Assembly (NCBI GenBank): GCA_030041375.1
Contig: JASHOA010000060.1
Coordinates: 1 to 64,000 of the forward strand
DNA: 64,000 nt
Direction: 5' to 3'
Source: Acetobacteraceae bacterium
GTDB lineage: Bacteria; Pseudomonadota; Alphaproteobacteria; Acetobacterales; Acetobacteraceae
Shown: one piece after another, positions 1 to 64,000 of the stretch
Position numbering within the stretch: the first letter of the stretch is position 1
Layout of the letters: every line of letters begins with the position of its first letter
Program-made: the position numbers and the translations under genes
Notes under the pieces: model-generated
What the model was told of the DNA's origin: nothing
What the model saw: the letters and a program-made list of their open reading frames with translations, nothing else
Databases searched by the model: none

Positions 1-114
1 ATCTCGACAGACCCGGTAGCGCTGGCACAACTCCGAAACGCTCCAGTTCCCCGTATCGTAGTCCAGCATCATTCGAACACGCTCTTCCATTCGGCAGGTC
101 TCCAGAAACGGCAT
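1..114 (-). CDS. IS481-type transposase, N-terminal fragment cut by the window edge
   Basis: Reading leftward from the ATG at 114, the peptide begins MPFLETCRMEERVRMM and continues through a helix-turn-helix-like stretch (SVSELCQRYRV) to the window edge. This is the usual N-terminus of IS481/IS3-like integrase-type transposases, where an HTH precedes an rve catalytic domain. Only about 38 residues are visible, so intactness and the DDE residues cannot be judged. A possible element end lies near 169, where the minus strand reads TGTTAGACTGGG, in keeping with the TGT ends of this family; that boundary is a guess. Confidence 0.7.
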   Translation of the reverse strand, partial: MPFLETCRMEERVRMMLDYDTGNWSVSELCQRYRVCRD

Positions 115-169
115 CGGCGGCCCTCCCTCCGATGCAACTTGACCTGTCGACCATCAACCCAGTCTAACA

Positions 170-384
170 TGTCGGGAATCTACCCGGTCTGTACCCCCTT
201 GCCGCATCTCGGTCGCCCCTCTCAGCGGCGAAGAAATGACGCTTGGCGCGATTCCCGATCCAGCCCTGAACGAACTCTGCTTCGCCGGCGCGGCTGTTGC
301 GGCTGGTGCAACGGCCGCGCCGATGCCGACGCAGAACGGCGCATCAATGCGCAGGATGCCTCGCGGACCTCCTGATCGTCCGCT
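170..384. other. Intergenic stretch, no gene seen
   Basis: Between the presumed IS end and the YciI-like gene there are short open frames on both strands, but none has recognisable family features or a ribosome binding site. No clear promoter or terminator is visible. Confidence 0.4.
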
Positions 385-684
385 CTATCCGAGCGAACCG
401 AGGCGAAGCGTCCAGGGTGCAATGCTGATTTCCCGCAGAAGTCCGTTCCGGATCCAGGGATCCGCGGCGAGCCGCGAGCGCACTTGGTCCGCATCCTTCG
501 CGCGCGCAATCAACAATACATCGGCAGTCCCTTCCAGCGGCCCGACCAGCAGCAGCAACCCCTCCACGTAAAGGCCGTCCATGAATTCGGCATGCAGCCG
601 CCAGTCCGGCTGCCGCTCCATCGGGAGTGCATTGTTCCAGGCCGGACCTCGCGAACGCACGACGGCAAACAGGCTTTGCATCAT
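385..684 (-). CDS. YciI-like small protein
   Basis: The 99-residue protein begins MMQSLFAVVRSRGPAW and carries the pattern of YCII-related proteins: a hydrophobic opening strand, an H-x(2)-FMDGLY helix, the GLLLLVGPLEG strand and a final DPW-IRNGLL segment. YCII domains have a ferredoxin-like fold; some members are suspected enzymes, but no substrate is known here. The ATG overlaps the stop of the upstream SDR gene (ATGA), so the two are almost certainly co-transcribed and translationally coupled. The assignment rests on motif resemblance only. Confidence 0.75.
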   Translation of the reverse strand: MMQSLFAVVRSRGPAWNNALPMERQPDWRLHAEFMDGLYVEGLLLLVGPLEGTADVLLIARAKDADQVRSRLAADPWIRNGLLREISIAPWTLRLGSLG

Positions 685-1430
685 CGTCTCTTGATCACCG
701 TGCCGCCCGGCGCCTGGCAGGTCGGCATCATTTCGAGCCGGTTGATGTTCATCCGTGCCGGGAGGCCGACGATCCAGACCACCGCCTCGGCGATGTCCTC
801 CGGCTTGAGCGGCGTGGTGCCCGCATAGATCGCCGCGGCGCGTTGCGCATCGCCGAGCCGCACCATGCTGAACTCGGTCTCGCCAACGAGGCCGGGCTGG
901 AGGTCCGTGACATGCACGTTGGTGCCGTTGAGATCGGCACGCAGACCGAGGCTGAACTGCGCTACGAACGCCTTGGACGCGCCGTACACATTTCCGCCCG
1001 GATAGGCGTTGTGCCCCGCCACGCTGCCGATATTGATGATGTGGCCGCGGTCGCGGGCGACCATTCCGGGCAGGATGGCGCGCGTCAGATGCATGAGGCC
1101 GGTGACGTTGGTCGCGACCATCGTGTCCCAATTCGCAAGCGCCGCCTGTGGTGCCGGATCCATGCCCTTGGCGAGCCCCGCGTTGTTCACCAGCACATCG
1201 ACCTCCTGCCAGCCGGCCGGCAGACTTCCCGGAAGTCGCGCCACGGCAGGCCCGTCCGTCACGTCGAGCACAAGCGGAAGCAGCCGATCTCCCAACTCCT
1301 GATGCAGTTCTTCCAGGCGTTCGCGCCGCCGCGCCGCCGCGATCACGCGATGTCCGTCGGCGACTGCACGGCGGGCGATCGCCGCGCCGAATCCCGCCGA
1401 GGCACCAGAGACAAGAAAGGTGAAGGGCAT
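681..1430 (-). CDS. Short-chain dehydrogenase/reductase, YdfG type
   Basis: The 249-residue classical SDR has an NADP-binding TGxxxGxG-type loop near the N-terminus (VSGASAGFGAAIA), the NNAG strand, a catalytic Ser in INIGSVAG, and the YxxxK pair (YGASKAF). The sequence resembles YdfG, the NADP-dependent 3-hydroxy acid/serine dehydrogenase, especially TEFSMVRLGD and the C-terminal INRLEMMP. The start at 1430 (MPFTFLVSG) was chosen because it places the Rossmann strand at residue 2; a longer frame to 1484 adds residues unlike the family. It overlaps the YciI-like gene by 4 nt. The true substrate cannot be read from sequence. Confidence 0.88.
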   Translation of the reverse strand: MPFTFLVSGASAGFGAAIARRAVADGHRVIAAARRRERLEELHQELGDRLLPLVLDVTDGPAVARLPGSLPAGWQEVDVLVNNAGLAKGMDPAPQAALANWDTMVATNVTGLMHLTRAILPGMVARDRGHIINIGSVAGHNAYPGGNVYGASKAFVAQFSLGLRADLNGTNVHVTDLQPGLVGETEFSMVRLGDAQRAAAIYAGTTPLKPEDIAEAVVWIVGLPARMNINRLEMMPTCQAPGGTVIKRR

Positions 1431-1496
1431 GGCCGGTCCTGTTGCTGTCAGCCCGATCATGTCAGGGAGAGCGGATCGCGCCAACCCGGCGGAGCG

Positions 1497-2363
1497 TTAC
1501 CCCGGCAGTTTCAGATCCACCATCACCGGGCAATGATCGGAGAGACGCTCGCGCCATACCGGCGCGGTTTCACGATAAACCAGCACCCGGAACGACGCCG
1601 GATCCAGCCACTGTTTGGCAGCACCCCCGGCCAGAATCTGGTCGATGAAGGTGCTGAAGCGGCCGCCCCAGCAAGGGTTGCGATATCCTGCCGTCGCCAC
1701 TGCGAGCGGCGTGATGTGTTCGAGCACGGCCAGGAACTGGCCGTGTGGATAAAGCACGCGATTGAAGTCTCCGAGCACCAGGAACGGCGTGCCATCGTGG
1801 ACGCGTGCGGCAATCCAGTTCTCGAGCACCGGAAGCTGTTCGCGCAGCACGGCACAAGCAAGCTTGCGTTCGCTCAGCGGAACTTCCCAGCAGCCGGTCT
1901 TGAGATGCACCGCGAGAATCCGAAGATTCGTCCCGCCGAGATGCAACGTGACGTCGGCGCCGCTCCGCAATTGCTCCGGTGCGTCCGCCGGATACGGGTC
2001 GAGGCCGCGAACGTCGGGATTGGCGGTGAAGGCAATGCCGCGACGGATGGCGATTCCGACCCGCTGCACCACGTGGTCTTGGGTGAAATGCAAAGCGTAC
2101 TGGCTCGGCGGGAAGACCTTGGCCGCCGCCGCCGGCCCGTCCACTTCCTCGATCGCCACTACGTCTGCATCGAGGGCCTCCGCATAGGCATGCAGGCGCG
2201 CGAAGTCCCCAGGCTCTCGTGGCTTGGCGTCCGGCGGCAGGGCCGGATCGCCAGCCGGGCGCAGCGTCAGCCATTCGAGATTCCAGGTCGCCACCTTGAG
2301 CACGGTTGCCGCCGCCGGCAGCGGGAGCAGGAGAACCAGCAGAACCAGGAAGCGGCGGATCAT
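1497..2363 (-). CDS. Secreted endonuclease/exonuclease/phosphatase family protein
   Basis: The 288-residue protein starts with a signal peptide (MIRRFLVLLVLLLPLPAAA) and then shows the EEP superfamily motifs in order: ATWNLEWL, IEEVDG, VHLKTG, GDFNR and a C-terminal SDHCPVMVDL containing the catalytic His. The fold covers DNases, sphingomyelinases and inositol phosphatases; export to the periplasm points to a nuclease or phosphoesterase acting on external substrate. Its ATG overlaps the stop of the upstream helicase gene (TGATG), so translation is probably coupled. Whether it works with that nuclease-helicase or merely sits after it is unknown. Confidence 0.88.
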   Translation of the reverse strand: MIRRFLVLLVLLLPLPAAATVLKVATWNLEWLTLRPAGDPALPPDAKPREPGDFARLHAYAEALDADVVAIEEVDGPAAAAKVFPPSQYALHFTQDHVVQRVGIAIRRGIAFTANPDVRGLDPYPADAPEQLRSGADVTLHLGGTNLRILAVHLKTGCWEVPLSERKLACAVLREQLPVLENWIAARVHDGTPFLVLGDFNRVLYPHGQFLAVLEHITPLAVATAGYRNPCWGGRFSTFIDQILAGGAAKQWLDPASFRVLVYRETAPVWRERLSDHCPVMVDLKLPG

Positions 2364-4378
2364 CAGGGCACCAGGGAGAATTGAGGTGAGGGGAGGGAAC
2401 CACAAAGTTGTAGATCATCCAACGGGTGCACGCCGCAGTCGAGAAGAAATTTCGCGATTTGGTCGTAGAGTTCAGGCGGTCGCGTTCGGTCGGCAGCTTC
2501 GCCCCGCGGCACCCAGACGATCGTATCGTAGCGTGCCCTGGTCAGCAGGACGCGGTAGGTGTTTCTGGTGTTTGCGATCTTCTCGGCTTCCCGCGCCAGA
2601 ATCCAGCCCGTGCCGCGAAATTCGCGCGCCTGCCAGCCATGACGTGCCCTGACGAGATCGCCGCCCCAGTAGACGCCCGCATAGTCGAGCTCGAGGCCTT
2701 GGCAGCAGAATTCGGTAGCCGGCACTTCGAGTGCATCCGACGCTCGTACGTCCGGCCAGCGGTCGAGGAACCAGCGGGTTACGGCGGCGACGTCCATGTG
2801 CGGCAGCTCCGCGCCGAGGCCTTCGGCCCGCAACCGCCGGGCGCCGGAACTGGCAAGCAACCCGGCGCGACATCCGCCACCCGAGCGTTCGCGCAATGCC
2901 CGGCGCATCGCTTCGCGATCGCGCGTCAACCGGAATGGCACGCCGCCTTCCTGGACAACGATATGCCGCGCCCGGTCGGCGGCGTCGGACAGCACGGCGT
3001 CCACCCATTCGGTGGCTGCAGAATTGCGGATCGCGCGCGCTGGCACGACAAGGCTGAGCCCCTCCTTCGCGGCGAGGCGTGGGCTCGGGGGCAAGCGCTG
3101 GAGCGAATCGCTTGCGGTGAGCGCGGCAATCGGCGCTTCGATCCGCCAGAGCGACCGGCACGACAAGGCAAGACCCCATTCGGCAAGTCCGCCTTCACCC
3201 GTGTGAATTTCCTGGCCGCCGCCCACGAGGCAGACGACGACGGCCCAATCATGGCGTCGTGCCATGATGTCGAGAATGTGCGCTGGTTCCGATTGGGTGA
3301 GTTTCGGGTTGCGATCGCGGGTTTTGCGGACCGCATACGCCTCCGACCAGCAGCGCTGCGCTTCATCAATGACGACCACATGCTCGGCTGGCATCTCATC
3401 GGCACGGGCCACGTAATGGTCTCGGAATGCCGGCAAGCGCTGGATCTGTCCCTCGACCTCGTGGCGCGCCTGGCGGAGTAGGCCCGATCGCCCGCTTGCC
3501 GCGTCGCGCGCGAGGGCCTCGCGGAGCACGTGCACAAGGGTGGGGTTGCCCGTCAGATACGCCGCTCCCAGGCGTCGTCCCACACCGAAGACGACATTGA
3601 GGCCGACCAAGGTCTTTCCAGCCCCGGGAACACCGGTCACGAACAGAGCGAGGTGCTGGGGGTTGGCCTCCGCGCTTTGCACGGCATCGAGGATTGCCGC
3701 GCTGGTTCGCTCGAGTTCTGCAGAGCCGGCGCGTGCCGAAGTGATCTCGGCTACGCCGTGCCCGCTGTAAAGGCGGCGTGCCGCTTCGACGATCCCGGGT
3801 ACCGGCCGATAGGGCGCATTCTCCCAGGCGATCGCATCGATCGGATCGGGGGGCGGCGGAAAATGGGCGGCGAGCCCTTCGATGAGTGGGCCGAGCGAAG
3901 TCCTCGAGGCACACATCGTTTGAACGACGCCGGCAATCGGCAGCGGCCAGTCCGGCTTCGGGGCGATTGCCTCGGTCGCAACGAGAACGGGTACGATCGG
4001 AACGGACCGACTTGCAGCGTGAAAATCGCGAAGATCGAGTGCGTAATCCTCCGTTTGCCTCAGGTCGGCGGCACCGAACACCCGCGCACCCACCTTGAAT
4101 TCAAGCACCAGCACCATCTGAGGTGCGATCAACACGGCATCGATGCGCCGGCCGAGCCGCAGCATCGGGTACTCCAGGAGAACCCGCCAACCAGCGGTCC
4201 CGGGCGTCGCCGCGAGGGTGCTCTGCAGGACAGCGATGGTTTCCTCCCACGCGCTGACTGCGGCAGCCTCCGTCTGGCGGAAATGCCGAACTTGCTCGGC
4301 GGCGAGGTGAGCCGTGATCGGAGCAGGCTCAGTGGCAACGAAGTCGGCCACCTGTGCCGAATAAAACGCCGCCGCCAT
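2363..4378 (-). CDS. Nuclease-helicase fusion, DUF2075/Schlafen-like AAA ATPase
   Basis: The 671-residue protein has two visible parts. Residues about 75-110 carry a PD-(D/E)xK-like core (RRIDAVLI ... VLVLEFKVG), the signature of NERD/restriction-type nucleases. From about residue 250 there is a superfamily 1 helicase-like ATPase of the DUF2075 type: Walker A GVPGAGKT, Walker B VVVIDEAQR, then VCLVGGGQEIHTGEGG and a C-terminal NTYRVLLTRAR motif with the helicase VI-like Arg. Such proteins occur in restriction or anti-phage islands and as lone genes. The start at 4378 (MAAAFYSAQ) gives the usual N-terminus. No methylase or defence partner lies next to it. Confidence 0.82.
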   Translation of the reverse strand: MAAAFYSAQVADFVATEPAPITAHLAAEQVRHFRQTEAAAVSAWEETIAVLQSTLAATPGTAGWRVLLEYPMLRLGRRIDAVLIAPQMVLVLEFKVGARVFGAADLRQTEDYALDLRDFHAASRSVPIVPVLVATEAIAPKPDWPLPIAGVVQTMCASRTSLGPLIEGLAAHFPPPPDPIDAIAWENAPYRPVPGIVEAARRLYSGHGVAEITSARAGSAELERTSAAILDAVQSAEANPQHLALFVTGVPGAGKTLVGLNVVFGVGRRLGAAYLTGNPTLVHVLREALARDAASGRSGLLRQARHEVEGQIQRLPAFRDHYVARADEMPAEHVVVIDEAQRCWSEAYAVRKTRDRNPKLTQSEPAHILDIMARRHDWAVVVCLVGGGQEIHTGEGGLAEWGLALSCRSLWRIEAPIAALTASDSLQRLPPSPRLAAKEGLSLVVPARAIRNSAATEWVDAVLSDAADRARHIVVQEGGVPFRLTRDREAMRRALRERSGGGCRAGLLASSGARRLRAEGLGAELPHMDVAAVTRWFLDRWPDVRASDALEVPATEFCCQGLELDYAGVYWGGDLVRARHGWQAREFRGTGWILAREAEKIANTRNTYRVLLTRARYDTIVWVPRGEAADRTRPPELYDQIAKFLLDCGVHPLDDLQLCGSLPSPQFSLVP

Positions 4379-4403
4379 GTTTCTACAGTTCGCGCGGGCC
4401 CGC

Positions 4404-4832
4404 TCAGGCCCTAGCGACAATCTCCTCCAGGGTGAGCGGACAGGCTGGTACTAGCGGCCGCGGCTTCTGTCCGTCGAGCGTATCCGGCAGCGCTTTGAGC
4501 GCATCGCCGTAGATCGCCGCGAGGTCGATTTTCTGTCGCATGGAAGGGCGATACTTGCGCCGTGCCCGGGCCCGGAAGCCACGCGCCTCGCCGCGCCATG
4601 CCGGAACATCCCGCGCCTCAGGCCACCCCTCGGCCTTCAGATCATGCACGAAGGCCTGGAACAGCCATGCCTCGACGGCGTCGATTTCGTTCCGGCCCAC
4701 GCTCTCGATTTCCTCGGTGACGTTTTCCCAGTCCACCTGGTCATTGACACGTTCGCCGGCGGCCAACCGGCGCAACAATGCCGCTTGCTGCTCCGACCAG
4801 GTTACGACGTCGCTGTCATAGAGGTCGCTCAT
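4404..4832 (-). CDS. DUF29 family protein
   Basis: The 142-residue protein shows the DUF29 hallmarks: opening LYDxDVVTWSEQQAALLRRL, the NVTEEIESVGRNE helix and a Leu/His-rich central helix. DUF29 proteins are common, often multicopy, in cyanobacteria and alphaproteobacteria, and their function is not established. The start at 4832 was preferred because an AGGAG lies 8 nt upstream; an in-frame ATG at 4853 has no such signal. It lies 25 nt upstream of the nuclease-helicase on the same strand and may be the first gene of that transcription unit. Confidence 0.85.
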   Translation of the reverse strand: MSDLYDSDVVTWSEQQAALLRRLAAGERVNDQVDWENVTEEIESVGRNEIDAVEAWLFQAFVHDLKAEGWPEARDVPAWRGEARGFRARARRKYRPSMRQKIDLAAIYGDALKALPDTLDGQKPRPLVPACPLTLEEIVARA

Positions 4833-4964
4833 CGGGATCTCCTCGTCCGCCATCCTACCCTCCTCGCATCAGGACGGACAAAGGGCACGGTGGTGCGCTG
4901 GCTGCGGTCACCAAGCCGCGCTACAACCCGCCCGGCTTGGCCGGCCTCCGAAAGGCAGACTCTT

Positions 4965-5747
4965 ATGATGCCCACCCTCTTCGTCAGCCATGGCTCGCCG
5001 ATGACGGCGATCCAGGACACGCCGGCGCGGCGGTTCCTGCTCCGTCTCGGTGCAGAATTGCCGCGCCCGCGCGCCATCCTGGTTTCCTCCGCGCATTGGG
5101 AAACGCCCGCACCGGTGCTGAACGCGGTCGCGCGCAACGAAACGATCCACGATTTCTATGGCTTCCCGCAGGCGCTCTTCGCGATTTCCTACAGTCCGCC
5201 GGGGGCGCCGGAGATCGCCCGGGAGATCGCGGCAACCCTCACCACGGCTGGCTTCCAAGCGACCCTCGATGACAGGCGAGGGCTCGATCACGGCGCCTGG
5301 GTACCGCTTCTCCTCGCCTATCCCGAGGCCGATATCCCCGTGCTTCAGCTTTCCGTCCAAACCGACCTCGGCCCGCGCCATCATCTCGCCCTCGGGCAGG
5401 CGTTGTCGGCTCTCAGGGCGAAAGAAATCCTGATCCTCGGCAGCGGCAGCTTCACCCATGATCTCCGCCGGTTCGGCCGCGGCCGGCCCGGTATCGACGC
5501 GCCGGAAACGCCGGACGTGACCGAATTTTCCGAATGGATGGACATCCACATCCGCGCTCACGATGTTGCCGCGCTGCTCGATTACCGCCGCCTCGCACCG
5601 CACGCCGCGGACGAGCATCCGACGGAGGAACATCTGCTGCCGCTTTACGTTGCACTCGGTGCGGCCGGCAAAACCGCCGAAGCGACGCGCCTGCACGATT
5701 CCGTCGAGTTCGGATTCCTCCGCATGGATGCCTACGCCTTCGCCTGA
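4965..5747 (+). CDS. Extradiol ring-cleavage dioxygenase, DODA/LigB type
   Basis: The 260-residue protein belongs to the class III extradiol dioxygenase (LigB/DODA/YgiD) family. Visible metal-site motifs are FVSHGSPM near the start, VSSAHWET, DHGAWVPLLLAYP and GSGSFTHDL, which supply the conserved histidines. YgiD-like members cleave L-DOPA to betalamic-acid-type products, while others are uncharacterised. The start is the first of two adjacent ATGs at 4965, after a weak AAAGG. The gene stands alone on the plus strand between minus-strand genes; the following PAS gene is convergent and ends 10 nt away. Confidence 0.9.
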   Translation: MMPTLFVSHGSPMTAIQDTPARRFLLRLGAELPRPRAILVSSAHWETPAPVLNAVARNETIHDFYGFPQALFAISYSPPGAPEIAREIAATLTTAGFQATLDDRRGLDHGAWVPLLLAYPEADIPVLQLSVQTDLGPRHHLALGQALSALRAKEILILGSGSFTHDLRRFGRGRPGIDAPETPDVTEFSEWMDIHIRAHDVAALLDYRRLAPHAADEHPTEEHLLPLYVALGAAGKTAEATRLHDSVEFGFLRMDAYAFA

Positions 5748-5757
5748 CGGCGGCGTC

Positions 5758-7674
5758 TCACGCCCAGGAAAAAAGCTCGACGCCGCTTTGCCGCATCCCG
5801 GCGGCCGCCTCGCTTCCCGCCACCCGGCGCACCAGGAGATGCGTGTGGAACACGCGCAGCAGCGCCGCCAGCCGGGACAGCTCGCGCCCCGGCTCCGCCG
5901 CGCCCTCGGGGATTCCGCTGGCCGCGAGTGCGATGATCGGAATCGTCCGGTGCGAAAGGTCGATCTCCGGCAATTCCGCCCGCTCGATCTCGATCCCGAC
6001 AAAGCGGCAGAAAGGCGTGATCGTCTGGATCATGTCCGCAATCCGCGCTTCCGGTGTCAGCCGCGGAATGCCGGCCAGCATCAACGCAAGCCGCCGTTGC
6101 ACCGGCTGGTCGAGACTGCGGCACACCTCGATGAAGCGGCGTCCGTGGCGGCGGTTGGCGAGCGCCTCGAAGCCGACCGGAACAAGATAGACCTTGGGTG
6201 CGCCACCGAGCACATCCTCGGCGATCCGTTCCGCCGCCAGGGTCAGCATGAAGGCATCGAGGTCGAAACTGTCGAACCGGGCGGGCGGCAGCGCCGCCGT
6301 CGCCGTGGTAATCTGCCGTTGCACCGCCTCGGGCAATGTGACGTAGGCGAGGGGAGCCGGCTGCTCGGGATCCGCCCCGGTTACCGGTTCCAGCACAGCC
6401 GCGGCGCGGTCCATCGCCTCGCGCAGTATCCTCTCCGCGTGACGCTCGATCCGGCCACGCTGCGCGGCCAGTCGCCGGTCCAGCGCGTCCATCATGAGAA
6501 TAGGATCCGCGACAGCGTCCGACTCGCCCTGCAGTTTGGCGGCGATCGCCGTCACCGCCGCGCCGATGGCATCGGTGCCGGCCTCGATCAGCGCGGTGCG
6601 AATGTCGCGCGCGATCACGGCTGCGCGAAAAGATGCCGCCTCCTCGCCCTCGTCCCTGAGCCGGAGCAGGAAGCCGTGGTCATCCGTCCGCATGAAGCTT
6701 TCGTCGGGGCAAAGGTGCCGACGCAATACATCCTCCGCGGTCGAGAACGCCTGGTCGGCCTGTTCAGCCCAGCGTACACCAAGTCCGGATCGCATCGCCT
6801 CGAGCCCGGTCAAAGTGATCTTGCTTGCGAGCAGGGATCCGTTCTCCGCCGGCGCGCGCGGAAGCGGCTGCCTGTGGGGCGACGCCTGGCCGTGATGGAT
6901 GCCGCCAGGCCGGTGGTGGAAGGTGATGACCCGGAAGCGGTCCAATCCCTGGCGATCGACCACCGCCGAGACAGCCGTTGTCGGCAGGATCGTGCCGTCC
7001 GACCGCAGGAGATGCACAGGAAACCGGCTCTGGCGCTGCCCCGCGGCATGGCTTTTGCGAATTTCGAGATCCTTGTCCCGTTCGCGTGCGTCGATGAAGT
7101 CGGTCCAGGGCCGGCCTTCGATTTCTGCTGGCGGCAGCTCGAGCAGATCCGCAAGTGGCGGATTGGCCATGCGGATGGCGCCGCTTTCATTGACGATCGC
7201 CACCGGCGAATCGACGAACAGAAAGACCGACGCAAGAAGTTGCTGGGCGCTCCGCTGTTCCTGCCGCTCGCGCAGCTTGTCCGTGATGTCGCGCCCCTGC
7301 ACGACGTAGCAGGGGACACCGATGGGCGAACTCCTGAGCGACATGAAATGCAGCCCGAGCCAGCGCTGCTGCCCGCTGCGGTGTAGAGAGAGCAGCTCGA
7401 GCTGCAGCGAATGCCCGCGATCGACCGATTGGCGGATCGCGGCGAGCGCACTCTCGTTTGTGTGCGGTGCGATCAGAAGATCGAGCGGCTGCCCGAGCGC
7501 CTCCTCAGCGGAATAGCCGAGTGCCAGTGTGAAGGCGTTGTTGACCTGCTCGAAGCGCAGCCCGAGCCGGGCGCTCTCCATAGAAGTTGCGATGACAACG
7601 ATATTGCCCGACTGTTCGAGCGCGAGGCTGGCCAGCTCGGCCGCATCGGCGGCAGATATCTCCCTTGCGCGCAA
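5758..7674 (-). CDS. PAS-domain signalling protein with an unassigned C-terminal half
   Basis: The 638-residue protein has two PAS regions: about 30-135, ending ...YVVQGRDITDKLRERQ, and about 145-260 with the NESGAIRMANPPLADLL pattern. Residues 290-638 match no family I can name with confidence. They contain a stretch that looks like a decayed diguanylate-cyclase segment (RTDDHGFLLRLRD) and a later region with EAL-like spacing (VYLVPVGFEAL), but no GGDEF or EAL motif is present. No histidine-kinase or HAMP motif and no membrane segment is seen. The start is uncertain: TTG at 7674 with a GGAG 11 nt upstream. Confidence 0.75.
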   Translation of the reverse strand: MRAREISAADAAELASLALEQSGNIVVIATSMESARLGLRFEQVNNAFTLALGYSAEEALGQPLDLLIAPHTNESALAAIRQSVDRGHSLQLELLSLHRSGQQRWLGLHFMSLRSSPIGVPCYVVQGRDITDKLRERQEQRSAQQLLASVFLFVDSPVAIVNESGAIRMANPPLADLLELPPAEIEGRPWTDFIDARERDKDLEIRKSHAAGQRQSRFPVHLLRSDGTILPTTAVSAVVDRQGLDRFRVITFHHRPGGIHHGQASPHRQPLPRAPAENGSLLASKITLTGLEAMRSGLGVRWAEQADQAFSTAEDVLRRHLCPDESFMRTDDHGFLLRLRDEGEEAASFRAAVIARDIRTALIEAGTDAIGAAVTAIAAKLQGESDAVADPILMMDALDRRLAAQRGRIERHAERILREAMDRAAAVLEPVTGADPEQPAPLAYVTLPEAVQRQITTATAALPPARFDSFDLDAFMLTLAAERIAEDVLGGAPKVYLVPVGFEALANRRHGRRFIEVCRSLDQPVQRRLALMLAGIPRLTPEARIADMIQTITPFCRFVGIEIERAELPEIDLSHRTIPIIALAASGIPEGAAEPGRELSRLAALLRVFHTHLLVRRVAGSEAAAGMRQSGVELFSWA

Positions 7675-7781
7675 GGCCAGTCGATCTCCGTGGGTAGAGC
7701 CGGGGGGTCCGCCAGCATGGAAAGAGAGTGGTAAAGGAAGCGATAAGCCAGTGTCTCAGGTAGGGGCAGGACACCGGATCG

Positions 7782-7877
7782 TGGCGGAAGAGAGTGGGTG
7801 TCGAACCCACCGGAGGCCGGCTCACGGCCCCTCCCGGATTTGAAGTCCGGACACCCCACCGGGGGCGATTCCCTTCC
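7782..7877 (-). tRNA. selC: tRNA-Sec (UCA)
   Basis: The minus strand folds as a 96-nt selenocysteine tRNA: an 8-bp acceptor stem (GGAAGGGA with TCTCTTCC), discriminator G and encoded CCA, a long extra arm (GGGGCCGTGAGCCGGCCTC), a T-arm with GGTTCGA, and an anticodon loop CTTCAAA giving anticodon TCA (complement of 7841-7843). The 8-bp acceptor and large variable arm separate it from tRNA-Ser. It lies directly downstream of selB, which reads into its first 56 nt. Confidence 0.96.
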
Positions 7878-9819
7878 CCGATCCCGCCGTGGCGCCCAAG
7901 CCAAAGAGATCACGCCGGGCAGCGTTGATCCGGCGCAGATCCGCGCGGCGCAAGGTTACGCGGTGGCGGTCCAGGAACTCAAGAAGCTGGATCGCAACCT
8001 TGCGGCCGTTGCCGAGCCGGTCACGGAACGCGGCCGCGGCAAAGGCATGGACAGGCGCGGCGCTGGCCACTTCCTCGGCGATCGCCACGATCTCGGCCAT
8101 CGTGCTGCGAAGAAAGAAATGATCCGTCGCCACCTCATCCGCTTCGCCCATGCGCGAGGCAACTTTCAACAACCGCCGCACTTCCGCATCAGGAGCCTGA
8201 AGCGCGCCCGCAAGGTCGCGGACACGCGGCGGGCGAAAGCGCGCGCCGCCATCGAGCATCGGCTGCACGCGTTGCCAGAGCGAAGCCTGGGCGGCCGAGA
8301 ATTGCGCCCGATGGGTGGGGAGTCTGACCCATGCGCCGTCGATTGCGACATCGCGCGAATCGGCCAGTCGCTCCAGCAGGGCAGCGAAAACCGGTGCCGG
8401 CCAGCGCGGGCGGAGTTGGCACCGAAGCTGCTCTCGCGCCATTCCCTGCCAGTCCGGGTTTTCCGCGTGGAAAATGCCCAGCGTGCGAAAGATTTCCTGC
8501 CGAAGCCTGTCCCGACAGGCCGCGGCAAGCGCGAACCGGGCCCCGTCAGCGGACAGCATGATCAGGCCAAGGCGTTTCACAATCGACTCGATCGCGGCTA
8601 TCGGCAGCGCCCGATCGCGAGCGAATGAGAGAAGCTCGACATGAAAAGGCGGCTGCACGACCGCACGGGCAAGCGCCTCGGCGGAATCGGCCGCGGCAAG
8701 CGCTGCGAGCGCGGCAAGCCGCTCCGGGGCCCGCCGCCGGCGCGCCGGCGTACGGAGATCGACGAACTGGCCGCCGCCGATCGTGCGGCTCGCGTTCGCC
8801 TCGCGCAGGATGAAGCGATCGCCGCTGGCGGCCGCGATGGACCGCTCCAGCACGAGCTGCACCCATCCTGAACCACCGGGCAGAAGCGGTGCATCATCCA
8901 GCGATACGACCTCTGCGGGGACTTCCGCCGTCGCGTGATGCAGCCTCACCGGCAGCCACCGCGCCAGCTTCTTGGTCTCGGACGGCAACAGGCGAAGCCT
9001 CGCATCGATGCGCGAGGCAGGGCAGTGGAGCCATGGTTCGAGCACCATATCGCCGCGCCGGATCGTTCCCTTGCCGATGCTTTCCCCCACGAGATTGAGC
9101 GCCGCGCGCTCGCCCGCGCATCCGCTTTCTCTTGGCCGGTTCTGCGCATGGATCGAACGCACGCGCGCGGCGTGCCCGGCCGGGCTTACCAGGACCCGAT
9201 CCCCGACCGCGACCCTCCCGGAAAGCACCGTGCCGGTCACGATGGTGCCGGCACCGGGAAGCAAGAAGGAGCGATCGATGGCGAGCCGGAATGAAGCGGC
9301 ATCATCGCGCGGCCGGCAGGCCGCGGCGGCGGCATAAAGCCGCTCCTTGAGCGCCTCGATCCCGGCTCCGGTTACGCTCGAGACCGCCACCGTTTCTGCG
9401 CTGGCAAGGCCGGTTGCGGCCAGCAGGTCCGCGACCTCGGCCGCAAGCTCGGCCAGCCGCCCGGAGGAAACGCGATCCCGTTTCGTCAGGACCACCAGGC
9501 CGTCGGTCACACCGAGTAGATCGACAATCGCCAGATGCTCGCGCGTCTGCGGCATGATGCCGTCATCGGCCGCGACCACCAGCATCACGAAGTCGATGCC
9601 CGCAGCGCCGGCCAGCATGTTGCGGATGAAGCGCTCATGTCCCGGCACATCGACGAAGCCGATCACCGTGCCGCCCGGCGCTGCCAGGTAGGCGAAGCCG
9701 AGATCGATCGAAATTCCCCGCGCTTTTTCTTCCTTGAGTCGGTCCGTGTCCACTCCCGTCAGTGCCCCGACGAGCGCTGTCTTGCCATGATCGATGTGTC
9801 CGGCAGTGCCGACGATCAC
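7822..9819 (-). CDS. selB: Selenocysteine-specific elongation factor SelB
   Basis: SelB delivers Sec-tRNA to the ribosome at UGA codons carrying a SECIS hairpin. The 665-residue protein has the EF-Tu-like GTPase at the N-terminus ([19 protein letters not shown] and TKRD), EF-Tu-like domains 2 and 3, and a C-terminal run of winged helices that bind SECIS. The GTG start overlaps the selA stop (GTGA). Oddly, the frame does not stop at the usual family end (near DLFGLG): it continues through the 5' half of tRNA-Sec and ends on a UGA inside the extra arm, so the last 18 residues or so are encoded by tRNA sequence. Position is consistent with a selA-selB-selC operon. Confidence 0.96.
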
Positions 9820-11204
9820 GGGCCTTGTCCGGCATCTTCGCCAAGGCCGGCGAGATTGGCGGCGAATGCCGCCTCGTCTTCGAGGCAGCGGAGATCGAGC
9901 AGAAGGCGCTGGCCGGCAGTCCGCCCGAGCACCGGCACGGGGAGCTTCCGCAATGCCTCTGCAAGCCCGACGAGCGCACGTCCGGCGTCCGCATGGCTGA
10001 GGCTTGCGATCGCGAGTGCAGCGCTTGGAATGGTTTCAACGGGCAGCGCGCCCGATCCGATCTCGCTTCGACATGATACGGTCTCGACGGCAAAATCCAG
10101 GCCGAGCGCAGCCTGAAGCAGAGGGCGGAGCCGCTCCGCGACAGCCCGGATGTCGCTCTCGGAACGTGCCAGCAGCCGGATCGTCGGCAGATCGAGGGCG
10201 AGCCGGTCCGGGTCGCGATAGAGCGCGAGCGTGGCGGCGAGTGCGGCGATCCGGATCTTGTCGATTCTCAACGCACGCTTGAGCGGATTGCGGTTGATCT
10301 CGGCAATCAGGTCCCTCTGCCCGACGATCAGCCCCGCCTGCGGTCCGCCGAGCAGCTTGTCGCCGGAAAAGGTCACCAGATCCGCCCCGTCCCTGATGGC
10401 TTCGGCTACGGTCGGCTCGCTGGGCAGCTTGAAGCGGCGGAGATCGACCAGCACGCCGGAGCCGAGATCATGCAGAAGGGGAACGCCCCGCTCATGGGCG
10501 AGCGCCGCCAGCGCCGAGGCGGGCACGGCGGCAGTGAATCCCGCGATACGGTAGTTCGATGGATGGACTTTCAAAACAAGTGCGGTCATCGGCCCGATCG
10601 CCGCCGCGTAATCTGCCGGATGCGTACGGTTGGTAGTGCCGACCTCGATCAGCCGCACTCCGGCACGCATCATGATCTCGGGCAGCCGGAACGATCCGCC
10701 GATTTCGATCAGTTCGCCGCGCGAAACCACCACTTCGCGTCCCACGGCAAGGCTGTTCAGCGCCAGCAACAGGGCGGCTGCGTTGTTGTTGACCGCCGTC
10801 GCATCCGCCGCACCGGTGAGCGCGCACAAGAGGTGGCTGAGATGCTCGTCACGCTCGCCGCGGCTGCCGGTTCCGAGATCATACTCGAGCGTGACCGGCC
10901 CGCGCATTGCCTCGCTGGCCGCAGCCATCGCGGCCTGGCCGAGCGGCGCGCGGCCGAGATTGGTGTGCAGCACGGTTCCGGTCAGGTTGAAGACGGGCCT
11001 GAGGCTCGGTCTTGCGCTCGCGGCCAGTCGCTCGATGACGATGGCGCCGATGGCCGCCGCGTCCGAGTGCGGCACTCCGCTTGCACGCAGTTCACTCAGC
11101 GCGGCGCGCACCGCCGCCACGACGGAGGGACGTCCGAACCGGGCGATCGCCTCTTTGCCCGCCGCACTGCGCAGCACGGCATCCACGGCTGGCGGACGGC
11201 ACAT
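9816..11204 (-). CDS. selA: L-seryl-tRNA(Sec) selenium transferase SelA
   Basis: SelA is a PLP enzyme that converts Ser-tRNA-Sec to Sec-tRNA using selenophosphate. From the ATG at 11204 the protein is 462 residues, close to the family length. Motifs include the tRNA-binding N-terminal domain, FNLTGTVLHTNLGRAPL, VNNNAAALLL, SRGELIEIGGSFR, VGTTNRTH and the PLP-lysine segment TFSGDKLLGGPQAG. The open frame extends upstream to 11495, but that extension is unlike SelA, so the internal ATG was used. It overlaps selB by 4 nt. selD (selenophosphate synthase) and selenoprotein genes are not in the window. Confidence 0.96.
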   Translation of the reverse strand: MCRPPAVDAVLRSAAGKEAIARFGRPSVVAAVRAALSELRASGVPHSDAAAIGAIVIERLAASARPSLRPVFNLTGTVLHTNLGRAPLGQAAMAAASEAMRGPVTLEYDLGTGSRGERDEHLSHLLCALTGAADATAVNNNAAALLLALNSLAVGREVVVSRGELIEIGGSFRLPEIMMRAGVRLIEVGTTNRTHPADYAAAIGPMTALVLKVHPSNYRIAGFTAAVPASALAALAHERGVPLLHDLGSGVLVDLRRFKLPSEPTVAEAIRDGADLVTFSGDKLLGGPQAGLIVGQRDLIAEINRNPLKRALRIDKIRIAALAATLALYRDPDRLALDLPTIRLLARSESDIRAVAERLRPLLQAALGLDFAVETVSCRSEIGSGALPVETIPSAALAIASLSHADAGRALVGLAEALRKLPVPVLGRTAGQRLLLDLRCLEDEAAFAANLAGLGEDAGQGP

Positions 11205-11233
11205 CCGGGCGCAACCGCCCCCTGCTCGCGGTC

Positions 11234-12397
11234 CTAACCGGCCCGGAACGGCGAATGTTCGGCCAGTGCCGCCATGTCGGCAGAGATCTCTGCGCGCTCG
11301 TGGCGAAGAAAGTCGGCAACCGCATGTCGCAGGCCGGGATGCGCAATCCAGTGCGCGGAAAAGGTCCGCGCCGGCAAGTAGCCGCGTTGGATCTTGTGCT
11401 GGCCCTGCGCGCCCGCCTCGACCCGCTTCAGCCCGCGTGCGATCGCGAATTCGATCGCCTGGTAATAGCAAAGTTCGAAATGCAGGAACGGCCACTCTCC
11501 GCGGCAGCCCCAGTTGCGCCCGTAGAGCGTATCTCCGCCAATCAGGTTGAGGGCCCCCGCTACCGCCTTGCCATCCTGCTCTGCCAGCATCAGCACGACC
11601 TTATCGCCCAGCCGCTCCGCCAAGAGCGGGAAGAAACAGGGCGTAAGATAAGCCGAGCCCCATTTGCGATCGACGGTCGAGGTGTAGAAGCCATAGAAGG
11701 ATTTCCAGTGCCTTGGCTCGATCTCGTTGCCGGAAAGCACGCGGAGCGTGAGGCCAGGCGCGGCCTCGCGGCGCTCGCGCCGGATCGCCTTGCGCTTGCG
11801 CGAGGAAAGCGCGGAGAGGAAATCCTCGAATGTCCGGTAACCCTCGTTCTGCCAATGGAACTGCATGCCGGTACGCTGCAGCCAGCCTGCCGCTCCCAGG
11901 GCGGACCATTCAGCTTCATTGCAGAACGTTACGTGCACGGAGGAAAGGTCAAGCTGCCGGCATGCTTCCTCGAGCGCCGCCGCCATCGCGGCCAGGGGCA
12001 CGCTGCGGGCGACATCGGCGGTTGATGGACGCATCAGAAGCCGCGGCCCGGGCACCGGGCTGAATGGCACCGAGACTTGCAGCTTCGGGTAATAGGCGCC
12101 GCCCGCCCGCTCGAAGGCGTGCGCCCAGCCATGATCGAACACGTACTCGCCGTAGCTGTGGCTCTTCGCGTACATCGGTGCCACGCCGACGATCGACCCC
12201 GAGGCATCGCGCAGCACGGCATGCTGCGGCAACCAGCCCGTGCGCGCCGCGGCCGAGCCGCTTTCCTCCAGCACGGATAGGAAGGTGTGACTGACGAAGG
12301 GGTTCGTATCGCCTGCGCACTCGTCCCAGTCCGCTCCGGGGATGTCGGCGATCCGCGGGTGGAGAGTGAGGCTGAGGGCAGTGGTCCCGTCGGGCAT
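11234..12397 (-). CDS. FemAB/GNAT-like acyltransferase, DUF482 family
   Basis: The 387-residue protein belongs to the family annotated as peptidogalycan biosynthesis protein or DUF482. Features are the NPFVSHTFLSVLEESG segment, a central FCNEAEW ... QFHWQNEGYRTFEDFL region, the basic LSSRKRKAIRRERR motif and the C-terminal AGAQGQHKIQRGYLP, typical of GNAT-fold FemAB-related proteins. Reaction and substrate are not established. The start at 12397 (MPDGTTALS) was chosen over an upstream frame of low-complexity Cys/Arg residues. It lies between RidA and selA on the same strand. Confidence 0.87.
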   Translation of the reverse strand: MPDGTTALSLTLHPRIADIPGADWDECAGDTNPFVSHTFLSVLEESGSAAARTGWLPQHAVLRDASGSIVGVAPMYAKSHSYGEYVFDHGWAHAFERAGGAYYPKLQVSVPFSPVPGPRLLMRPSTADVARSVPLAAMAAALEEACRQLDLSSVHVTFCNEAEWSALGAAGWLQRTGMQFHWQNEGYRTFEDFLSALSSRKRKAIRRERREAAPGLTLRVLSGNEIEPRHWKSFYGFYTSTVDRKWGSAYLTPCFFPLLAERLGDKVVLMLAEQDGKAVAGALNLIGGDTLYGRNWGCRGEWPFLHFELCYYQAIEFAIARGLKRVEAGAQGQHKIQRGYLPARTFSAHWIAHPGLRHAVADFLRHERAEISADMAALAEHSPFRAG

Positions 12398-12437
12398 GCA
12401 GCCGATATGGCAGCCTCCGCGGGCGCGGCAAAGCCCC

Positions 12438-12905
12438 TCAGCCGATTTCGAACAGCCCCTCGACTTCGACCGCGGCATCGGCCGGCAGGGCCGGCACACC
12501 GATCGTCGTCCGCGCATGCCGCCCGGCTTCACCGAACACCGCGACCGCCAGGTCGGAGGCGCCGTTCATCACCTGTGCCTGGCCGGTGAAGCTGGGTGCG
12601 GAGGCGATGAATCCGCCAAGCCGCAGCACGCGCCGTACCCGGTCCAGGTCGCCACCGCAGGCCGCCTTCAGGTGAACCAGCACGTTGATCAGGCACTGTC
12701 GTGCGGCGGCTTTTCCATCCCCCGCTGTCACCTCGGCGCCGACCCGGCCTGTCACCGCGATTTTCCCGTCCACTGCCGGCACCTGGCCCGAAACGACAAC
12801 GAGGTTGCCGGTGATCGCCCACGGCACATAGTTCGCGATCGGCGCCATGGGTTGCGGCAGCGTGATGCCAAGTTCGGCAAGCCTTGCCTCGATTCTCCCG
12901 GCCAT
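12438..12905 (-). CDS. RidA/YjgF family protein
   Basis: The 155-residue protein is of the long RidA-like subgroup (YjgF/YER057c/UK114), beginning with RIEARLAELGITLPQP and containing VVSGQVP, GKIAVTGRVG, CLINVLVHLKAACG and a C-terminal RTTIGVPALPADAAVEVE. RidA itself deaminates reactive enamines and imines from PLP enzymes; this subgroup often lacks the catalytic Arg and its role is unclear. It lies 14 nt downstream of the NrdJ-like gene on the same strand. Confidence 0.9.
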   Translation of the reverse strand: MAGRIEARLAELGITLPQPMAPIANYVPWAITGNLVVVSGQVPAVDGKIAVTGRVGAEVTAGDGKAAARQCLINVLVHLKAACGGDLDRVRRVLRLGGFIASAPSFTGQAQVMNGASDLAVAVFGEAGRHARTTIGVPALPADAAVEVEGLFEIG

Positions 12906-12919
12906 GCGCTCTCCCCCGG

Positions 12920-14428
12920 CTACCTGGAAACCAGCCGGAGCGCACGCCGGCGCGCTCCCGGCGATGCACTCGCAGCAGGCAGATCGAGCGGCAGCAGCGG
13001 TGCGCCCGGCGCTTGGGCGGCACCGAACTCGGCCGGATCTTCGGGTTCCGCTGCCGGCAGGTCGCGCCGCCCCAGATAATTCGCGGCAAGATTGCGGAAC
13101 GCATAGTCGATCATCGAGGTCGCACGCGGCACCGCCGCGTCCCCATCCACGGTCCCCGCCGGCGCGAAGCGTGTGCAGAGGAACGCCTCGACGAACTCCT
13201 CGAGCGGCACGCCGTGCTGCAAGCCGAGACTGACTGCGGTGGCAAATGCGTCCATGATGCCGCGTACCGCCGGCCCCTCTTTGTTCAGCGTAACCGCGAT
13301 TTCGCCGAGACGTCCGTCGGCATATTCCCCGGTCCGGAGATAGAGCCGGTGCCCGGCTATGCTCACCTTCTGGGTGTAGCCGCGGGCGCGTGCCGGCAAG
13401 GCTTCCTTGGCACTGGGAGCGGGTGCCAGCGGCCCGGCCGATATGAGCGGCGCAGCTTCATGCAGATAGGTCGCAACCTCCTGGTGCATTGCGGCCGCAG
13501 CGGCGGGCGACACGATGGGGAAAGGCCGCTCGCCGGCGAGCATGCGCGCCAGTGCCGCCTCGGCGCTGATCCCGCGCGCCGCAAGCCAGGCGCGCGCCGT
13601 GTGGGTGAGCCCTCCTTCCGGTCGCAGCGGGCCGAACGCCGGGGCAACTGCCGCGGTCTCCACGCCCAGTAGTCCTTCCGCGGGACCCGCAGGGGCAAGC
13701 GCGGTGGTCGCGGCGTGGAAGAGGGCAGGGGCGCTCGACACCTCTTGCAATGCCCTAGCCGCGGCCTCCGTCAGGCCCGGCACCGGCGCCTCTGGCGGCG
13801 GCGGAAGATTTTGCCCCGGCACACGCGAGGCCCGTTCCCGAAGCCGTGCCAGCCGAGCGGAGGCGGCGTCTGCCCGCCCGCGCAACAGCGCGGCAATGGC
13901 GGCGCCAAGATGGCGGGCCGCCGTACTTTCATAGTCGAGCCCAAGGGCGGCGAGCAGCCCCGCCAGATCGGCCATCCTGACCGCAATCCGAGACGCATCC
14001 GGGCGCGCCAGGGCCAGCGTGTAGACGGCCGTTTCGACCGCTTCGGCAAAATCGCCGACCGCGAACCCGAAGCCTGGAACATGGAAAGCAGCGAGATTCA
14101 GGGCAAAACCGCTGACCTCCCCGGCACGGCCTTGCCAGATGCCGGCGTCCGGCGCTCCCCTTCGGCACAGCAGAAGCGCGCGCAGCCGCTCGGCCAGTGG
14201 TACCTCGAGCCCGATCGCCACCGCGCGCTCTGCCAGCGGGCGGATGAACCCCTCGGCGGCCACCGCCAGCCGCACCGGCCCCGCGCCGCCCGCCAGCGCC
14301 GCCAGCGCCGACGCGGCCGATTCGTCCCAGGAAGCCGGCAGGCTCACCAGGCGCAGCGGCGCATCCGGATCGCTGCCTGCCAGCGTGCGTCGCATCCGCA
14401 CGCCATGCCAGAAGGAAGCTGTTCTCAT
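12920..14428 (-). CDS. Degenerate class II ribonucleotide reductase-like protein (TSCPD domain)
   Basis: The C-terminal 180 residues or so carry the TSCPD-type module found at the end of vitamin B12-dependent ribonucleotide reductase NrdJ: YTQKVSIAGHRLYLRTGEY, GEIAVTLNKEG, then MDAFATAVSLGLQHGVPLEE and a final RATSMIDYAFRNLAANYLGR. The middle still resembles an RNR barrel segment (LNLAAFHVPGFGFAVGDFAEAV ... GLLAALGLDYESTAARHL). The radical-site Cys loops and N-terminal ATP cone are not seen, so reductase activity is unlikely at 502 residues. It may be a regulator or an NrdJ paralogue that has taken another role. A downstream start at 14395 is possible. Confidence 0.78.
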   Translation of the reverse strand: MRTASFWHGVRMRRTLAGSDPDAPLRLVSLPASWDESAASALAALAGGAGPVRLAVAAEGFIRPLAERAVAIGLEVPLAERLRALLLCRRGAPDAGIWQGRAGEVSGFALNLAAFHVPGFGFAVGDFAEAVETAVYTLALARPDASRIAVRMADLAGLLAALGLDYESTAARHLGAAIAALLRGRADAASARLARLRERASRVPGQNLPPPPEAPVPGLTEAAARALQEVSSAPALFHAATTALAPAGPAEGLLGVETAAVAPAFGPLRPEGGLTHTARAWLAARGISAEAALARMLAGERPFPIVSPAAAAAMHQEVATYLHEAAPLISAGPLAPAPSAKEALPARARGYTQKVSIAGHRLYLRTGEYADGRLGEIAVTLNKEGPAVRGIMDAFATAVSLGLQHGVPLEEFVEAFLCTRFAPAGTVDGDAAVPRATSMIDYAFRNLAANYLGRRDLPAAEPEDPAEFGAAQAPGAPLLPLDLPAASASPGARRRALRLVSR

Positions 14429-14577
14429 GCCTTCATGCTAGGCACTCGCAGGCGGCTGGCAAGCATATTTTGGGCTCAGGTGTCCCTTTAGCCACAAAAT
14501 CCTGTGGACGAACACCACTTGACGCTCTGACCCGCCGGGTGATGGACCGCCTGCCGCGCCTTCACTATATCCACGTC

Positions 14578-14931
14578 ATGACGCTCGGCACACTGCTCTT
14601 CACTTGGTTCCGCGGCCGTCTGGTCGGCCGGGACGGCGCCGGTAACCGCTATTATGAGGAGCGCCGGCCGCGCCGCCGCCTGCGCGCCCGTCGCTGGGTC
14701 CTCTATGCTGCCGCGCCGGAAGCTTCCGCCGTGCCGCCCGAGTGGCACGCCTGGTTGCATTACACGACCGATGCGCCGCTGTCCGGTTCGACACGCTGGC
14801 CCTGGCAGAAACCGCATCTTCCGAATTTGACCGGCACCCCGGCTTCCTATCGGCCGCCCGGCCACGACTACGAGGGGGGGCGGCGCTCCCCGGCCACCGG
14901 CGACTACGAAGCCTGGTCGCCGGGACCTTGA
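14578..14931 (+). CDS. NDUFA12-type NADH:ubiquinone oxidoreductase accessory protein
   Basis: The 117-residue protein opens MTLGTLLFTWFRGRLVGRD and continues with GNRYYEER and the PPEWHAWLHYTTD motif, matching the NDUFA12/B17.2 family, a supernumerary complex I subunit kept in alphaproteobacteria and mitochondria. The start at 14578 fits the family; an ATG at 14542 would add 12 residues. It begins a plus-strand group with mlaD, a short protein and a DUF2155 protein, and its stop lies next to the mlaD start. Confidence 0.93.
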   Translation: MTLGTLLFTWFRGRLVGRDGAGNRYYEERRPRRRLRARRWVLYAAAPEASAVPPEWHAWLHYTTDAPLSGSTRWPWQKPHLPNLTGTPASYRPPGHDYEGGRRSPATGDYEAWSPGP

Positions 14932-14933
14932 GT

Positions 14934-15434
14934 GTGGCCCGGCGCGGCGCCGCCGAGATTGCGACCGGCGCGGTGATCCTCGCTATTGCCGCCGGGTTTT
15001 TCGCCTATGCGCTGGCGCATTCCGGAGCCGCACCCTCCGGTGGTTATCCTTTGCACGCGGATTTCGATAGCGTCGCCGGTCTTCCCGTGGGCTCGGACGT
15101 CCGGCTGGCCGGGGTGAAGGTCGGACGTGTCATCACCGAAACAATCAATCCGGAGACCTACCTCGCCGAAGTCACCTTCACCGTGGCTGACGGCATCCGC
15201 ATCCCGAAAGACAGCAGTGCCGCCGTCGTGAGCGAGGGGCTGCTCGGCGGCTATTATCTCTTGCTTCAGCCGGGCGGTGACAGCGCCATGTTGCCGCCGG
15301 GCGGCCGCATCGGCATCACCCAGTCTCCCGTCAATCTCGAAACGCTGCTCGGCAAATTCATCTTCAGCATGACCAACGCGGCAAGTTCCGGGGCGAAGAA
15401 CGGAGAAGCTGCCCCGGCCGGAACCAAGCCGTGA
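14934..15434 (+). CDS. mlaD: MlaD-like phospholipid-transport MCE protein
   Basis: MlaD is the substrate-binding inner-membrane subunit of the Mla retrograde phospholipid transporter. The 166-residue protein has one N-terminal membrane helix (AVILAIAAGFFAYAL) followed by an MCE domain: LHADFDSVAGLPVGSDVRL, GVKVGRV, and VVSEGLLGGYYLLLQPGG. The start is GTG at 14934; TTG at 14928 overlapping the previous stop is possible. The MlaE/F partners are not here, which is common when mlaD sits with this complex I gene group. Confidence 0.9.
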   Translation: MARRGAAEIATGAVILAIAAGFFAYALAHSGAAPSGGYPLHADFDSVAGLPVGSDVRLAGVKVGRVITETINPETYLAEVTFTVADGIRIPKDSSAAVVSEGLLGGYYLLLQPGGDSAMLPPGGRIGITQSPVNLETLLGKFIFSMTNAASSGAKNGEAAPAGTKP

Positions 15435-15658
15435 TTCCGCCCGCCCCTGCCACATGGCCCCAGCCCGACGGAACGCCGGTCTCCTGCCTCGAAAAGCTGC
15501 GCGTGCTCCGCGAGAATCATGCCGAGCTGACGCAGGTCCTGCAGGATGCGTTCGACGATGCGGTGCTGATGGGCGTGGACGAAGCGGCCATGCGCCACCT
15601 GCTCGCGGAAATGGTGCACGGTCTCGAGTCGCCGAAACGGTCAGGAGCCGGCAAATGA
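15431..15658 (+). CDS. Small conserved-context protein of unknown function
   Basis: The 75-residue protein starts at a GTG that overlaps the mlaD stop and ends in an ATGA overlap with the DUF2155 gene, so it is translationally coupled on both sides and very likely real. It has a Pro-rich start and then a single amphipathic helical region (CLEKLRVLRENHAELTQVLQ). No signal peptide, membrane segment or named domain is visible, and I do not recognise a function. Confidence 0.75.
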   Translation: MIPPAPATWPQPDGTPVSCLEKLRVLRENHAELTQVLQDAFDDAVLMGVDEAAMRHLLAEMVHGLESPKRSGAGK

Positions 15659-16299
15659 CGGCGCAAGCCGTGCGCATTGCGCTGCCCGCCCTGCTGCTCG
15701 CTTCTGCATTCCCGCTCTGCGGCGGCGCGCAACCAACCCCGCTTGTCGCGCCCGCCGCACCCTCGCCCGCCTTTCCCGCACCGGTGCAGGTTGTGCCGGC
15801 CGCTCCGGTTCCAGTCGCTCCGGCTCCGGCTGCTTCGGCTCCGGCGGCTCCCACTCCGGCTCCGGCCGCTCCGGCGCCAGCCACTCCAACGCCGGCCGCT
15901 CCGGCGGCTGCCACTCCGGCGCCGGCCGCCCCGGCGGCTGGCGCTGCACCGGGCGCCGGCGCCAGCCCTGCTACGCCGCCGGCCCAGGCGGCGGCCCCTC
16001 CGCCTGCCTGGCTGCCGCGGCAATCCGCCGAGTTGCAGGTCGTGGAAAAGATGAATGCCACCCACCGCACGCTCGAGGTGCCGGTCGGCGGCACGGCCAA
16101 GGTCGATGCGCTCGCGATCGCGGTCAAGGCCTGCCTGGTCCGTCCGCCCGACCAGCAGCGCGATGCCGCGGCCTATCTCGACATCACCGGCAAAGACACG
16201 GCTTCGCCTGTCTTCCAGGGGTGGATGCTGGCCGCCGAGCCTGCCGTCTCTCTGTTCGAGGATCCACTCTACGATGTGCGGGTGACCGGTTGCCGCTGA
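15655..16299 (+). CDS. DUF2155 domain protein with an Ala-Pro linker
   Basis: The 214-residue protein has a signal peptide (ALPALLLASAFPLCGGA), then about 90 residues of Ala/Pro/Thr repeat, and a C-terminal DUF2155 domain from about residue 125 with LQVVEKMNATHRTLEVPVGG, the KACLVRPP strand and GWMLAAEPAVSLFEDPLYDV. DUF2155 proteins are alphaproteobacterial and periplasmic, with unknown function, often near mlaD and NDUFA12-type genes as here. The Ala-Pro tract suggests a spacer crossing peptidoglycan. Its ATG overlaps the previous stop. Confidence 0.88.
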   Translation: MTAQAVRIALPALLLASAFPLCGGAQPTPLVAPAAPSPAFPAPVQVVPAAPVPVAPAPAASAPAAPTPAPAAPAPATPTPAAPAAATPAPAAPAAGAAPGAGASPATPPAQAAAPPPAWLPRQSAELQVVEKMNATHRTLEVPVGGTAKVDALAIAVKACLVRPPDQQRDAAAYLDITGKDTASPVFQGWMLAAEPAVSLFEDPLYDVRVTGCR

Positions 16300-16330
16300 C
16301 CCGGCAAACCATCCTTCCGACAATCGTCGA

Positions 16331-17128
16331 TTGAGTGGGATCGCCGTGCAGTCGCGCCCCACCTTCCCGGAGATCGCGGCCCTGCCGCGACTGCCCCCGC
16401 TCAGCCGGCTGGCGTTGCTGCTCGACCTCGATGGCACGCTGCTCGAACTGGCGCCCGTTCCCTCCGCCGTGCGGGTACCGCACGGGCTGCCGGACTTGCT
16501 CCGCCGCCTGGCAACCCGGCTCGATGGCGCCCTGGCTTTGATCAGCGGCCGCTCGATCGAGGAAGTGGATGCGCTTTTTCCCGGGCTTGGGATCGCCGTC
16601 GCAGGCGAGCACGGCGCGGTCCTGCGCCGTGCTCCCGGTTTGCCGCTCGAGCGCCCGAATCTGCCCGAGATTCCGCCCGATTGGCGCGAAAGCGTCCGGA
16701 CACTGGCCGCCGCACATCCGGGCGTGCTCCTCGAGGAGAAACCGCATGGCTTCGTGCTCCACTTCCGCCAGGCGGAAGCCTCGGCGACGGCCCTCTTTGC
16801 GGCGCTCGAGAAACTCGTCGCAGGCCCGCGCACCGGGTTCGCCCTGGTTCCTGCCATCATGGCGTGGGAGTTGCGTCCTGCCTGTGTGGACAAGGGCATC
16901 GCAGTGCACCACCTGCTGCAGCGCCCGCCCTACGTTGGCCGCATACCGCTCTTCGTCGGCGACGACGTGACGGATGATGATGGAATCCGGGCTGCTCGTG
17001 AACTCGGCGGCTTCGGCTTCCAGGTCGGGTCCACATTCGGGACCGTGCCTCGTGTGCGAAGCTGGCTTCTGACCCTCGCGGAGGCCGGCGAACACGGGAG
17101 CGCGGGCGCGCCATGCGTCGGCTTGTGA
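16331..17128 (+). CDS. otsB: Trehalose-6-phosphate phosphatase
   Basis: OtsB dephosphorylates trehalose 6-phosphate. The 265-residue HAD hydrolase shows motif I LLLDLDGTLLE, motif II ALISGRS, AGEHGAVLRR, the substrate-specific HFRQAEA and KGIAVHHLL, and motif IV VGDDVTDDDGI. The start is uncertain: TTG at 16331 or GTG at 16346; neither has a strong ribosome binding site. The 3' end overlaps otsA by 16 nt, indicating an otsB-otsA operon. Confidence 0.93.
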   Translation: MSGIAVQSRPTFPEIAALPRLPPLSRLALLLDLDGTLLELAPVPSAVRVPHGLPDLLRRLATRLDGALALISGRSIEEVDALFPGLGIAVAGEHGAVLRRAPGLPLERPNLPEIPPDWRESVRTLAAAHPGVLLEEKPHGFVLHFRQAEASATALFAALEKLVAGPRTGFALVPAIMAWELRPACVDKGIAVHHLLQRPPYVGRIPLFVGDDVTDDDGIRAARELGGFGFQVGSTFGTVPRVRSWLLTLAEAGEHGSAGAPCVGL

Positions 17129-18447
17129 TCGTCTCGAACCGGGTGCCCGGGCTGAAGGAACGTTCGGCAGCAGCCGGCGGTCTTGCCGTTGCCGTGCGGG
17201 ATGCGATGGCGCGCCGGCGCAAGCTCTGGTTCGGATGGTCCGGCCGCACCATCCCGGGGCCGACGCGGACCGTGCCCTCGCTGACGCGCGTCGGTTGGGC
17301 CGATCTCGCGACGATCGACCTCTCCGAGCGGGATTACGCCGGCTTCTACATCGGATTCTCCAACAGCACGCTCTGGCCGCTGCTGCACTACCGAAGCAGC
17401 CTCACGGAATATCGCCGCCGCGACCTCGCCGCGTATCTGGCCGTCAACAGTGCTTTCGCCGACGCACTCGTCCCGTTGCTGGAGGCCGACGATCTGATCT
17501 GGGTGCACGATTATCACCTGATCCCGCTCGGTGCGGCACTGAAAGCGCGCGGAGTAACGACTCGCCTGGGCTTTTTCCTCCATGTGCCCTTTCCGCCTCC
17601 GGAACTTTTTGCCACCCTGCCGCGATGGGAAGAGCTGCTCGGCGCGCTCGACGCCTATGACGTGATTGGCGTGCAGACATCGAAGGATGCCGCTCACCTC
17701 AATGAGGCGCTGGCCGCCGCGGGCGTTGCGCCGCGGGCCGAACCGTTTCGTGCCGGCATTGATCCGGCGGCCTTCGCCACCCTGGCACGCCGCGCCGCCA
17801 GGGGCCGCGATCCGCTCCGGCTCGCCGAGAGCATCGGCGGGCGCGCCCTCGTGCTCGGGGTGGACCGCCTCGACTATTCGAAGGGCCTGCCGGAGCGCTT
17901 CCTCGGCTTTGCCGCGCTGCTGCAGCGCTTTCCCGAGCATCGCGCCAAGGTGACGATGCTGCAGATCGCGCCGATCTCGCGCAGCGAAGTAGCCCAGTAT
18001 CGCGCGCTCCGCCGCGAACTCGACGAGCTGGTCGGTCGCGTCAACGGGGAGTATGCGGAATTCGACTGGACTCCGCTGCGTTATCTGACACGCAGCGTGC
18101 CGCGCCAGACGCTTGCCGGCTTCTATCGCCTGGCCCGGATCGGGCTCGTAACGCCGATCAGGGACGGGATGAACCTGGTCGCCAAGGAGTACGTGGCGGC
18201 CCAGGATCCCGCGGATCCGGGCGTGCTCGTACTGTCGCGTTTCGCCGGCGCCGCAGAAGACCTGCCGGGGGCGCTCCTCGTCAACCCGGTTGACCCCGAC
18301 GAAACCGCCGAGGCGCTGAACACCGTCCTGACCATGGATCTCGCCGAGCGGCAGCGCCGGTGGCAGGAGATGATGACAGCCGTCGAACGCACCAGCGCGG
18401 CCAACTGGGCCGGGAGTTTTCTTGCCCGCCTTGAAGGCGTCGCTTGA
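17113..18447 (+). CDS. otsA: Trehalose-6-phosphate synthase
   Basis: OtsA joins UDP-glucose and glucose 6-phosphate to make trehalose 6-phosphate, the substrate of OtsB encoded just upstream. The 444-residue GT20 protein shows VSNRVP and GGLAVAVRD, WVHDYHLIPLGAALK, FFLHVPFPPPELFATLP, VLGVDRLDYSKGLPER and the C-terminal TPIRDGMNLVAKEYVA with LSRFAGAAEDL. Length is slightly short of E. coli OtsA. The gene ends about 20 nt before the cobalamin riboswitch and has no clear terminator of its own. Confidence 0.95.
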   Translation: MRRLVIVSNRVPGLKERSAAAGGLAVAVRDAMARRRKLWFGWSGRTIPGPTRTVPSLTRVGWADLATIDLSERDYAGFYIGFSNSTLWPLLHYRSSLTEYRRRDLAAYLAVNSAFADALVPLLEADDLIWVHDYHLIPLGAALKARGVTTRLGFFLHVPFPPPELFATLPRWEELLGALDAYDVIGVQTSKDAAHLNEALAAAGVAPRAEPFRAGIDPAAFATLARRAARGRDPLRLAESIGGRALVLGVDRLDYSKGLPERFLGFAALLQRFPEHRAKVTMLQIAPISRSEVAQYRALRRELDELVGRVNGEYAEFDWTPLRYLTRSVPRQTLAGFYRLARIGLVTPIRDGMNLVAKEYVAAQDPADPGVLVLSRFAGAAEDLPGALLVNPVDPDETAEALNTVLTMDLAERQRRWQEMMTAVERTSAANWAGSFLARLEGVA

Positions 18448-18465
18448 TCCAGCCCGGGAACGAGC

Positions 18466-18640
18466 TAAGGTCGGGACAGATTCCGGTGGCCCGCAAGGGC
18501 TGAAACGGGAACGCGTGAACCGCGGCTGCCCCCGCAACTGTACGGTGGCGAGCCTGGCCTGACGACGCCATTGCCCGCAACGGGCGAGAAGGCAGCACCA
18601 GGTAACGACCCCCAAGCCAGGAGACCGGCCGGAATCGAGA
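18466..18640 (+). promoter_or_regulatory. Cobalamin (B12) riboswitch
   Basis: This leader contains the conserved adenosylcobalamin aptamer elements in order: an opening GGTGGCCCGCAAGGGCTGAAACGGGAA-like block (18485-18512), the core CTGCCCCCGCAACTGTACGG (18527-18545) and the B12 box AGCCAGGAGACC (18615-18626). It lies upstream of btuB, which encodes the B12 outer-membrane receptor, so it should shut off btuB when cobalamin is plentiful. Confidence 0.96.
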
Positions 18641-18650
18641 CTGTTCGCAC

Positions 18651-18695
18651 GCCTCGGGCGGGGTGCACCGAGGCAGCGGGGGAAAGCCCCGAGGC
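18651..18695 (+). promoter_or_regulatory. Alternative hairpins downstream of the B12 aptamer
   Basis: The strand at 18651-18658 (GCCTCGGG) can pair either with 18668-18674 (CCGAGGC) or with 18688-18695 (CCCGAGGC), so two hairpins compete for one 5' arm. They sit between the aptamer and btuB and could be the expression platform. No U-tract follows, so control by translation or by Rho is as likely as intrinsic termination. Confidence 0.5.
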
Positions 18696-18763
18696 GGCCG
18701 TCGTCCTGAGAAGAGGGCCGCCGCGCGCATGATGCAGGATGGCCCATCACGGAGGAGGCTTTC

Positions 18764-20749
18764 CTGCGCATCCTTGCTGCCATCCTGTTTCTGGTTTCCG
18801 TTCCTGCGCTCGCGCTGGCGCAGACAACCAGCCTGCCAGGCAGCAGCGCAGACCAGGAAACCGTGACCATTCCCGAAACGATCGTGACGGCCACCCGCGT
18901 TCCTACGCCCCTCGAAGACATCCCCGCCGGCGTGACGGTGATCACCAGCCAGATGATCGAGGACCGCGGCTACACCACCCTCGTCGATGCGCTCTCCGCA
19001 GTGCCGGGCCTTCGGGTGGTGCAATCGGGCGGCCCCGGCGCCAATGCCAGCGTCTTCATCCGCGGCACCGACAGCAATCAGGTGCTGGTGCTGGAAAACG
19101 GTGTTCCCGTCAACGATCCCTCGGATCCCGGCGGGGTCTTCAACTTCGGCCTGGATACGCTCACCGGCGTGCAGCGTATCGAGGTTATCCGCGGCCCGAT
19201 GTCGAGCCTCTACGGCTCCGGCGCGATCGGCGGAGTGATCAACATCATCACCACCCCTGGCTCCGGCCCGCCCGAGGCGAGCATGAGCGTTGCCGCGGGG
19301 CTTCCCGATGCGAATCAGGTCGAGGCCGGGCTCTCCGGCGCCAGCGGGCCGTTCGATTACCGGTTGGACGCGAGCACCCTCACCGAGGAGGGATTCGATG
19401 CCACACCGCGGCGCGAAAGCGTCTATACCGGCGAGCGGGACGGCTTTCAGAATCAGCAGGGCAGCCTCGATCTCGGCTGGACCATTGTCCCCGGCACCCG
19501 ACTTTCGTTCTACGCCTCCGGGCGGCACAGCCTCGGTGGCTTCGACACGCTCGGCTCACCCGCCTTCGATGCACCGAACGAGGTCGGCTACTCCACCAGC
19601 GCTCTCGGCACGCTCGCACTCTCGAGCCAGGTGCTGCCGTGGTGGCAGACCGTGCTGATGGCATCAGGCGTTTACGACTTCCGCCATTACGTGGACCCGC
19701 TCAATCCGGCGGACCCGAACCAGGAGTCCAACAACGATCATTACCAGGGTACACGCTTCGACCTGCAATGGAACAACACGATCAATCTGCCCGATGCGGG
19801 GCCAGCACGGGCACAGACCATGGCGTTCGGATTCCAGCGGACAGCCGATTTTGCCAATGACAGCCTGGACGACAGCTACTTCGGCGTCCCCTTTGTCCAG
19901 GAAACGCACGCCGAGCAGATTTCCAGCGCCTGGCATACCGGCATTCAGAGCACCCTCTGGCGGCGCCTCACTTTCACCGGAAGCCTGCTTGAAGATGCCG
20001 TTTCTGCGGTCGGCAATGCCTTCACCTGGCGAGGCGGCGTCGTGCTCGCGGTGCCGGAGCTCTCCTCCCGCTTCAAGCTCTCGGGCGGGACGGCCTTCCT
20101 TGCCCCCTCGCTCTTCGATCTCTTCGGCTCGGGTGGCGGCTTCCAGGGCAACCCCAACCTCAAGCCGGAGCGCAGCATCGGCTTCGAGGTCGGCTGGACC
20201 ACCACGCTTCCCGCCTTCGGGCAAGCCGATTTCACAAGTCTTGGCGTGACGTATTTCCACACCGATGTCAAAGACCTTATCGAGACCGTCTTCTCGCCGG
20301 TCTACACCACGGTGAATATCGGGCTCGCCCACTTGCAAGGCGTGGAAACCACCCTTTCGTTTCATCCGCGCCAGTGGCTTTCCGCCGATCTCGCCTATAC
20401 TTTCACCGATGCGCGCGATGCCGATACCGGCCAGCTTCTGCTGCGGCGGCCGGAGAATCAGTTCTCCGCCAATCTCCTGATCCGCCCGTGGCCCCATGTC
20501 ACGATCGCACCCGAGATCCTCTATGTCGGGCCGTTCGAAGATTCACTCGTGGACGATAACGGCTTTCCTGCCGGCACCGGGCTCTCGCCTTCCGGGACCA
20601 TCGTCAACATCAACACCACATGGCAGCTCACGCCGCGCCTCGCACTCTTCCTGACCGGCAGCAACATCTTCGATTCGAAGTTCGAGCCGGCCAGCGGCTT
20701 CGCCTATCCCGGCGCCTCGTTCCTGCTCGGTGCGCGCACGAGCTTCTGA
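18764..20749 (+). CDS. btuB: Vitamin B12 outer-membrane receptor BtuB, probable CTG start
   Basis: BtuB is the TonB-dependent outer-membrane cobalamin receptor. The TonB box region (ETIVTATRVP), plug domain (GVTVITSQMIEDRGY, VLVLENGVPVND, IEVIRGPMSSLYGSGAIGG) and barrel ending in ...ASFLLGARTSF are clear. The first canonical start in frame (GTG, 18863) falls after the signal peptide. Reading back, CTG at 18764 lies 5 nt after a perfect GGAGGAGG and begins RILAAILFLVSVPALALA, an ideal signal peptide, giving 661 residues. A non-canonical CTG start (or a sequence error there) is therefore inferred. The B12 riboswitch lies upstream. Confidence 0.9.
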   Translation: MRILAAILFLVSVPALALAQTTSLPGSSADQETVTIPETIVTATRVPTPLEDIPAGVTVITSQMIEDRGYTTLVDALSAVPGLRVVQSGGPGANASVFIRGTDSNQVLVLENGVPVNDPSDPGGVFNFGLDTLTGVQRIEVIRGPMSSLYGSGAIGGVINIITTPGSGPPEASMSVAAGLPDANQVEAGLSGASGPFDYRLDASTLTEEGFDATPRRESVYTGERDGFQNQQGSLDLGWTIVPGTRLSFYASGRHSLGGFDTLGSPAFDAPNEVGYSTSALGTLALSSQVLPWWQTVLMASGVYDFRHYVDPLNPADPNQESNNDHYQGTRFDLQWNNTINLPDAGPARAQTMAFGFQRTADFANDSLDDSYFGVPFVQETHAEQISSAWHTGIQSTLWRRLTFTGSLLEDAVSAVGNAFTWRGGVVLAVPELSSRFKLSGGTAFLAPSLFDLFGSGGGFQGNPNLKPERSIGFEVGWTTTLPAFGQADFTSLGVTYFHTDVKDLIETVFSPVYTTVNIGLAHLQGVETTLSFHPRQWLSADLAYTFTDARDADTGQLLLRRPENQFSANLLIRPWPHVTIAPEILYVGPFEDSLVDDNGFPAGTGLSPSGTIVNINTTWQLTPRLALFLTGSNIFDSKFEPASGFAYPGASFLLGARTSF

Positions 20750-20754
20750 GCAGG

Positions 20755-21315
20755 TCAGGCTCCTGGTTTCCAGAGCACCGTCTTCCCGCTCTTCTCGTTG
20801 TCTTCACGCGCCATCACGAACAGCAAATCCGAGAGCCTGTTGAGATAGCGGACCAGCGCCGGATTGAGCGGCTCGGCAGCCGCCAGCCCGACGACCCGTC
20901 GTTCCGCCCGGCGCACGATCGCCCGGGCCAGGTGCGCGGTCGCTGCCACTTTGCTGCCGCCCGGGAGCACGAAGCTCTGAAGCGGCGGCAGGCCTCGATT
21001 TCGCGCCTCGATCGCCTCCTCGAGCGCTTGCACCTGTCGCTCCTGGATGCGGATGCGGGGCTTGCCATCTTCCTCCGGCACCGCGAGATCGGCACCGAGG
21101 TCGAACAGATCGTTCTGCAATCGGCGCACCAGCTCCGCCCTTGCCGCATCCTCCGCGACTGCCTCACCAAGCAGGCCGAGCGCCGCATTGCCTTCGTCCA
21201 CGGCGCCGATCGCCTCGATGCGAAGCGAATCCTTGCGCACGCGCAGGCCATCACCGAGCGAGGTTTCGCCCCGATCGCCGCCGCGTGTCACCACTCGGTC
21301 GATCCTGACCGTCAT
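20755..21315 (-). CDS. Cob(I)alamin adenosyltransferase, PduO type
   Basis: This enzyme adenosylates cob(I)alamin to make coenzyme B12. The 186-residue protein has the ATP-binding VVTRGGDRGETSLGDG N-terminus, RIEAIGAVDEGNAALG, the LQNDLFDLGADLAVP helix and the RRAERRVV and YLNRLSDLLFVMAR motifs of the PduO/MMAB family. It is the last gene of the minus-strand operon and converges on btuB with only 5 nt between the stops. The start overlaps the stop of the TonB-like gene. Confidence 0.95.
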   Translation of the reverse strand: MTVRIDRVVTRGGDRGETSLGDGLRVRKDSLRIEAIGAVDEGNAALGLLGEAVAEDAARAELVRRLQNDLFDLGADLAVPEEDGKPRIRIQERQVQALEEAIEARNRGLPPLQSFVLPGGSKVAATAHLARAIVRRAERRVVGLAAAEPLNPALVRYLNRLSDLLFVMAREDNEKSGKTVLWKPGA

Positions 21316-21983
21316 TGGCTGCCTTCCGGGTTGGTCAGCACAAAGCGTATCTTGAGGAGCATGGTGGAGGAAACGGGCCGTCCTGCCGCGTGCGCGGGAA
21401 CGAAGTGCCAGCCCTCGACTGCCCTCCGCGCCGCCGCATCCAAGAGCCCGTAGCTCGAAGTGCGGAAGATATCGACCCCCGTCACGCTGCCGTCCGTTGC
21501 GATGTGAACTTTCAGGATCACCGAGCCCTGTTCACCCTCCTCGACCGCCTGCCGCGGGTAGGCGGGGGGAAGGTTCCGCACTGCCTGGTCGAGCGCTGCC
21601 GAGATCACCTGGCTTCCGGAAACAAGCCCGGTGCCGGTCGAGCCCGGTTCGCCGATGCGAACGAAGGTCGCTGCCGGCTCGGCTGGCTGCATCGCTTCGG
21701 CATCCGCGGCGGGTGCCGGCTGTGCGGTCAGCATGGCAGGTGGCGGCGCCGCCGAAGGCTGGCCTGGGTACGCTGGCGCCGCCACCGGTTTGGCAGCAGA
21801 CTCACTAGCCGCCGCCGGCGCGGCCTGGCTTCCCACGGCGGGGGTGTCCTGCTCCACCAGTTCAACCTCGGCGAGCACCGACGGCGACTTCAGACTTCGC
21901 CCCGGCAAGAGCCGGGTGCCCGCCACCAGGAGAAGTGCTAGGGCGGCGTGCAGCGCGACCGAGCAAAGAAGCCACCGGTGCAT
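21312..21983 (-). CDS. tonB: TonB-like energy transducer
   Basis: The 223-residue protein has an N-terminal membrane anchor (WLLCSVALHAALALLLV), a long Pro/Ala-rich periplasmic spacer and a C-terminal TonB domain with PPAYPRQAVEEGEQGSVILK, GVDIFRTSSYGLLDAAARRAV and WHFVPA. It is probably the dedicated partner that energises BtuB. It overlaps the btuD stop (TAATG) and the next gene by 4 nt. ExbB and ExbD are not in the window. Confidence 0.92.
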   Translation of the reverse strand: MHRWLLCSVALHAALALLLVAGTRLLPGRSLKSPSVLAEVELVEQDTPAVGSQAAPAAASESAAKPVAAPAYPGQPSAAPPPAMLTAQPAPAADAEAMQPAEPAATFVRIGEPGSTGTGLVSGSQVISAALDQAVRNLPPAYPRQAVEEGEQGSVILKVHIATDGSVTGVDIFRTSSYGLLDAAARRAVEGWHFVPAHAAGRPVSSTMLLKIRFVLTNPEGSQ

Positions 21984-22660
21984 TACTCGGGCAGAAGATG
22001 CGGCAGACCGTCCTCGCCGAAGCGAAGTCCGAATGCCGCCGCCGCCGCCGGCAGGGCCACCAGGGGCGCCGCATCCGCCACGATCCGGCCCCGGTCCAGG
22101 ACCACCAGCCGATCGGCATAACGCAACGCAAGCTCGATCGCGTGCAGCACCACGACCACTGTCCGGCCCGACGCCGCCACCGCCCTCAGCAGGCCCATGA
22201 CGGCAAAGGCCGCTCGGGGGTCGAGATCGGCCGTCGGTTCGTCGAGCAGCATCACCTCGGGCTCGGTCGCAAACACGCGGGCCAGCATGGCCCGCCGGAC
22301 TTCGCCCCCGGACAGGCGATCGATCCGCTGGCTTGCCAGCTTCGCCACCCCGGCCTCTGCCAGCGCCCGCTCGACCGGGTCCCGCTTGCGATCGCCGTGC
22401 GGTATCCGCCCCAGAAACGCAACCTCTTCCACCGTCAGCCTCCAGGCCGCCCGCGGGTCTTGCGCGAGATAGGCGACACGTCGCGGATCAGGCTTCATCA
22501 AACCCGGAAGGATGCCGCACAATGCTTTCAGAAGAGTGGATTTTCCGGCTCCGTTCGGGCCCGCCAGCGCGGTCAGGCAGCCGCCATGAGCTGCAAAATC
22601 AATACCATCGAGGATCCGGCACCCGCCAAGCTCGACCGACAATCCCCGGGCCGCAATCAT
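21983..22660 (-). CDS. btuD: Cobalamin ABC transporter ATPase
   Basis: The 225-residue ATPase has Walker A AGPNGAGKST, Q-loop YLAQDPRAAW, signature LSGGEVRRAML, Walker B VMLLDEPTADLD and switch His VVLHAIE. It is on the short side for the FecE/BtuD family. It sits between btuC and tonB with 4-nt overlaps on both sides, so it almost certainly powers BtuC here. Substrate assignment to cobalamin rather than heme or siderophore comes from the adjacent riboswitch-btuB and adenosyltransferase. Confidence 0.93.
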   Translation of the reverse strand: MIAARGLSVELGGCRILDGIDFAAHGGCLTALAGPNGAGKSTLLKALCGILPGLMKPDPRRVAYLAQDPRAAWRLTVEEVAFLGRIPHGDRKRDPVERALAEAGVAKLASQRIDRLSGGEVRRAMLARVFATEPEVMLLDEPTADLDPRAAFAVMGLLRAVAASGRTVVVVLHAIELALRYADRLVVLDRGRIVADAAPLVALPAAAAAFGLRFGEDGLPHLLPE

Positions 22661-23592
22661 CTCCCCATGCGCCGCGCGATCACCACCAGGAGCGGCGCTC
22701 CAAGCAGCGCCGTCAGCACACCGAGCGGCGGCTCGGCATTGAGCGGAAGCACCAGCACTCCAATCCGCACCAGCATGTCCGCGGCCAGCAGCAGCACGGC
22801 GCCGGCAACGACCGAGGGCAACAGTAGCGCGGCCGGTCGCTCCCCGAACCAGGGCCTGAGCAGGTTCGGCACGGCCAGCCCGACGAACCCGACCCCGCCC
22901 GCAACCGCGGCCGCCGCACCGGCCGCGAGAGCGGTCCCAAGCGCCACACGACGCAACGTTTTCTCTGCGGGAATGCCGATGCTTGCCGCTGTTTCTTCAC
23001 CTAACGATAGAGCATCCAGGCCGGGTCCAATGGAGATCAGCAAGGCGATACCGAGCAGGATCGGAGGGGCGGCCAGCGCACAGTCGAGCAAAGTGCGATC
23101 CGCGACTCCGCCGAGCAGCCAGAACGTCAGTTCGGCCAGCGCATAGGGGTTCGGCGCCAGCGCGAGCGCAAAGGCGAGCAGCGCGGCAGCGGCTGCGGAA
23201 AGGCCGATTCCGGCGAGAATCAGCGAAGGCCCGGTTGGTGCGCGGCCGGCGAAAACCAGGAGGGCGATGGCGCCCACCCCCGCACCGAGCAGCCCGGCGA
23301 GCGGGAGCGCCGGGGCGAAGGCGGCAGCAAGCCCCCAATAGAACGCGATCGCCGCACCGAGCGCTGCCGTTCCGGAAATGCCGAGTAGCCCGGGATCGGC
23401 AAGCGGATTGCGCAGCGCGCCCTGCAGCGCCGCGCCGGAGGCGCCAAGCCCGCCCCCGACCAGGAGTGCGAGCAGGCCGCGCGGCAGCCGGAGCTGCCAG
23501 AAGATGACCGGCGCCGGCAGACCGACCCCGGCCGCTCCGATCATCAGGGAGGCGACAAAAAGGAGCCCGAGCAAGAGGACAAGGAAGCGCAT
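22657..23592 (-). CDS. btuC: Cobalamin ABC transporter permease
   Basis: This is a FecCD/BtuC-family permease of 311 residues and about ten hydrophobic helices. Family motifs include the RLPRGLLALLVGGGLGASGAALQ region near the start, NPLADPGLLGISGTAALGA, and the C-terminal GFVGLAVPNLLRPWFG. The start at 23592 overlaps the btuF stop (ATGA). The longer open frame to 23826 adds unrelated residues. It pairs with BtuD and BtuF in the same operon. Confidence 0.94.
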   Translation of the reverse strand: MRFLVLLLGLLFVASLMIGAAGVGLPAPVIFWQLRLPRGLLALLVGGGLGASGAALQGALRNPLADPGLLGISGTAALGAAIAFYWGLAAAFAPALPLAGLLGAGVGAIALLVFAGRAPTGPSLILAGIGLSAAAAALLAFALALAPNPYALAELTFWLLGGVADRTLLDCALAAPPILLGIALLISIGPGLDALSLGEETAASIGIPAEKTLRRVALGTALAAGAAAAVAGGVGFVGLAVPNLLRPWFGERPAALLLPSVVAGAVLLLAADMLVRIGVLVLPLNAEPPLGVLTALLGAPLLVVIARRMGR

Positions 23593-24371
23593 CACCGCGC
23601 GATCGCTGCCGCCGCGCGGGCCGCGAAGGGCGAGCCGCACATCAGCCACGCCGCTGGGACGGTGCGGCGCGGCAGCCTGGCCAGTGCCGGATTGTCCAGG
23701 AGCCCGGTCGCAAGCGACGGGAAGCCCTTCGCCTCCGGCAGGAGCAGGACATCCGGCGGATCGGCGAGCAGCCGCTCGAGGTCGATCCAGCTTCCGGACG
23801 CCGCATCCCGATAGCCCGCCGCCCAAAGCACGGCCCCGGCGAGCGAGCCGGGGCCGGCCGTAAAGCCACGCGGTTCCAGCAGGATTGCCGTGGCTCGATG
23901 CACTGGCTGCGGCAAGCCCGCCAGCGTCGCATCCATGGCGGCAATCGTCGCCTTGCCGCGCGCTGGTTTGCCGAGCAGCACGGCGAGCCGCTCTATCTCG
24001 ACGCGGATTGCCGCAAAGGATTGCGGGTCCGCGACCATGACCACGTGAACACCAAGCGCCTTGAGGGCTGCCGCCACTCCTTGCGCGCCGTAGCGCTCCG
24101 CAAGCACCAGGTCCGGATGAAGCCGGAGCACGGCCTCCGCCGAGGGGCGCACCGTCGGTAAATCCCGCGCCCGCCCGGCGACCGCCGAAAGGGCCGGGTC
24201 GCGCGCCAGTGGGGAAAGCCCGGCGATCTCGTCCGGCGCCAACAGGACCAGCATCTGGTCGGTGCAGAGATTAAGCGAGACGACCCGCAAAGCCGCCCTT
24301 GCCGCCGTCGTCCCCGGAAGAAGAAAGAGGCCGAACAGGAGCACGCCCCGAAGCAACCCCGCTCGACTCAC
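23592..24371 (-). CDS. btuF: Cobalamin-binding periplasmic protein
   Basis: The 259-residue protein has a signal peptide (GVLLFGLFLLPGTTAARA) and a BtuF/FecB-type binding fold: RVVSLNLCTDQMLVLL, the ...LHPDLVLAERYG strand and a C-terminal WLMCGSPFA. It delivers cobalamin to BtuCD. Its start overlaps the stop of the upstream cation efflux gene by 4 nt, so this efflux gene heads the operon. Confidence 0.92.
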   Translation of the reverse strand: MSRAGLLRGVLLFGLFLLPGTTAARAALRVVSLNLCTDQMLVLLAPDEIAGLSPLARDPALSAVAGRARDLPTVRPSAEAVLRLHPDLVLAERYGAQGVAAALKALGVHVVMVADPQSFAAIRVEIERLAVLLGKPARGKATIAAMDATLAGLPQPVHRATAILLEPRGFTAGPGSLAGAVLWAAGYRDAASGSWIDLERLLADPPDVLLLPEAKGFPSLATGLLDNPALARLPRRTVPAAWLMCGSPFAARAAAAIAR

Positions 24372-25291
24372 AGCACCGGCACGCCGCGCTGCTTCGCCTT
24401 CATTTCTGGCTCGACATGGATCGTCACGAGGAGGTTGCCCATCTCCTTGCGCAGGGCTTCCTCGATCCGGTCGCAGATGGCGTGCGCCTCATCGACTCGC
24501 ATGTCCCCAGGCACCACCAGGTGGAACTCGAGATAGCTGAAACGGCCGGCCGTACGCGTCCTCAGATCATGTGCTTCGATCGCGCCGGCCGCGTGATCGG
24601 CAACGAGCTGGCGGATGCGCTCGCGAATCCGCGCATCCGGCGCCTCGTCCATCAGCCCGCCGACCGAACTTCTGATGATCTTCCAGCCAGAGAACAGGAT
24701 GTAGCACGCAACGGCAACCGCCAGCAGCGGGTCGAGCCAGAGCGCCCCGCCGCGAACGGCCAGGATCAGCCCGAGGATGACCACGAGCGAGGTGACGACG
24801 TCGGTCAGAAGGTGCCGTCCGTCGGCCGCCAGCGCCGGCGAGGGGCCACGCCTGCCTTCGCGAATCAAGAGCGCCGCCCAGGCCGCGTTGCCGCAGGTGG
24901 CCAGCGCGTTCAGGCCGATGCCGACCAAGGCGGCCCTGACCGCCATCGGATGCCACCAGACCCGCCAGGCATGGTTGAGAATGAGGAGGGCGGCAACGAC
25001 GATCAGCACCCCTTCGATCACTGCAGCGAAGAATTCGACCTTGCCGTGGCCGTACGGATGATTCGCATCCGCCGGCATCGCGGCATAGCGGAGCGCGCCG
25101 AGCGTCAGCGCCGCCGCGGCAACGTTCACCAGTGTCTCCAGTGCATCGGAATAGAGCGCCGCACTGCCGGTGACCCACCACGCAAGCCCTTTCAGGGCCA
25201 GGATGACGAGGCCGATCCCGATGCTGCCGATGGCGATGCGCTGAAGCCGCTGCACGATGCTTTCCCGCTCTCCGGCATTCCGCTGTAGCAA
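24368..25291 (-). CDS. Cation diffusion facilitator transporter
   Basis: The 307-residue CDF protein has six hydrophobic helices and the metal site residues in TM2 (YSDALETLVNVAAA) and TM5 (AADGRHLLTDVVTS), the conserved NHPYGHGKVEFFAA loop and a cytoplasmic C-terminal domain (YLEFHLVVPGDMRVDEAH). CDF proteins exchange Zn, Co, Fe, Mn or Ni for protons. Heading the B12 operon, it might balance cobalt, but that is inference. The start is TTG at 25291 or GTG at 25255. Confidence 0.92.
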   Translation of the reverse strand: MLQRNAGERESIVQRLQRIAIGSIGIGLVILALKGLAWWVTGSAALYSDALETLVNVAAAALTLGALRYAAMPADANHPYGHGKVEFFAAVIEGVLIVVAALLILNHAWRVWWHPMAVRAALVGIGLNALATCGNAAWAALLIREGRRGPSPALAADGRHLLTDVVTSLVVILGLILAVRGGALWLDPLLAVAVACYILFSGWKIIRSSVGGLMDEAPDARIRERIRQLVADHAAGAIEAHDLRTRTAGRFSYLEFHLVVPGDMRVDEAHAICDRIEEALRKEMGNLLVTIHVEPEMKAKQRGVPVL

Positions 25292-25312
25292 GAAGGCGGA
25301 GCAGGCGTCATC

Positions 25313-25341
25313 CGCCGCCGGCGGGCCCCGGGCCCGGCGGC
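25313..25341. terminator. GC hairpin between an oxidoreductase gene and the B12 operon
   Basis: A dense GC palindrome (CGGGCCC facing GGGCCCG, flanked by CCGCC and GGCGG) lies between the end of the Gfo/Idh gene and the start of the CDF gene. It could attenuate read-through into the B12 operon. There is no T-run, so a terminator role is tentative. Confidence 0.35.
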
Positions 25342-25342
25342 C

Positions 25343-26473
25343 TCAGGGGATCGGGAGCAGGCTCCGGGCATGCGCCGAAAGGCGAGCCGTTTCCACCACT
25401 TTCTGGACCTCCCAGCCCTCCCGGAAATCCGGACCCTTGGCCTCTCCGCCTCCGATCGCGGAGAGGAAGTCGGCCACCTCGATGGTCTTCAGATCGTTGA
25501 AGCCAAGCTGGTGGCCGCGTGCCGGGCAGAACAGCCCGTAGGGCGGATGCTCCGGCCCGGCCTCGATTCGCACGAAACCGCGCCGGAACTGAGGTCCATC
25601 TGCGCGATAGAACAGAAGCTCGTTCATCCGCTCCTGCGTGAAGACGAGCCCACCTTTCGATCCGGCAATTTCGAACCCAAGCTGCATGCTCCGCCCGCTG
25701 GCGACCCAGCTCGCTTCGATCGTGCCACCTGCCCCGCGTGCAAATCGCACCGTCAGGCGTGCAATGTCATCGACCGTCACCGCCCGCCGTTCCGCACTTC
25801 CCCGCGCAATCGGCCTTTCCGTCACCACCGTTTCGAGATCAGCGAAGACCGAGACGATCGGGCCGAGCAGGAAACGGGCGAGCCCGATGATGTGGCTGCC
25901 AAGATCGGCCAGCACGCCCCCGCCGGCGGCCTCCAGCCGCCAGGCGAACGGCGCCTCGGGATCGGCCATGTAATCCTCGGCGTGAATGCCCCGGAAACTG
26001 GTGATCTCACCGAGTTCTCCCCCGGCGATCATCTCCCGCGCCAGCCCGAGCAGCGGATTTTTCAGGTAATTGAAGCCGACCTGGGTCGCCACGCCGGCCG
26101 CCTCGGCCGCCTCCATCATCCGCCGCGCCCCTGCCTCATTCGTCGCCAGCGGCTTCTCGCAATGCACATGCTTGCCTGCCGTGATCGCCGCCAGCGCCAT
26201 CTCGTGATGCAGTTCGGTCGGCGTCGTGACAGAGACGATCGCGACCTTCGGATCCGAAACGAGCTCCTGCCAGTCCTCCGTCATTCGCCGAAAGCCGAAG
26301 CTCCGCTCGGCGCGCTCGGCTCCGGTGCGATCATTGTCGGCGACCATCTCCAGCACTGGCCGCACGGCGAGGGGAAAAAGACTCGCCGCCGTCCGGTAGG
26401 CCAGCGCATGGGCTTTGCCCATGAACCCGGTGCCGATGACACCGACGCCGATCGTGGGCCCCCGGTCGTCCAC
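25343..26473 (-). CDS. Gfo/Idh/MocA family oxidoreductase
   Basis: The 376-residue NAD(P)-dependent sugar or polyol dehydrogenase has a Rossmann start (GVGVIGTGFMGKAHA), the HCEKPLATN motif with the catalytic Lys of the E-K-P signature, VGFNYLKNPLLGLAREMIA, and GGGVLADLGSHIIGLARFLLG containing the family Asp/His. It lies 5 nt downstream of the iolG-like gene. Substrate is unknown; the neighbouring inositol-type dehydrogenase and sugar importer suggest a polyol or inositol derivative. Confidence 0.9.
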   Translation of the reverse strand: MDDRGPTIGVGVIGTGFMGKAHALAYRTAASLFPLAVRPVLEMVADNDRTGAERAERSFGFRRMTEDWQELVSDPKVAIVSVTTPTELHHEMALAAITAGKHVHCEKPLATNEAGARRMMEAAEAAGVATQVGFNYLKNPLLGLAREMIAGGELGEITSFRGIHAEDYMADPEAPFAWRLEAAGGGVLADLGSHIIGLARFLLGPIVSVFADLETVVTERPIARGSAERRAVTVDDIARLTVRFARGAGGTIEASWVASGRSMQLGFEIAGSKGGLVFTQERMNELLFYRADGPQFRRGFVRIEAGPEHPPYGLFCPARGHQLGFNDLKTIEVADFLSAIGGGEAKGPDFREGWEVQKVVETARLSAHARSLLPIP

Positions 26474-26478
26474 GCTGG

Positions 26479-27471
26479 CTACACCGCGACCGCCCGTCCG
26501 CTGCCTGCCGATTCGAGGGCGGCGTCGGCAAGCCTGAGCGCCCGCCGTCCGTCTTCCAGTGAAAGAGGCATCGGCCCGCCCCTCTCCACGGCCGCGAGGA
26601 AGGCATCGAGCTCGAGCCGGTATGCCTCCGCATAGCGTTCCAGGAAGAAATTCAGCAGCGGTTCCCGCCCCTCCGTTTCCGTGCCGTTATATCGGCGCAG
26701 CGTCGAGGGCCGGAGGTTGTCGTTCAGCAGCATGCCGCGCGCACCGAACACCTCGATCCTCTGATCGTAACCGTAAATCGCCTGCCGGCAATTGTTGATG
26801 TGGCATTGCCGGCCCGATTTCGTCCGCATCACGATCATCAGGGTGTCGAAGTCTCCCGCGGTTCCGATCGCCCGGTCCACCAGCGCCTCAGCGGTTGCGA
26901 ACACCTCGCACGGCTCCTCGCCGAGCAGCCAGCGCGCCATGTCGAAGTCGTGGATTGTCATATCCCGGAAGATTCCGCCTGAACTCGCAACATAGGAGAG
27001 AGGCGGCGGTTCCGGATCCCGGCTGGTAATGATCACCTGCCGGACCTCGCCGATCTCGCCCTGGTCGATCGCCCGCCTGAGGGCGGCTGCACTCGGGTCG
27101 AAGCGGCGGTTGAATGCAACCATCGCGCGCGCCCGGAGCCGACTCGTTTCGGCAATCGCCGCATCCACCTTGCGGATATCGAGATCGACCGGCTTTTCGC
27201 AGAGCACGGCCTTGCCGCGCCGCGCCGCCTCGAGCAGCAGATCGACATGCGTGTCGGTCGGCGTCCCGATGACAAGCGCGTCCACGTCCGTCCGCGCAAT
27301 GACTGCCTTGGGATCGGTCGCAGGTTCGGCACCGAGCGCGCCGGCAAGACTCTCCGCCGCCGCCGCAACCGTGTCGGCAACCGCAACCAGGCGGCAGCGC
27401 CGGTTCGCGGCGGCGTTCGCCGCATGGATGCGGCCGATGCGCCCGGCGCCGAGAACCGCGATCCCGATCAT
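26479..27471 (-). CDS. iolG: Inositol 2-dehydrogenase-like protein
   Basis: IolG oxidises myo-inositol to scyllo-inosose. The 330-residue protein has GIAVLGAGRIGRIHAAN, the catalytic Lys in LCEKPVDLD, MVAFNRRFDPS, GGIFRDMTIHDFDMARWLLG (Asp and His of the active site) and QCHINNCRQAIYGYDQRIE. The start at 27471 (MIGIAVLG) was preferred because it begins at the Rossmann strand. Divergent from the SDR and ABC importer across about 200 nt, consistent with one polyol-use region. Confidence 0.88.
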   Translation of the reverse strand: MIGIAVLGAGRIGRIHAANAAANRRCRLVAVADTVAAAAESLAGALGAEPATDPKAVIARTDVDALVIGTPTDTHVDLLLEAARRGKAVLCEKPVDLDIRKVDAAIAETSRLRARAMVAFNRRFDPSAAALRRAIDQGEIGEVRQVIITSRDPEPPPLSYVASSGGIFRDMTIHDFDMARWLLGEEPCEVFATAEALVDRAIGTAGDFDTLMIVMRTKSGRQCHINNCRQAIYGYDQRIEVFGARGMLLNDNLRPSTLRRYNGTETEGREPLLNFFLERYAEAYRLELDAFLAAVERGGPMPLSLEDGRRALRLADAALESAGSGRAVAV

Positions 27472-27678
27472 GCCTGCACTCCCTGAAGGGCTTCCGGGCA
27501 CGCTCCGCGGCGCGCCTTCCGCGCCAGGTCAGCATGGCGGCTTCTGCCGACCCGATCAACCCACCCCACGGGCAGACTCCGGTGCTACCGCCAATTGACG
27601 CGATTGCGCCGACGGCGGATAGGCTTGATCCGTTGGGTTGCACACCGCAACCCGGAGCCAGCGGCATCAGGATCGGAT

Positions 27679-28524
27679 ATGGACCGAACGCTCCCCCTCG
27701 CCGGAAAGATCGCGGTCGTCACCGGCAGCACGCAAGGACTCGGCGAGGCGATTACCCACCTCCTCGTCGATCGCGGAGCAGCCGGCGTCATCATTACCGG
27801 CCGCAATGAGGAGAACGGCCGGCGCGTCGAGCGAGCGCTCGCCGGCAAAGGCGCCACCGCCCATTACGTTCGGGCGGATCTCACACGCCTGGAGGAGGCG
27901 CGGAGCGTCATCAAGGCGGCAGGAGAACGGTTCGGTCGCATCGATATACTGGTCAACGCGGCAGCCATCACCGACCGCGGAACGATCTGGGACACCAGCC
28001 CCGATCTCTTCGAGCGGATGATCGCCGTCAATCTCCGCGCGCCTTTCTTCCTGATGCAGGACGCGCTCCTGATGATGCGAAAGAACCGCACCAAAGGAGC
28101 GATCGTGAACATCCTTTCGATGTCCGCCTATGGCGGGCAGAGTTTCATCACCGCCTATTGCGCTTCCAAGGGAGCTTTGCTCACTCTCACCAAGAACGTC
28201 GCCTTTTCCGTCATGCGCCACGGCATCCGCGTCAACGGGCTTTGTGTCGGCTGGATGGACACCCCCGGGGAAGACCGCATCATGCGCACCTACCACGCGG
28301 CCACCGACGGTTGGCGCGAACAGGCGGAGGCCGGGCTGCCGTCGGGCCGGCTGGTGAAACCCGAAGAGGTCGCGCGTGCGGTCGGCTATCTCGCCAGCGC
28401 CGAATCCGGGTTGATGACCGGCGCCATCATCGATTTCGACCAGTCCGTCCTCGGCTGCTATGAGGCCGCGCCACAGCCGGCACCGCTCGAGAAGGCCGAG
28501 CCGCTGATCGCTGCAGGCGCCTGA
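27679..28524 (+). CDS. Short-chain dehydrogenase/reductase
   Basis: The 281-residue classical SDR has VVTGSTQGLGEAI, VNAAA in place of the usual NNAG, NILSMSAYGG with the catalytic Ser, and YCASKGALL. It opens the plus-strand group that continues into the sugar importer, so it probably oxidises the imported sugar or polyol. The start ATG at 27679 follows a GGAT-rich stretch; the longer frame upstream is not SDR-like. Confidence 0.88.
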   Translation: MDRTLPLAGKIAVVTGSTQGLGEAITHLLVDRGAAGVIITGRNEENGRRVERALAGKGATAHYVRADLTRLEEARSVIKAAGERFGRIDILVNAAAITDRGTIWDTSPDLFERMIAVNLRAPFFLMQDALLMMRKNRTKGAIVNILSMSAYGGQSFITAYCASKGALLTLTKNVAFSVMRHGIRVNGLCVGWMDTPGEDRIMRTYHAATDGWREQAEAGLPSGRLVKPEEVARAVGYLASAESGLMTGAIIDFDQSVLGCYEAAPQPAPLEKAEPLIAAGA

Positions 28525-28603
28525 GCCGCGGTTTTTGCCGATGTGTCACGCTGCGCCGTCGGGCGTCCGCTCTTTCCCTCATCCCGAGCGGGTGGGGCAG
28601 TAG

Positions 28604-29614
28604 ATGGCCATATCAACGACCCGCGAGTCACGGGCCGCGGGCTTGCGCCGCCTGCTGGAGGAGGCCGTGCTGGTGCCCTGGGCCGGCGTGCTCCTCGGCC
28701 TGATCGGCGTCTGCATCGTCGTCGCGGCGATATCACGCTACTTCCTGACAGTCGACAACATCCTCGGCAACGTCGCGTTGTATTTTTCCTGGTTCGCCAT
28801 CGCCGGCTTCGGCGAGGCACTGGTGATGATCGGCGGCGGCCTCGATCTTTCGGTTGGCTCCATCATGGGGCTCTCCGGCATGGTGAGCGCATTGGTGCTG
28901 GCGAACGGAATGCCGCTTTGGCTCGCGCTCATCGCCGGCCTGGCAGTCGGCGCCTTTGCCGGTGCCGTCAACGGGTTCGCCGTCACGCGCATCGGTCTCA
29001 ATCCGTTCATCGCCACCCTCGCCACCCTCGGTGTGTTCCGCGGCATGGCTTACGGGATCGTACTCGGCGAGGCGGTCACGCCGCCAAACAACGCGGCCGG
29101 CAAAGCGTTCACGGCGCTCGGCGGCGCCCTCGGCGTGGTTCCTGTGCCGGTCATCGTCATGGTCGTGCTGGCGGTGGGGATGTACGTCGCCCTTGCGCAT
29201 ACACCGTTCGGGCGTCATGTCTACGCGCTCGGCGGCAACGAGGCGGCGACCCGGCTGCTCGGCCTCAACATCAATCGGCTGAAAATGATCCTCTACGTGC
29301 TGTCGGGCCTGACCGCAGCCGTGGGTGGTATCCTGCTCACCGCCCGCGCCGGGACGGCGCTTCCGGATGCCGCCGAGGGCTATGAACTCGGAGTGATTGC
29401 CGGAGTGATCATCGGGGGCGTCAGCCTGACCGGCGGGCAGGGCACCATTCCCGGCGTATTGATCGGGGCTGCGCTGCTCGGTGTCATCAACAACGGCATC
29501 GTGCTGGCCGGCTTGGCCGGATACTGGCAGCAGCTCATCATCGGCCTCGTCATCGCCGCCGCCGCCGGCCTTGACGTGCTTCGCCAGAGGCTCGCATACC
29601 TGCGCTCGGCCTGA
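28604..29614 (+). CDS. Sugar ABC transporter permease, RbsC family
   Basis: The 336-residue permease has about eight to ten membrane helices and the RbsC-type pattern: FGEALVMIGGGLDLSVGSIMGL, NGFAVTRIGLNPFIATLATLG, FGRHVYALGGNEAATRLLGLN and GVSLTGGQGTIPGVLIGAALLGVINNGI. It is the only intact permease of this importer. A remnant of a second permease lies at 30960-31068, after the first binding protein. Confidence 0.93.
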   Translation: MAISTTRESRAAGLRRLLEEAVLVPWAGVLLGLIGVCIVVAAISRYFLTVDNILGNVALYFSWFAIAGFGEALVMIGGGLDLSVGSIMGLSGMVSALVLANGMPLWLALIAGLAVGAFAGAVNGFAVTRIGLNPFIATLATLGVFRGMAYGIVLGEAVTPPNNAAGKAFTALGGALGVVPVPVIVMVVLAVGMYVALAHTPFGRHVYALGGNEAATRLLGLNINRLKMILYVLSGLTAAVGGILLTARAGTALPDAAEGYELGVIAGVIIGGVSLTGGQGTIPGVLIGAALLGVINNGIVLAGLAGYWQQLIIGLVIAAAAGLDVLRQRLAYLRSA

Positions 29615-29662
29615 GCCGGAAAGAGCGTCGGCATCGGGCAAGACCAAACAGGAGGAAACGCC

Positions 29663-30706
29663 ATGCCGAAGACACGGCCCGTCTCGGCTTCGCTCCGCCG
29701 TCGCACCCTCATCCGCGCCTCGGCACTTGTCGCCGGCGCCGGATTGCTCGCCCGGCCCTACGTGGCGCGCGCCGCCAAACGCTACACGATCGCCGTGATC
29801 CCCAAATCACTCTCCAATCCGGCCTTCGATTATGCCCGTTGGTCCGCCGAGACGCGGGCCCAGGAACTCGGCGACGTCGACCTGATCTGGACCGGCTCCA
29901 GCACGGCGGATGCCAATATCGAGGCGCAGACGATTTCCGGCCTGATCAATCGCCACGTGGATGCCATGGCAATCGACGCCGCCAACACGGAGCCACTGGT
30001 CGCGCCGATCAACGAAGCAGTTGCCAAAGGGATCATTGTCATCACCTGGGATTCGGATGTCCCCCAATCGAAACGCAAGCTGTTCTACGGCGTCGACAGC
30101 TTCAAGATGGGCCAGTTGCTCGGCGAGAACGCGATCAAGTTCATGGGCGACACAGGCACCGTGATCCTGGTCAGCGGCCCGCCCGGAGCCAGCAATCTCG
30201 CCCAACGGCTCGCCGGGGTGAAGGCCGTGCTTGCGAAATATCCGGGCGTCAAGACCCTCGGCCCCTACTTCGACTATGACGACATGCTCAAGGGGCAGAA
30301 CCTGACCGACAATCTGCTGGTGTCGCACCCTGACGCCGGCGCCATTGTGAACGTCGCAGCGGTGGCGTTCTTCGGCAAAGTGAGCGCGATGCCGCAGGTG
30401 ATCAAAAACAAGGGCAAGGTGAAGCTGATCTGCAGCGATACCCTGGCGGCCGAGCTTCCGTTCGTCGCGGACGGTTATGTCCAGGCCCTGGTCGGGCAGG
30501 ACTATTGGGGCTGGGGCTATCAGACGGTGAGCATCATTCACAATCTCCTCACCAATCCGAACTGCCACTATCCGGAGCTGGTGCCTCAGGGGTTGCCTGT
30601 GGTGACCGCCGCCAACGTCCAGGAGTGGATGGGGAAGTGGAAGGGGGCAACGACGCGGGAGGGAGCTGCGAAGGCGTTCCAGGAGGCGCCGATCGGCTGC
30701 ATGTAA
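29663..30706 (+). CDS. Sugar ABC transporter substrate-binding protein, copy 1
   Basis: The 347-residue protein has a Tat-type signal (RRRTLIRASALVAGAGLLA) and a type I periplasmic binding fold (RbsB/LsrB-like) with YTIAVIPKSLSNPAF, ISGLINRHVDAMAIDAANTE, VITWDSDVPQSKRKLFYGVD and DYWGWGYQTVSIIHNLLTNP. A strong AGGAGGAAACGCC precedes the ATG. It is closely related to the second binding protein at 31115-32158 along its whole length, the product of a tandem duplication. Confidence 0.93.
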   Translation: MPKTRPVSASLRRRTLIRASALVAGAGLLARPYVARAAKRYTIAVIPKSLSNPAFDYARWSAETRAQELGDVDLIWTGSSTADANIEAQTISGLINRHVDAMAIDAANTEPLVAPINEAVAKGIIVITWDSDVPQSKRKLFYGVDSFKMGQLLGENAIKFMGDTGTVILVSGPPGASNLAQRLAGVKAVLAKYPGVKTLGPYFDYDDMLKGQNLTDNLLVSHPDAGAIVNVAAVAFFGKVSAMPQVIKNKGKVKLICSDTLAAELPFVADGYVQALVGQDYWGWGYQTVSIIHNLLTNPNCHYPELVPQGLPVVTAANVQEWMGKWKGATTREGAAKAFQEAPIGCM

Positions 30707-30716
30707 CGATGCGGAA

Positions 30717-30955
30717 ATGACCGCGCCGCTGCTTTCGCTCCGCGGCATCTTCGCGCATTACGGCCCCGTCCATCCGCTCGACGGGCGGATTTCGACCTTT
30801 TCCCCGGTAGCGGGCCTAGACTCGTGTCGGGCTGACCGTGCAGCCCGACACCGGTCTCGCGGTTTATTCGAGCCCGCGATTCACGCCCTCCGACGTTTCC
30901 GCCTCGGGCGAGGCGCGGGCTAGTCGGCGACAACGGCGCGGCGAAGGGAACGGCG
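30717..30955 (+). pseudogene. Remnant of sugar ABC ATPase, split by a repeat
   Basis: The first 33 nt are identical to the start of the intact ATPase at 32169 (MTAPLLSLRGI), and the sequence stays closely similar to 30815, with a 1-nt deletion near 30785 that shifts the frame. A 108-bp CTAG-delimited repeat then interrupts it at 30816-30923. Homology resumes after the repeat (TCGGCGACAACGGCG against TCGGCGACAATGGCG of the Walker A region) and stops near 30950. The gene is dead three ways: frameshift, insertion and 3' loss. Confidence 0.9.
30816..30923 (-). repeat. CTAG-bounded repeat, module 1, copy A
   Basis: This 108-bp copy, in reverse orientation, is bounded by CTAG at 30816-30819 and 30920-30923. 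It carries the two palindromes of the family (a GTGTCGGGCTG ... CAGCCCGACAC hairpin and an AGCCCGCGAT ... ATCGCGGGCT hairpin, here slightly changed). Comparison with the intact ATPase shows that it sits inside formerly coding DNA, with CTAG on both sides where the intact gene reads CTCG, as expected for a 4-bp target duplication. Confidence 0.92.
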
Positions 30956-30959
30956 GCGC

Positions 30960-31068
30960 ATGACCGAGTTGGCCGGCTATTGGCAGCAACTCATCAGGGG
31001 CCTTGTCATCGCCGCTGCCGGCCTTGACTTGCTTCGCCAGAGGCTTGCATACCGGCGCTCGGCTGAGC
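30960..31068 (+). pseudogene. Remnant of sugar ABC permease C-terminus
   Basis: The sequence matches the last 33 codons or so of the intact permease (LAGYWQQLIxGLVIAAA, then DxLRQRLAYxRSA). A GCC codon is missing from the Ala run, and a single-base deletion near the end destroys the stop codon. It lies directly after the ATPase remnant. It shows that a second permease gene once preceded the second binding protein and that a deletion fused the two remnants. Confidence 0.88.
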
Positions 31069-31114
31069 CGGGAACAGGCCCGGCAGCGGGGAAAACCAAA
31101 CGGGAGGCATGCCC

Positions 31115-32158
31115 ATGACCAAGACACCCCTTACCTCTGTTCCGATCCGCCGCCGCACGCTGGTTGGCGCCGCCGCCGCCGGGGCCGGCGCCTCTTTGCT
31201 CGCCCGGCCCTATGTGGCGCGCGCCGCCAAACGCTACTCGATCGCCGTGATCCCCAAGGCACTCGACAATCCGGTCTTCTATTATGCTCATTACGGTGCC
31301 CAAACTCGCGCCAAGGAACTCGGCGACGTGGACCTGATCTGGACCGCGTCCACCACCTCGGATGCCAGCGTCGAGGCGCAGGTACTGTCCGGCCTGATCA
31401 ATCGCCATGTCGATGCCATGGCAGTGGACGCCAACGCGGCGGAGCCGCTGGTCGCGCCGATCAACGAAGCGGTCGCCAAGGGAATCACGGTCATCACCTG
31501 GGACTCGGATGTGCCGGGCTCGAAGCGCAAGCTGTTCTACGGCGTCGACAGCTATAAAATGGGTCAGTTGCTCGGCGAGAACGCAATCAAGTTCATGGGC
31601 GACAAGGGCACGGTTATTCTGGTCAGCGGCGGGCCGGGGGCGCCCAACCTGAACGCCCGGCTCAAAGGCGCCACCGACACGCTCGCTAAATACCCCGGCG
31701 TCAAGACGCTCGGCCCCTTCTTCGACAACGACGATCTCATCAAGGCGCAGAACCTGATGAACAATCTCCTGATTTCGCACCCGGACGCCGGCGCCATTCT
31801 GAATGTTGCCGCGGTGGCGTTCTTCGGCAAGCTGAGTGCGCTACCGGAGGTCATCAAGAACAAGGGCAAAGTGAAGATCGTCGGCAGCGATACGCTGGCT
31901 CCCGAGCTCCCTCTGGTCGCGGACGGCTATGTGCAGGCGCTGGTCGGCCAGGACTATTGGGGCTGGGGCTATCAGACGGTGAGCATCATCCACAATCTCC
32001 TCACCAACCCGAACTGCCATTATCCGGAGCTGGTGCCGCAGGCGATGCCGGTAGTGACCGACGCCAACGTGAAAGACTGGATGGCCAAATGGGAGGAAGC
32101 AAAAACCGCGGAAGGAGCCGCGAAGGCGTTCCAGGAGGCGCCGATCGGCTGCATGTAA
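31115..32158 (+). CDS. Sugar ABC transporter substrate-binding protein, copy 2
   Basis: The 347-residue protein is a paralogue of copy 1, with a Tat-type signal (RRRTLVGAAAAGAGASLLA), GLINRHVDAMAVDANAAEPL, VITWDSDVPGSKRKLFYGVD and an identical C-terminal AAKAFQEAPIGCM. The start at 31115 was chosen because GGGAGG lies 7 nt upstream; the ATG at 31109 is too close to it. It is followed after 10 nt by the intact ATPase. Differences are concentrated in the middle, so the ligand may differ from copy 1. Confidence 0.93.
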   Translation: MTKTPLTSVPIRRRTLVGAAAAGAGASLLARPYVARAAKRYSIAVIPKALDNPVFYYAHYGAQTRAKELGDVDLIWTASTTSDASVEAQVLSGLINRHVDAMAVDANAAEPLVAPINEAVAKGITVITWDSDVPGSKRKLFYGVDSYKMGQLLGENAIKFMGDKGTVILVSGGPGAPNLNARLKGATDTLAKYPGVKTLGPFFDNDDLIKAQNLMNNLLISHPDAGAILNVAAVAFFGKLSALPEVIKNKGKVKIVGSDTLAPELPLVADGYVQALVGQDYWGWGYQTVSIIHNLLTNPNCHYPELVPQAMPVVTDANVKDWMAKWEEAKTAEGAAKAFQEAPIGCM

Positions 32159-32168
32159 CGATGCGGAA

Positions 32169-32930
32169 ATGACCGCGCCGCTGCTTTCGCTCCGCGGCAT
32201 CTTCAAGCATTACGGTCCCGTACACGCCCTCGATGGGGTGGATTTCGATCTCTTCCCCGGCGAGATCGTCGGCCTCGTCGGCGACAATGGCGCCGGGAAG
32301 TCGACCCTGATCAAGGTGATGTCGGGCGCGGTCGTGCCCGATGGTGGTGCCATCCTGTTCGAGGGCAAGCCGGTCGTGTTGCGTTCGCCGCAGGATGCGC
32401 GTGCGATCGGCATCGAGACCGTCTATCAGGATTTGGCGGTCGTGCCGTGGCTGGACGTCGAGGCGAATCTTTTCCTCGGCCGCGAGATGACCGGCAATCG
32501 CTGGTGGAATCGCTGGTTCCTCGATAAGCGGGCGATGCGGCGCGAGGCGGCGCACCACATCGCCTCGCTGCAAGTAGGACTGAAATCGGTGCGCCAGCCG
32601 GTCGGACTGCTATCCGGCGGGCAGCGGCAAAGTGTTGCGGTGGCGCGGGCGATTTCCTGGGGGCGCAAGGTCGTGATCATGGACGAACCGACCGCCGCAC
32701 TTGGCGTGCGCGAGTCCCGGGGCGTGCTCGATCTCATCAAACGGGTGAAGGAACGCGGCCTGGCGGTGGTCCTGATCAGCCACAACTTGCCCCACGTGTT
32801 CGAAGTCACGGACCGCATCTTCGTGCTCCGCCAGGGCACCGAGGCCGGCACTCTGGTCACGGGCGAGACGCACGTGACCGACGTCGTCAGCCTGATCACC
32901 GGCGTCAAGGTTTCCGCCGCCGTCGCGTAA
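32169..32930 (+). CDS. Sugar ABC transporter ATPase, single-domain
   Basis: The 253-residue ATPase has Walker A GDNGAGKST, Q-loop ETVYQDLAVVP, signature LLSGGQRQSVAVARA, Walker B VVIMDEPTAALGVRES and switch His VVLISHNLPH. It is a single nucleotide-binding domain of the kind in FrcA-type systems, unlike the double-domain RbsA, so it should work as a homodimer. It presumably serves the one intact permease and both binding proteins. Confidence 0.94.
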   Translation: MTAPLLSLRGIFKHYGPVHALDGVDFDLFPGEIVGLVGDNGAGKSTLIKVMSGAVVPDGGAILFEGKPVVLRSPQDARAIGIETVYQDLAVVPWLDVEANLFLGREMTGNRWWNRWFLDKRAMRREAAHHIASLQVGLKSVRQPVGLLSGGQRQSVAVARAISWGRKVVIMDEPTAALGVRESRGVLDLIKRVKERGLAVVLISHNLPHVFEVTDRIFVLRQGTEAGTLVTGETHVTDVVSLITGVKVSAAVA

Positions 32931-32971
32931 GCCGTGTGGTTCGCTTTATGCCTGCCGGGTATCGATCCGCT

Positions 32972-33078
32972 CTAGCCCGCAATCGCCCGAGGCGGGAACG
33001 TCGGAGGGCGTGAATCGCGGGCTCGAATAAAGCGCGAGACCGGTGTCGGGCTGCACAATCAGCCCGACACCGCTCTAG
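32972..33078 (+). repeat. CTAG-bounded repeat, module 1, copy B
   Basis: A full 107-bp copy in forward orientation begins CTAGCCCGCAATCGCCCGAG and ends ACACCGCTCTAG. It has hairpin 1 (AGCCCGCAAT ... ATCGCGGGCT), the spacer CTCGAATAAAGCGCGAGACC and hairpin 2 (GTGTCGGGCTG ... CAGCCCGACAC). Its right-hand CTAG (33075-33078) is shared with the next element. Confidence 0.93.
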
Positions 33079-33351
33079 CCCAACTTGCGCAGTTGGCGGC
33101 CCATTTCCGACATTTGCGGCCATTCGCGCTTAGCGAAATCAAGGGCCTGAGCGGCGAAAAATACTCTTTCGGTCGTGTAGTGCCGACCTTGGCTATTGAC
33201 AAGCCGCTGCGAACGTGAGTCTGCTTCAATGGTTCGCCAATCGATGGAAAATTGGTGGTCCGGACAGCAAGTTTACCAAAAATGTAGTGCCGACTTTTGC
33301 GCTAACGCATTGTTTTCATTGGGACGGGCACCCGATTCTGCGCAAGTTGGG
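33079..33351. mobile_element. MITE-like element with perfect inverted repeats
   Basis: The 273-bp element starts CCCAACTTGCGCA and ends TGCGCAAGTTGGG, a perfect 13-bp terminal inverted repeat, and is flanked on both sides by CTAG (33075-33078 and 33352-33355). With the flanking CTCTAG included, the mirror extends to 19 bp. It has no open frame of note and is visibly more AT-rich than the surroundings. A short direct repeat (TGTAGTGCCGACTT-like) occurs inside at 33176 and 33283. The layout is that of a non-autonomous transposable element inserted at CTAG. Confidence 0.8.
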
Positions 33352-33459
33352 CTAGAGCAGATCGCGATCAGACGGAATCGGCTGATCGCGTGAAGATGCT
33401 CGCCAAAACAAAGAGCTAGAGCAGTTGCCGTGAGCCATGGCGAACGGAAATTGCTCTAG
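33352..33459 (-). repeat. CTAG-bounded repeat, module 2 (2a and 2b), copy at 33.4 kb
   Basis: Two CTAG-delimited palindromic units share a CTAG at 33416-33419. Unit 2a (33352-33419) holds the hairpin CGCGATCAG ... CTGATCGCG; unit 2b (33416-33459) is a 44-bp near-palindrome whose arms are AGAGCAGTTGCCGT and AACGGAAATTGCTCT. The pair recurs in reverse complement at 59998-60105. The last CTAG contains the stop codon of the EamA gene. Confidence 0.92.
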
Positions 33460-34373
33460 CCTCTGACAGCCGGGGCTCTCACTCCGAGTGCCAGGGCCGC
33501 GCCGGTCAGCATCAGCATCATGCCCGCCGCTTCCGCTCGCGAAACGGTCTCTCCGAAGCTGAGCATGCCGCTGATCACGGCGATGATCGGCACCACAAAG
33601 GCATAGGTTGCCGAGCGGCTCGGTCCCCAGTCGCGCAGCAGCACGAAATAGAACGTGTAGCCGATCAGCGTTCCGAAGACGACGATATAGAACCAGCCGA
33701 GCCAGGCGAGGAGGCCCCACTCGCCGCCTGCAGCAGCGCGCGCACCCGGCTCGAAACCGAGCGAGAGCAACAGCAACGCTGCACCGCCGGCAAGATAGGT
33801 AAGCCCCGAAAGCAGCACGGCCGGATGACGCGCGAGCAGGGGGCGCGCCAGCACAGAGCCCGCGCAGGAGGCCAAGGTTGCCGCGACGATCGCAAGCATG
33901 CCGAGCGTCTGCCATTTGTCGGCGCTGCCGATTGCTTCCGCCGCCGGCCAGAACAGCAGGGCCAGCCCGAGAATTCCGATTCCGATGGCAATCCCCTGGC
34001 GAACCAGGAATCGTTCCTCCCCGAGTGCAACGCCGAGCAGCAGCATGACGAGCGGCGTCAAAGCCGAGTTCAGCACCGCTGCGAGCCCGGACGGGATGAC
34101 CCGCAGCCCCCAGTAGAGCGGCGCGTAGGTCAGTGGAATGAGCAGGGCCGCGGAAATCAGAAGCCGCGGCAGATCCTCAGCCGGCACCATCCGGCCGCGG
34201 CGACGCCGCGGCGCCCAGTGATAGCCAAGCACCACCAAGCCGGCCACGGCGAAGCGCGTACCTGCGAACAGCATCGGCGGCACGGCATCCACGCCGAGTT
34301 TCGTTGCCACCCAGGTCGTGCCCCAGATCAGGCAGATCGTTGCAAACAGGAGATGGCGGTACGTGAACGGCAT
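33456..34373 (-). CDS. EamA/DMT family transporter
   Basis: The 305-residue protein has ten hydrophobic helices in two EamA repeats. Signatures are CLIWGTTWVATKLGV and PPMLFAGTRFAVAG in the first half, and VIPSGLAAVLNSALTPLVML and GPSRSATYAFVVPIIAVISG in the second. Members export amino acids, nucleosides or other metabolites; the substrate is unknown. The start at 34373 (MPFTYRHLLFA) follows GGAAGAG; a GTG at 34409 is possible. Its TAG stop lies inside the CTAG boundary of module 2. Confidence 0.9.
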   Translation of the reverse strand: MPFTYRHLLFATICLIWGTTWVATKLGVDAVPPMLFAGTRFAVAGLVVLGYHWAPRRRRGRMVPAEDLPRLLISAALLIPLTYAPLYWGLRVIPSGLAAVLNSALTPLVMLLLGVALGEERFLVRQGIAIGIGILGLALLFWPAAEAIGSADKWQTLGMLAIVAATLASCAGSVLARPLLARHPAVLLSGLTYLAGGAALLLLSLGFEPGARAAAGGEWGLLAWLGWFYIVVFGTLIGYTFYFVLLRDWGPSRSATYAFVVPIIAVISGMLSFGETVSRAEAAGMMLMLTGAALALGVRAPAVRG

Positions 34374-34430
34374 CGGCCACACATACTCTTCCGCCAGTTG
34401 AGCAGGCACCCACCCGGGCGCTTCCCCGCC

Positions 34431-35411
34431 TCAGCTTTCCTCGCTCCGGACCACGCTGGCATGGACCCGCCTGGCCAGTTCCGCCGGCAGCGGTCCGGCC
34501 GCCGCGGCAGCCAGACAGCCGGCAAGTTCGCTCCGGTTCTTCACCCCGAGCACCAGCGTGTCGATGTCGAGCCCGAGCGCATAGCGGTGCCCGAGGATCG
34601 CCGGATCCGTGCCGAGTTCCGCTGCGAGTCGGCGGAATCCTGCCGCCCGCTCGAAGTCGATCCGCTCCGGATGTTGCGCGGGCAGCGGACGGTCGAGCCC
34701 GGCCGTCAGTGCACCAGCCTGCACCGCACGAATCCCCATCACCCCCACGCCATTCGCCCGTGCCGCGGCGATCACCGCCCTTGGCTTTGCCGGCCCCGCG
34801 AAGAATTTGAGGCTGCCCGGCGAATCGAGGAGATTGGCGATGCACTGTACCGCCGCCGGTCTCGGCTGTTCGTGCAGCAGCCGGATGATGGTGTCGGGAT
34901 GGCCGATGCCGGTCAGGCCCCAGGCGCCGATGATGCCTTCCCCAGCCAGGCGCTCGAACGCCGGGCGAACATGGGAATCGAAGCGTTCATAGGGGGTCAT
35001 GCGCTCGGCCGCGTCCGGCCGCCGCAGCAGGAATCCCTCGTCCGGTACTACATTCGAGTGCAGAAAGAAGAGATCGAGGCGCGGAAGCTTGAGCCGCTCG
35101 AGGCTTCCTTCGATCGAGCGCCTCAGTGTGCCGTCGATCTCGGCGGCGGGAAGATTGCCGAGATTGCACTTGCTGGTGACGTAAACCCCGGCGGGTAGCT
35201 TACCCCCGAACGCCTCACCCACCACCCGCTCGGCCAGGCCATTACCGTAGCGGGGGGCAAGGTCGATCCAGTTGATTCCGGCGGCGACAGCCGCCTCTAC
35301 CGTGGCGATACACTCCTCCAGGGTGGTTTCGCCCCACAGCATGCCGATCCCTCCCCCGCCGAGCGTCAAGGTCGAGACCGGCGGAAGCGGCCCGAATGAA
35401 TGTTGCTGCAT
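34431..35411 (-). CDS. Aldo/keto reductase
   Basis: The 326-residue protein is an AKR-fold enzyme of the L-fucose/D-threo-aldose dehydrogenase-like group, with LGGGGIGMLWGETTLEECIA, INWIDLAPRYGNGLAERVVG (catalytic Asp and Tyr), VYVTSKCNLG (catalytic Lys) and SLERLKLPRLDLFFLHSN. NAD(P)-dependent reduction or oxidation of an aldose or aldehyde is expected. The start at 35411 has GGAG about 10 nt upstream. A module 1 repeat lies upstream at 35564. Confidence 0.9.
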   Translation of the reverse strand: MQQHSFGPLPPVSTLTLGGGGIGMLWGETTLEECIATVEAAVAAGINWIDLAPRYGNGLAERVVGEAFGGKLPAGVYVTSKCNLGNLPAAEIDGTLRRSIEGSLERLKLPRLDLFFLHSNVVPDEGFLLRRPDAAERMTPYERFDSHVRPAFERLAGEGIIGAWGLTGIGHPDTIIRLLHEQPRPAAVQCIANLLDSPGSLKFFAGPAKPRAVIAAARANGVGVMGIRAVQAGALTAGLDRPLPAQHPERIDFERAAGFRRLAAELGTDPAILGHRYALGLDIDTLVLGVKNRSELAGCLAAAAAGPLPAELARRVHASVVRSEES

Positions 35412-35563
35412 GCGTGCTACTCCGATCAGCCCCGGCGCGAGATTGGGTGGCATCTGCCTTCGCGGTCCGGGCGCCGGCAATGAGGAAGTCGTACTCCCGA
35501 TCCGCCGCCGCGATGCCGCTTGCCGGGCAACCCGCAACAAGAGCCGCGCCCGCGCCGATCTTG

Positions 35564-35670
35564 CTAGACCGGGGTCGGGCTGACTGTGCAGCCCGACCCC
35601 GGTCTCGCGCTTTATTCGAGCCCGCGATTCACGCCCTCCGACGTTTCCGCCTCGGGCGATCGCGGGCTAG
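35564..35670 (-). repeat. CTAG-bounded repeat, module 1, copy C
   Basis: A complete 107-bp copy in reverse orientation, bounded by CTAG at 35564-35567 and 35667-35670. Both hairpins are perfect here (GGGTCGGGCTG ... CAGCCCGACCC; AGCCCGCGAT ... ATCGCGGGCT). It lies between the aldo/keto reductase start and the 3' end of the PQQ dehydrogenase. Confidence 0.94.
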
Positions 35671-35787
35671 GCAGCGTTGTCACGCATCGGCACACGAAGA
35701 TCGCTATTCCCGCCCGGCGATGAGCGGATTGCACAAAACGACGGCGGGGCGCATGCGCACCCCGCCGCCCAGGCCCGCTCCTCTACG

Positions 35788-37497
35788 CTACTGCGGCAGC
35801 GTGAAGATCGCGAGCGCATCTCCGAGCGGATAGGTCATCTGGAAATTGCCACCGGATGCGACCGCGATGTACTCGTGGCCATTCACCTCGTAGGCCACCG
35901 GCGGCGCGTTCACGCCGGCACCGAGATTGAAGCGCCAGAGCAGCTTGCCGGTGGTGGCATTGAAGGCATCGAACCAGCCGTCGCCCTCGCCGCTGAAGAC
36001 GAGATTGCCGGCAGTCGCCAGCGCACCGCCCATCATCGGCTGCGGCAAGGTCTGGTTCCAGGCGATCTTGCCCGTGTTGACGTCGATCGCCGTCAGCGTC
36101 CCGTCTTGCACCCCGCCGGGCACATTGGAGAAGGTGCTGCCAAGCCTGATCAGGCCGGGGATGCTGTGGGTGGTTGCCTCGGTCTTGAACGTCATCAGCT
36201 GGTCCATTCCGAGGACATAGACGAAGTGCGTGACCGGCGAATAGGCGGGCGGCGACCACTCGCTGCCGCCGTTGGCGCCGGGCAGGCTTTGCACGCCCGC
36301 GACGGTCGGCTGGGCAAACATGTTCTTCTGCTGGTCGAACGGCTCGGACTTGCGGATCAACTTGCCCGTCTCGCGATTGACGATGTAGTACCAAGCCGTT
36401 TTCCCGGCTTCTCCGGCCGCTGGAACTGTCTGGCCGTTGTCGGTAGTGTCGAACAGGATCACGTTGCTGACCGCGTCATAATCCCAGACGTCGTGCGGCA
36501 CTTCCTGGTAGGCCCAGGCAAAGGCGCCGGTCTTGGCATTCAGCGCGACGATCGAATCCGTGTACAGATTGTCGCCCTCGCGCACCCGGCCGTTGAGGTC
36601 GGGGTTGGGGTTGCCGACCGAGAAGATCACCAGCCCGCGCTGCGTATCGATCGCCGGCGTGGTCCACACGCCGCCGCCGCCATACTTCCAGGAATCACCG
36701 GCCCAGGACTTCGGGTCCGTGGTATCGAAGCGCCAGACCTGCTGGCCGTTGCTTGCGTTGTAAGCGGCAATGAAACCGCGGGTCGCCCACTCGCCGCCGG
36801 AGCTGCCAATGATCACCATCCCGTTAAAGGCCTGCGGGGCCATCGTCTCGGAATACCCGATCCTGGGATCGGCAACCGACTGCGACCAGGCCACCTTTCC
36901 GGTCTTGGCATCGAGCGCGACCAGGTGGGCGTCGATCGTGACGAAGTACACGTTGCCGTACGCGGCAACGACACCGCGATTGACCGGGCCGCAGCAGATA
37001 TGATTGAGCCCGTCGTTATAGACATAGCGCCACATCTCGCGCCCGGTCGCGGCGTCCATCGCGATCACCGCCTGCTTGCTGTCGACCATCGGCGTGGTGA
37101 TGTACATGACGCCGTTGACGACCACCGGGGTCGTCTCGAAGCTGGCCGTATATCCCGTCTGCGCAATCGCCACCGGAACCAGCTTGGTCACGTTGTCCGC
37201 GTTGATCTCGTTCAGCGGCGAGAAGCGCTGATTCAAATAGCCGTGGCCCGAGTTCGTCCAGTTGGCGCCTCCCGGGTCGCTCAGCATGGCATCCGTGACG
37301 TTCACATCCTGAGTGACGGTGGGCGAGTTCGCGACCGCCACGTTGCCGCCGCTCTCCGAAGGTTGCGTCGCTGCCAGCGCAGCCGGGCCGGCAATTCCGA
37401 TGCCCAGCACGAGCGCGAGAGCCGGCCCGGCCCACGTCATCGCTTTGTCTCGCCATGCCGGCCGCTGCTTCGCTGAGAGCGATCTTTGATCTTTCAT
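35788..37497 (-). CDS. PQQ-dependent alcohol dehydrogenase, probable lanthanide type
   Basis: The 569-residue periplasmic quinoprotein oxidises an alcohol and passes electrons to a cytochrome c. It has a signal peptide, the vicinal disulfide HICCGP (Cys 168-169), tryptophan-docking repeats and metal-site residues Glu236 (SGGEWATRG), Asn296 (SVGNPNPD) and catalytic Asp339. Asp341 follows it in a DYD motif (PHDVWDYDAV), which in this superfamily marks lanthanide rather than calcium enzymes such as XoxF and ExaF. The ATG at 37497 has AGGAGGAACGG just upstream. The cytochrome c gene precedes it in the same operon; no PQQ synthesis genes are in the window. Confidence 0.93.
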   Translation of the reverse strand: MKDQRSLSAKQRPAWRDKAMTWAGPALALVLGIGIAGPAALAATQPSESGGNVAVANSPTVTQDVNVTDAMLSDPGGANWTNSGHGYLNQRFSPLNEINADNVTKLVPVAIAQTGYTASFETTPVVVNGVMYITTPMVDSKQAVIAMDAATGREMWRYVYNDGLNHICCGPVNRGVVAAYGNVYFVTIDAHLVALDAKTGKVAWSQSVADPRIGYSETMAPQAFNGMVIIGSSGGEWATRGFIAAYNASNGQQVWRFDTTDPKSWAGDSWKYGGGGVWTTPAIDTQRGLVIFSVGNPNPDLNGRVREGDNLYTDSIVALNAKTGAFAWAYQEVPHDVWDYDAVSNVILFDTTDNGQTVPAAGEAGKTAWYYIVNRETGKLIRKSEPFDQQKNMFAQPTVAGVQSLPGANGGSEWSPPAYSPVTHFVYVLGMDQLMTFKTEATTHSIPGLIRLGSTFSNVPGGVQDGTLTAIDVNTGKIAWNQTLPQPMMGGALATAGNLVFSGEGDGWFDAFNATTGKLLWRFNLGAGVNAPPVAYEVNGHEYIAVASGGNFQMTYPLGDALAIFTLPQ

Positions 37498-37596
37498 CCG
37501 TTCCTCCTGTCGCGTAGCTGTTTTCATGTCAGCCAGGGGTTTCGGGACTCACGTACGGGCTTCCCTGGCGGCCCGTAGGTAAAACGGTACGGCTTC

Positions 37597-38058
37597 TCAG
37601 CCCTGTTTCGGGTACGGCAGCATCTGCACGCAGGTGACCGAATTCTCGTCGAGAGAAGCGCTTCCTGCCGGGTAGTGGTTGACCTGCAGAATGTAGGCGA
37701 AGGCTTCTTCGTAGTCGCTCTTCGTCAGGCTGCCAGGCGCATCGTAAGGCATCTGCGAGGAGATGAAGCCGAACAGGTCCGCGCCGGTGATCTTGGTGAA
37801 CTGGAGCCAGGCTACGAACTGCGGACCGGTGAGCGGCGGCCCCGCCCCTCCGGCAAGGGACGCCAGATGGCAGGCGGCACAATGCGTGTCGAAGACGGTC
37901 TTCCCTGATGCGGCCTGCGCCGCGCTGTACCAGCCGGCACTGGCCGGCCCGCAGGCAAGCGCGGCTGACCCTGGCGCTGCAAGGACCAAAGTTCCCAGCA
38001 CGGCAATCCGCAAGACAACCAATCGCCGCGACAACAGCGGTCCCCACTTCGACGCCAT
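37597..38058 (-). CDS. Small periplasmic cytochrome c
   Basis: The 153-residue protein has a signal peptide (VVLRIAVLGTLVLAAPGSAAL), one heme site CAACH (FDTHCAACHLASLAGGAG) and an axial-Met candidate in SSQMPYDAPGSL. Single-heme cytochromes next to PQQ dehydrogenases are usually their electron acceptors (XoxG-like role), so it probably takes electrons from the downstream quinoprotein. The ATG at 38058 follows GAGGGAAGG; the frame extends further upstream but without cytochrome sequence. Confidence 0.92.
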   Translation of the reverse strand: MASKWGPLLSRRLVVLRIAVLGTLVLAAPGSAALACGPASAGWYSAAQAASGKTVFDTHCAACHLASLAGGAGPPLTGPQFVAWLQFTKITGADLFGFISSQMPYDAPGSLTKSDYEEAFAYILQVNHYPAGSASLDENSVTCVQMLPYPKQG

Positions 38059-38295
38059 CCTTCCCTCGAACGTCTCTTCGCGCCTCCGGTCCCTCGGGTC
38101 GGTCGGAGGTTCTTGGCGAGAAGCTAGCGTTCCCGGTGCATCCCGGCAAGGAATATCCAGCCCCGGAAAGAAGAAGCCGCCAGCCGATCGCGCCCGCGCA
38201 TGGAATCGCCGCGCCGGCGCCGGGCGAAAATCGAATCTGCAGGCCCCGGCGCACCATGTCAGGATCGGCCGGATACTCTGAGGAGGCCAGGCTCC

Positions 38296-38553
38296 ATGAT
38301 GTTCGCAATCGATCCGCTGACTGCCGCGGGAGTGCTCGCCTCGACAGCGGTAATGGATGCGGTCTATGTGCTGTTCACCGCCGCAGTGACAGGCAGGCGC
38401 GCCGTATGGGCGGCGAACTGGAGCGGCCTCTGGTATCTGCTCTCGGCGTTCGCGGTCATCAACTATACGCAGCACGCCGTGTATATCGTGTTTGCGGCCG
38501 GCGGTTCCTGGATCGGCGCCTTTTCCTCCGTGCGTTGGCTGCGCAGCCGCTGA
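38296..38553 (+). CDS. Small membrane protein, divergent from the cytochrome-PQQ operon
   Basis: The 85-residue protein has two to three hydrophobic helices (AAGVLASTAVMDAVYVLFTAA and WYLLSAFAVINYTQHAVYIVF) and an AGGAGG 10 nt before its ATG. I do not recognise the family. It shares a 237-nt divergent intergenic region with the cytochrome c gene, so the two may be co-regulated. Confidence 0.72.
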   Translation: MMFAIDPLTAAGVLASTAVMDAVYVLFTAAVTGRRAVWAANWSGLWYLLSAFAVINYTQHAVYIVFAAGGSWIGAFSSVRWLRSR

Positions 38554-38604
38554 CACCGGGAATCACGCATAAGTGACGCGGGTTTCCCGCGCGCCGCCAT
38601 TGTT

Positions 38605-38627
38605 CTCCTCTCCCGGAGGGAGAGGAG
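38605..38627. terminator. Perfect hairpin after the small membrane protein
   Basis: The sequence CTCCTCTCCC-GGA-GGGAGAGGAG is a 10-bp perfect stem with a 3-nt loop, 51 nt after the stop at 38553. It has no T-tract. Similar CTCTCCC/GGGAGAG palindromes are common dispersed repeats in GC-rich proteobacteria, so it may be a repeat rather than a terminator. Confidence 0.45.
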
Positions 38628-38762
38628 CAGGGGGCCGGGATCAGTCACTCGTCGACGAAAGTGGTTGCTGGAAAGAACTGGCGGCGCGTGGACGCACGTC
38701 CGCTCTTGCACCGCCCGGCGCCCGAGCGATAGGGTCGGCTCTTCCCCCGCGAGGAGCTCGGT

Positions 38763-39587
38763 ATGCTGTTGGCCCAGGTGAGCGATCTGCATCTGCGCCC
38801 GGTGGGGCTCGCCGCCGACCGCGTCGTCGAAACCAACATGCTGGCCGAACGCGCCTTCCGCGCGATCGCCCGGATGCGACCGACCGTCGATGCGGTCCTG
38901 CTCTCGGGCGATCTCACGGAATCCGGGGTCATGGCGGAATATGAGGTACTGGTTGCATTGCTCGGGCGGCACATTGGCTGCCCGGTCCTCGCCATTCCCG
39001 GCAATCACGACCAGCGGGAGAATTTCTGCGCCCGCCTCGCCCATCTTCCCGGCGTCATCGAGGACTCCGAATTCGTGCAATATACCCACGATCTCGGCCC
39101 GCTGAGGCTGGTCATGCTGGATACGGTGGTGCCGGGGGCGGCTCACGGACAGCTTTGCGCCAGGCGGCTTGAGTGGCTCGAACGGACACTGAGCGAAGCA
39201 CCGGCAAAGCCCACCATCATCGTGATGCATCATCCGCCGTTCGACTGCGGGATCGCCCATATGGACCGCATCAAGCTCATGGAGCCGGAGGAGTTTGTTG
39301 CGATCGTCGGTCGGCATCCGGAGGTCAGGCGCATCCTGTGCGGGCATGTGCATCGCCCGGCCACCACACGCATCGCCCACGCGATCGCGATGATCGCGCC
39401 CTCGATTGCACACCAGGTGGCGCTCGATCTCGATCCTGCGGGGCCATCGGCGTTCGTCATGGAGCCGGCCGCATTCCAGTTGCACTACGTGGACGCAGGC
39501 GGCGAGGTCGTTTCACACATCGCCTATGTCGAGGATTTTCCCGGGCCGTTTCCCTTCGTCGCCGGCGCCGATCATGCGGATGACTGA
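38763..39587 (+). CDS. Metallophosphoesterase, CpdA/GpdQ-like phosphodiesterase
   Basis: The 274-residue protein has the five metallophosphoesterase motifs: QVSDLHL, LLSGDLTESG, IPGNHDQRE, VMHHPPF and CGHVHRP, as in class III cyclic nucleotide phosphodiesterases (CpdA) and glycerophosphodiesterases. A cAMP or glycerophosphodiester substrate is likely but unproven. GAGGAG lies 7 nt upstream of the ATG. It converges on glnA with about 290 nt between. Confidence 0.88.
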   Translation: MLLAQVSDLHLRPVGLAADRVVETNMLAERAFRAIARMRPTVDAVLLSGDLTESGVMAEYEVLVALLGRHIGCPVLAIPGNHDQRENFCARLAHLPGVIEDSEFVQYTHDLGPLRLVMLDTVVPGAAHGQLCARRLEWLERTLSEAPAKPTIIVMHHPPFDCGIAHMDRIKLMEPEEFVAIVGRHPEVRRILCGHVHRPATTRIAHAIAMIAPSIAHQVALDLDPAGPSAFVMEPAAFQLHYVDAGGEVVSHIAYVEDFPGPFPFVAGADHADD

Positions 39588-39614
39588 TCGCCCTGCCTCC
39601 GGTCGCCATTCGCG

Positions 39615-39666
39615 CTGAGCCCGCGATCGCCCGCGGCGGAATCGTCGGAGGGCGTGAATCGCGGGG
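39615..39666 (+). repeat. Partial module 1 repeat, copy D
   Basis: Only the first half of the module 1 repeat is present: the AGCCCGCGAT ... ATCGCGGGGT hairpin, with CTGAG where other copies have CTAG. The second hairpin is lost; unrelated sequence follows. It sits in the convergent gap between the phosphodiesterase gene and glnA. Confidence 0.85.
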
Positions 39667-39689
39667 TTAAACAATGTCCTCGTGTCCTG

Positions 39690-39728
39690 CCCCTTTCGTT
39701 TGCTGCCGCCGGCAGCAAACGAAAGGGG
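39690..39728. terminator. 39-bp perfect palindrome in the convergent gap before glnA
   Basis: Arms CCCCTTTCGTTTGCTGCCG and its exact complement flank a single C, making a 19-bp perfect stem. It lies between the 3' ends of the phosphodiesterase gene and glnA, the right place for a bidirectional terminator, though it lacks a U-tract. A protein-binding or mobile-repeat origin is also possible. Confidence 0.55.
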
Positions 39729-39879
39729 ATGAGAGGCCACTCCAGGCAGGCTGAACACGCTCACATCGTCGCCCAGCCTTGCAAGGGTAGCAGCCTCGCA
39801 AGGCACTCTTCTCTGCGATCGGGCGCCGGACCAGGCCCGGCGCCCGCCCTGGCCTCCGATGCGGAGGGGCGTTTGCGGA

Positions 39880-41313
39880 TCAGACCGAATAATACATCTC
39901 GAACTCGACCGGATGCGGGGTGTGCTCGAAGCGGAACACTTCCGTCCATTTCAGCGCGATATAGCTTTCGATCTGGTCGGTGTTGAAGACATCGCCGGCC
40001 AGCAGGAATTCGTAATCCGCCTCGAGCGCTCCGATCGCTTCACGCAACGATCCGCACACCGTCGGAATGCCCTTCAGCTCCTCCGGCGGCAGATCGTAGA
40101 GATCCTTGTCCATCGGGTCGCCCGGATGGATTTTGTTGCGGATGCCGTCCAGTCCGGCCATCAGCATCGCGGCGAACGCGAGATAGGGGTTGGCAGCGCC
40201 ATCCGGGTAGCGGACCTCCACCCGCTTCGCCTTCGGACTGGTGGCGTAAGGAATGCGGCAGGCCGCAGAGCGGTTGCGCGCCGAATAGGCGAGCAGAACC
40301 GGGGCCTCGAAGCCGGGGACCAGGCGCTTGTAGCTGTTCGTGGTCGGGTTCGTGAAGCAGTTGAGCGCCTTGGCGTGCTTGATGATGCCGCCAATGTAAT
40401 AGAGCGCCGTCTCGGAAAGATCTGCATAACCGTTGCCGGCGAAGAGCGGCTTGCCGGCCTTCCAGATCGACTGGTGACAGTGCATTCCGGAGCCGTTGTC
40501 ACCATAGATCGGCTTCGGCATGAAGGTCGCGGTCTTGCCGTAGCTGTGAGCGACATTGTGGATGCAGTATTTGTAGATCTGCATCGCATCCGCCATCGTG
40601 ACGAGCGGGCTGAACTTCAAGCCAAGTTCGTGCTGGCTCTGCCCCACCTCGTGATGGTGCTTCTCGATCGTCACCCCCATCTCGCCCATCGTGGCAAGCA
40701 TCTCGGCACGCAGATCGCTGTCGGAATCGACCGGTGGCACCGGGAAATAGCCGCCCTTCACCGCCGGCCGATGCCCCATGTTGCCCTCGGGATAGTCCTT
40801 CATGGAGGCTTGCGGCCCCTCGGTGCTGTCGAGTTGGTACATGCCGTAGTTGCCGCCGGTCCCGAACCGGACCGAGTCGAACACAAAGAACTCCGCCTCC
40901 GGACCAAAGAAGGCGGTGTCGCCGATTCCGGTCGATTTCAGATAGGCCTCGGCCTTCTTGGCCGTCGAACGCGGATCACGCCCGTAAGGTTGGCCGGTAG
41001 ACGGCTCGAGGATATCGCAGAACAGAATGAGTGACGGCTTGGCCGCGAACGGATCCATGCACGCGGTCTCCGGATCGGGCATCAGGATCATGTCGCTCTC
41101 GTTGATCGCCTTCCAGCCGGCGATCGAGGAGCCGTCGAACATGATGCCGTCCTTGAAGGCATCCTCATCGATGGTCGCGGCAGCCTGGGCGGTATGCTGC
41201 CACTTGCCGCGCGGGTCGGTGAATCGCAGGTCCACGAATTCCACCGCGTGTTCCTTCATCATTTCCATGACCTTGCTCGCGCCGCCGGTGGGCGCGCTGG
41301 GTCGCTTCGCCAT
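39880..41313 (-). CDS. glnA: Glutamine synthetase, type I
   Basis: GlnA makes glutamine from glutamate and ammonium. The 477-residue protein has [41 protein letters not shown], the [10 protein letters not shown] loop, the ATP-site [18 protein letters not shown] and the adenylylation-site segment [11 protein letters not shown], so GlnE-dependent control is expected. The start at 41313 (MAKRPSAP) follows GGAGAGACGA. It lies 79 nt downstream of glnB, the usual alphaproteobacterial glnB-glnA order. Confidence 0.97.
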
Positions 41314-41392
41314 TCGTCTCTCCATCCTTGCTCTGGGTCAGTCCTGGTCCTCGGCCTGCTCGCCGGTTACCGGCAAGCCGGTCCGTCGGCTC

Positions 41393-42144
<752 letters not shown>

Positions 42145-42927
42145 ATGGCGATGCCCGAGTTCACCCTGCGTCAGCTTCTCGAAGCCGGTGTCCATTTCGG
42201 CCACCACACGCGCCGGTGGAATCCGCGCATGGGGCCCTACCTCTACGGCGTGCGCAACCAGGTCCACATCATCGATCTCGAGCAGACGATGCCGCTGCTC
42301 TTCCGCGCGCTCGGCGCCATCCGCGATGTCACGGCCAGTGGCGGACGCGTGCTGTTCGTCGGCACCAAGCGTGCGGCAGCCGAATATGTGGCCGAGGCGG
42401 CAAAGCGCTGTGGTCAGTACTACGTGAACCACCGCTGGCTGGGCGGCACGCTGACCAACTGGAAGACCATCACCGGCAGCATCAAGCGGCTGCGCCAGAT
42501 CGAGGAGATGCTGGCGGGCGAGGGCCACGGCCTGACCAAGAAGGAGGTGCTCGAGATCACGCGCAGCCGCGACAAGCTCGAGCGTGCGCTCGGCGGCATC
42601 AAGGAGATGGGCGGATTGCCCGACATCCTGTTCGTGATCGACACCAACAAGGAAAGGCTCGCGATCGAGGAGGCCGGCAAGCTGCATATCCCCGTCGTCG
42701 CGGTCCTGGACAGCAACTCCGACCCGAGCGGCGTCACCTATCCGATTCCCGGCAACGACGATGCGATCCGCGCCATCAACCTCTATTGCGACCTTGTCGC
42801 CGGCGCCGTGCTCGACGGCATCAGCGCCGAACTGGCGGCCTCCGGGGCAGACCCCGGCGCCGCCGAGGAACTGCCCGCCGGGCGGCCGGTCGCGGTCGCG
42901 GCCGAGGAATTGCCGGCATCCGGTTGA
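42145..42927 (+). CDS. rpsB: 30S ribosomal protein S2
   Basis: The 260-residue protein has the S2 signatures [59 protein letters not shown] and [15 protein letters not shown]. The C-terminal 35 residues are an Ala/Glu/Pro-rich extension. It opens the plus-strand superoperon running to gloA and is followed 13 nt later by tsf. Confidence 0.97.
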
Positions 42928-42940
42928 ACAGGGGGTGGTA

Positions 42941-43846
42941 ATGGCGGACATACGGGCAGCCCAGGTCAAGGAGCTTCGCGAGAAGACCGGCGCCGGAATC
43001 ATGGACTGCAAACGGGCTCTTGCGGAGACCGGCGGCGAAATCGAAACGGCGGTGGACTGGCTGCGCAAGAAGGGCCTTGCGGCGGCGGCGAAGCGTGCCA
43101 GCCGCGCCGCCACCGAAGGACTTGTCGGCATCGCCACTTCCCCCACCGGCAGTCCCCAGCGCGCAGCCATGGTGGAGGTAAATGCCGAGACCGACTTCGT
43201 CGCCCGCAACCAGACCTTCCAGGCCTTCGTGGCGGCGGTCGCCGCCGTCGCGCTCGAGACGGGGGAGGATGTCGATGCCATCCTCGGGGCGCCATATCCA
43301 GGCGCTTCCGGCCGTACCGTCGGCGACGAACTCGGGCGGCTCGCCGCGACCATCGGCGAGAACATGACCCTTCGCCGCGCCCGCGTGCTCTCCGCCCCGG
43401 TCGTCGCCAGCTACGTGCACGCCGCCCTTCGCCCCGGCCTTGGCCGGATCGGCGTCCTGGTCGGGCTTACCGGCATCGGCGAACCCGAGGCCGTTCTCGA
43501 GCTCGGGCGCCAGGTCGGCATGCAGGTCGCCGCCGCCCGGCCCGAAGCGATCGACATCGCCGGCGTCGACCCCGCCGCGCTCGAGCGTGAAAAGGCAGTC
43601 CTGGCTGAGCAGGCACGTGCCTCGGGCAAACCCGAGGACATCATCGCCCGCATGGTGGAAGGACGAATCCGCAAATACTACGAAGAGGTCGTGCTGCTGG
43701 AGCAGGTCTGGGTGCATGACGGAGAAAGCAGGGTCCGGGCGGTGCTGAAAAAGGCCGGAATGGCGCTCACCGATTTTGCCCGCTTCGCCCTCGGCGAGGG
43801 CCAGGCCAGCCCGCCCCGCGCCGAAAGCGCAGAAAGGGCCGCCTGA
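42941..43846 (+). CDS. tsf: Elongation factor Ts
   Basis: EF-Ts recycles EF-Tu from GDP to GTP. The 301-residue protein has [21 protein letters not shown], the [10 protein letters not shown] core and C-terminal [32 protein letters not shown] stretch precedes the ATG. It is in the standard rpsB-tsf pair. Confidence 0.97.
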
Positions 43847-43871
43847 ACCGCTCTGCTTGTTCGCTGCCTGA

Positions 43872-44642
<771 letters not shown>

Positions 44643-44735
44643 TTGAGCGCCAGTCCCAAACTCATTGATTTTCGCTATTAACTTGGCTCGAACGGCAACA
44701 GACTCGGCGCGGCTTGAGGCGAGAGGAGGCGGGCG

Positions 44736-45302
44736 GTGGCGGCAGATCTGGCAGGGCTCAAGGACGATCTCCGGCGGCGCATGGACGGCGCGCTCGAAAC
44801 GCTGCGCCGCGAGTTCGCCGGGCTGCGCACTGGCCGGGCCAATCCCGCGCTGCTCGAGCCGGTCAAGGTTTCCGCCTATGGCAGCGAATTGCCACTCGTC
44901 CAGGTTGGCACGGTCAGCGTCCCGGAGCCCCGGATGATCACCGTTCAGGTCTGGGACCGCGCCCTGGTCGGAGTGGTGGAAAAGGCGATCCGTGATGCCG
45001 GGCTCGGCCTCAATCCCGCCTCGGACGGCCAGGTCGTACGTGTGCCGATCCCGAACCTCACCGCTGAACGGCGGGCCGAGCTTGCCAAGGCTGCCGGCCG
45101 CTACGCCGAAGGCGCCCGTGTCGCGGTGCGAGCGGTCCGGCGCGACGGCATGGAGCATCTCAAGCATTTCGAGAAAAAGGGCGAGATCAGCCAGGACGAG
45201 ATGGCCCGCTGGCACGACGAGGTGCAGAAACTGACCGACGCCTACGTCAAGCGCGTGGACGATGCATTGGCTGACAAGGATCGGGAGATCCGCCAGGTCT
45301 GA
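44736..45302 (+). CDS. frr: Ribosome recycling factor
   Basis: RRF splits post-termination ribosomes with EF-G. The 188-residue protein starts with GTG after GAGAGGAGGCGGGCG and shows the usual [56 protein letters not shown] and [17 protein letters not shown] pattern. It follows pyrH with a 93-nt gap. Confidence 0.97.
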
Positions 45303-45305
45303 GCG

Positions 45306-46076
45306 ATGCAGCCAGCAACCGAGCAGCGCCCGCTCCCGGCAAGCGGACCGCCGGAACCTGAACTCCCGCCGCGCACCGCCCCGGCGCACGTCGCCATCAT
45401 CATGGACGGCAACGGCCGTTGGGCAAAGGCGCGCGGCTTGCCGCGCCTCGCCGGCCATCGCGCCGGCGGCGAAGCGGTTCGCCGCTCCATTGCCGCCGCC
45501 ATCCGCCATGGCGTGCGCTTCCTCACGCTCTACGCCTTCAGCGCCGAGAACTGGGCTCGTCCGGCCAGCGAAGTCCTCGATCTCACCGGCTTGCTCCGTC
45601 ACTACCTGAAAAGCGAAATCGCGAACCTCGCCGAGGAGGGCGTCCGGCTGTCCGTGATTGGCGAGCCAGGTCGCTTCGCCCCCGATATCCAGACCGAACT
45701 CGCCGCCGCCGAACGCCTGACCGCGGGTAACGAGCGGCTCTTTCTGACGATCGCCCTGTCATACGGGGCACGCAACGAAATCCTCGCCGCCGCACGCGCG
45801 GCGGCAGCCGCGGTCCTGGCCGGCAAACTCCGCCTGGAAGACCTCGACGAGCCGCGTTTCGCGAGCTTCCTCGCGACCGCCGGCACCCCCGACCCCGACC
45901 TGATCATCCGCACCAGCGGGGAACGCCGCCTCTCGAACTTCCTGCTCTGGCAGGCGGCCTATGCCGAACTCGTCTATCTCGACGTGCTGTGGCCGGACTT
46001 CGGAGAAGCTGATTTTGCAGCCGCCTTGGCAGAATATACACAGCGGGAACGGCGCTTCGGTGCACGGCCGGGTTGA
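45306..46076 (+). CDS. uppS: Undecaprenyl diphosphate synthase
   Basis: UppS makes the C55 lipid carrier for peptidoglycan and LPS. The 256-residue protein has HVAIIMDGNGRWAKARG with the catalytic Asp, RLAGHRAGGEAVRR, LTLYAFSAENW and DLIIRTSGERRLSNFLLWQ. It is 3 nt downstream of frr and 4 nt upstream of cdsA. Confidence 0.97.
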   Translation: MQPATEQRPLPASGPPEPELPPRTAPAHVAIIMDGNGRWAKARGLPRLAGHRAGGEAVRRSIAAAIRHGVRFLTLYAFSAENWARPASEVLDLTGLLRHYLKSEIANLAEEGVRLSVIGEPGRFAPDIQTELAAAERLTAGNERLFLTIALSYGARNEILAAARAAAAAVLAGKLRLEDLDEPRFASFLATAGTPDPDLIIRTSGERRLSNFLLWQAAYAELVYLDVLWPDFGEADFAAALAEYTQRERRFGARPG

Positions 46077-46080
46077 CCCG

Positions 46081-46893
46081 ATGCGGGCGCGCTTCGAGGA
46101 TCTGCCCGAGCGGCTGGCCTCGGCATTCGTGCTCGCTCCGGTCGCGCTCGCCTGCCTGTGGGTGGGCGGTGTGAGTTGGGCGGTGCTGGTCGCCCTGGCC
46201 GGTATCGGGCTCGCCACCGAATGGGTCCGCATCGTAACCGTTCGGCCAACCGCCCTGCCGGGCCTCGCCCTCCCGGTCCTGGTCGCCGCGGCCTGCCTGG
46301 CCACCGCCGCCGGATTCGTCGCGCCGGCACTGGCCCTGCTCGGCGTTGCCGCCGCCGGGTTGGCGACGGCCGGAGATTCCGGCGCCGCCGGCCGCCTTTG
46401 GCTTGCCGGAGGCATGATCTATGTCGGCCTCGCCGGGATGGCCGCGACCTGGCTCCGGCTCGGAACCGCGTCCGGGCGCGGCAATGTGCTGTTCGTGTTG
46501 GCGATCGTCTGGGCCAGCGACACCGGCGCCTATCTCGTTGGCCGCTTCGTCGGCGGGCCGAAGCTGGTGCCGCGGATCTCCCCTTCCAAGACCTGGGCCG
46601 GAATGGTTGGCGGCGTGGTCTTTGCAATCGCCGCCGGGCTGGTGGTGGCCAAGCTCTTTGCAGCCGGCGCTACCCTCGGCGGCATTGCCGTCTCGATCGC
46701 GCTCGCCGCCGCGTCACAGGCCGGAGACCTGCTCGAGAGTGCCTTCAAGCGGCGCTTCGGGGTCAAGCATTCGAGCCGGTTGATCCCCGGGCACGGCGGC
46801 CTGCTCGATCGGCTCGACGGCGTGCTGGCGGCGGTCCCGGTGGCTGCCATCCTGGTGCTGGCACTCGGCGCGGATGCAGAACTCTGGCGATGA
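46081..46893 (+). CDS. cdsA: Phosphatidate cytidylyltransferase
   Basis: CdsA makes CDP-diacylglycerol. The 270-residue membrane protein has about eight helices, the ASDTGAYLVGRFVGGPKL segment and the C-terminal signature from QAGDLLESAFKRRFGVKHSS to IPGHGGLLDRLDG. Its stop overlaps the dxr start (ATGA). Confidence 0.95.
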   Translation: MRARFEDLPERLASAFVLAPVALACLWVGGVSWAVLVALAGIGLATEWVRIVTVRPTALPGLALPVLVAAACLATAAGFVAPALALLGVAAAGLATAGDSGAAGRLWLAGGMIYVGLAGMAATWLRLGTASGRGNVLFVLAIVWASDTGAYLVGRFVGGPKLVPRISPSKTWAGMVGGVVFAIAAGLVVAKLFAAGATLGGIAVSIALAAASQAGDLLESAFKRRFGVKHSSRLIPGHGGLLDRLDGVLAAVPVAAILVLALGADAELWR

Positions 46894-48089
46894 AGTCGGT
46901 CAGCATTCTCGGCAGCACTGGCAGCGTCGGGCGGCAAACCGTCGCTCTCCTCGCCACCCATCGCGACCACTTCCGCCCCCGCGCCCTGGTGGGCGGCAAG
47001 AACGCCGCCCTCTTGGCCGAGCAAGCCCGCACACTCGGCGCCGAGCTGGCCGTGATCAACGATCCCGCCGCACTGGGCATCCTCGAAGCAGCGCTGGCAG
47101 GCAGTGGCATCCGCGCCGCCGCCGGCAGGGACGCGGTCCTCGCCGCCGCTTCCCTCGAGGTCGACTGGACCATGGCCGCCATCACCGGGGCCGCCGGCCT
47201 GCCGGCCACGCTCGCTGCGATTCGCCGTGGCGGGACCGTTGCTCTCGCCAACAAGGAAGCTCTGGTCTGCGCCGGCGAGGTCATGCTGGAGGCAGTAGCC
47301 GCTGCGGGTGCGACGCTGCTGCCGGTCGATTCCGAGCACAATGCGGTGTTCCAGGCACTGGCCGGCAGCCATCAGGCGGCGCTCGAGAAGATCGCGCTCA
47401 CCGCCTCCGGCGGGCCGTTCCGCACCGCCAGCCTGGACGAGATGGCACGCGCCACCCCCGAAACGGCGCTGCGCCATCCTGTCTGGTCGATGGGCGCCAA
47501 GATCAGCATCGACTCCGCGACTCTGATGAACAAGGGTCTCGAACTGATCGAGGCCGTGCGGCTCTTCTCTCTGCCGAGCGAGAAGATCGACGTGCTGGTC
47601 CATCCGCAGGCCGTCGTGCACGGGCTGGCCTTCTACGCCGATGGCAGTGTGCTCGCCGCGCTCGGCGCGCCGGATATGCGGATCCCGATCGCCCACGCAC
47701 TCGCCTGGCCGGAGCGGCTGACAACCCGGGCGCCCCGACTCGACCTTGCCGCGCTCGCCCGACTCGACTTCGCCGAGCCGGACGGCACGCGCTTTCCCGC
47801 CCTCCCTTTGGCGCGGCAGGCGATCGCCGCCGGCGGCGGCGCGCCGGCCATCCTGAGCGCCGCCAACGAGGTGGCGGTGGCGGCCTTCCTGGAGCACAGG
47901 ATCGGTTTCCTCGACATCGTAAGAGTGGTCGAATCGGTGCTTCAGGCCATGGGCGCGCCCCCTGCTTCGACGCTCGAGAGCGTGCTTGCTCTCGATGCCG
48001 AAGCCCGCCGCCGGGCTCACGTATTCGCGCGCGGGCCGGCGCGGCACCTTGAAGGCGCCACGCTCGACGGGGCATCCTGGGCCCGATGA
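46890..48089 (+). CDS. dxr: 1-deoxy-D-xylulose 5-phosphate reductoisomerase
   Basis: Dxr commits carbon to the MEP isoprenoid pathway. The 399-residue protein has the NADPH motif SILGSTGSVGRQT, ALANKEALVCAGE, PVDSEHNAVFQ (metal-site Asp and Glu), LTASGGPFRT and MGAKISIDSATLMNKGLELIEA. Overlaps cdsA and rseP by 4 nt each. Confidence 0.97.
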   Translation: MKSVSILGSTGSVGRQTVALLATHRDHFRPRALVGGKNAALLAEQARTLGAELAVINDPAALGILEAALAGSGIRAAAGRDAVLAAASLEVDWTMAAITGAAGLPATLAAIRRGGTVALANKEALVCAGEVMLEAVAAAGATLLPVDSEHNAVFQALAGSHQAALEKIALTASGGPFRTASLDEMARATPETALRHPVWSMGAKISIDSATLMNKGLELIEAVRLFSLPSEKIDVLVHPQAVVHGLAFYADGSVLAALGAPDMRIPIAHALAWPERLTTRAPRLDLAALARLDFAEPDGTRFPALPLARQAIAAGGGAPAILSAANEVAVAAFLEHRIGFLDIVRVVESVLQAMGAPPASTLESVLALDAEARRRAHVFARGPARHLEGATLDGASWAR

Positions 48090-49180
48090 TCGATCTCCTG
48101 CGCAGCGTCATCTCCTTCGCGATCGTGCTCGGCGTCCTGGTTTCCGTGCACGAGTTCGGGCATTACCTGGCGGCGCGACTCTGCGGAGTGCATGTGGAGG
48201 CGTTCTCGATCGGCTTCGGTCGCGCGTTGGCAACCTGGCGCGATCGACGCGGGACCGAATGGCGCCTTTCTCTCCTCCCGCTCGGCGGCTTCGTGAGGCT
48301 GCACGGCCAGGAGCCGCTCGAAACGGTCAGCCCCGAAGAACGGGCGCGCTGGCTACCCGGCCGGGCCTTCCAGGAAAAGCCGCTCGGCGCGCGGGCGATC
48401 GTCGTCGCCGCCGGGCCGTTCGCCAACTTCGTGCTCGCCGTCGTGCTGTTTTTCGCGCTGTTCGCAACCGCGGGCCGGCCCGTGGTGCAGCCGGTCGTCA
48501 ATGGAGTCGTGGCCGGCAGTGCGGCGGCGATGGCCGGGCTCCGGCCGGGTGACCGCCTGGTCGCGGTCGGCCGGCATCCGGTCGCCAGCTTCACCGACAT
48601 CCAGCGCCTGGTCGAGGCGCGCCCCGATCAGCCGCTTGCGCTCACCGTGCTGCGCGACGGCCGCACGCTCAACCTTTCCGCGAAGACCGGGGCAACGATG
48701 CTCGCCGGCCGGCGCATCGGCATGCTGGGGATCAGTGGCAAAACGACCATCTTTATCCGCCTGGGGCCGGTCGCTTCGATCGCTGCCGCCGGCACGGAGA
48801 GCTGGAACGTGACGGTCGCCACAGTTGTCGGCGTGTGGCAGATCATCACCACCCGCAAGGGAAGTGCCGACCTGGGCGGCCCGCTCCGCATCGCCCAACT
48901 CTCCGGCCGCGTCGCCGCACTCGGCATAGCGAGCCTGGTGTCCTTCATTGCCGTGCTCTCGATCAATCTCGGGTTGATCAACCTGTTGCCGATTCCGGTG
49001 CTCGACGGAGGACATCTCCTGTTCTATCTGGCCGAGGCCGCGTATGGCAGGCCGCTTTCCGCTCGCGCACAGGAAATCGGGCTGCGCGCCGGCATCGCAC
49101 TCCTCGTCTTCATTTTCGTCTTCGCGACCTGGAACGACCTGATGCATCTCGGCGTCGTGCAATGGGTGCGGAGTCTTTGA
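48086..49180 (+). CDS. rseP: Site-2 protease RseP (RIP metalloprotease)
   Basis: RseP cleaves anti-sigma factors within the membrane. The 364-residue protein has the zinc motif VHEFGHYLAAR in helix 1, a PDZ domain (VAGSAAAMAGLRPGDRLVAV) and the second active-site segment NLLPIPVLDGGHLLFY. Its start overlaps the dxr stop. Confidence 0.96.
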   Translation: MIDLLRSVISFAIVLGVLVSVHEFGHYLAARLCGVHVEAFSIGFGRALATWRDRRGTEWRLSLLPLGGFVRLHGQEPLETVSPEERARWLPGRAFQEKPLGARAIVVAAGPFANFVLAVVLFFALFATAGRPVVQPVVNGVVAGSAAAMAGLRPGDRLVAVGRHPVASFTDIQRLVEARPDQPLALTVLRDGRTLNLSAKTGATMLAGRRIGMLGISGKTTIFIRLGPVASIAAAGTESWNVTVATVVGVWQIITTRKGSADLGGPLRIAQLSGRVAALGIASLVSFIAVLSINLGLINLLPIPVLDGGHLLFYLAEAAYGRPLSARAQEIGLRAGIALLVFIFVFATWNDLMHLGVVQWVRSL

Positions 49181-49276
49181 CCCGGGCAGGCAGATGGCGG
49201 CGCTTGGCGCTCAGTGCCAGCCGAGCTTATGCTTCCCGGCTACCCTCCTTCTCCGGCACGGCTTCACCCTGAACCA

Positions 49277-51622
49277 ATGCCGGCACGCCATCGGGAAACC
49301 CGCCTGTTGCCGCGCATCCAGTTCGCTGCCTTCATCCTCGTCGCGCTTGTGGCGATCCCGCCTTGGCTTGGCCCCGTGGCGCGGGCAGCGCAGCCCGCCT
49401 CCGCTGCCCAGCCCGGCGTCGGGCGAATCGCCGACATCCGTGTGGCGGGCAACCAGCGGATCGAGTCGAGCACCATCCTCTCTTACATGCTGCTCCGGCC
49501 CGGCGATCCGTTCGACCCGAGCCTGATGGATCGCAGCCTCAAGACGCTGTTCGCAACCGGCCTGTTCAGCGACGTGAAGCTCACCCGCCAGGGCGATACG
49601 CTGCTGGTCACCGTCAAGGAGAACCCGGTCGTCAACGAGGTGGCCTTCGAGGGCAACCACCAGCTCACCGACAAGGATCTCTCAAGCGGGATCACGCTCC
49701 GCACGCGCGCCGTCTTCACGCCGGCCGCCGCGGAAGCGGATCGGCGGGCCATTCTCGGCCAGTACGCGGAAAAGGGCTATTACGCCGCGACGGTCGTGCC
49801 GAAAATCATCAAGCTGCCAGAGAACCGGGTCAACGTGGTGTTCGAGATCAGCGAGGGGAAGGCCACCTACATCAGCCGCATCGTCTTCGTGGGCAATGAG
49901 GCCTTCGGTCCCGGCACGCTTTCCGGCGTCATCAGCTCTCGCGAAGAGGCGTGGTGGCGCTTCTTCAGCTCCGCGGACAGCTACAACCCGAGCCGGGTCG
50001 ATCTCGACGAGTCGCTGCTGCGGCGATTCTATCTGCGCAACGGCTACGCCGATTTCCGGGTCGTGCAAGCCCAGGCCGAATTGTCCCCGGATCATCGTTC
50101 CTTCGTGCTCACCTACGTGCTGTACGAAGGTGCGCGCTACCGCGTCAGCTCTGTCAAGGTGATCTCGCACCTGCCCAAAATCTCCGGCAAATCGCTGCTG
50201 CCGCTGGTGGAACTTTCGGCTGGGGACTGGTTCGACGGCGACGCGGTCGAACGTTCGGTGCAGGCCATCTCGGACCATCTGCAGAACGGCGGCTATGCCT
50301 TCGCAGAGGTGCATCCCGACATCACCAAGGACGCGAAGAAACACACCATTGCGCTTGTCTTCAACGTGGTGGAAGGCCCGCGGGTCTATATTCAGCGCAT
50401 CGCCATATCCGGCAACACGCGCACGCAGGACCAGGTGATCCGCCGCCAGTTCACGCTCGCGGAGGGTGACGCATTCAGCGCCGCCTCGATCCAGCAGACA
50501 CAGCAGCGCCTCAAGGACCTCAACTACTTCGGCTCGGTGAACATCACGACCGCGCCGGGTTCCGCGCCGGACCGTGTGATCGTCAATACCAATGTGACCG
50601 AGAAAGCCACCGGCCAGCTCACATTGGGCGGCGGCTACTCGACGGATATCGGCGCCCTGCTGAACGTCGGACTGCAGGAAAATAATATCGTCGGCAGCGG
50701 CATTGATGCCGGTATCACCGGGGTCCTCGCGCAGCGGGCAAGCGAGCTCGATCTATCCGTGACGAACCCCTATTTTCTCGGGCGGAATCTGCTGGCCGGG
50801 ATCGACGCCTTCGTGCTGACGAACAACAATGAGACCGTCTCCTCGTACAGTGAGAACCGGGTCGGCTTCACGACCAGGCTCGGCTACAGCTTCAACGATC
50901 ACGTACAGCAAGTCTGGACCTATTCGCTGATCAATCGCGATATCGTCGATGTGCCGACTACGGCGAGCCCCTATGTGATAGCGGCCCAAGGCAACTCGTT
51001 GCTTTCGCAGATCGGCCAGACGCTGACGTTCGACTGGCGCGACAGCCGGATCGACCCGACCAAGGGTTTCGTCGTCCGCGGCGGAACCGATTTTGCCGGC
51101 ATCGGCGGGGATGCGGACTTCATCCGCCTGCGTCTCGACGGCGCCTATTACTTTCCCCTCACGGGGACGCTCGGCCAGGGATGGGGGATCAGCGTCAGCG
51201 GCGGCACCGGCTATCTAGTGCCGATCGACCATCCGCCCTCGATCATCGACAATTTCTTCCTCGGTGGGGCCAATCTGCGCGGCTTCCTCGATGGCGGGGT
51301 GGGCCCGCACGACGCCACAACCGGCGACAGCCTCGGCGGGCGTTTCGTCTGGACGCAATCGACCGAATTGCGCTTCCCGCTGCCCGTCAACCCCGATCTC
51401 GGTCTCTCGGGTCGATTGTTCGTGGACATGGGCTCGGATTACGGCATCAAGGAGAATCACGGACCCGTCGTCGACTACGCGCAACCGCGCGTCGGCACCG
51501 GCATCGGCTTCTCCTGGGCATCGCCCTTCGGATTGCTCAACTTCGATTTCGGCTGGGCGGTGGTGAAGAAGCCGTTTGACCAGACCCAGGTGTTCCGTTT
51601 TGGGTTCGGAACTACGTTCTGA
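49277..51622 (+). CDS. bamA: Outer membrane protein assembly factor BamA
   Basis: BamA folds beta-barrel proteins into the outer membrane. The 781-residue protein has a signal peptide ending in GPVARAA, five POTRA repeats over about residues 50-420 (RIADIRVAGNQRIESSTIL, VNEVAFEGNHQLTDKDL and so on) and a C-terminal barrel with the lid-lock SFDWRDSRIDPTKGF-type loop, GGANLRGF and final FRFGFGTTF. The start at 49277 gives a normal signal peptide; upstream frame residues to 49214 do not. Confidence 0.97.
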   Translation: MPARHRETRLLPRIQFAAFILVALVAIPPWLGPVARAAQPASAAQPGVGRIADIRVAGNQRIESSTILSYMLLRPGDPFDPSLMDRSLKTLFATGLFSDVKLTRQGDTLLVTVKENPVVNEVAFEGNHQLTDKDLSSGITLRTRAVFTPAAAEADRRAILGQYAEKGYYAATVVPKIIKLPENRVNVVFEISEGKATYISRIVFVGNEAFGPGTLSGVISSREEAWWRFFSSADSYNPSRVDLDESLLRRFYLRNGYADFRVVQAQAELSPDHRSFVLTYVLYEGARYRVSSVKVISHLPKISGKSLLPLVELSAGDWFDGDAVERSVQAISDHLQNGGYAFAEVHPDITKDAKKHTIALVFNVVEGPRVYIQRIAISGNTRTQDQVIRRQFTLAEGDAFSAASIQQTQQRLKDLNYFGSVNITTAPGSAPDRVIVNTNVTEKATGQLTLGGGYSTDIGALLNVGLQENNIVGSGIDAGITGVLAQRASELDLSVTNPYFLGRNLLAGIDAFVLTNNNETVSSYSENRVGFTTRLGYSFNDHVQQVWTYSLINRDIVDVPTTASPYVIAAQGNSLLSQIGQTLTFDWRDSRIDPTKGFVVRGGTDFAGIGGDADFIRLRLDGAYYFPLTGTLGQGWGISVSGGTGYLVPIDHPPSIIDNFFLGGANLRGFLDGGVGPHDATTGDSLGGRFVWTQSTELRFPLPVNPDLGLSGRLFVDMGSDYGIKENHGPVVDYAQPRVGTGIGFSWASPFGLLNFDFGWAVVKKPFDQTQVFRFGFGTTF

Positions 51623-51662
51623 TGTTGAGATCAGCGCCAATCGCTGCCCGCTGTCTGGGGTC

Positions 51663-52610
51663 ATGAGAATGCACTGCAACCGCTGTTGGCACCCTGCGAC
51701 CGACCGCCAGCGCGCGGTCCGATGGTCCCGTCGTAGCAGTCGGAAACCGACCGCCACTTTCAATCCACTCCCGCGCGCACTCCTCGCCGTCGTGCTCGCG
51801 GCCGCCATTCTTCACCCAGCTCCGCTCGTCGCCCAATCGACGCCGAGCCAGGGTCCGGGTTGGTTCATCCCAGGCGCACCGCAGCATCCCGCGCCTGCGC
51901 CGGCCCCCCACCCCGCGCCCGCGCCACCCCCGCCGCACCCTGCTCCGGCCTCGCTTCCCGCCCTGCCTCCCGTCCCGCAACTGCCGGCCTTGCCGAAGGG
52001 TACGGCGCCCCCGCCGGCGGTGATGGGGGTGCTCAGCGTACCCGACGTCTATCGCCAATCGACGGCGGTCCAGGCCATGGAGAAGATCATCAACGCGCGG
52101 CGCAACGCCCTCAGTCAGGATGCGGTGAAGGAACAAGACGTCTGGCGGCAGATGCAGGCCTCTCTCGCCGCGGAGCGAGCGAAGTTGACACCGGCCGCGA
52201 TTCGTGCGCGCGAAACCGCATTGCAGAACCGGATCACCAACGCCCAGAAGGAATTCTCCGGCCGCAACCAGCAGATCCAGGAAGCCGCGCAATACGCCAT
52301 CGACGAAGTGAACCGGATGCTGGTGGCGGTCATCCGCCAGGTCGCGGAGAGCCGGGGCATGAACCTCGTCCTGCATCGCGAACAGGTGGCCCTCAACATG
52401 AACACCTACGACATCACCGACCAGGTTGCCCAGCAGCTCAACAAGGTGTTGCCGAAAGTCACCGTGCTCCCCGACAGCGAGATGCCAATCGGACCGCCAG
52501 TCGCCGCCGCTGCACCAGGCAATGGTCTCTTGACGCAAGCCGCCCCCGTTCCAACCGGACCTCTGCCCCTGCCTCCCGTCGCCCCGCCAGGCAGCGCCGC
52601 GAAACCCTGA
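51663..52610 (+). CDS. OmpH/Skp-like periplasmic chaperone with Pro-rich extensions
   Basis: The 315-residue protein follows bamA, where skp is expected. It has a signal peptide (LLAVVLAAAILHPAPLVAQ), a Pro/Ala/His-rich segment of about 60 residues, and an OmpH core starting GVLSVPDVYRQSTAVQAMEKI with a long charged helix and ending in VAESRGMNLVLHREQVALN and YDITDQVAQQLNKVLP. A second Pro-rich tail closes the protein. Typical Skp is about 160-200 residues, so both flanks are lineage additions. Confidence 0.88.
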   Translation: MRMHCNRCWHPATDRQRAVRWSRRSSRKPTATFNPLPRALLAVVLAAAILHPAPLVAQSTPSQGPGWFIPGAPQHPAPAPAPHPAPAPPPPHPAPASLPALPPVPQLPALPKGTAPPPAVMGVLSVPDVYRQSTAVQAMEKIINARRNALSQDAVKEQDVWRQMQASLAAERAKLTPAAIRARETALQNRITNAQKEFSGRNQQIQEAAQYAIDEVNRMLVAVIRQVAESRGMNLVLHREQVALNMNTYDITDQVAQQLNKVLPKVTVLPDSEMPIGPPVAAAAPGNGLLTQAAPVPTGPLPLPPVAPPGSAAKP

Positions 52611-52613
52611 CCG

Positions 52614-53678
52614 ATGCAGGCTCGGGCGGCCATCGCCGGTGATCCTCGCTTCTATGCCGCGAGCGGCCCTCTCCCCTTGAGTGCAGTCGCCGCCGCGGCC
52701 GGCAGCCCGCTGCTCGCCGAGGAGCGATTGCTGCGCGGCGTCGCCCCGCTGCAAACGGCAGGACCCGCCGAGGTGAGCTTCCTCGACAATCCGCGCTACC
52801 TGCCCGCGCTGGAGGCGACGCGCGCCGGCGCGGTCGTGCTTCGCCCCGAGCTGGCCGCCCGCGTCCCCGCCGGGACCACCGCCATTCCGGTCCCCGAACC
52901 ATATCAAAGCTGGGCGCGGGTCGCTGCGCTGTTTCATCCACCACCCTCGCCGCGCCCCGGAATCCATCGCACCGCCGTGATCGGCGAGGGTGCAGTCGTC
53001 GATCCTTCGGCCGAGATCGGGCCGCTGGTCGTCATCGGCGCCAGAGCGGAGATCGGGCCCGGCTGCCGCATCGGCCCGGGGGCGGTCATCGGTCCGGGTG
53101 TGATTCTGGCCGCAGAATGCCGGATCGGCGCCCACGCCAGCCTGAGCTATGCCCTGCTCGGTGAGCGGGTCACGATCAATCCCGGGGTCAGGATCGGACA
53201 GGACGGGTTCGGATTCGCGGTTACCGAACTGGGCTTCCTGAGCGTGCCTCAGCTCGGCCGGGTGGTGATCGAGCACGACGTGGAGATTGGCGCCAATTGC
53301 ACGATCGACCGGGGGTCGGTGCAGGATACACTGATCGGCGCCGGATCGCGGCTCGACAACCTGGTTCAGATCGGGCACAACGTGCGGATCGGCCGGCTCT
53401 GCGTCATCGTCTCGCAGGTTGGTGTCTCCGGTTCGACTATCATCGAAGACTTCGTGATGATTGGGGGGCAGGCAGGCCTGATCGGGCACCTGCACATCGG
53501 GAAGAAGGCGCGGATCGGGGCCCAGGCGGGGGTGAAGGACGACGTTCCCGCCGGCGCCGACGTCGTCGGCACCCCGGCCGAGCCGAAGCACAGCTTTTTT
53601 CGCCAGGTCGTGCTCCTCAGGCGCCTGGCGGCAGGCAAGCAGGCGGGCGGTGGATCCGCCGGCAAAAAAGCATGGTGA
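52614..53678 (+). CDS. lpxD: UDP-3-O-acylglucosamine N-acyltransferase
   Basis: LpxD adds the N-linked acyl chain in lipid A synthesis. The 354-residue protein has the N-terminal uridine-binding domain (EVSFLDNPRYLPALE), a left-handed beta-helix of IGxxxxIGPG hexapeptides and the catalytic His in LDNLVQIGHNVRIGRL. It ends overlapping the fabZ leader. Confidence 0.96.
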   Translation: MQARAAIAGDPRFYAASGPLPLSAVAAAAGSPLLAEERLLRGVAPLQTAGPAEVSFLDNPRYLPALEATRAGAVVLRPELAARVPAGTTAIPVPEPYQSWARVAALFHPPPSPRPGIHRTAVIGEGAVVDPSAEIGPLVVIGARAEIGPGCRIGPGAVIGPGVILAAECRIGAHASLSYALLGERVTINPGVRIGQDGFGFAVTELGFLSVPQLGRVVIEHDVEIGANCTIDRGSVQDTLIGAGSRLDNLVQIGHNVRIGRLCVIVSQVGVSGSTIIEDFVMIGGQAGLIGHLHIGKKARIGAQAGVKDDVPAGADVVGTPAEPKHSFFRQVVLLRRLAAGKQAGGGSAGKKAW

Positions 53679-53686
53679 GGGCGATC

Positions 53687-54208
53687 ATGGACGCGACGGT
53701 GATGGACCGCCAGAACGAGCACGGTGAGCGCGGTGCCGCGAAGGGCTACGCCATCGGCATCGAGCGCATCCAGCAGATGCTTCCGCATCGCTTCCCGATG
53801 CTGATGATCGACCGGATCGCCGAACTCGTGCCGGATCATTCCGCGATCGGTATTAAGAACGTGACGATGAATGAATCCTATTTCCAGGGCCATTTCCCGA
53901 ACCATCCGGTTGTCCCCGGCGTGATGATCATCGAAAGCATGGCGCAGACCGCCTCGATGCTGGTACTCGAGACCCTGGGCGAGGCTTCGAACGGCAAGGT
54001 CGTCTATTTCATGTTCATCGACAATGCCAAGTTCCGCCGCCCGGTCACGCCCGGAGACCAGATGCAAATCCACGTCCTCAAGCAGCGCCGGCGCGGCAAC
54101 GTCTGGAAGTTCAGCGGGGTCGCAACGGTCGACGGCGTCGTGGTGGCGGAAGCGACGTATGCCGCCATGATCGTCAAACCCACCGAGTTGCCGTCTCATT
54201 CCGAATAA
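53687..54208 (+). CDS. fabZ: 3-hydroxyacyl-ACP dehydratase FabZ
   Basis: FabZ dehydrates hydroxyacyl-ACP in fatty acid synthesis. The protein of about 173 residues has IQQMLPHRFPMLMIDRI, the catalytic His in YFQGHFPNHPVVPGVMIIE and the catalytic Glu in IESMAQTA. The start at 53687 is preferred; ATG at 53672 is also in frame. It follows lpxD, the usual lipid A order. Confidence 0.96.
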   Translation: MDATVMDRQNEHGERGAAKGYAIGIERIQQMLPHRFPMLMIDRIAELVPDHSAIGIKNVTMNESYFQGHFPNHPVVPGVMIIESMAQTASMLVLETLGEASNGKVVYFMFIDNAKFRRPVTPGDQMQIHVLKQRRRGNVWKFSGVATVDGVVVAEATYAAMIVKPTELPSHSE

Positions 54209-54368
54209 CTTCGAGCGGAACAGGGAAATACAACCCCCGGTTTTGAGTCGAAGCAACATCCGGCAACAATCATTGACTTGGTGGCTTCATCGTCGCTCGT
54301 CATCGTCGCCGGAGTTTTGCCTTGCTGCGCTCATACCTCGCTGACGAACTGCGAAAGTGGCCAGGTTG

Positions 54369-55256
54369 ATGGACCGTCTGCCCGAAACCCCTCTGCTGCT
54401 CGAGCCCGAATTGAAACCCGCCTCGGCGCTGCGCCACGCCAAGGCCGTCGTCCATCCGTCCGCGCTCGTGGCCCCGGGGGCAAGGATCGCCCCCGGGGCC
54501 TCGATCGGCCCCTGGTGCCAGGTCGGCCCCAATGTCGTCGTCGGCCCGGACGCCGAGATCCACGCCCATGTGGTCGTCGATGGCCACACCAGGATCGGCG
54601 CCGGTGTGCGGCTTTTCCCATTCTGCACGGTCGGGCTGGCGCCGCAGGACATGAAATATCGCGGCGAGCCGACCGGCTGCGAGATCGGTCCGCGCACCCA
54701 TGTCCGCGAGCATTGCACGATCCATCGCGGCACCGTCACCGGCGTGGGCATCACCCGGGTCGGGGCCGATTGCCTGGTGATGGCCGTGGCCCATGTCGCT
54801 CACGACTGCCAGATCGGGGACGGGGTGATCGTCGCCAACAATGTCGTGATGGGTGGCCACGTCGAGATCGGCGATCAGGCCGTCATCGGCGGTTCGGCGG
54901 CACTGCATCAGTTCATCCGGATCGGCCGCGGTGCGATCATCGGCGGCGTCTCGGGGGTCGAAGCCGACGTCATCCCCTTCGGAGCCGTGCTTGGCAATCG
55001 CGGCCGCCTCACCGGCCTCAATGTGGTGGGCTTGCGTCGGCGCGGCTTCGATAAGGCAACGATCCACAAACTCAGGGCCGTTATCCGCTCGCTGTTCCGC
55101 CACGAAGGCGTATTCGCCGCGCGGCTGGCGGAAACGCGCCAGCGCTACGGCGATGATCCGCTGGTCGCCGAGATCCTCGCCTTCATCGACGCGCCAAGCC
55201 GCCGTGGCCTGATCCGTGCGACATTGCGCTCGGAAGGCGAGGAGTTACTCGGCTGA
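54369..55256 (+). CDS. lpxA: UDP-N-acetylglucosamine acyltransferase
   Basis: LpxA starts lipid A synthesis. The 295-residue protein has the hexapeptide beta-helix (HPSALVAPGARIAPGASIGP), catalytic-His region VAHVAHDCQIGDGV, GGSAALHQFIRIG and the C-terminal helical domain (GLRRRGFDKATIHKLRA). The ATG at 54369 was chosen over an upstream in-frame GTG at 54357. A 160-nt gap separates it from fabZ. Confidence 0.96.
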   Translation: MDRLPETPLLLEPELKPASALRHAKAVVHPSALVAPGARIAPGASIGPWCQVGPNVVVGPDAEIHAHVVVDGHTRIGAGVRLFPFCTVGLAPQDMKYRGEPTGCEIGPRTHVREHCTIHRGTVTGVGITRVGADCLVMAVAHVAHDCQIGDGVIVANNVVMGGHVEIGDQAVIGGSAALHQFIRIGRGAIIGGVSGVEADVIPFGAVLGNRGRLTGLNVVGLRRRGFDKATIHKLRAVIRSLFRHEGVFAARLAETRQRYGDDPLVAEILAFIDAPSRRGLIRATLRSEGEELLG

Positions 55257-55753
55257 AGAGGACCGGCGGCAGCAGCGACGGCGAAGCGGGTCGTTCAATT
55301 CAAGGGCACAACGCTTGGTCGCACCGGCTCGCTTGGCGGCAGCACCGGTGAGGCAGAGGATTCGTGTTCGCAGATCCCGATCGCCGACCGGAGCGCTCGC
55401 ACGGTGGAAGTGAGATGAAGCGAGCTCGCCTCTTCGGCGAGCATCCTGAGGCACTGGACGATGCCGCGAGCGGTCGCGTGGCACGCGACAGGCTGGGACG
55501 AGTTGCGGTCACGCATCGATGGAAGATCCCGTGAAGTGGAAAACTCTGGCCACTGCGGCAGTGCGTTACACACACAAGTCGAAACCTTATGCCGCAGGCA
55601 CCGGCAACGCGGCAATACAAAATCCGTTGAACATGGTGAAGCCGGGTTTCTCGTCGAGGCCAATGCGGCAAGCTCAATTCTCCATGCAGCAACAGCGTTA
55701 TTTCTTCGTAAATGGTACTGCGATACGCACGTCAACGGAGATCTCCGAAACGA
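55257..55753. other. Long gap between lpxA and lpxI
   Basis: This 497-nt stretch interrupts an otherwise tight operon. The plus strand has no recognisable gene. The only coding candidate is the short minus-strand frame at 55295-55516. Small repeats of TGCGGCA/TGCCGCA occur near 55555-55595. The function of the rest is not apparent. Confidence 0.5.
55295..55516 (-). CDS. Possible small antisense protein in the lpxA-lpxI gap
   Basis: The 73-residue frame from the ATG at 55516 contains an amphipathic helix pair (IVQCLRMLAEEASSLHLTST and VRALRSAIGICEHES) that resembles a real folded peptide more than a GC-rich shadow, followed by a Pro-rich tail. No ribosome binding site is obvious and no family is recognised with confidence. 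Its antisense placement in the lipid A operon is unusual. Confidence 0.35.
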   Translation of the reverse strand: MRDRNSSQPVACHATARGIVQCLRMLAEEASSLHLTSTVRALRSAIGICEHESSASPVLPPSEPVRPSVVPLN

Positions 55754-56620
55754 GTGAGTGACAAGATCAATCCAACCTTGGGTATTCTCGCGGGTGGCGG
55801 CCCGTTGCCTGGCCAGGTCGCTCAGGCAGCGCTGGCTCGCGGCCAGAGTGTCTTCCTGCTGGGCTTTGAGGGTTTCGCAGACCCCGCTGTTCTCGCTCCG
55901 TATCCGCATGCGTTCGTCCGCCTCGGCGCGGCCGGCCGCATCCGCGAACTTCTCAATGCTCATGCATGCCGGGATCTGGTCATGGCAGGAGCCGTGCGCC
56001 GTCCCTCGATGCTCGATATAAGGCCGGATGCCTTCGGCGTGCAGGTGCTCGGAAGAATCGGCCGCGCAGCTTTCGCCGGCGATGACACGATCCTGAGCGC
56101 TGTCGCCAGGGTACTGCACGAAGAAGGATTCGTCGTTCGTGCTGTGGACGAGGTGCTGAGCGAGGCCCTCGCTCCCGCGGGTCTGCTCACCTGCGCCGCT
56201 CCCGATGCCTCTGCCTTCGCCGATATCGAGCGCGGCATCACCGTCGTGCAGGCGCTGGGCCGGGTCGATGTCGGGCAGTGTGCAATCGTGCAGCAGGGGA
56301 TCGTGCTCGCCGTGGAGGCTGCGGAAGGTACCGATCAGATGCTGATCCGCGCGGCGGCTCTCGCCCGCCCCGGGCCGGGCGGCGTTCTCGTCAAGCTCGT
56401 CAAGCCCGGCCAGGACCGGCGCGCAGATCTGCCCACACTTGGCCCCGAAACCGTCCGCATCGCCGCGGCGGCCGGACTCCGCGGCATCGCCTTCGAGGCC
56501 GGAGGTACTCTGATCATCGACCGGGACGCCACGACCGCGGCGGCGAACGAGGCCGGTCTGTTTCTCCTCGGTCTCGATCCCGCTATCTTGCCCTCCACCG
56601 CGCAAGGAGAACGTCGATGA
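55754..56620 (+). CDS. lpxI: UDP-2,3-diacylglucosamine diphosphatase LpxI
   Basis: LpxI replaces LpxH in many alphaproteobacteria, cleaving UDP-2,3-diacylglucosamine to lipid X. The 288-residue protein has the LpxI N-terminal [19 protein letters not shown], the PSMLDIRPD segment and the C-terminal DUF1009 core with [23 protein letters not shown] and [20 protein letters not shown]. The start is GTG at 55754. lpxB, usually next, is not here; gloA follows instead. Confidence 0.93.
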
Positions 56621-57018
56621 GCACCAACGGCTTCCGCTATCTGCACACGATGATCCGGGTCAGGAATCTCGACCGGAGTGTGCATTTCTACACCAGGCTC
56701 CTCGGCATGAAGGAGTTGCGCCGGCGCGAGGTTCCGGATGGCAAGTACACGCTCGCATTTGTCGGATACGGTGAGGAATCGGGCAACACCGTGCTCGAAC
56801 TCACCTACAACTGGGGCCAGGACGATGGCTACGATCTCGGGACCGGCTTCGGTCATCTGGCCCTTGGCGTCCCCAACGTCGCTGCGACCTGTACAGAGCT
56901 GCGGAAAGAGGGAGTAAAGATCACGCGTGAGCCAGGCCCGGTAAAATTCGGTACCACGGTGATCGCTTTCATCGAGGATCCGGACGGCTACAAGATCGAA
57001 CTCGTGGAACGTCCCTAG
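56617..57018 (+). CDS. gloA: Lactoylglutathione lyase (glyoxalase I)
   Basis: GloA isomerises the methylglyoxal-glutathione adduct. The 133-residue protein has metal-site residues in [14 protein letters not shown] (His), VLELTYNWG (Glu), GFGHLALGV (His) and [10 protein letters not shown] (Glu), the standard four-ligand set. The ATG overlaps the lpxI stop. The TAG stop is part of the CTAG that begins repeat copy E. Confidence 0.95.
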
Positions 57019-57116
57019 CCCGCGATCGCCCGAGGCGGAATCGTCGGAGGGCGTGAATCGCGGGCTCGAATAAAGCGCGAGACCCGTGTCGGGCTGCACA
57101 TTCAGCCCGACACAGT
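57015..57116 (+). repeat. CTAG-bounded repeat, module 1, copy E
   Basis: A near-complete forward copy starts CTAGCCCGCGATCGCCCGAG and runs to CAGCCCGACACAG. It has both hairpins and the spacer CTCGAATAAAGCGCGAGACC but has lost the right-hand CTAG. Its left CTAG contains the gloA stop codon. Confidence 0.92.
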
Positions 57117-57401
57117 CCTTCCGGTTCCGCACTTCATTGCCTCGCGCTTGCAAATTGCCGCGCTCCCGATTCAAACGCGCGACGCAGCGCCACGCTTCAT
57201 AGCCCCGAAAATGCCCCGGTCGGCTTGACATCGCGGGGTTTTCTTGCACCGTTGTGGCGACCAACCGGCGTTCGGGAGGGCGATGTGCTCGCTCCTGCGC
57301 AAGCGTTGCCGCGTCGTCCGCATCAACGGAAGCTGTCCGCCGGTGAGCGTGACATTCGCGTGGCCGGCAAAGCGCGCTGCCACCTCCAGTGAGCCGCTGA
57401 T
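57117..57401. other. Intergenic region upstream of pcaB
   Basis: No gene is seen in this 285-nt stretch after repeat E. Short open frames such as that from 57244 lack support. A promoter for pcaB is expected, but no clear -35/-10 pair or regulator site was identified. Confidence 0.45.
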
Positions 57402-58805
57402 ATGCCGGTCAACCCTGCAGATAGTCAGGTCTTTGGTACTCTCTACGGTTCGGATTCGATGCGCGCCGTCTTCGACGATCGCGCATATCTGCAACGCATG
57501 CTGGACGTGGAAGCAGCACTCGCTCGCGTGCAGGCTCGACAGGGCATCATTCCCACCGATGCAGCCCGAGCGATCACCGATGCCGCGAAACTCGAGCATC
57601 TCGATCTTGGCGCGTTGGCCGCGAGCACGCGCAACGTCGGCTATCCGGTCGTCGGCCTCGTGCAGGGCTTGAACCGAGCCGCCGGAGAAGCCGGGCGATG
57701 GACCCACTGGGGCGCCACAACCCAGGACATCATGGATACCGCGCTCGTCCTGCAGGTGCGTGCGGGGCTGAGCCTGATCCGTGAAGAACTCCGGGCCATT
57801 GTCAAGGCCCTCGGCGAGCGGGCAGAGACCCACCGCCACACGCTGATGGCCGGCCGGACGCATCTGCAGCACGCCCTCCCGATCACGTTTGGACTGAAAT
57901 GCGCGATCTGGCTGCAGCCGCTTCTCACCCACCTTGCTCGCCTCGGCGAACTCAGCCGCCGCATCGAGTTCGTTCAGTTCGGCGGTGCAGCGGGCACGCT
58001 CGCCTCGCTCGGCGACCAGGGGATCGCCGTCATGGAAGGTCTCGCAGCGGAACTCGATCTCGCCGCGCCATTGGCCCCCTGGCACGTCCTGCGCGACGGC
58101 TTGGCCGAGGCGGTCGGATTCCTCGGGCTCCTTTCAGGCAGCTTTGCCAAGATCGCGACTGACGTGATTCTCCTCGCTCAGACGGACGTCGCCGAGGTCG
58201 CCGAACCATACGTGGAAGGGCGCGGCTCCTCTTCGACCATGCCGCAGAAGCGCAATCCCATCGCTTCGGAATACATTCTCGCGGCGGCGCGCATGGTGCA
58301 GGGTCTGGTGCCGGTGATGCAAGGTGCGATGGCGCAGGACCACGAACGCGGCACCGGGCCCTGGCAGGTTGAATCGCTGGTCTTGCCGCAGAGCTTCGTG
58401 CTGACCCACGGCGCCGCTCTCTACACCCGGGTCATCGCGGAAGGGCTGACCGTCGATGCCGAACGCATGCGCCGTAATCTTGACGCGGATGGTGGCCTCA
58501 GCCTTGCGGAAGCGGCAATGATGGGCCTCGCCCCGCATCTCGGCCGCCTGGAAGCGCATCACCTCGTGCAACACGCCGCCGCCGTCGCGCGCGCAACCGG
58601 AATGTCATTGGCCGAATCGCTCGCCCGCGAGCCCGCCGTGTCCGCCCGATTGAGTGCCGAGGCAATCCGACGCCTGACCGATCCCGGAACCTATCTCGGT
58701 GCCGCGTCGCTCTTCATTTCGCGCGTGCTCGCCAAGGCATGCGAGACGCTCGATGCCACTGGGCCTGGCCGGCACACGCGTGGTGCGGACCGCTGCCACG
58801 CGTGA
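57402..58805 (+). CDS. pcaB: 3-carboxy-cis,cis-muconate cycloisomerase-like protein
   Basis: PcaB closes the ring-opened product of protocatechuate to a lactone. The 467-residue fumarase/aspartase-superfamily protein has MLDVEAALARVQARQGIIP, HWGATTQDIMDTALVLQ, AGRTHLQHALPITFG and the catalytic loop GRGSSSTMPQKRNPIASEYI. It could be another member of the superfamily (adenylosuccinate lyase-like), but the neighbouring pobA favours PcaB. The rest of the pca set is not in view. Confidence 0.85.
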   Translation: MPVNPADSQVFGTLYGSDSMRAVFDDRAYLQRMLDVEAALARVQARQGIIPTDAARAITDAAKLEHLDLGALAASTRNVGYPVVGLVQGLNRAAGEAGRWTHWGATTQDIMDTALVLQVRAGLSLIREELRAIVKALGERAETHRHTLMAGRTHLQHALPITFGLKCAIWLQPLLTHLARLGELSRRIEFVQFGGAAGTLASLGDQGIAVMEGLAAELDLAAPLAPWHVLRDGLAEAVGFLGLLSGSFAKIATDVILLAQTDVAEVAEPYVEGRGSSSTMPQKRNPIASEYILAAARMVQGLVPVMQGAMAQDHERGTGPWQVESLVLPQSFVLTHGAALYTRVIAEGLTVDAERMRRNLDADGGLSLAEAAMMGLAPHLGRLEAHHLVQHAAAVARATGMSLAESLAREPAVSARLSAEAIRRLTDPGTYLGAASLFISRVLAKACETLDATGPGRHTRGADRCHA

Positions 58806-58828
58806 CTGGGCGAAAGACACGACCTCCC

Positions 58829-60001
58829 ATGCGCACCCAGGTTGGAATTGTCGGAGCGGGTCCCGCGGGCCTGATGCTCTCCCACCTCCTGCACCTGAGC
58901 GGCATCGAATCCGTTGTCATCGAAAGCCGCACTCGCGAATCGATCGAGGCGACGATCCGGGCCGGTGTTCTGGAGCAGAGCACGGTCGATTTGATGACCG
59001 AAACGGGTGTGGGAGATCGGCTCAGGCGCGAAGGATTCGTGCACCATGGCATCGCAATACGCTTCTCTGGTCGCAGCCATCGGATCGATTTCCAGGCGCT
59101 GACCGGTGGCCGTGCGATTACGGTCTATGCCCAGCATGAAGTGATCAAGGACCTGATCAGGGCGCGGCTTGGCGCTGGAGCAACGATCCTGTTTGGTGCC
59201 AGGGCGACCGGCGTGGATGACGTTCAATCCGCACGGCCAAAGGTGCATTTCATCCGGAACGGCAGGGACGAGGATCTATCCTGCGACTTCGTGGTCGGAG
59301 CCGACGGCTCTTACGGGGTGTGCCGCGCCGGCATTCCGGAGAGTGCACATCAGGATTATGCGCGGATTTATCCTCTGGGCTGGTTCGGAATCCTGGCGAA
59401 AGCGCCGCCCTCATCGAACGAACTGATCTACAACAGTCACGAGCGCGGGTTCGTGCTGGTGAGCACGCGCTCTCCCCAGGTGCAGCGCATGTATTTCCAG
59501 TGCGATCCGTCCGAATCAGTGGAAAGCTGGTCTCAGGATCGAATCTGGGCGGAGTTGCAGACACGCATCGCCGGCGGCGGATTCCGACTGAAAGAGGGGG
59601 AGATATTCCAAAAGGATATCATCCCGATGCGCAGTTTCGTCTGCGAGCCGATGCAGTATGGCCGCTTGTTCCTTGCCGGGGACGCCGCGCACATCGTGCC
59701 GCCGACCGGGGCGAAGGGGCTCAATCTCTCGATCGCCGATATCCATGTCCTCGCCCGGGCGATCAGTGCTTATTATGCGTCGAAGGCCACCGACCTGCTT
59801 GACGCCTATTCCACGACAGCCTTGAGGCGCGTATGGCGCGCGCAGCACTTTTCCTATTGGATGACGAGTATGCTGCATCGCTTCCCGGACGCGAACGCGT
59901 TCGACCGCAAGCGACAGTTGGCCGAACTTGAATTGCTGATCAGCTCGCGTTCGGCACAGACCCTGCTCGCACAGAACTACGTGGGCCTGCCACTCGGCTA
60001 G
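58829..60001 (+). CDS. pobA: 4-hydroxybenzoate 3-monooxygenase
   Basis: PobA hydroxylates 4-hydroxybenzoate to protocatechuate with FAD and NADPH. The 390-residue protein, close to the family length, has TQVGIVGAGPAGLMLSHLL, ESRTRESIEATIRAGVLEQ, the SCDFVVGADGSYGVCR motif and RLFLAGDAAHIVPPTGAKG. The start at 58829 matches the family. Its stop TAG lies in the CTAG that begins repeat module 2. Confidence 0.93.
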   Translation: MRTQVGIVGAGPAGLMLSHLLHLSGIESVVIESRTRESIEATIRAGVLEQSTVDLMTETGVGDRLRREGFVHHGIAIRFSGRSHRIDFQALTGGRAITVYAQHEVIKDLIRARLGAGATILFGARATGVDDVQSARPKVHFIRNGRDEDLSCDFVVGADGSYGVCRAGIPESAHQDYARIYPLGWFGILAKAPPSSNELIYNSHERGFVLVSTRSPQVQRMYFQCDPSESVESWSQDRIWAELQTRIAGGGFRLKEGEIFQKDIIPMRSFVCEPMQYGRLFLAGDAAHIVPPTGAKGLNLSIADIHVLARAISAYYASKATDLLDAYSTTALRRVWRAQHFSYWMTSMLHRFPDANAFDRKRQLAELELLISSRSAQTLLAQNYVGLPLG

Positions 60002-60105
60002 AGCAATTTCCGTTCGCCATGGCTCACGGTAACTGCTCTAGCTCTTTGTTTTGGCGAGCATCTTCACGCGATCAGCCGATTCCGTCTGATCGCGATCTGC
60101 TCTAG
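59998..60105 (+). repeat. CTAG-bounded repeat, module 2 (2b and 2a), copy at 60 kb
   Basis: Reverse complement of the module 2 pair at 33352-33459. Unit 2b is 59998-60041 and unit 2a 60038-60105, sharing CTAG at 60038-60041. The first CTAG contains the pobA stop; the last (60102-60105) is shared with module 1 copy F. Confidence 0.92.
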
Positions 60106-60208
60106 CCCGCGATTGCCCGAGGCGGAATCGTCGGAGGGCGTGAATCGGGGGCTCGAATAAAGCGCGAGACCTGTGCCGGGCTGCACAGCCAGCCCGACAC
60201 GGGTTTAG
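60102..60208 (+). repeat. CTAG-bounded repeat, module 1, copy F
   Basis: A complete 107-bp forward copy, with CTAG on the left (60102-60105) and TTAG on the right (60205-60208). Hairpins and spacer are conserved with small changes. The right end contains the hemJ stop codon read from the opposite strand (TAA). Confidence 0.92.
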
Positions 60209-60657
60209 AATGGCTGCATCACAACCATGACGACGATGACGACCAGCAGCACCAGCGGGACACCGGCGGCACCGCGGTAGAAGTGCGGCGAGCGGACATT
60301 GCGTCCATCGCGAAAATCCCGCCGCCACCTCGAGAGTATTCCGTGAAACCCGCTCATCAGCAGCACCGCGACCAGCTTGGTCCACCACCAGCCTGCCGAC
60401 CACGACATGGCTCCCGGCGTCAGCACGAGAAGAACGCCGAACAGCCAGGCAGCGTACATGCAAGGATTGATTGCACGCTTCATGAGCCGCCGTTCCATGT
60501 CCTGGAGACCTGCGCTTTCCGCACCGTCGACGGCAGCCGCGGCATGCTCCACATAGAGCCAGGGAAGCGTCAGCATTCCGGCCATCCACAGCACGACCGA
60601 AATGACATGCAGCGCCAGGGTGAGGCGGAAGAAGGGCAGCAGGGCTTCGATGGTCAT
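60205..60657 (-). CDS. hemJ: HemJ-like membrane protein, possible protoporphyrinogen oxidase
   Basis: HemJ oxidises protoporphyrinogen IX in many proteobacteria. The 150-residue protein has four helices and family motifs LALHVISVVLWMAGMLTLPWLYVEH, INPCMYAAWLFGVLL, WWWTKLVAVLLMSGFHG and SRWRRDFRDGRNVRS. Near the C-terminus the family's NEVPT-like motif is replaced by GAAGVPL, so it may be a HemJ paralogue. Its TAA stop lies in the end of repeat copy F. Confidence 0.78.
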   Translation of the reverse strand: MTIEALLPFFRLTLALHVISVVLWMAGMLTLPWLYVEHAAAAVDGAESAGLQDMERRLMKRAINPCMYAAWLFGVLLVLTPGAMSWSAGWWWTKLVAVLLMSGFHGILSRWRRDFRDGRNVRSPHFYRGAAGVPLVLLVVIVVMVVMQPF

Positions 60658-60821
60658 GTGTGCCGACTCTTCTGCGAGACGAAAGCCTCCTCGATCACGA
60701 TTTCAAACGACCGGCTGAGGCGTTCTTTCCGAACGCCGCACCCCGTAAGCGGCAATGCCATATCGTTCAGCAGCGACGCGTTCCCGTCGGTTCCCGAGCC
60801 ATCGCGCCGGTCGCCAGGGTC

Positions 60822-61301
60822 TCAGCGGAACAGCATCAGGCCATGGCTTCCGGCTACTGCACCAAGAATCGTGACCAGGCTGGCGATCAGCAATACCCAG
60901 TGCAGCCGCTCAGCGTTGCGAAAACTGGCATCCGGTGCCACTCGTGCATGCGTGAGGAAAGCGCGGTGCAGGAAGAAGGGTTCCAACACGAAGAGCAGGA
61001 TCACGAACAACACCCAGACGGCCACCATCGCGCTCATCCACCACATAGCGGGCACCCCGAACCACCGCCACGCATCCAGCCGCACCACCATGTAGAACCC
61101 GGTGGCGCCGGCAAGCAGGATGGCGCCACGTGCAACCGGGGCGAACCGCCGCTCGGCTGCCTCGAAGATCGCGAGCCGCTGCTCCAAGTCCGACAGGCGC
61201 CGCACCGCCGGTAGCAGCGCCAGAGTCGCAAAGCCGACGCCCCCGATCCACAGCACAATGGCGAGCACATGCAGTGCCAGGGCGATTGCCACATCACTCA
61301 T
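60822..61301 (-). CDS. CopD/HemJ-related membrane protein
   Basis: The 159-residue protein has four membrane helices and resembles the small CopD/HemJ-related group: ALHVLAIVLWIGGVGFATLALLP, a central GAILLAGATGFYMVVRL and C-terminal RLHWVLLIASLVTILGAVAGS. Conserved His in helix 1 could bind heme or copper. It follows nothing on its strand for 450 nt and precedes hemJ by 165 nt, so the two may form a unit. Confidence 0.75.
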   Translation of the reverse strand: MSDVAIALALHVLAIVLWIGGVGFATLALLPAVRRLSDLEQRLAIFEAAERRFAPVARGAILLAGATGFYMVVRLDAWRWFGVPAMWWMSAMVAVWVLFVILLFVLEPFFLHRAFLTHARVAPDASFRNAERLHWVLLIASLVTILGAVAGSHGLMLFR

Positions 61302-61752
61302 GTTGGAAGATCCGTGTCTCGAACGCGATCAGGTAACAGCTATGCGGCTGCGCACCCTGCCACGAAACACCCGGCACGATCACCGTCCCGACCACCGAGG
61401 GAAGCCAGGCGGAGCATAATGATGCCGGCGGCGCCCGTCGGTCTTCACGACCAGTGATCGTGAGCCGTCGAACAGCGCATAACGCGAAGGCCAAAAATGC
61501 AAGGACCGCGGCCCATTGGGGATGAGATCGAGAGCGTCATCGGGCATGGGTTGAGCTCTCTCGCCCGGGCGCCCGCGAGAATGGCGCCTCCGAGGCCCGC
61601 CGCCACTGCCACCGCGCGTCCCCGAAAGGCTTCAGAGAAAGCACCGGCACCCGCCACCACGATCTGCTTGGTGGATCGCGCCCTTCCGGGGTATGCTCAG
61701 GGTCAATGGATTCGAATGAATACAGGCCATCCTCTGACCATGCGGCACGGCC
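61302..61752. other. Intergenic region upstream of nsrR
   Basis: This 451-nt divergent region (CopD-like gene on minus, nsrR on plus) holds no gene I can support. A 71-residue minus-strand frame at 61445-61660 has an Ala-rich start but no family match. Promoters for both flanking genes should lie here. Confidence 0.45.
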
Positions 61753-62178
61753 ATGCGCCTGATCGTGTTCTCCGATTACGCGCTCCGAATGCTCATGTAC
61801 GCCGGGGGCTGCAACCGGCTTTTCACCATCGAGGAGGTCGCCACCGCTTACGGGGTCTCCCGCACGCACATGATGAAGGTCGCGAACGTTCTCACCCGCA
61901 CCGGTTATCTCAAGGCGGTGCGCGGCCGCTCCGGGGGCCTCGTTCTCGCCAAGCCGCTCGGCAAGATCAACCTGCGTGAGCTGGTGGAGGCAACGGAGCC
62001 AGACTTTGCGCTCGTAGAGTGTTTTGGCTGCAACAATCGTTGCCCGATCACCCGCTCCTGCAAGCTGCAGTCCGCGCTCGCCGAGGCGCTCGACGCCTTC
62101 ACCAGCGCACTCAGCCGCTACACGCTCGCTGACCTCGCACTCGCACCCGCCGAGGTCCGCCGCCTCAACCGGCACTGA
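61753..62178 (+). CDS. nsrR: Rrf2-family nitric-oxide-sensing repressor NsrR
   Basis: The 141-residue regulator has the Rrf2 winged helix (VFSDYALRMLMYAGG, the TIEEVATAYGVSRTHMMKV helix-turn-helix, GRSGGLVLAKP) and a Cys cluster VECFGCNNRCPITRSC with Cys at 90, 93, 97 and 103, matching the Fe-S ligands of NsrR. Genes around it (DUF1971 and others) are plausible targets. Confidence 0.92.
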   Translation: MRLIVFSDYALRMLMYAGGCNRLFTIEEVATAYGVSRTHMMKVANVLTRTGYLKAVRGRSGGLVLAKPLGKINLRELVEATEPDFALVECFGCNNRCPITRSCKLQSALAEALDAFTSALSRYTLADLALAPAEVRRLNRH

Positions 62179-62215
62179 CACGATTTTCCAGGCTGCGCCG
62201 TGGACCCGCAGCCCC

Positions 62216-62566
62216 TCACCCGTCGCCGCAGAGCTTGCGCAGCACAACCGCGTTGTTGTGATCCGCATCACTGGCCCCGAATACGAGCGTTGTCCGCCGG
62301 TTCCGCGCAACCAACTCCCGAAGCTCTTTCAGCGCCGCGCTGTGCGAAAGCTCGGCTCGATAGCGCTTCTGGAACTCGTCCCACTTCCCTGGATCGTGCC
62401 CGAACCATTGCCTGAGCGCGGTGCTGGGTGCGACCTCCTTCAGCCAGACATCGATCGCCGCTTCGCTCTTCTTCACGCCCCGTGGCCACAGCCGATCCAC
62501 CAGCACGCGCATGCCATCGGCCGGACCGGGCGGCTCGTAAGCCCGCTTCAGGCAGACCTCGCTCAT
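62216..62566 (-). CDS. DUF488 family protein
   Basis: The 116-residue protein has the DUF488 pattern VLVDRLWPRGVKKSEAAID, WLKEVAPSTALRQWFGHDP, KWDEFQKRYRAEL and the C-terminal Leu-rich strand. Its role is unknown. The start overlaps the stop of the CMD gene (62566), so it is the last gene of that operon. Confidence 0.9.
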   Translation of the reverse strand: MSEVCLKRAYEPPGPADGMRVLVDRLWPRGVKKSEAAIDVWLKEVAPSTALRQWFGHDPGKWDEFQKRYRAELSHSAALKELRELVARNRRTTLVFGASDADHNNAVVLRKLCGDG

Positions 62567-62925
62567 CAGTGGGCAGCCTGGGGCTCCGGCTTTGCCCCTG
62601 CCTCGTCAAGGGTAGCCAGCATCAGGTTGGAATGGGCGTACGCTCCGCCGGCGCGCATCTCGGCCGCGACCCATATCGCCTCCATCAGCTCCTGAGGCGA
62701 AGCCCCGGCCCTGACCGCCGCCTTGGTGTGGCCCTTGATGCAATAGGGGCACTGCGTCACGTGCGCGACCGCCACGGCGATGATCTGCTTCATCTTCGCC
62801 GAAAGCGCACCCTCGGCAAACGCCGCACGACTGAACGCTTCGAACGCCGCAAGCTGATCCGGTGCCAGCTTGCGTCGCTCGGCCGCCAATTCCCGAGAGG
62901 GCTGCGGGTACATCTGGTCTGTCAT
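62566..62925 (-). CDS. Carboxymuconolactone decarboxylase/AhpD-like protein
   Basis: The 119-residue protein has an AhpD-like core: LSAKMKQIIAVAVAHVTQCPYCIKGHTKAAVRAGAS with the redox CPYC pair and catalytic-type His, then EAIWVAAEMRAGGAY. CMD proteins reduce peroxides or detoxify reactive compounds through this Cys pair. It lies between DUF1971 and DUF488 genes on the same strand. Confidence 0.92.
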   Translation of the reverse strand: MTDQMYPQPSRELAAERRKLAPDQLAAFEAFSRAAFAEGALSAKMKQIIAVAVAHVTQCPYCIKGHTKAAVRAGASPQELMEAIWVAAEMRAGGAYAHSNLMLATLDEAGAKPEPQAAH

Positions 62926-62943
62926 CTCTGCTGCTTCCTTTCC

Positions 62944-63300
62944 CTACTGATGCCCGCTGGGACACCCGGCCACGACGCCTCCTTCCGGCCGCGCCTCGCC
63001 GTTCAACTCTGACCGGCGACAGAACGTGATCCGAAACCGCACCGGGCCTTCCGGAGCGACCTCGTGCGCAATGCCTGGCTCCGTCACTGCCGGCGGGCAT
63101 CCCGGCGCAAGCATACGCTCGATGCCCATCTCCGGCACGCGAAACATGAGGCGACCCTCGAGTACCTCGATCAGTCCCCACACTCCTGGTGCCGTCCGGT
63201 GCGCATGCAACAGGCCCTGCGGGATGGTGGTCTCGGTGAAGACGGCGGTACTGCGATACGGAACGACCCCCTCGGGCAGCTCTGCGATCTTCCCGTTCAC
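62944..63300 (-). CDS. DUF1971/YeaR-like cupin protein
   Basis: The 118-residue protein has the DUF1971 signatures ELPEGVVPYRSTAVFTE, GLLHAHRTAPGVWGLIEVLEG and the C-terminal PGIAHEVAPEGPVRF. E. coli YeaR, in this family, is induced by nitrate and nitric oxide and is under NsrR control, so the neighbouring nsrR is telling. The start is GTG at 63300 with AAGGA upstream. Confidence 0.88.
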   Translation of the reverse strand: MNGKIAELPEGVVPYRSTAVFTETTIPQGLLHAHRTAPGVWGLIEVLEGRLMFRVPEMGIERMLAPGCPPAVTEPGIAHEVAPEGPVRFRITFCRRSELNGEARPEGGVVAGCPSGHQ

Positions 63301-63334
63301 TCCGGAATCCTTTTCCTCGCCGTATCACGCGCCA

Positions 63335-63365
63335 CTGATACATCTATCAATAATATATGTTATCG
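63335..63365. promoter_or_regulatory. Candidate NsrR-type inverted repeat upstream of the DUF1971 gene
   Basis: The AT-rich stretch contains an imperfect inverted repeat, GATACATCT ... TATATGTTATC, whose left arm matches the ATACATCT half-site known for NsrR in enterobacteria. It lies about 40-65 nt upstream of the DUF1971 start. It could instead be part of the promoter; base composition differs sharply from the surroundings. Confidence 0.4.
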
Positions 63366-63439
63366 GCTTAGCCAAAACAACCCGCGCTGCAGACGACTCA
63401 CGCTGGAGCACCCTTCGCAAAGAGCAGCCCGCCCGCCGC

Positions 63440-64000
63440 CTACGTCGAATAATCCGAAAAAGCAGCCCCGGCGTAGCGTGCGCGGTAGTCGGTGCGAACA
63501 TTCACCAGCGCGACCATTCCCGCATCCACCTTGGCCTGGGCGCGCTCCAGCGCGGGCCGGATCTCCTCCGGCCGCTCGACATACTCGCCATGGCACCCGA
63601 GCGCCTCCGCCATCCGGTCGAAGCGTGTATAGCCGAGGTCGCGCCCCGGCTTTTCCCGCTTCGGATCGGCAGTCCAACCGCCGTTCAGGCTGATGACGAC
63701 AAGAATCGGCACGCGGTGCCTAACCGCGGTATCGAGCTCCATCGCATTGAGGCCGAACGAGCCGTCTCCGTGCACGACGATCACCTGCGCCTCCGGCTTG
63801 GCGATCTTGGCGCCGACACCGAAGGGAAGCCCGACACCCATGGTTCCGAAGGGCCCCGAGTTCAGGCGATGGCCGGCGACGAAGGTCGGCATGGTCTGGC
63901 GGCCGAAATTCAGCGTCTCCTGGCCATCCACGCAAAGAATGGCGTCGCGACGCGCGAATTCGCGGATCTCTTCGAGCAGGCGTATGGGATGGATGTCGCC
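63440..64000 (-). CDS. Thiamine-diphosphate enzyme, C-terminal part, cut by window edge
   Basis: The visible 186 residues are the C-terminal half of an acetolactate-synthase-like or oxalyl-CoA-decarboxylase-like TPP enzyme. They contain NSGPFGTMGVGLPFGVGAKIA, the TPP-binding GDGSFGLNAMELDTAVRHRV and the VISLNGGW strand. The frame stays open to the edge (GDIHPIRLLEEIREFARRD). The exact reaction cannot be decided without the rest. Confidence 0.88.
   Translation of the reverse strand, partial: GDIHPIRLLEEIREFARRDAILCVDGQETLNFGRQTMPTFVAGHRLNSGPFGTMGVGLPFGVGAKIAKPEAQVIVVHGDGSFGLNAMELDTAVRHRVPILVVISLNGGWTADPKREKPGRDLGYTRFDRMAEALGCHGEYVERPEEIRPALERAQAKVDAGMVALVNVRTDYRARYAGAAFSDYST

Follow-up and report, generated by a model that had tools for sequence, protein, structure and literature searches.

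Short repeats with two arms are abundant in alphaproteobacteria. The CIR elements of Caulobacter were reportedly described by Chen and Shapiro in 2003. RIME1 of Rhizobium is a 108-bp element with two palindromes; it resembles one of the repeats analyzed here (M2) in length and architecture. The CcrM-associated intergenic repeats (CIR) of Caulobacter are like the three repeats that we call M1, M2 and M3 in having two hairpin arms with a linker and in being present in many copies (PMC2229807). In the passages of this 2007 source that deal with CIR, the elements are about 110 bp long, carry GANTC, have TA termini and occur in alphaproteobacteria; M1 and M2 agree with them in length and number, while M3 is about 130 bp long. 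The target duplication of CIR is given there as '?', and more information on mobility is asked for. In contrast, the boundaries seen here fit a duplication of TA, and the chaining at CTAG is not described for CIR in those passages; the likeness noted is one of architecture. The likeness to Bru-RS1 and Bru-RS2 of Brucella is that of hot spots for a YTAR-specific IS. These two appear in the relevant parts of two reports as palindromic repeats (Bru-RS1, 103 bp) and IS hot spots; IS711, which uses them as hot spots, duplicates TA at YTAR (PMC2266754, PMC3163539). Like Bru-RS1, M1 measures about 103 bp, and 34 of 42 IS ends lie at module CTAGs. The differences are that an IS1182-like IS and an IS1634-derived MITE are involved here and that the repeats also chain mutually.

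Other described elements have single features in common with the present ones. MITEPsy1 of Pseudomonas syringae is a 100-nt MITE that inserts at CTAG or YTAA, but an ISPsy2 origin is suggested and a 4-nt duplication reported for it, and chaining is unmentioned in the sections on this element (PMC3189936). RUP of Streptococcus pneumoniae, a non-autonomous 107-bp repeat, has a TA-containing target, occurs inside other mobile elements and, according to the same source as for CIR, is proposed to be moved in trans by IS630-Spn1 (PMC2229807); its host and IS family are different, and so, judged by architecture, is its structure. IS1272 / TnSha1 belongs to the IS1182 family and targets hairpins, but the parts of the reports that describe the insertion state that IS1272 takes out all or part of the stem-loop without duplicating its target (PMC5678879, PMC4923244), whereas the IS resident in the present genome abuts CTAG beside intact modules. 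A term search of the open-licence literature listed no paper on IS1182 insertion at CTAG or on CTAG-chained repeats, although two papers contain both IS1182 and CTAG. By analogy, M1, M2 and M3 resemble the hairpin repeats of the CIR and Bru-RS type.

The window analyzed here is a stretch of 64,000 nucleotides from an Acetobacteraceae bacterium (GCA_030041375.1, contig JASHOA010000060.1). An initial annotation of this window had described four CTAG-delimited blocks that lie end to end at 33 kb. Its CTAG positions were all confirmed: 32972, 33075, 33352, 33416 and 33456, which is five sites within 488 bp, with distances of 103, 277, 64 and 40 bp from one CTAG start to the next. The four blocks are indeed contiguous, but they correspond to three separate elements, M1, a MITE and M2, with the third and fourth block recurring jointly as M2. 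CTAG is scarce overall and clustered at the array; the window contains 21 sites compared with a mean of 65 in 100 dinucleotide shuffles, and a sample of 839 kb from the same genome contains 256 compared with 614 by a Markov estimate. The features of the locus are as follows.

32169..32930, + strand: ABC transporter ATPase ORF, upstream of the array
32972..33078, + strand: M1, CIR-like two-hairpin repeat of about 103 bp (copy search; fold z -4.7)
33075..33355, + strand: MITE, 273 bp between the CTAGs (33079-33351), single copy, apparently IS1634-family derived (ends match an IS1634-family IS)
33352..33459, + strand: M2, two-hairpin repeat of 108 bp with an internal CTAG at 33416 (own-genome copies; relative in Rhodovastum atsumiense)
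33352..33419, + strand: hairpin A of M2, 64 bp plus CTAG (fold z -4.75)
33416..33459, + strand: hairpin B of M2, 40 bp plus CTAG (fold z -5.4)
33456..34409, - strand: EamA-family transporter ORF, its TAG stop inside the terminal CTAG of the array

The best relatives of the ABC ATPase in a scan of named genomes are 58-59% identical. Near this gene two 300-bp stretches (29611-29910 and 31063-31362), 1.45 kb apart, are 77% identical and look like a duplicated gene pair. The window also contains a selenocysteine tRNA (7786-7877, - strand) and a cobalamin riboswitch (18467-18647, + strand), both well over the Rfam gathering score. Two further CTAG pairs of the window, 21805-21941 and 4411-4454, each matched themselves alone in 454 kb searched.

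We searched the complete assembly (4.54 Mb, 95 contigs) for copies of the three elements. For M1, 76 places passed E <= 0.001, and at 49 of these the copy is full or nearly full length; in this count 40 of 321 first-look candidates were scored, and many of the weaker places are a hairpin matching its own reverse. M2 was found at 40 places (38 near-full), and eight of these near-full copies, including the one in the array, are 100% identical. The MITE gave one match. An unselected sample of 454,331 bases (contig C52 from 1 to 264000, window included, and all of contig C10) holds 33 M1, 4 M2 and 11 M3 matches, of which 16, 4 and 8 are full; this extrapolates to roughly 330 M1, 40 M2 and 110 M3 per genome, partial copies included. 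The 839-kb sample, in which 20 stretches were picked for holding M1 or M2, has 85, 17 and 22 matches (full: 63, 16 and 14). M1, M2 and M3 showed no mutual similarity at E <= 0.001. Nevertheless, M1, both parts of M2 and M3 have predicted folds with two stem-loop arms and a linker (z -4.7 to -6.0), and in the predicted fold of M2 hairpin B the foot of the stem is formed by pairing of the two CTAGs. At least one GANTC is present in 63 of 63 full M1 copies (mean 1.62, expected 0.25). The motif also occurs in 12 of 14 copies of M3 (mean 0.93, expected 0.31) and, more weakly, in 10 of 16 copies of M2 (mean 0.63, expected 0.25). A relative of M2 in Rhodovastum atsumiense matches at 80% over the full length; on a plasmid of this species (L150, 2001-2107) the start CTAG of the M2 relative overlaps the end of a D-aminoacylase gene. 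M1 had zero matches to plasmids.

Further copies in the window are listed here together with the state of the site in a sister species, G001.

30816..30923, - strand: M1; G001 keeps hairpin A only
35564..35670, - strand: solitary M1; G001 has no element (CAAG)
39618..39742, no strand assigned: mosaic of M1 hairpin A and a reversed M3 hairpin B
57015..57117, + strand: M1, beginning at a CTAG that provides the stop of a glyoxalase-family ORF; G001 has a partly different module
59998..60105, - strand: M2, which shares CTAG 60102 with M1; not present in G001
60102..60208, + strand: M1 joined to M2

The pair at 60 kb is as the initial annotation had reported it: M2 (minus strand, 99% identical) and M1 (plus strand, 89%) share the CTAG at 60102 without a MITE. 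The same annotation had suggested a search for unjoined copies of the 273-bp element and of M2, and had reasoned that an array which always occurs as one unit is a single composite element. The parts of the array occur apart; this holds for M1 and M2, whereas the MITE is a single copy with relatives in other genomes only. It is therefore extremely improbable that M1, MITE and M2 form a single composite element and move together. The contiguous blocks with their common boundaries and the joint recurrence of the M2 hairpins as a 108-bp unit would suit such an element, but M1 and M2 have many copies, often apart, against a single match for the MITE, the order and orientation of M1 and M2 vary, and in the sister species the array site is occupied by M3.

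The sister genome is 95.5% identical over 62,525 aligned bases. At the site of the 33-kb array it has a single M3 between CGCT-TTAG and CTAG-CCTCTG and none of M1, MITE and M2; copies of M3 are present elsewhere in the genome under study. This counterpart was read separately from a comparison of 16 clusters (six in the window, four in contig C73 and six in contig C63), for five of which the flanks do not lie together on a single G001 contig (the array of the window, C73:28034, C63:96927, C63:97646 and C63:104206). Among the 11 clusters with both flanks, eight correspond to G001 sites without the element. At 60 kb M2 is absent and G001 reads CTCGG-CTAG-CCGCGG, beside an apparent decayed M1; at 35.5 kb M1 is absent and the sequence is CTTG-CAAG-GCAG. 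Sites without M1 read CTGG at C73:29045 and at C63:90574 and TTAG at C63:108185, the site without M2 at C73:13234 reads GTAG, and the site without M3 plus M1 at C73:24134 reads CTTG. At C63:90907 G001 has M3 alone, followed by CTAT, and the genome under study has M3 plus M1. The remaining sites are occupied in part: hairpin A of M1 is alone at 30.8 kb, the module at 57 kb is partly different and at 39.6 kb there is the start of the M1 part only. In a more distant relative, G002, the array is absent; the two genes on either side of it enclose about 1.7 kb of other DNA. There is also no element at 57 kb.

The boundaries of the elements give information on the target. The 62 boundary pairs of M1 are CTAG/CTAG (22), CTAG/CTAA (11), TTAG/CTAG (5) and CTAG/TTAG (1), and in 23 no YTAR was found at one or both ends. 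For M2 (n=16) 13 pairs are CTAG/CTAG and one end is lacking in three; for M3 (n=13) four are CTAG/CTAG and one is TTAG/CTAG, with one or both ends lacking in eight. At C63:108185, where the sister reads TTAG, the element is flanked by TTAG and CTAG. The asymmetric pairs together with this site fit an element of the form G...C with TA duplicated in YTAR, and the duplicated bases are best read as the TA within YTAR. At CTAG targets a 4-bp duplication of CTAG is indistinguishable from a duplication of TA. The eight readable G001 sites without an element (CTAG, TTAG, GTAG, CTAT, CTGG, CTGG, CAAG and CTTG) keep YTAR in two and TA in four cases, which is below the prediction from 5% divergence and speaks against a simple account. 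Non-module CTAGs were kept between the two genomes in 2/5 and 2/4 cases, and all five changes were to CTGG or CCAG, the pattern expected of very-short-patch repair. This lability of CTAG outside modules directly accounts for the two CTGG sites only.

These boundaries also bear on the idea that M1, M2 and M3 are repeats of the REP/REPIN type which are moved by a RAYT, a Y1 tyrosine transposase. A duplication of TA is not expected of Y1 transposition, while the boundaries fit one; in addition, Y1_Tnp (PF01797) was found in 0/5 genomes of the genus (two of the five less than 90% complete) compared with 5/14 controls. In spite of the short palindromes, the terminal tetranucleotide and the doublets and clusters, all of which are reminiscent of REPs, we consider this origin very improbable. 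The REPs covered in the relevant part of PMC3733652 have GTAG or CGTC at one end.

Instead of insertion, the main source of array growth could be tandem duplication of modules or unequal recombination among them, and the junctions allow a comparison of the two. We examined 31 junctions among M1, M2 and M3, leaving out the MITE junctions of the window; both ends are intact in 21, and 10 include a partial copy. CTAG is present at 22 and absent from nine. The 16 junctions between different families are in opposite (11) or the same (5) orientation. The 15 junctions within a family are all head-to-tail (Fisher p 6.8e-5 for orientation versus different-family junctions), and six of them read CTCG/CGAG in place of CTAG. 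Eight adjacent pairs of full M1 copies have a mean identity of 0.953 versus 0.905 for all pairs, a value that 39 of 10000 resamples reach. The head-to-tail order, the CTCG/CGAG junctions and the similarity of adjacent M1 copies favour duplication, but it gives no account of the different-family junctions in both orientations, of the element-free sites or of a nested copy: at C73:28034-28430 the order is M2, M1 and then an M3 whose internal CTAG is the point at which another M2 interrupts it. As the main route of array growth duplication is unlikely, and for different-family arrays it is refuted. Different families appear to accumulate by insertion, in either orientation. Local duplication probably accounts for some of the head-to-tail tandems within a family, and inverted same-family pairs may be unstable as long palindromes. 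The initial annotation had proposed that different elements inserted repeatedly into one and the same tetranucleotide. The M3 at the array site in G001, the element-free sites, the step from M3 to M3 plus M1 and the nested M2 bear out this proposal for different families; for the same-family tandems (15/15 head-to-tail) local duplication is in part the better explanation.

The middle block of the array had been characterized as a MITE-like element of low GC with a perfect terminal inverted repeat. The low GC was reproduced (53.0% versus 66.3% for the window). The inverted repeat is perfect but longer than the 13 bp, or 19 bp with flanks, originally given: it comprises 15 bp, or 21 bp including the flanks (GCTCTAGCCCAACTTGCGCAG).

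33078..33092, + strand: left terminal inverted repeat of the MITE, GCCCAACTTGCGCAG, 15 bp
33168..33197, + strand: subterminal stretch of the MITE with GTGTAGTGCCGACCTTGG, common to IS1634-type left ends (93% over 29-30 bp in the genomes G094 and G174)
33338..33352, + strand: right terminal inverted repeat of the MITE (reverse complement of GCCCAACTTGCGCAG)

A 2-kb IS with the same termini is present on a plasmid of Bradyrhizobium sp. Ash2021 (L149, about 2051-4076), and its transposase scores 310 bits with NCBIfam transpos_IS1634 (cut-off 100). The MITE aligns to the two ends of this IS over roughly its first 125-138 and last 80 bp, and the aligned IS regions lie outside the gene or at its edge; an ORF of at least 100 aa, and with it a transposase gene of its own, is absent from 33075-33355. 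As far as its sequence tells, the middle block is an IS1634-family element minus the transposase gene, and it would be moved by an IS1634-type transposase. The relative of the MITE in G094 (L144, 973-1430) is 458 bp long and retains C-terminal remnants of the transposase; it adjoins another hairpin with TAGAGC ends, and the outer flanks fit CTAG. Any match to the MITE was found in 4 of 195 genomes searched, and among 385 genomes of the class three have the 16-base pattern of its end; both counts include the genome under study. Its own assembly has no close IS1634-type transposase; what it contains is one distant fragment, 28% identical over part of the protein. Where contig C28 ends, an M1 is followed by CTAG-CCCAACTTTCGCAG, an end similar to that of the MITE. 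Exact matches of the end pattern in 22 viral contigs, each with a single end, looked fortuitous by eye.

A second kind of IS is found at the CTAGs of the modules. The genome has 42 places that match CGTGTCGGATTGGSG, compared with 0 for the reversed-pattern control; the ends read GCAGCGTGTCGG in 40 and GCCCCGTGTCGG in two. CTAG precedes all 42 ends, and 34 of them abut modules (M1 15, M2 19). In general a module lies beside 64 of 226 CTAG sides (C52 and C10) or 186 of 512 (839 kb). The resulting binomial p values of 2e-12 or 4e-9 are both too small because IS ends are paired within copies, of which there are at most about 21. An earlier count that merged identical flanks gave 32 IS ends, 32/32 at CTAG. 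All 42 ends lie within 85-219 bases of a contig end; hence the IS accounts for many assembly breaks, and the two flanks of single copies are unpaired in this genome.

One IS end encodes a 56-aa N-terminal fragment that resembles IS1182-family transposases. This fragment has zero Pfam matches, and the assembly contains no full copy of the IS. The best 14 plasmid matches, all from Acetobacteraceae and several annotated as IS1182 family, cover the full length of the fragment at 64-70%, and one of these relatives passes NCBIfam transpos_IS1182 (360 bits, cut-off 270). Together with the full-length M2 relative in Rhodovastum, these matches suggest that the host probably belongs to Acetobacteraceae. 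Four of six Acetobacteraceae plasmid relatives inspected end in GCAGCCTGTCGGGTTGG. Their flanks are CTAG/CTAG (L315, L318), CTAG/CTAA (L316) and TTAG/CTAA (L317); for L319 and L320 the second end was not found. These four copies from Komagataeibacter/Acetobacter fit a duplication of TA. In K. europaeus (L318) the IS lies at the foot of an intact hairpin that resembles hairpin B of M2. With this hairpin intact and flanks that fit TA duplication, a stem-loop replacement like that of IS1272 is not needed.

It is quite possible, though rather less than an even bet, that M1, M2 and M3 are all moved by such an IS1182-like transposase which targets their CTAG ends; this would extend the insertion reading and does not exclude it. 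The right end of M1, GACCCGTGTCGGGCTG, matches the IS end at 11 or 13 of 16 positions in a fixed register (background fraction 0.0015 or 0.0002, with 24 comparisons made), which makes trans-mobilisation of M1 plausible. The IS and the modules have the target in common, and a stand-alone hairpin B of M1 has CTAG at its bounds. On the other hand, no resemblance to the IS ends at the 0.02 level was seen for the left M1 end or for either end of M2 or M3, and IS1272, of the same family, is without target duplication in the part of PMC5678879 that describes it. We infer that M1 at least is plausibly moved by the resident CTAG-specific IS1182-like transposase.

Together, the separate copies, the element-free sister sites, the different occupant at the array site, the addition of M1 to M3, the nesting and the TA-fitting boundaries, all of them read from DNA sequence, make it highly likely that short non-autonomous transposable elements have piled up one after another in the array and that they duplicate TA inside YTAR, preferably CTAG. 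An element that starts with G and ends with C and inserts into such a site would convert one C-TA-G into C-TA-G...C-TA-G; because of the G...C ends and the duplicated TA, CTAG would be regenerated at both ends. With the target regenerated, later elements of any family with the same target could land beside the first or inside it at internal CTAGs. A DDE transposase would act on the elements in trans, and the feet of the hairpins may attract insertions through recognition of their structure.

The comparison of filled sites with sister sites points to TA duplication at YTAR for these abundant two-armed repeats. Under the simple rule of G...C ends plus TA duplication in CTAG, a scarce target increases its own number, and unrelated elements could stack without spoiling each other's landing site. 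We tentatively suggest, as a view somewhat less probable than even the movement of the three repeats by the IS1182-like enzyme, that CIR-type repeats are TA-duplicating transposons which are moved in trans by IS1182-family transposases that recognise CTAG at hairpin feet, and that repeats and IS together form a self-enlarging landing pad for unrelated IS families in CTAG-depleted genomes. With the resident IS seen at CTAG only, the identity of the transposase that moves such repeats becomes directly testable.

Stop codons were considered as targets. This candidate was rejected, since the share of stops is no higher than CTAG itself offers: the TAG is the stop of a long ORF for 15 of 86 outer module CTAGs and for 25 of 240 readings of non-module CTAGs (p 0.12), with 0/86 for module CTAGs read outward and 69/2000 for random TAGs as controls. 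With a stricter score cut-off the values were 2/86 (module), 0/86 (outward), 12/240 (non-module) and 8/1000 (random).

Stand-alone short hairpins bounded by CTAG (C52:146132-146175; L292) are possible minimal mobile units. At C35:18390-18620 (L260) one M1 precedes a tandem of two half-M1 units, each about 63 bp long, with shared CTAGs.
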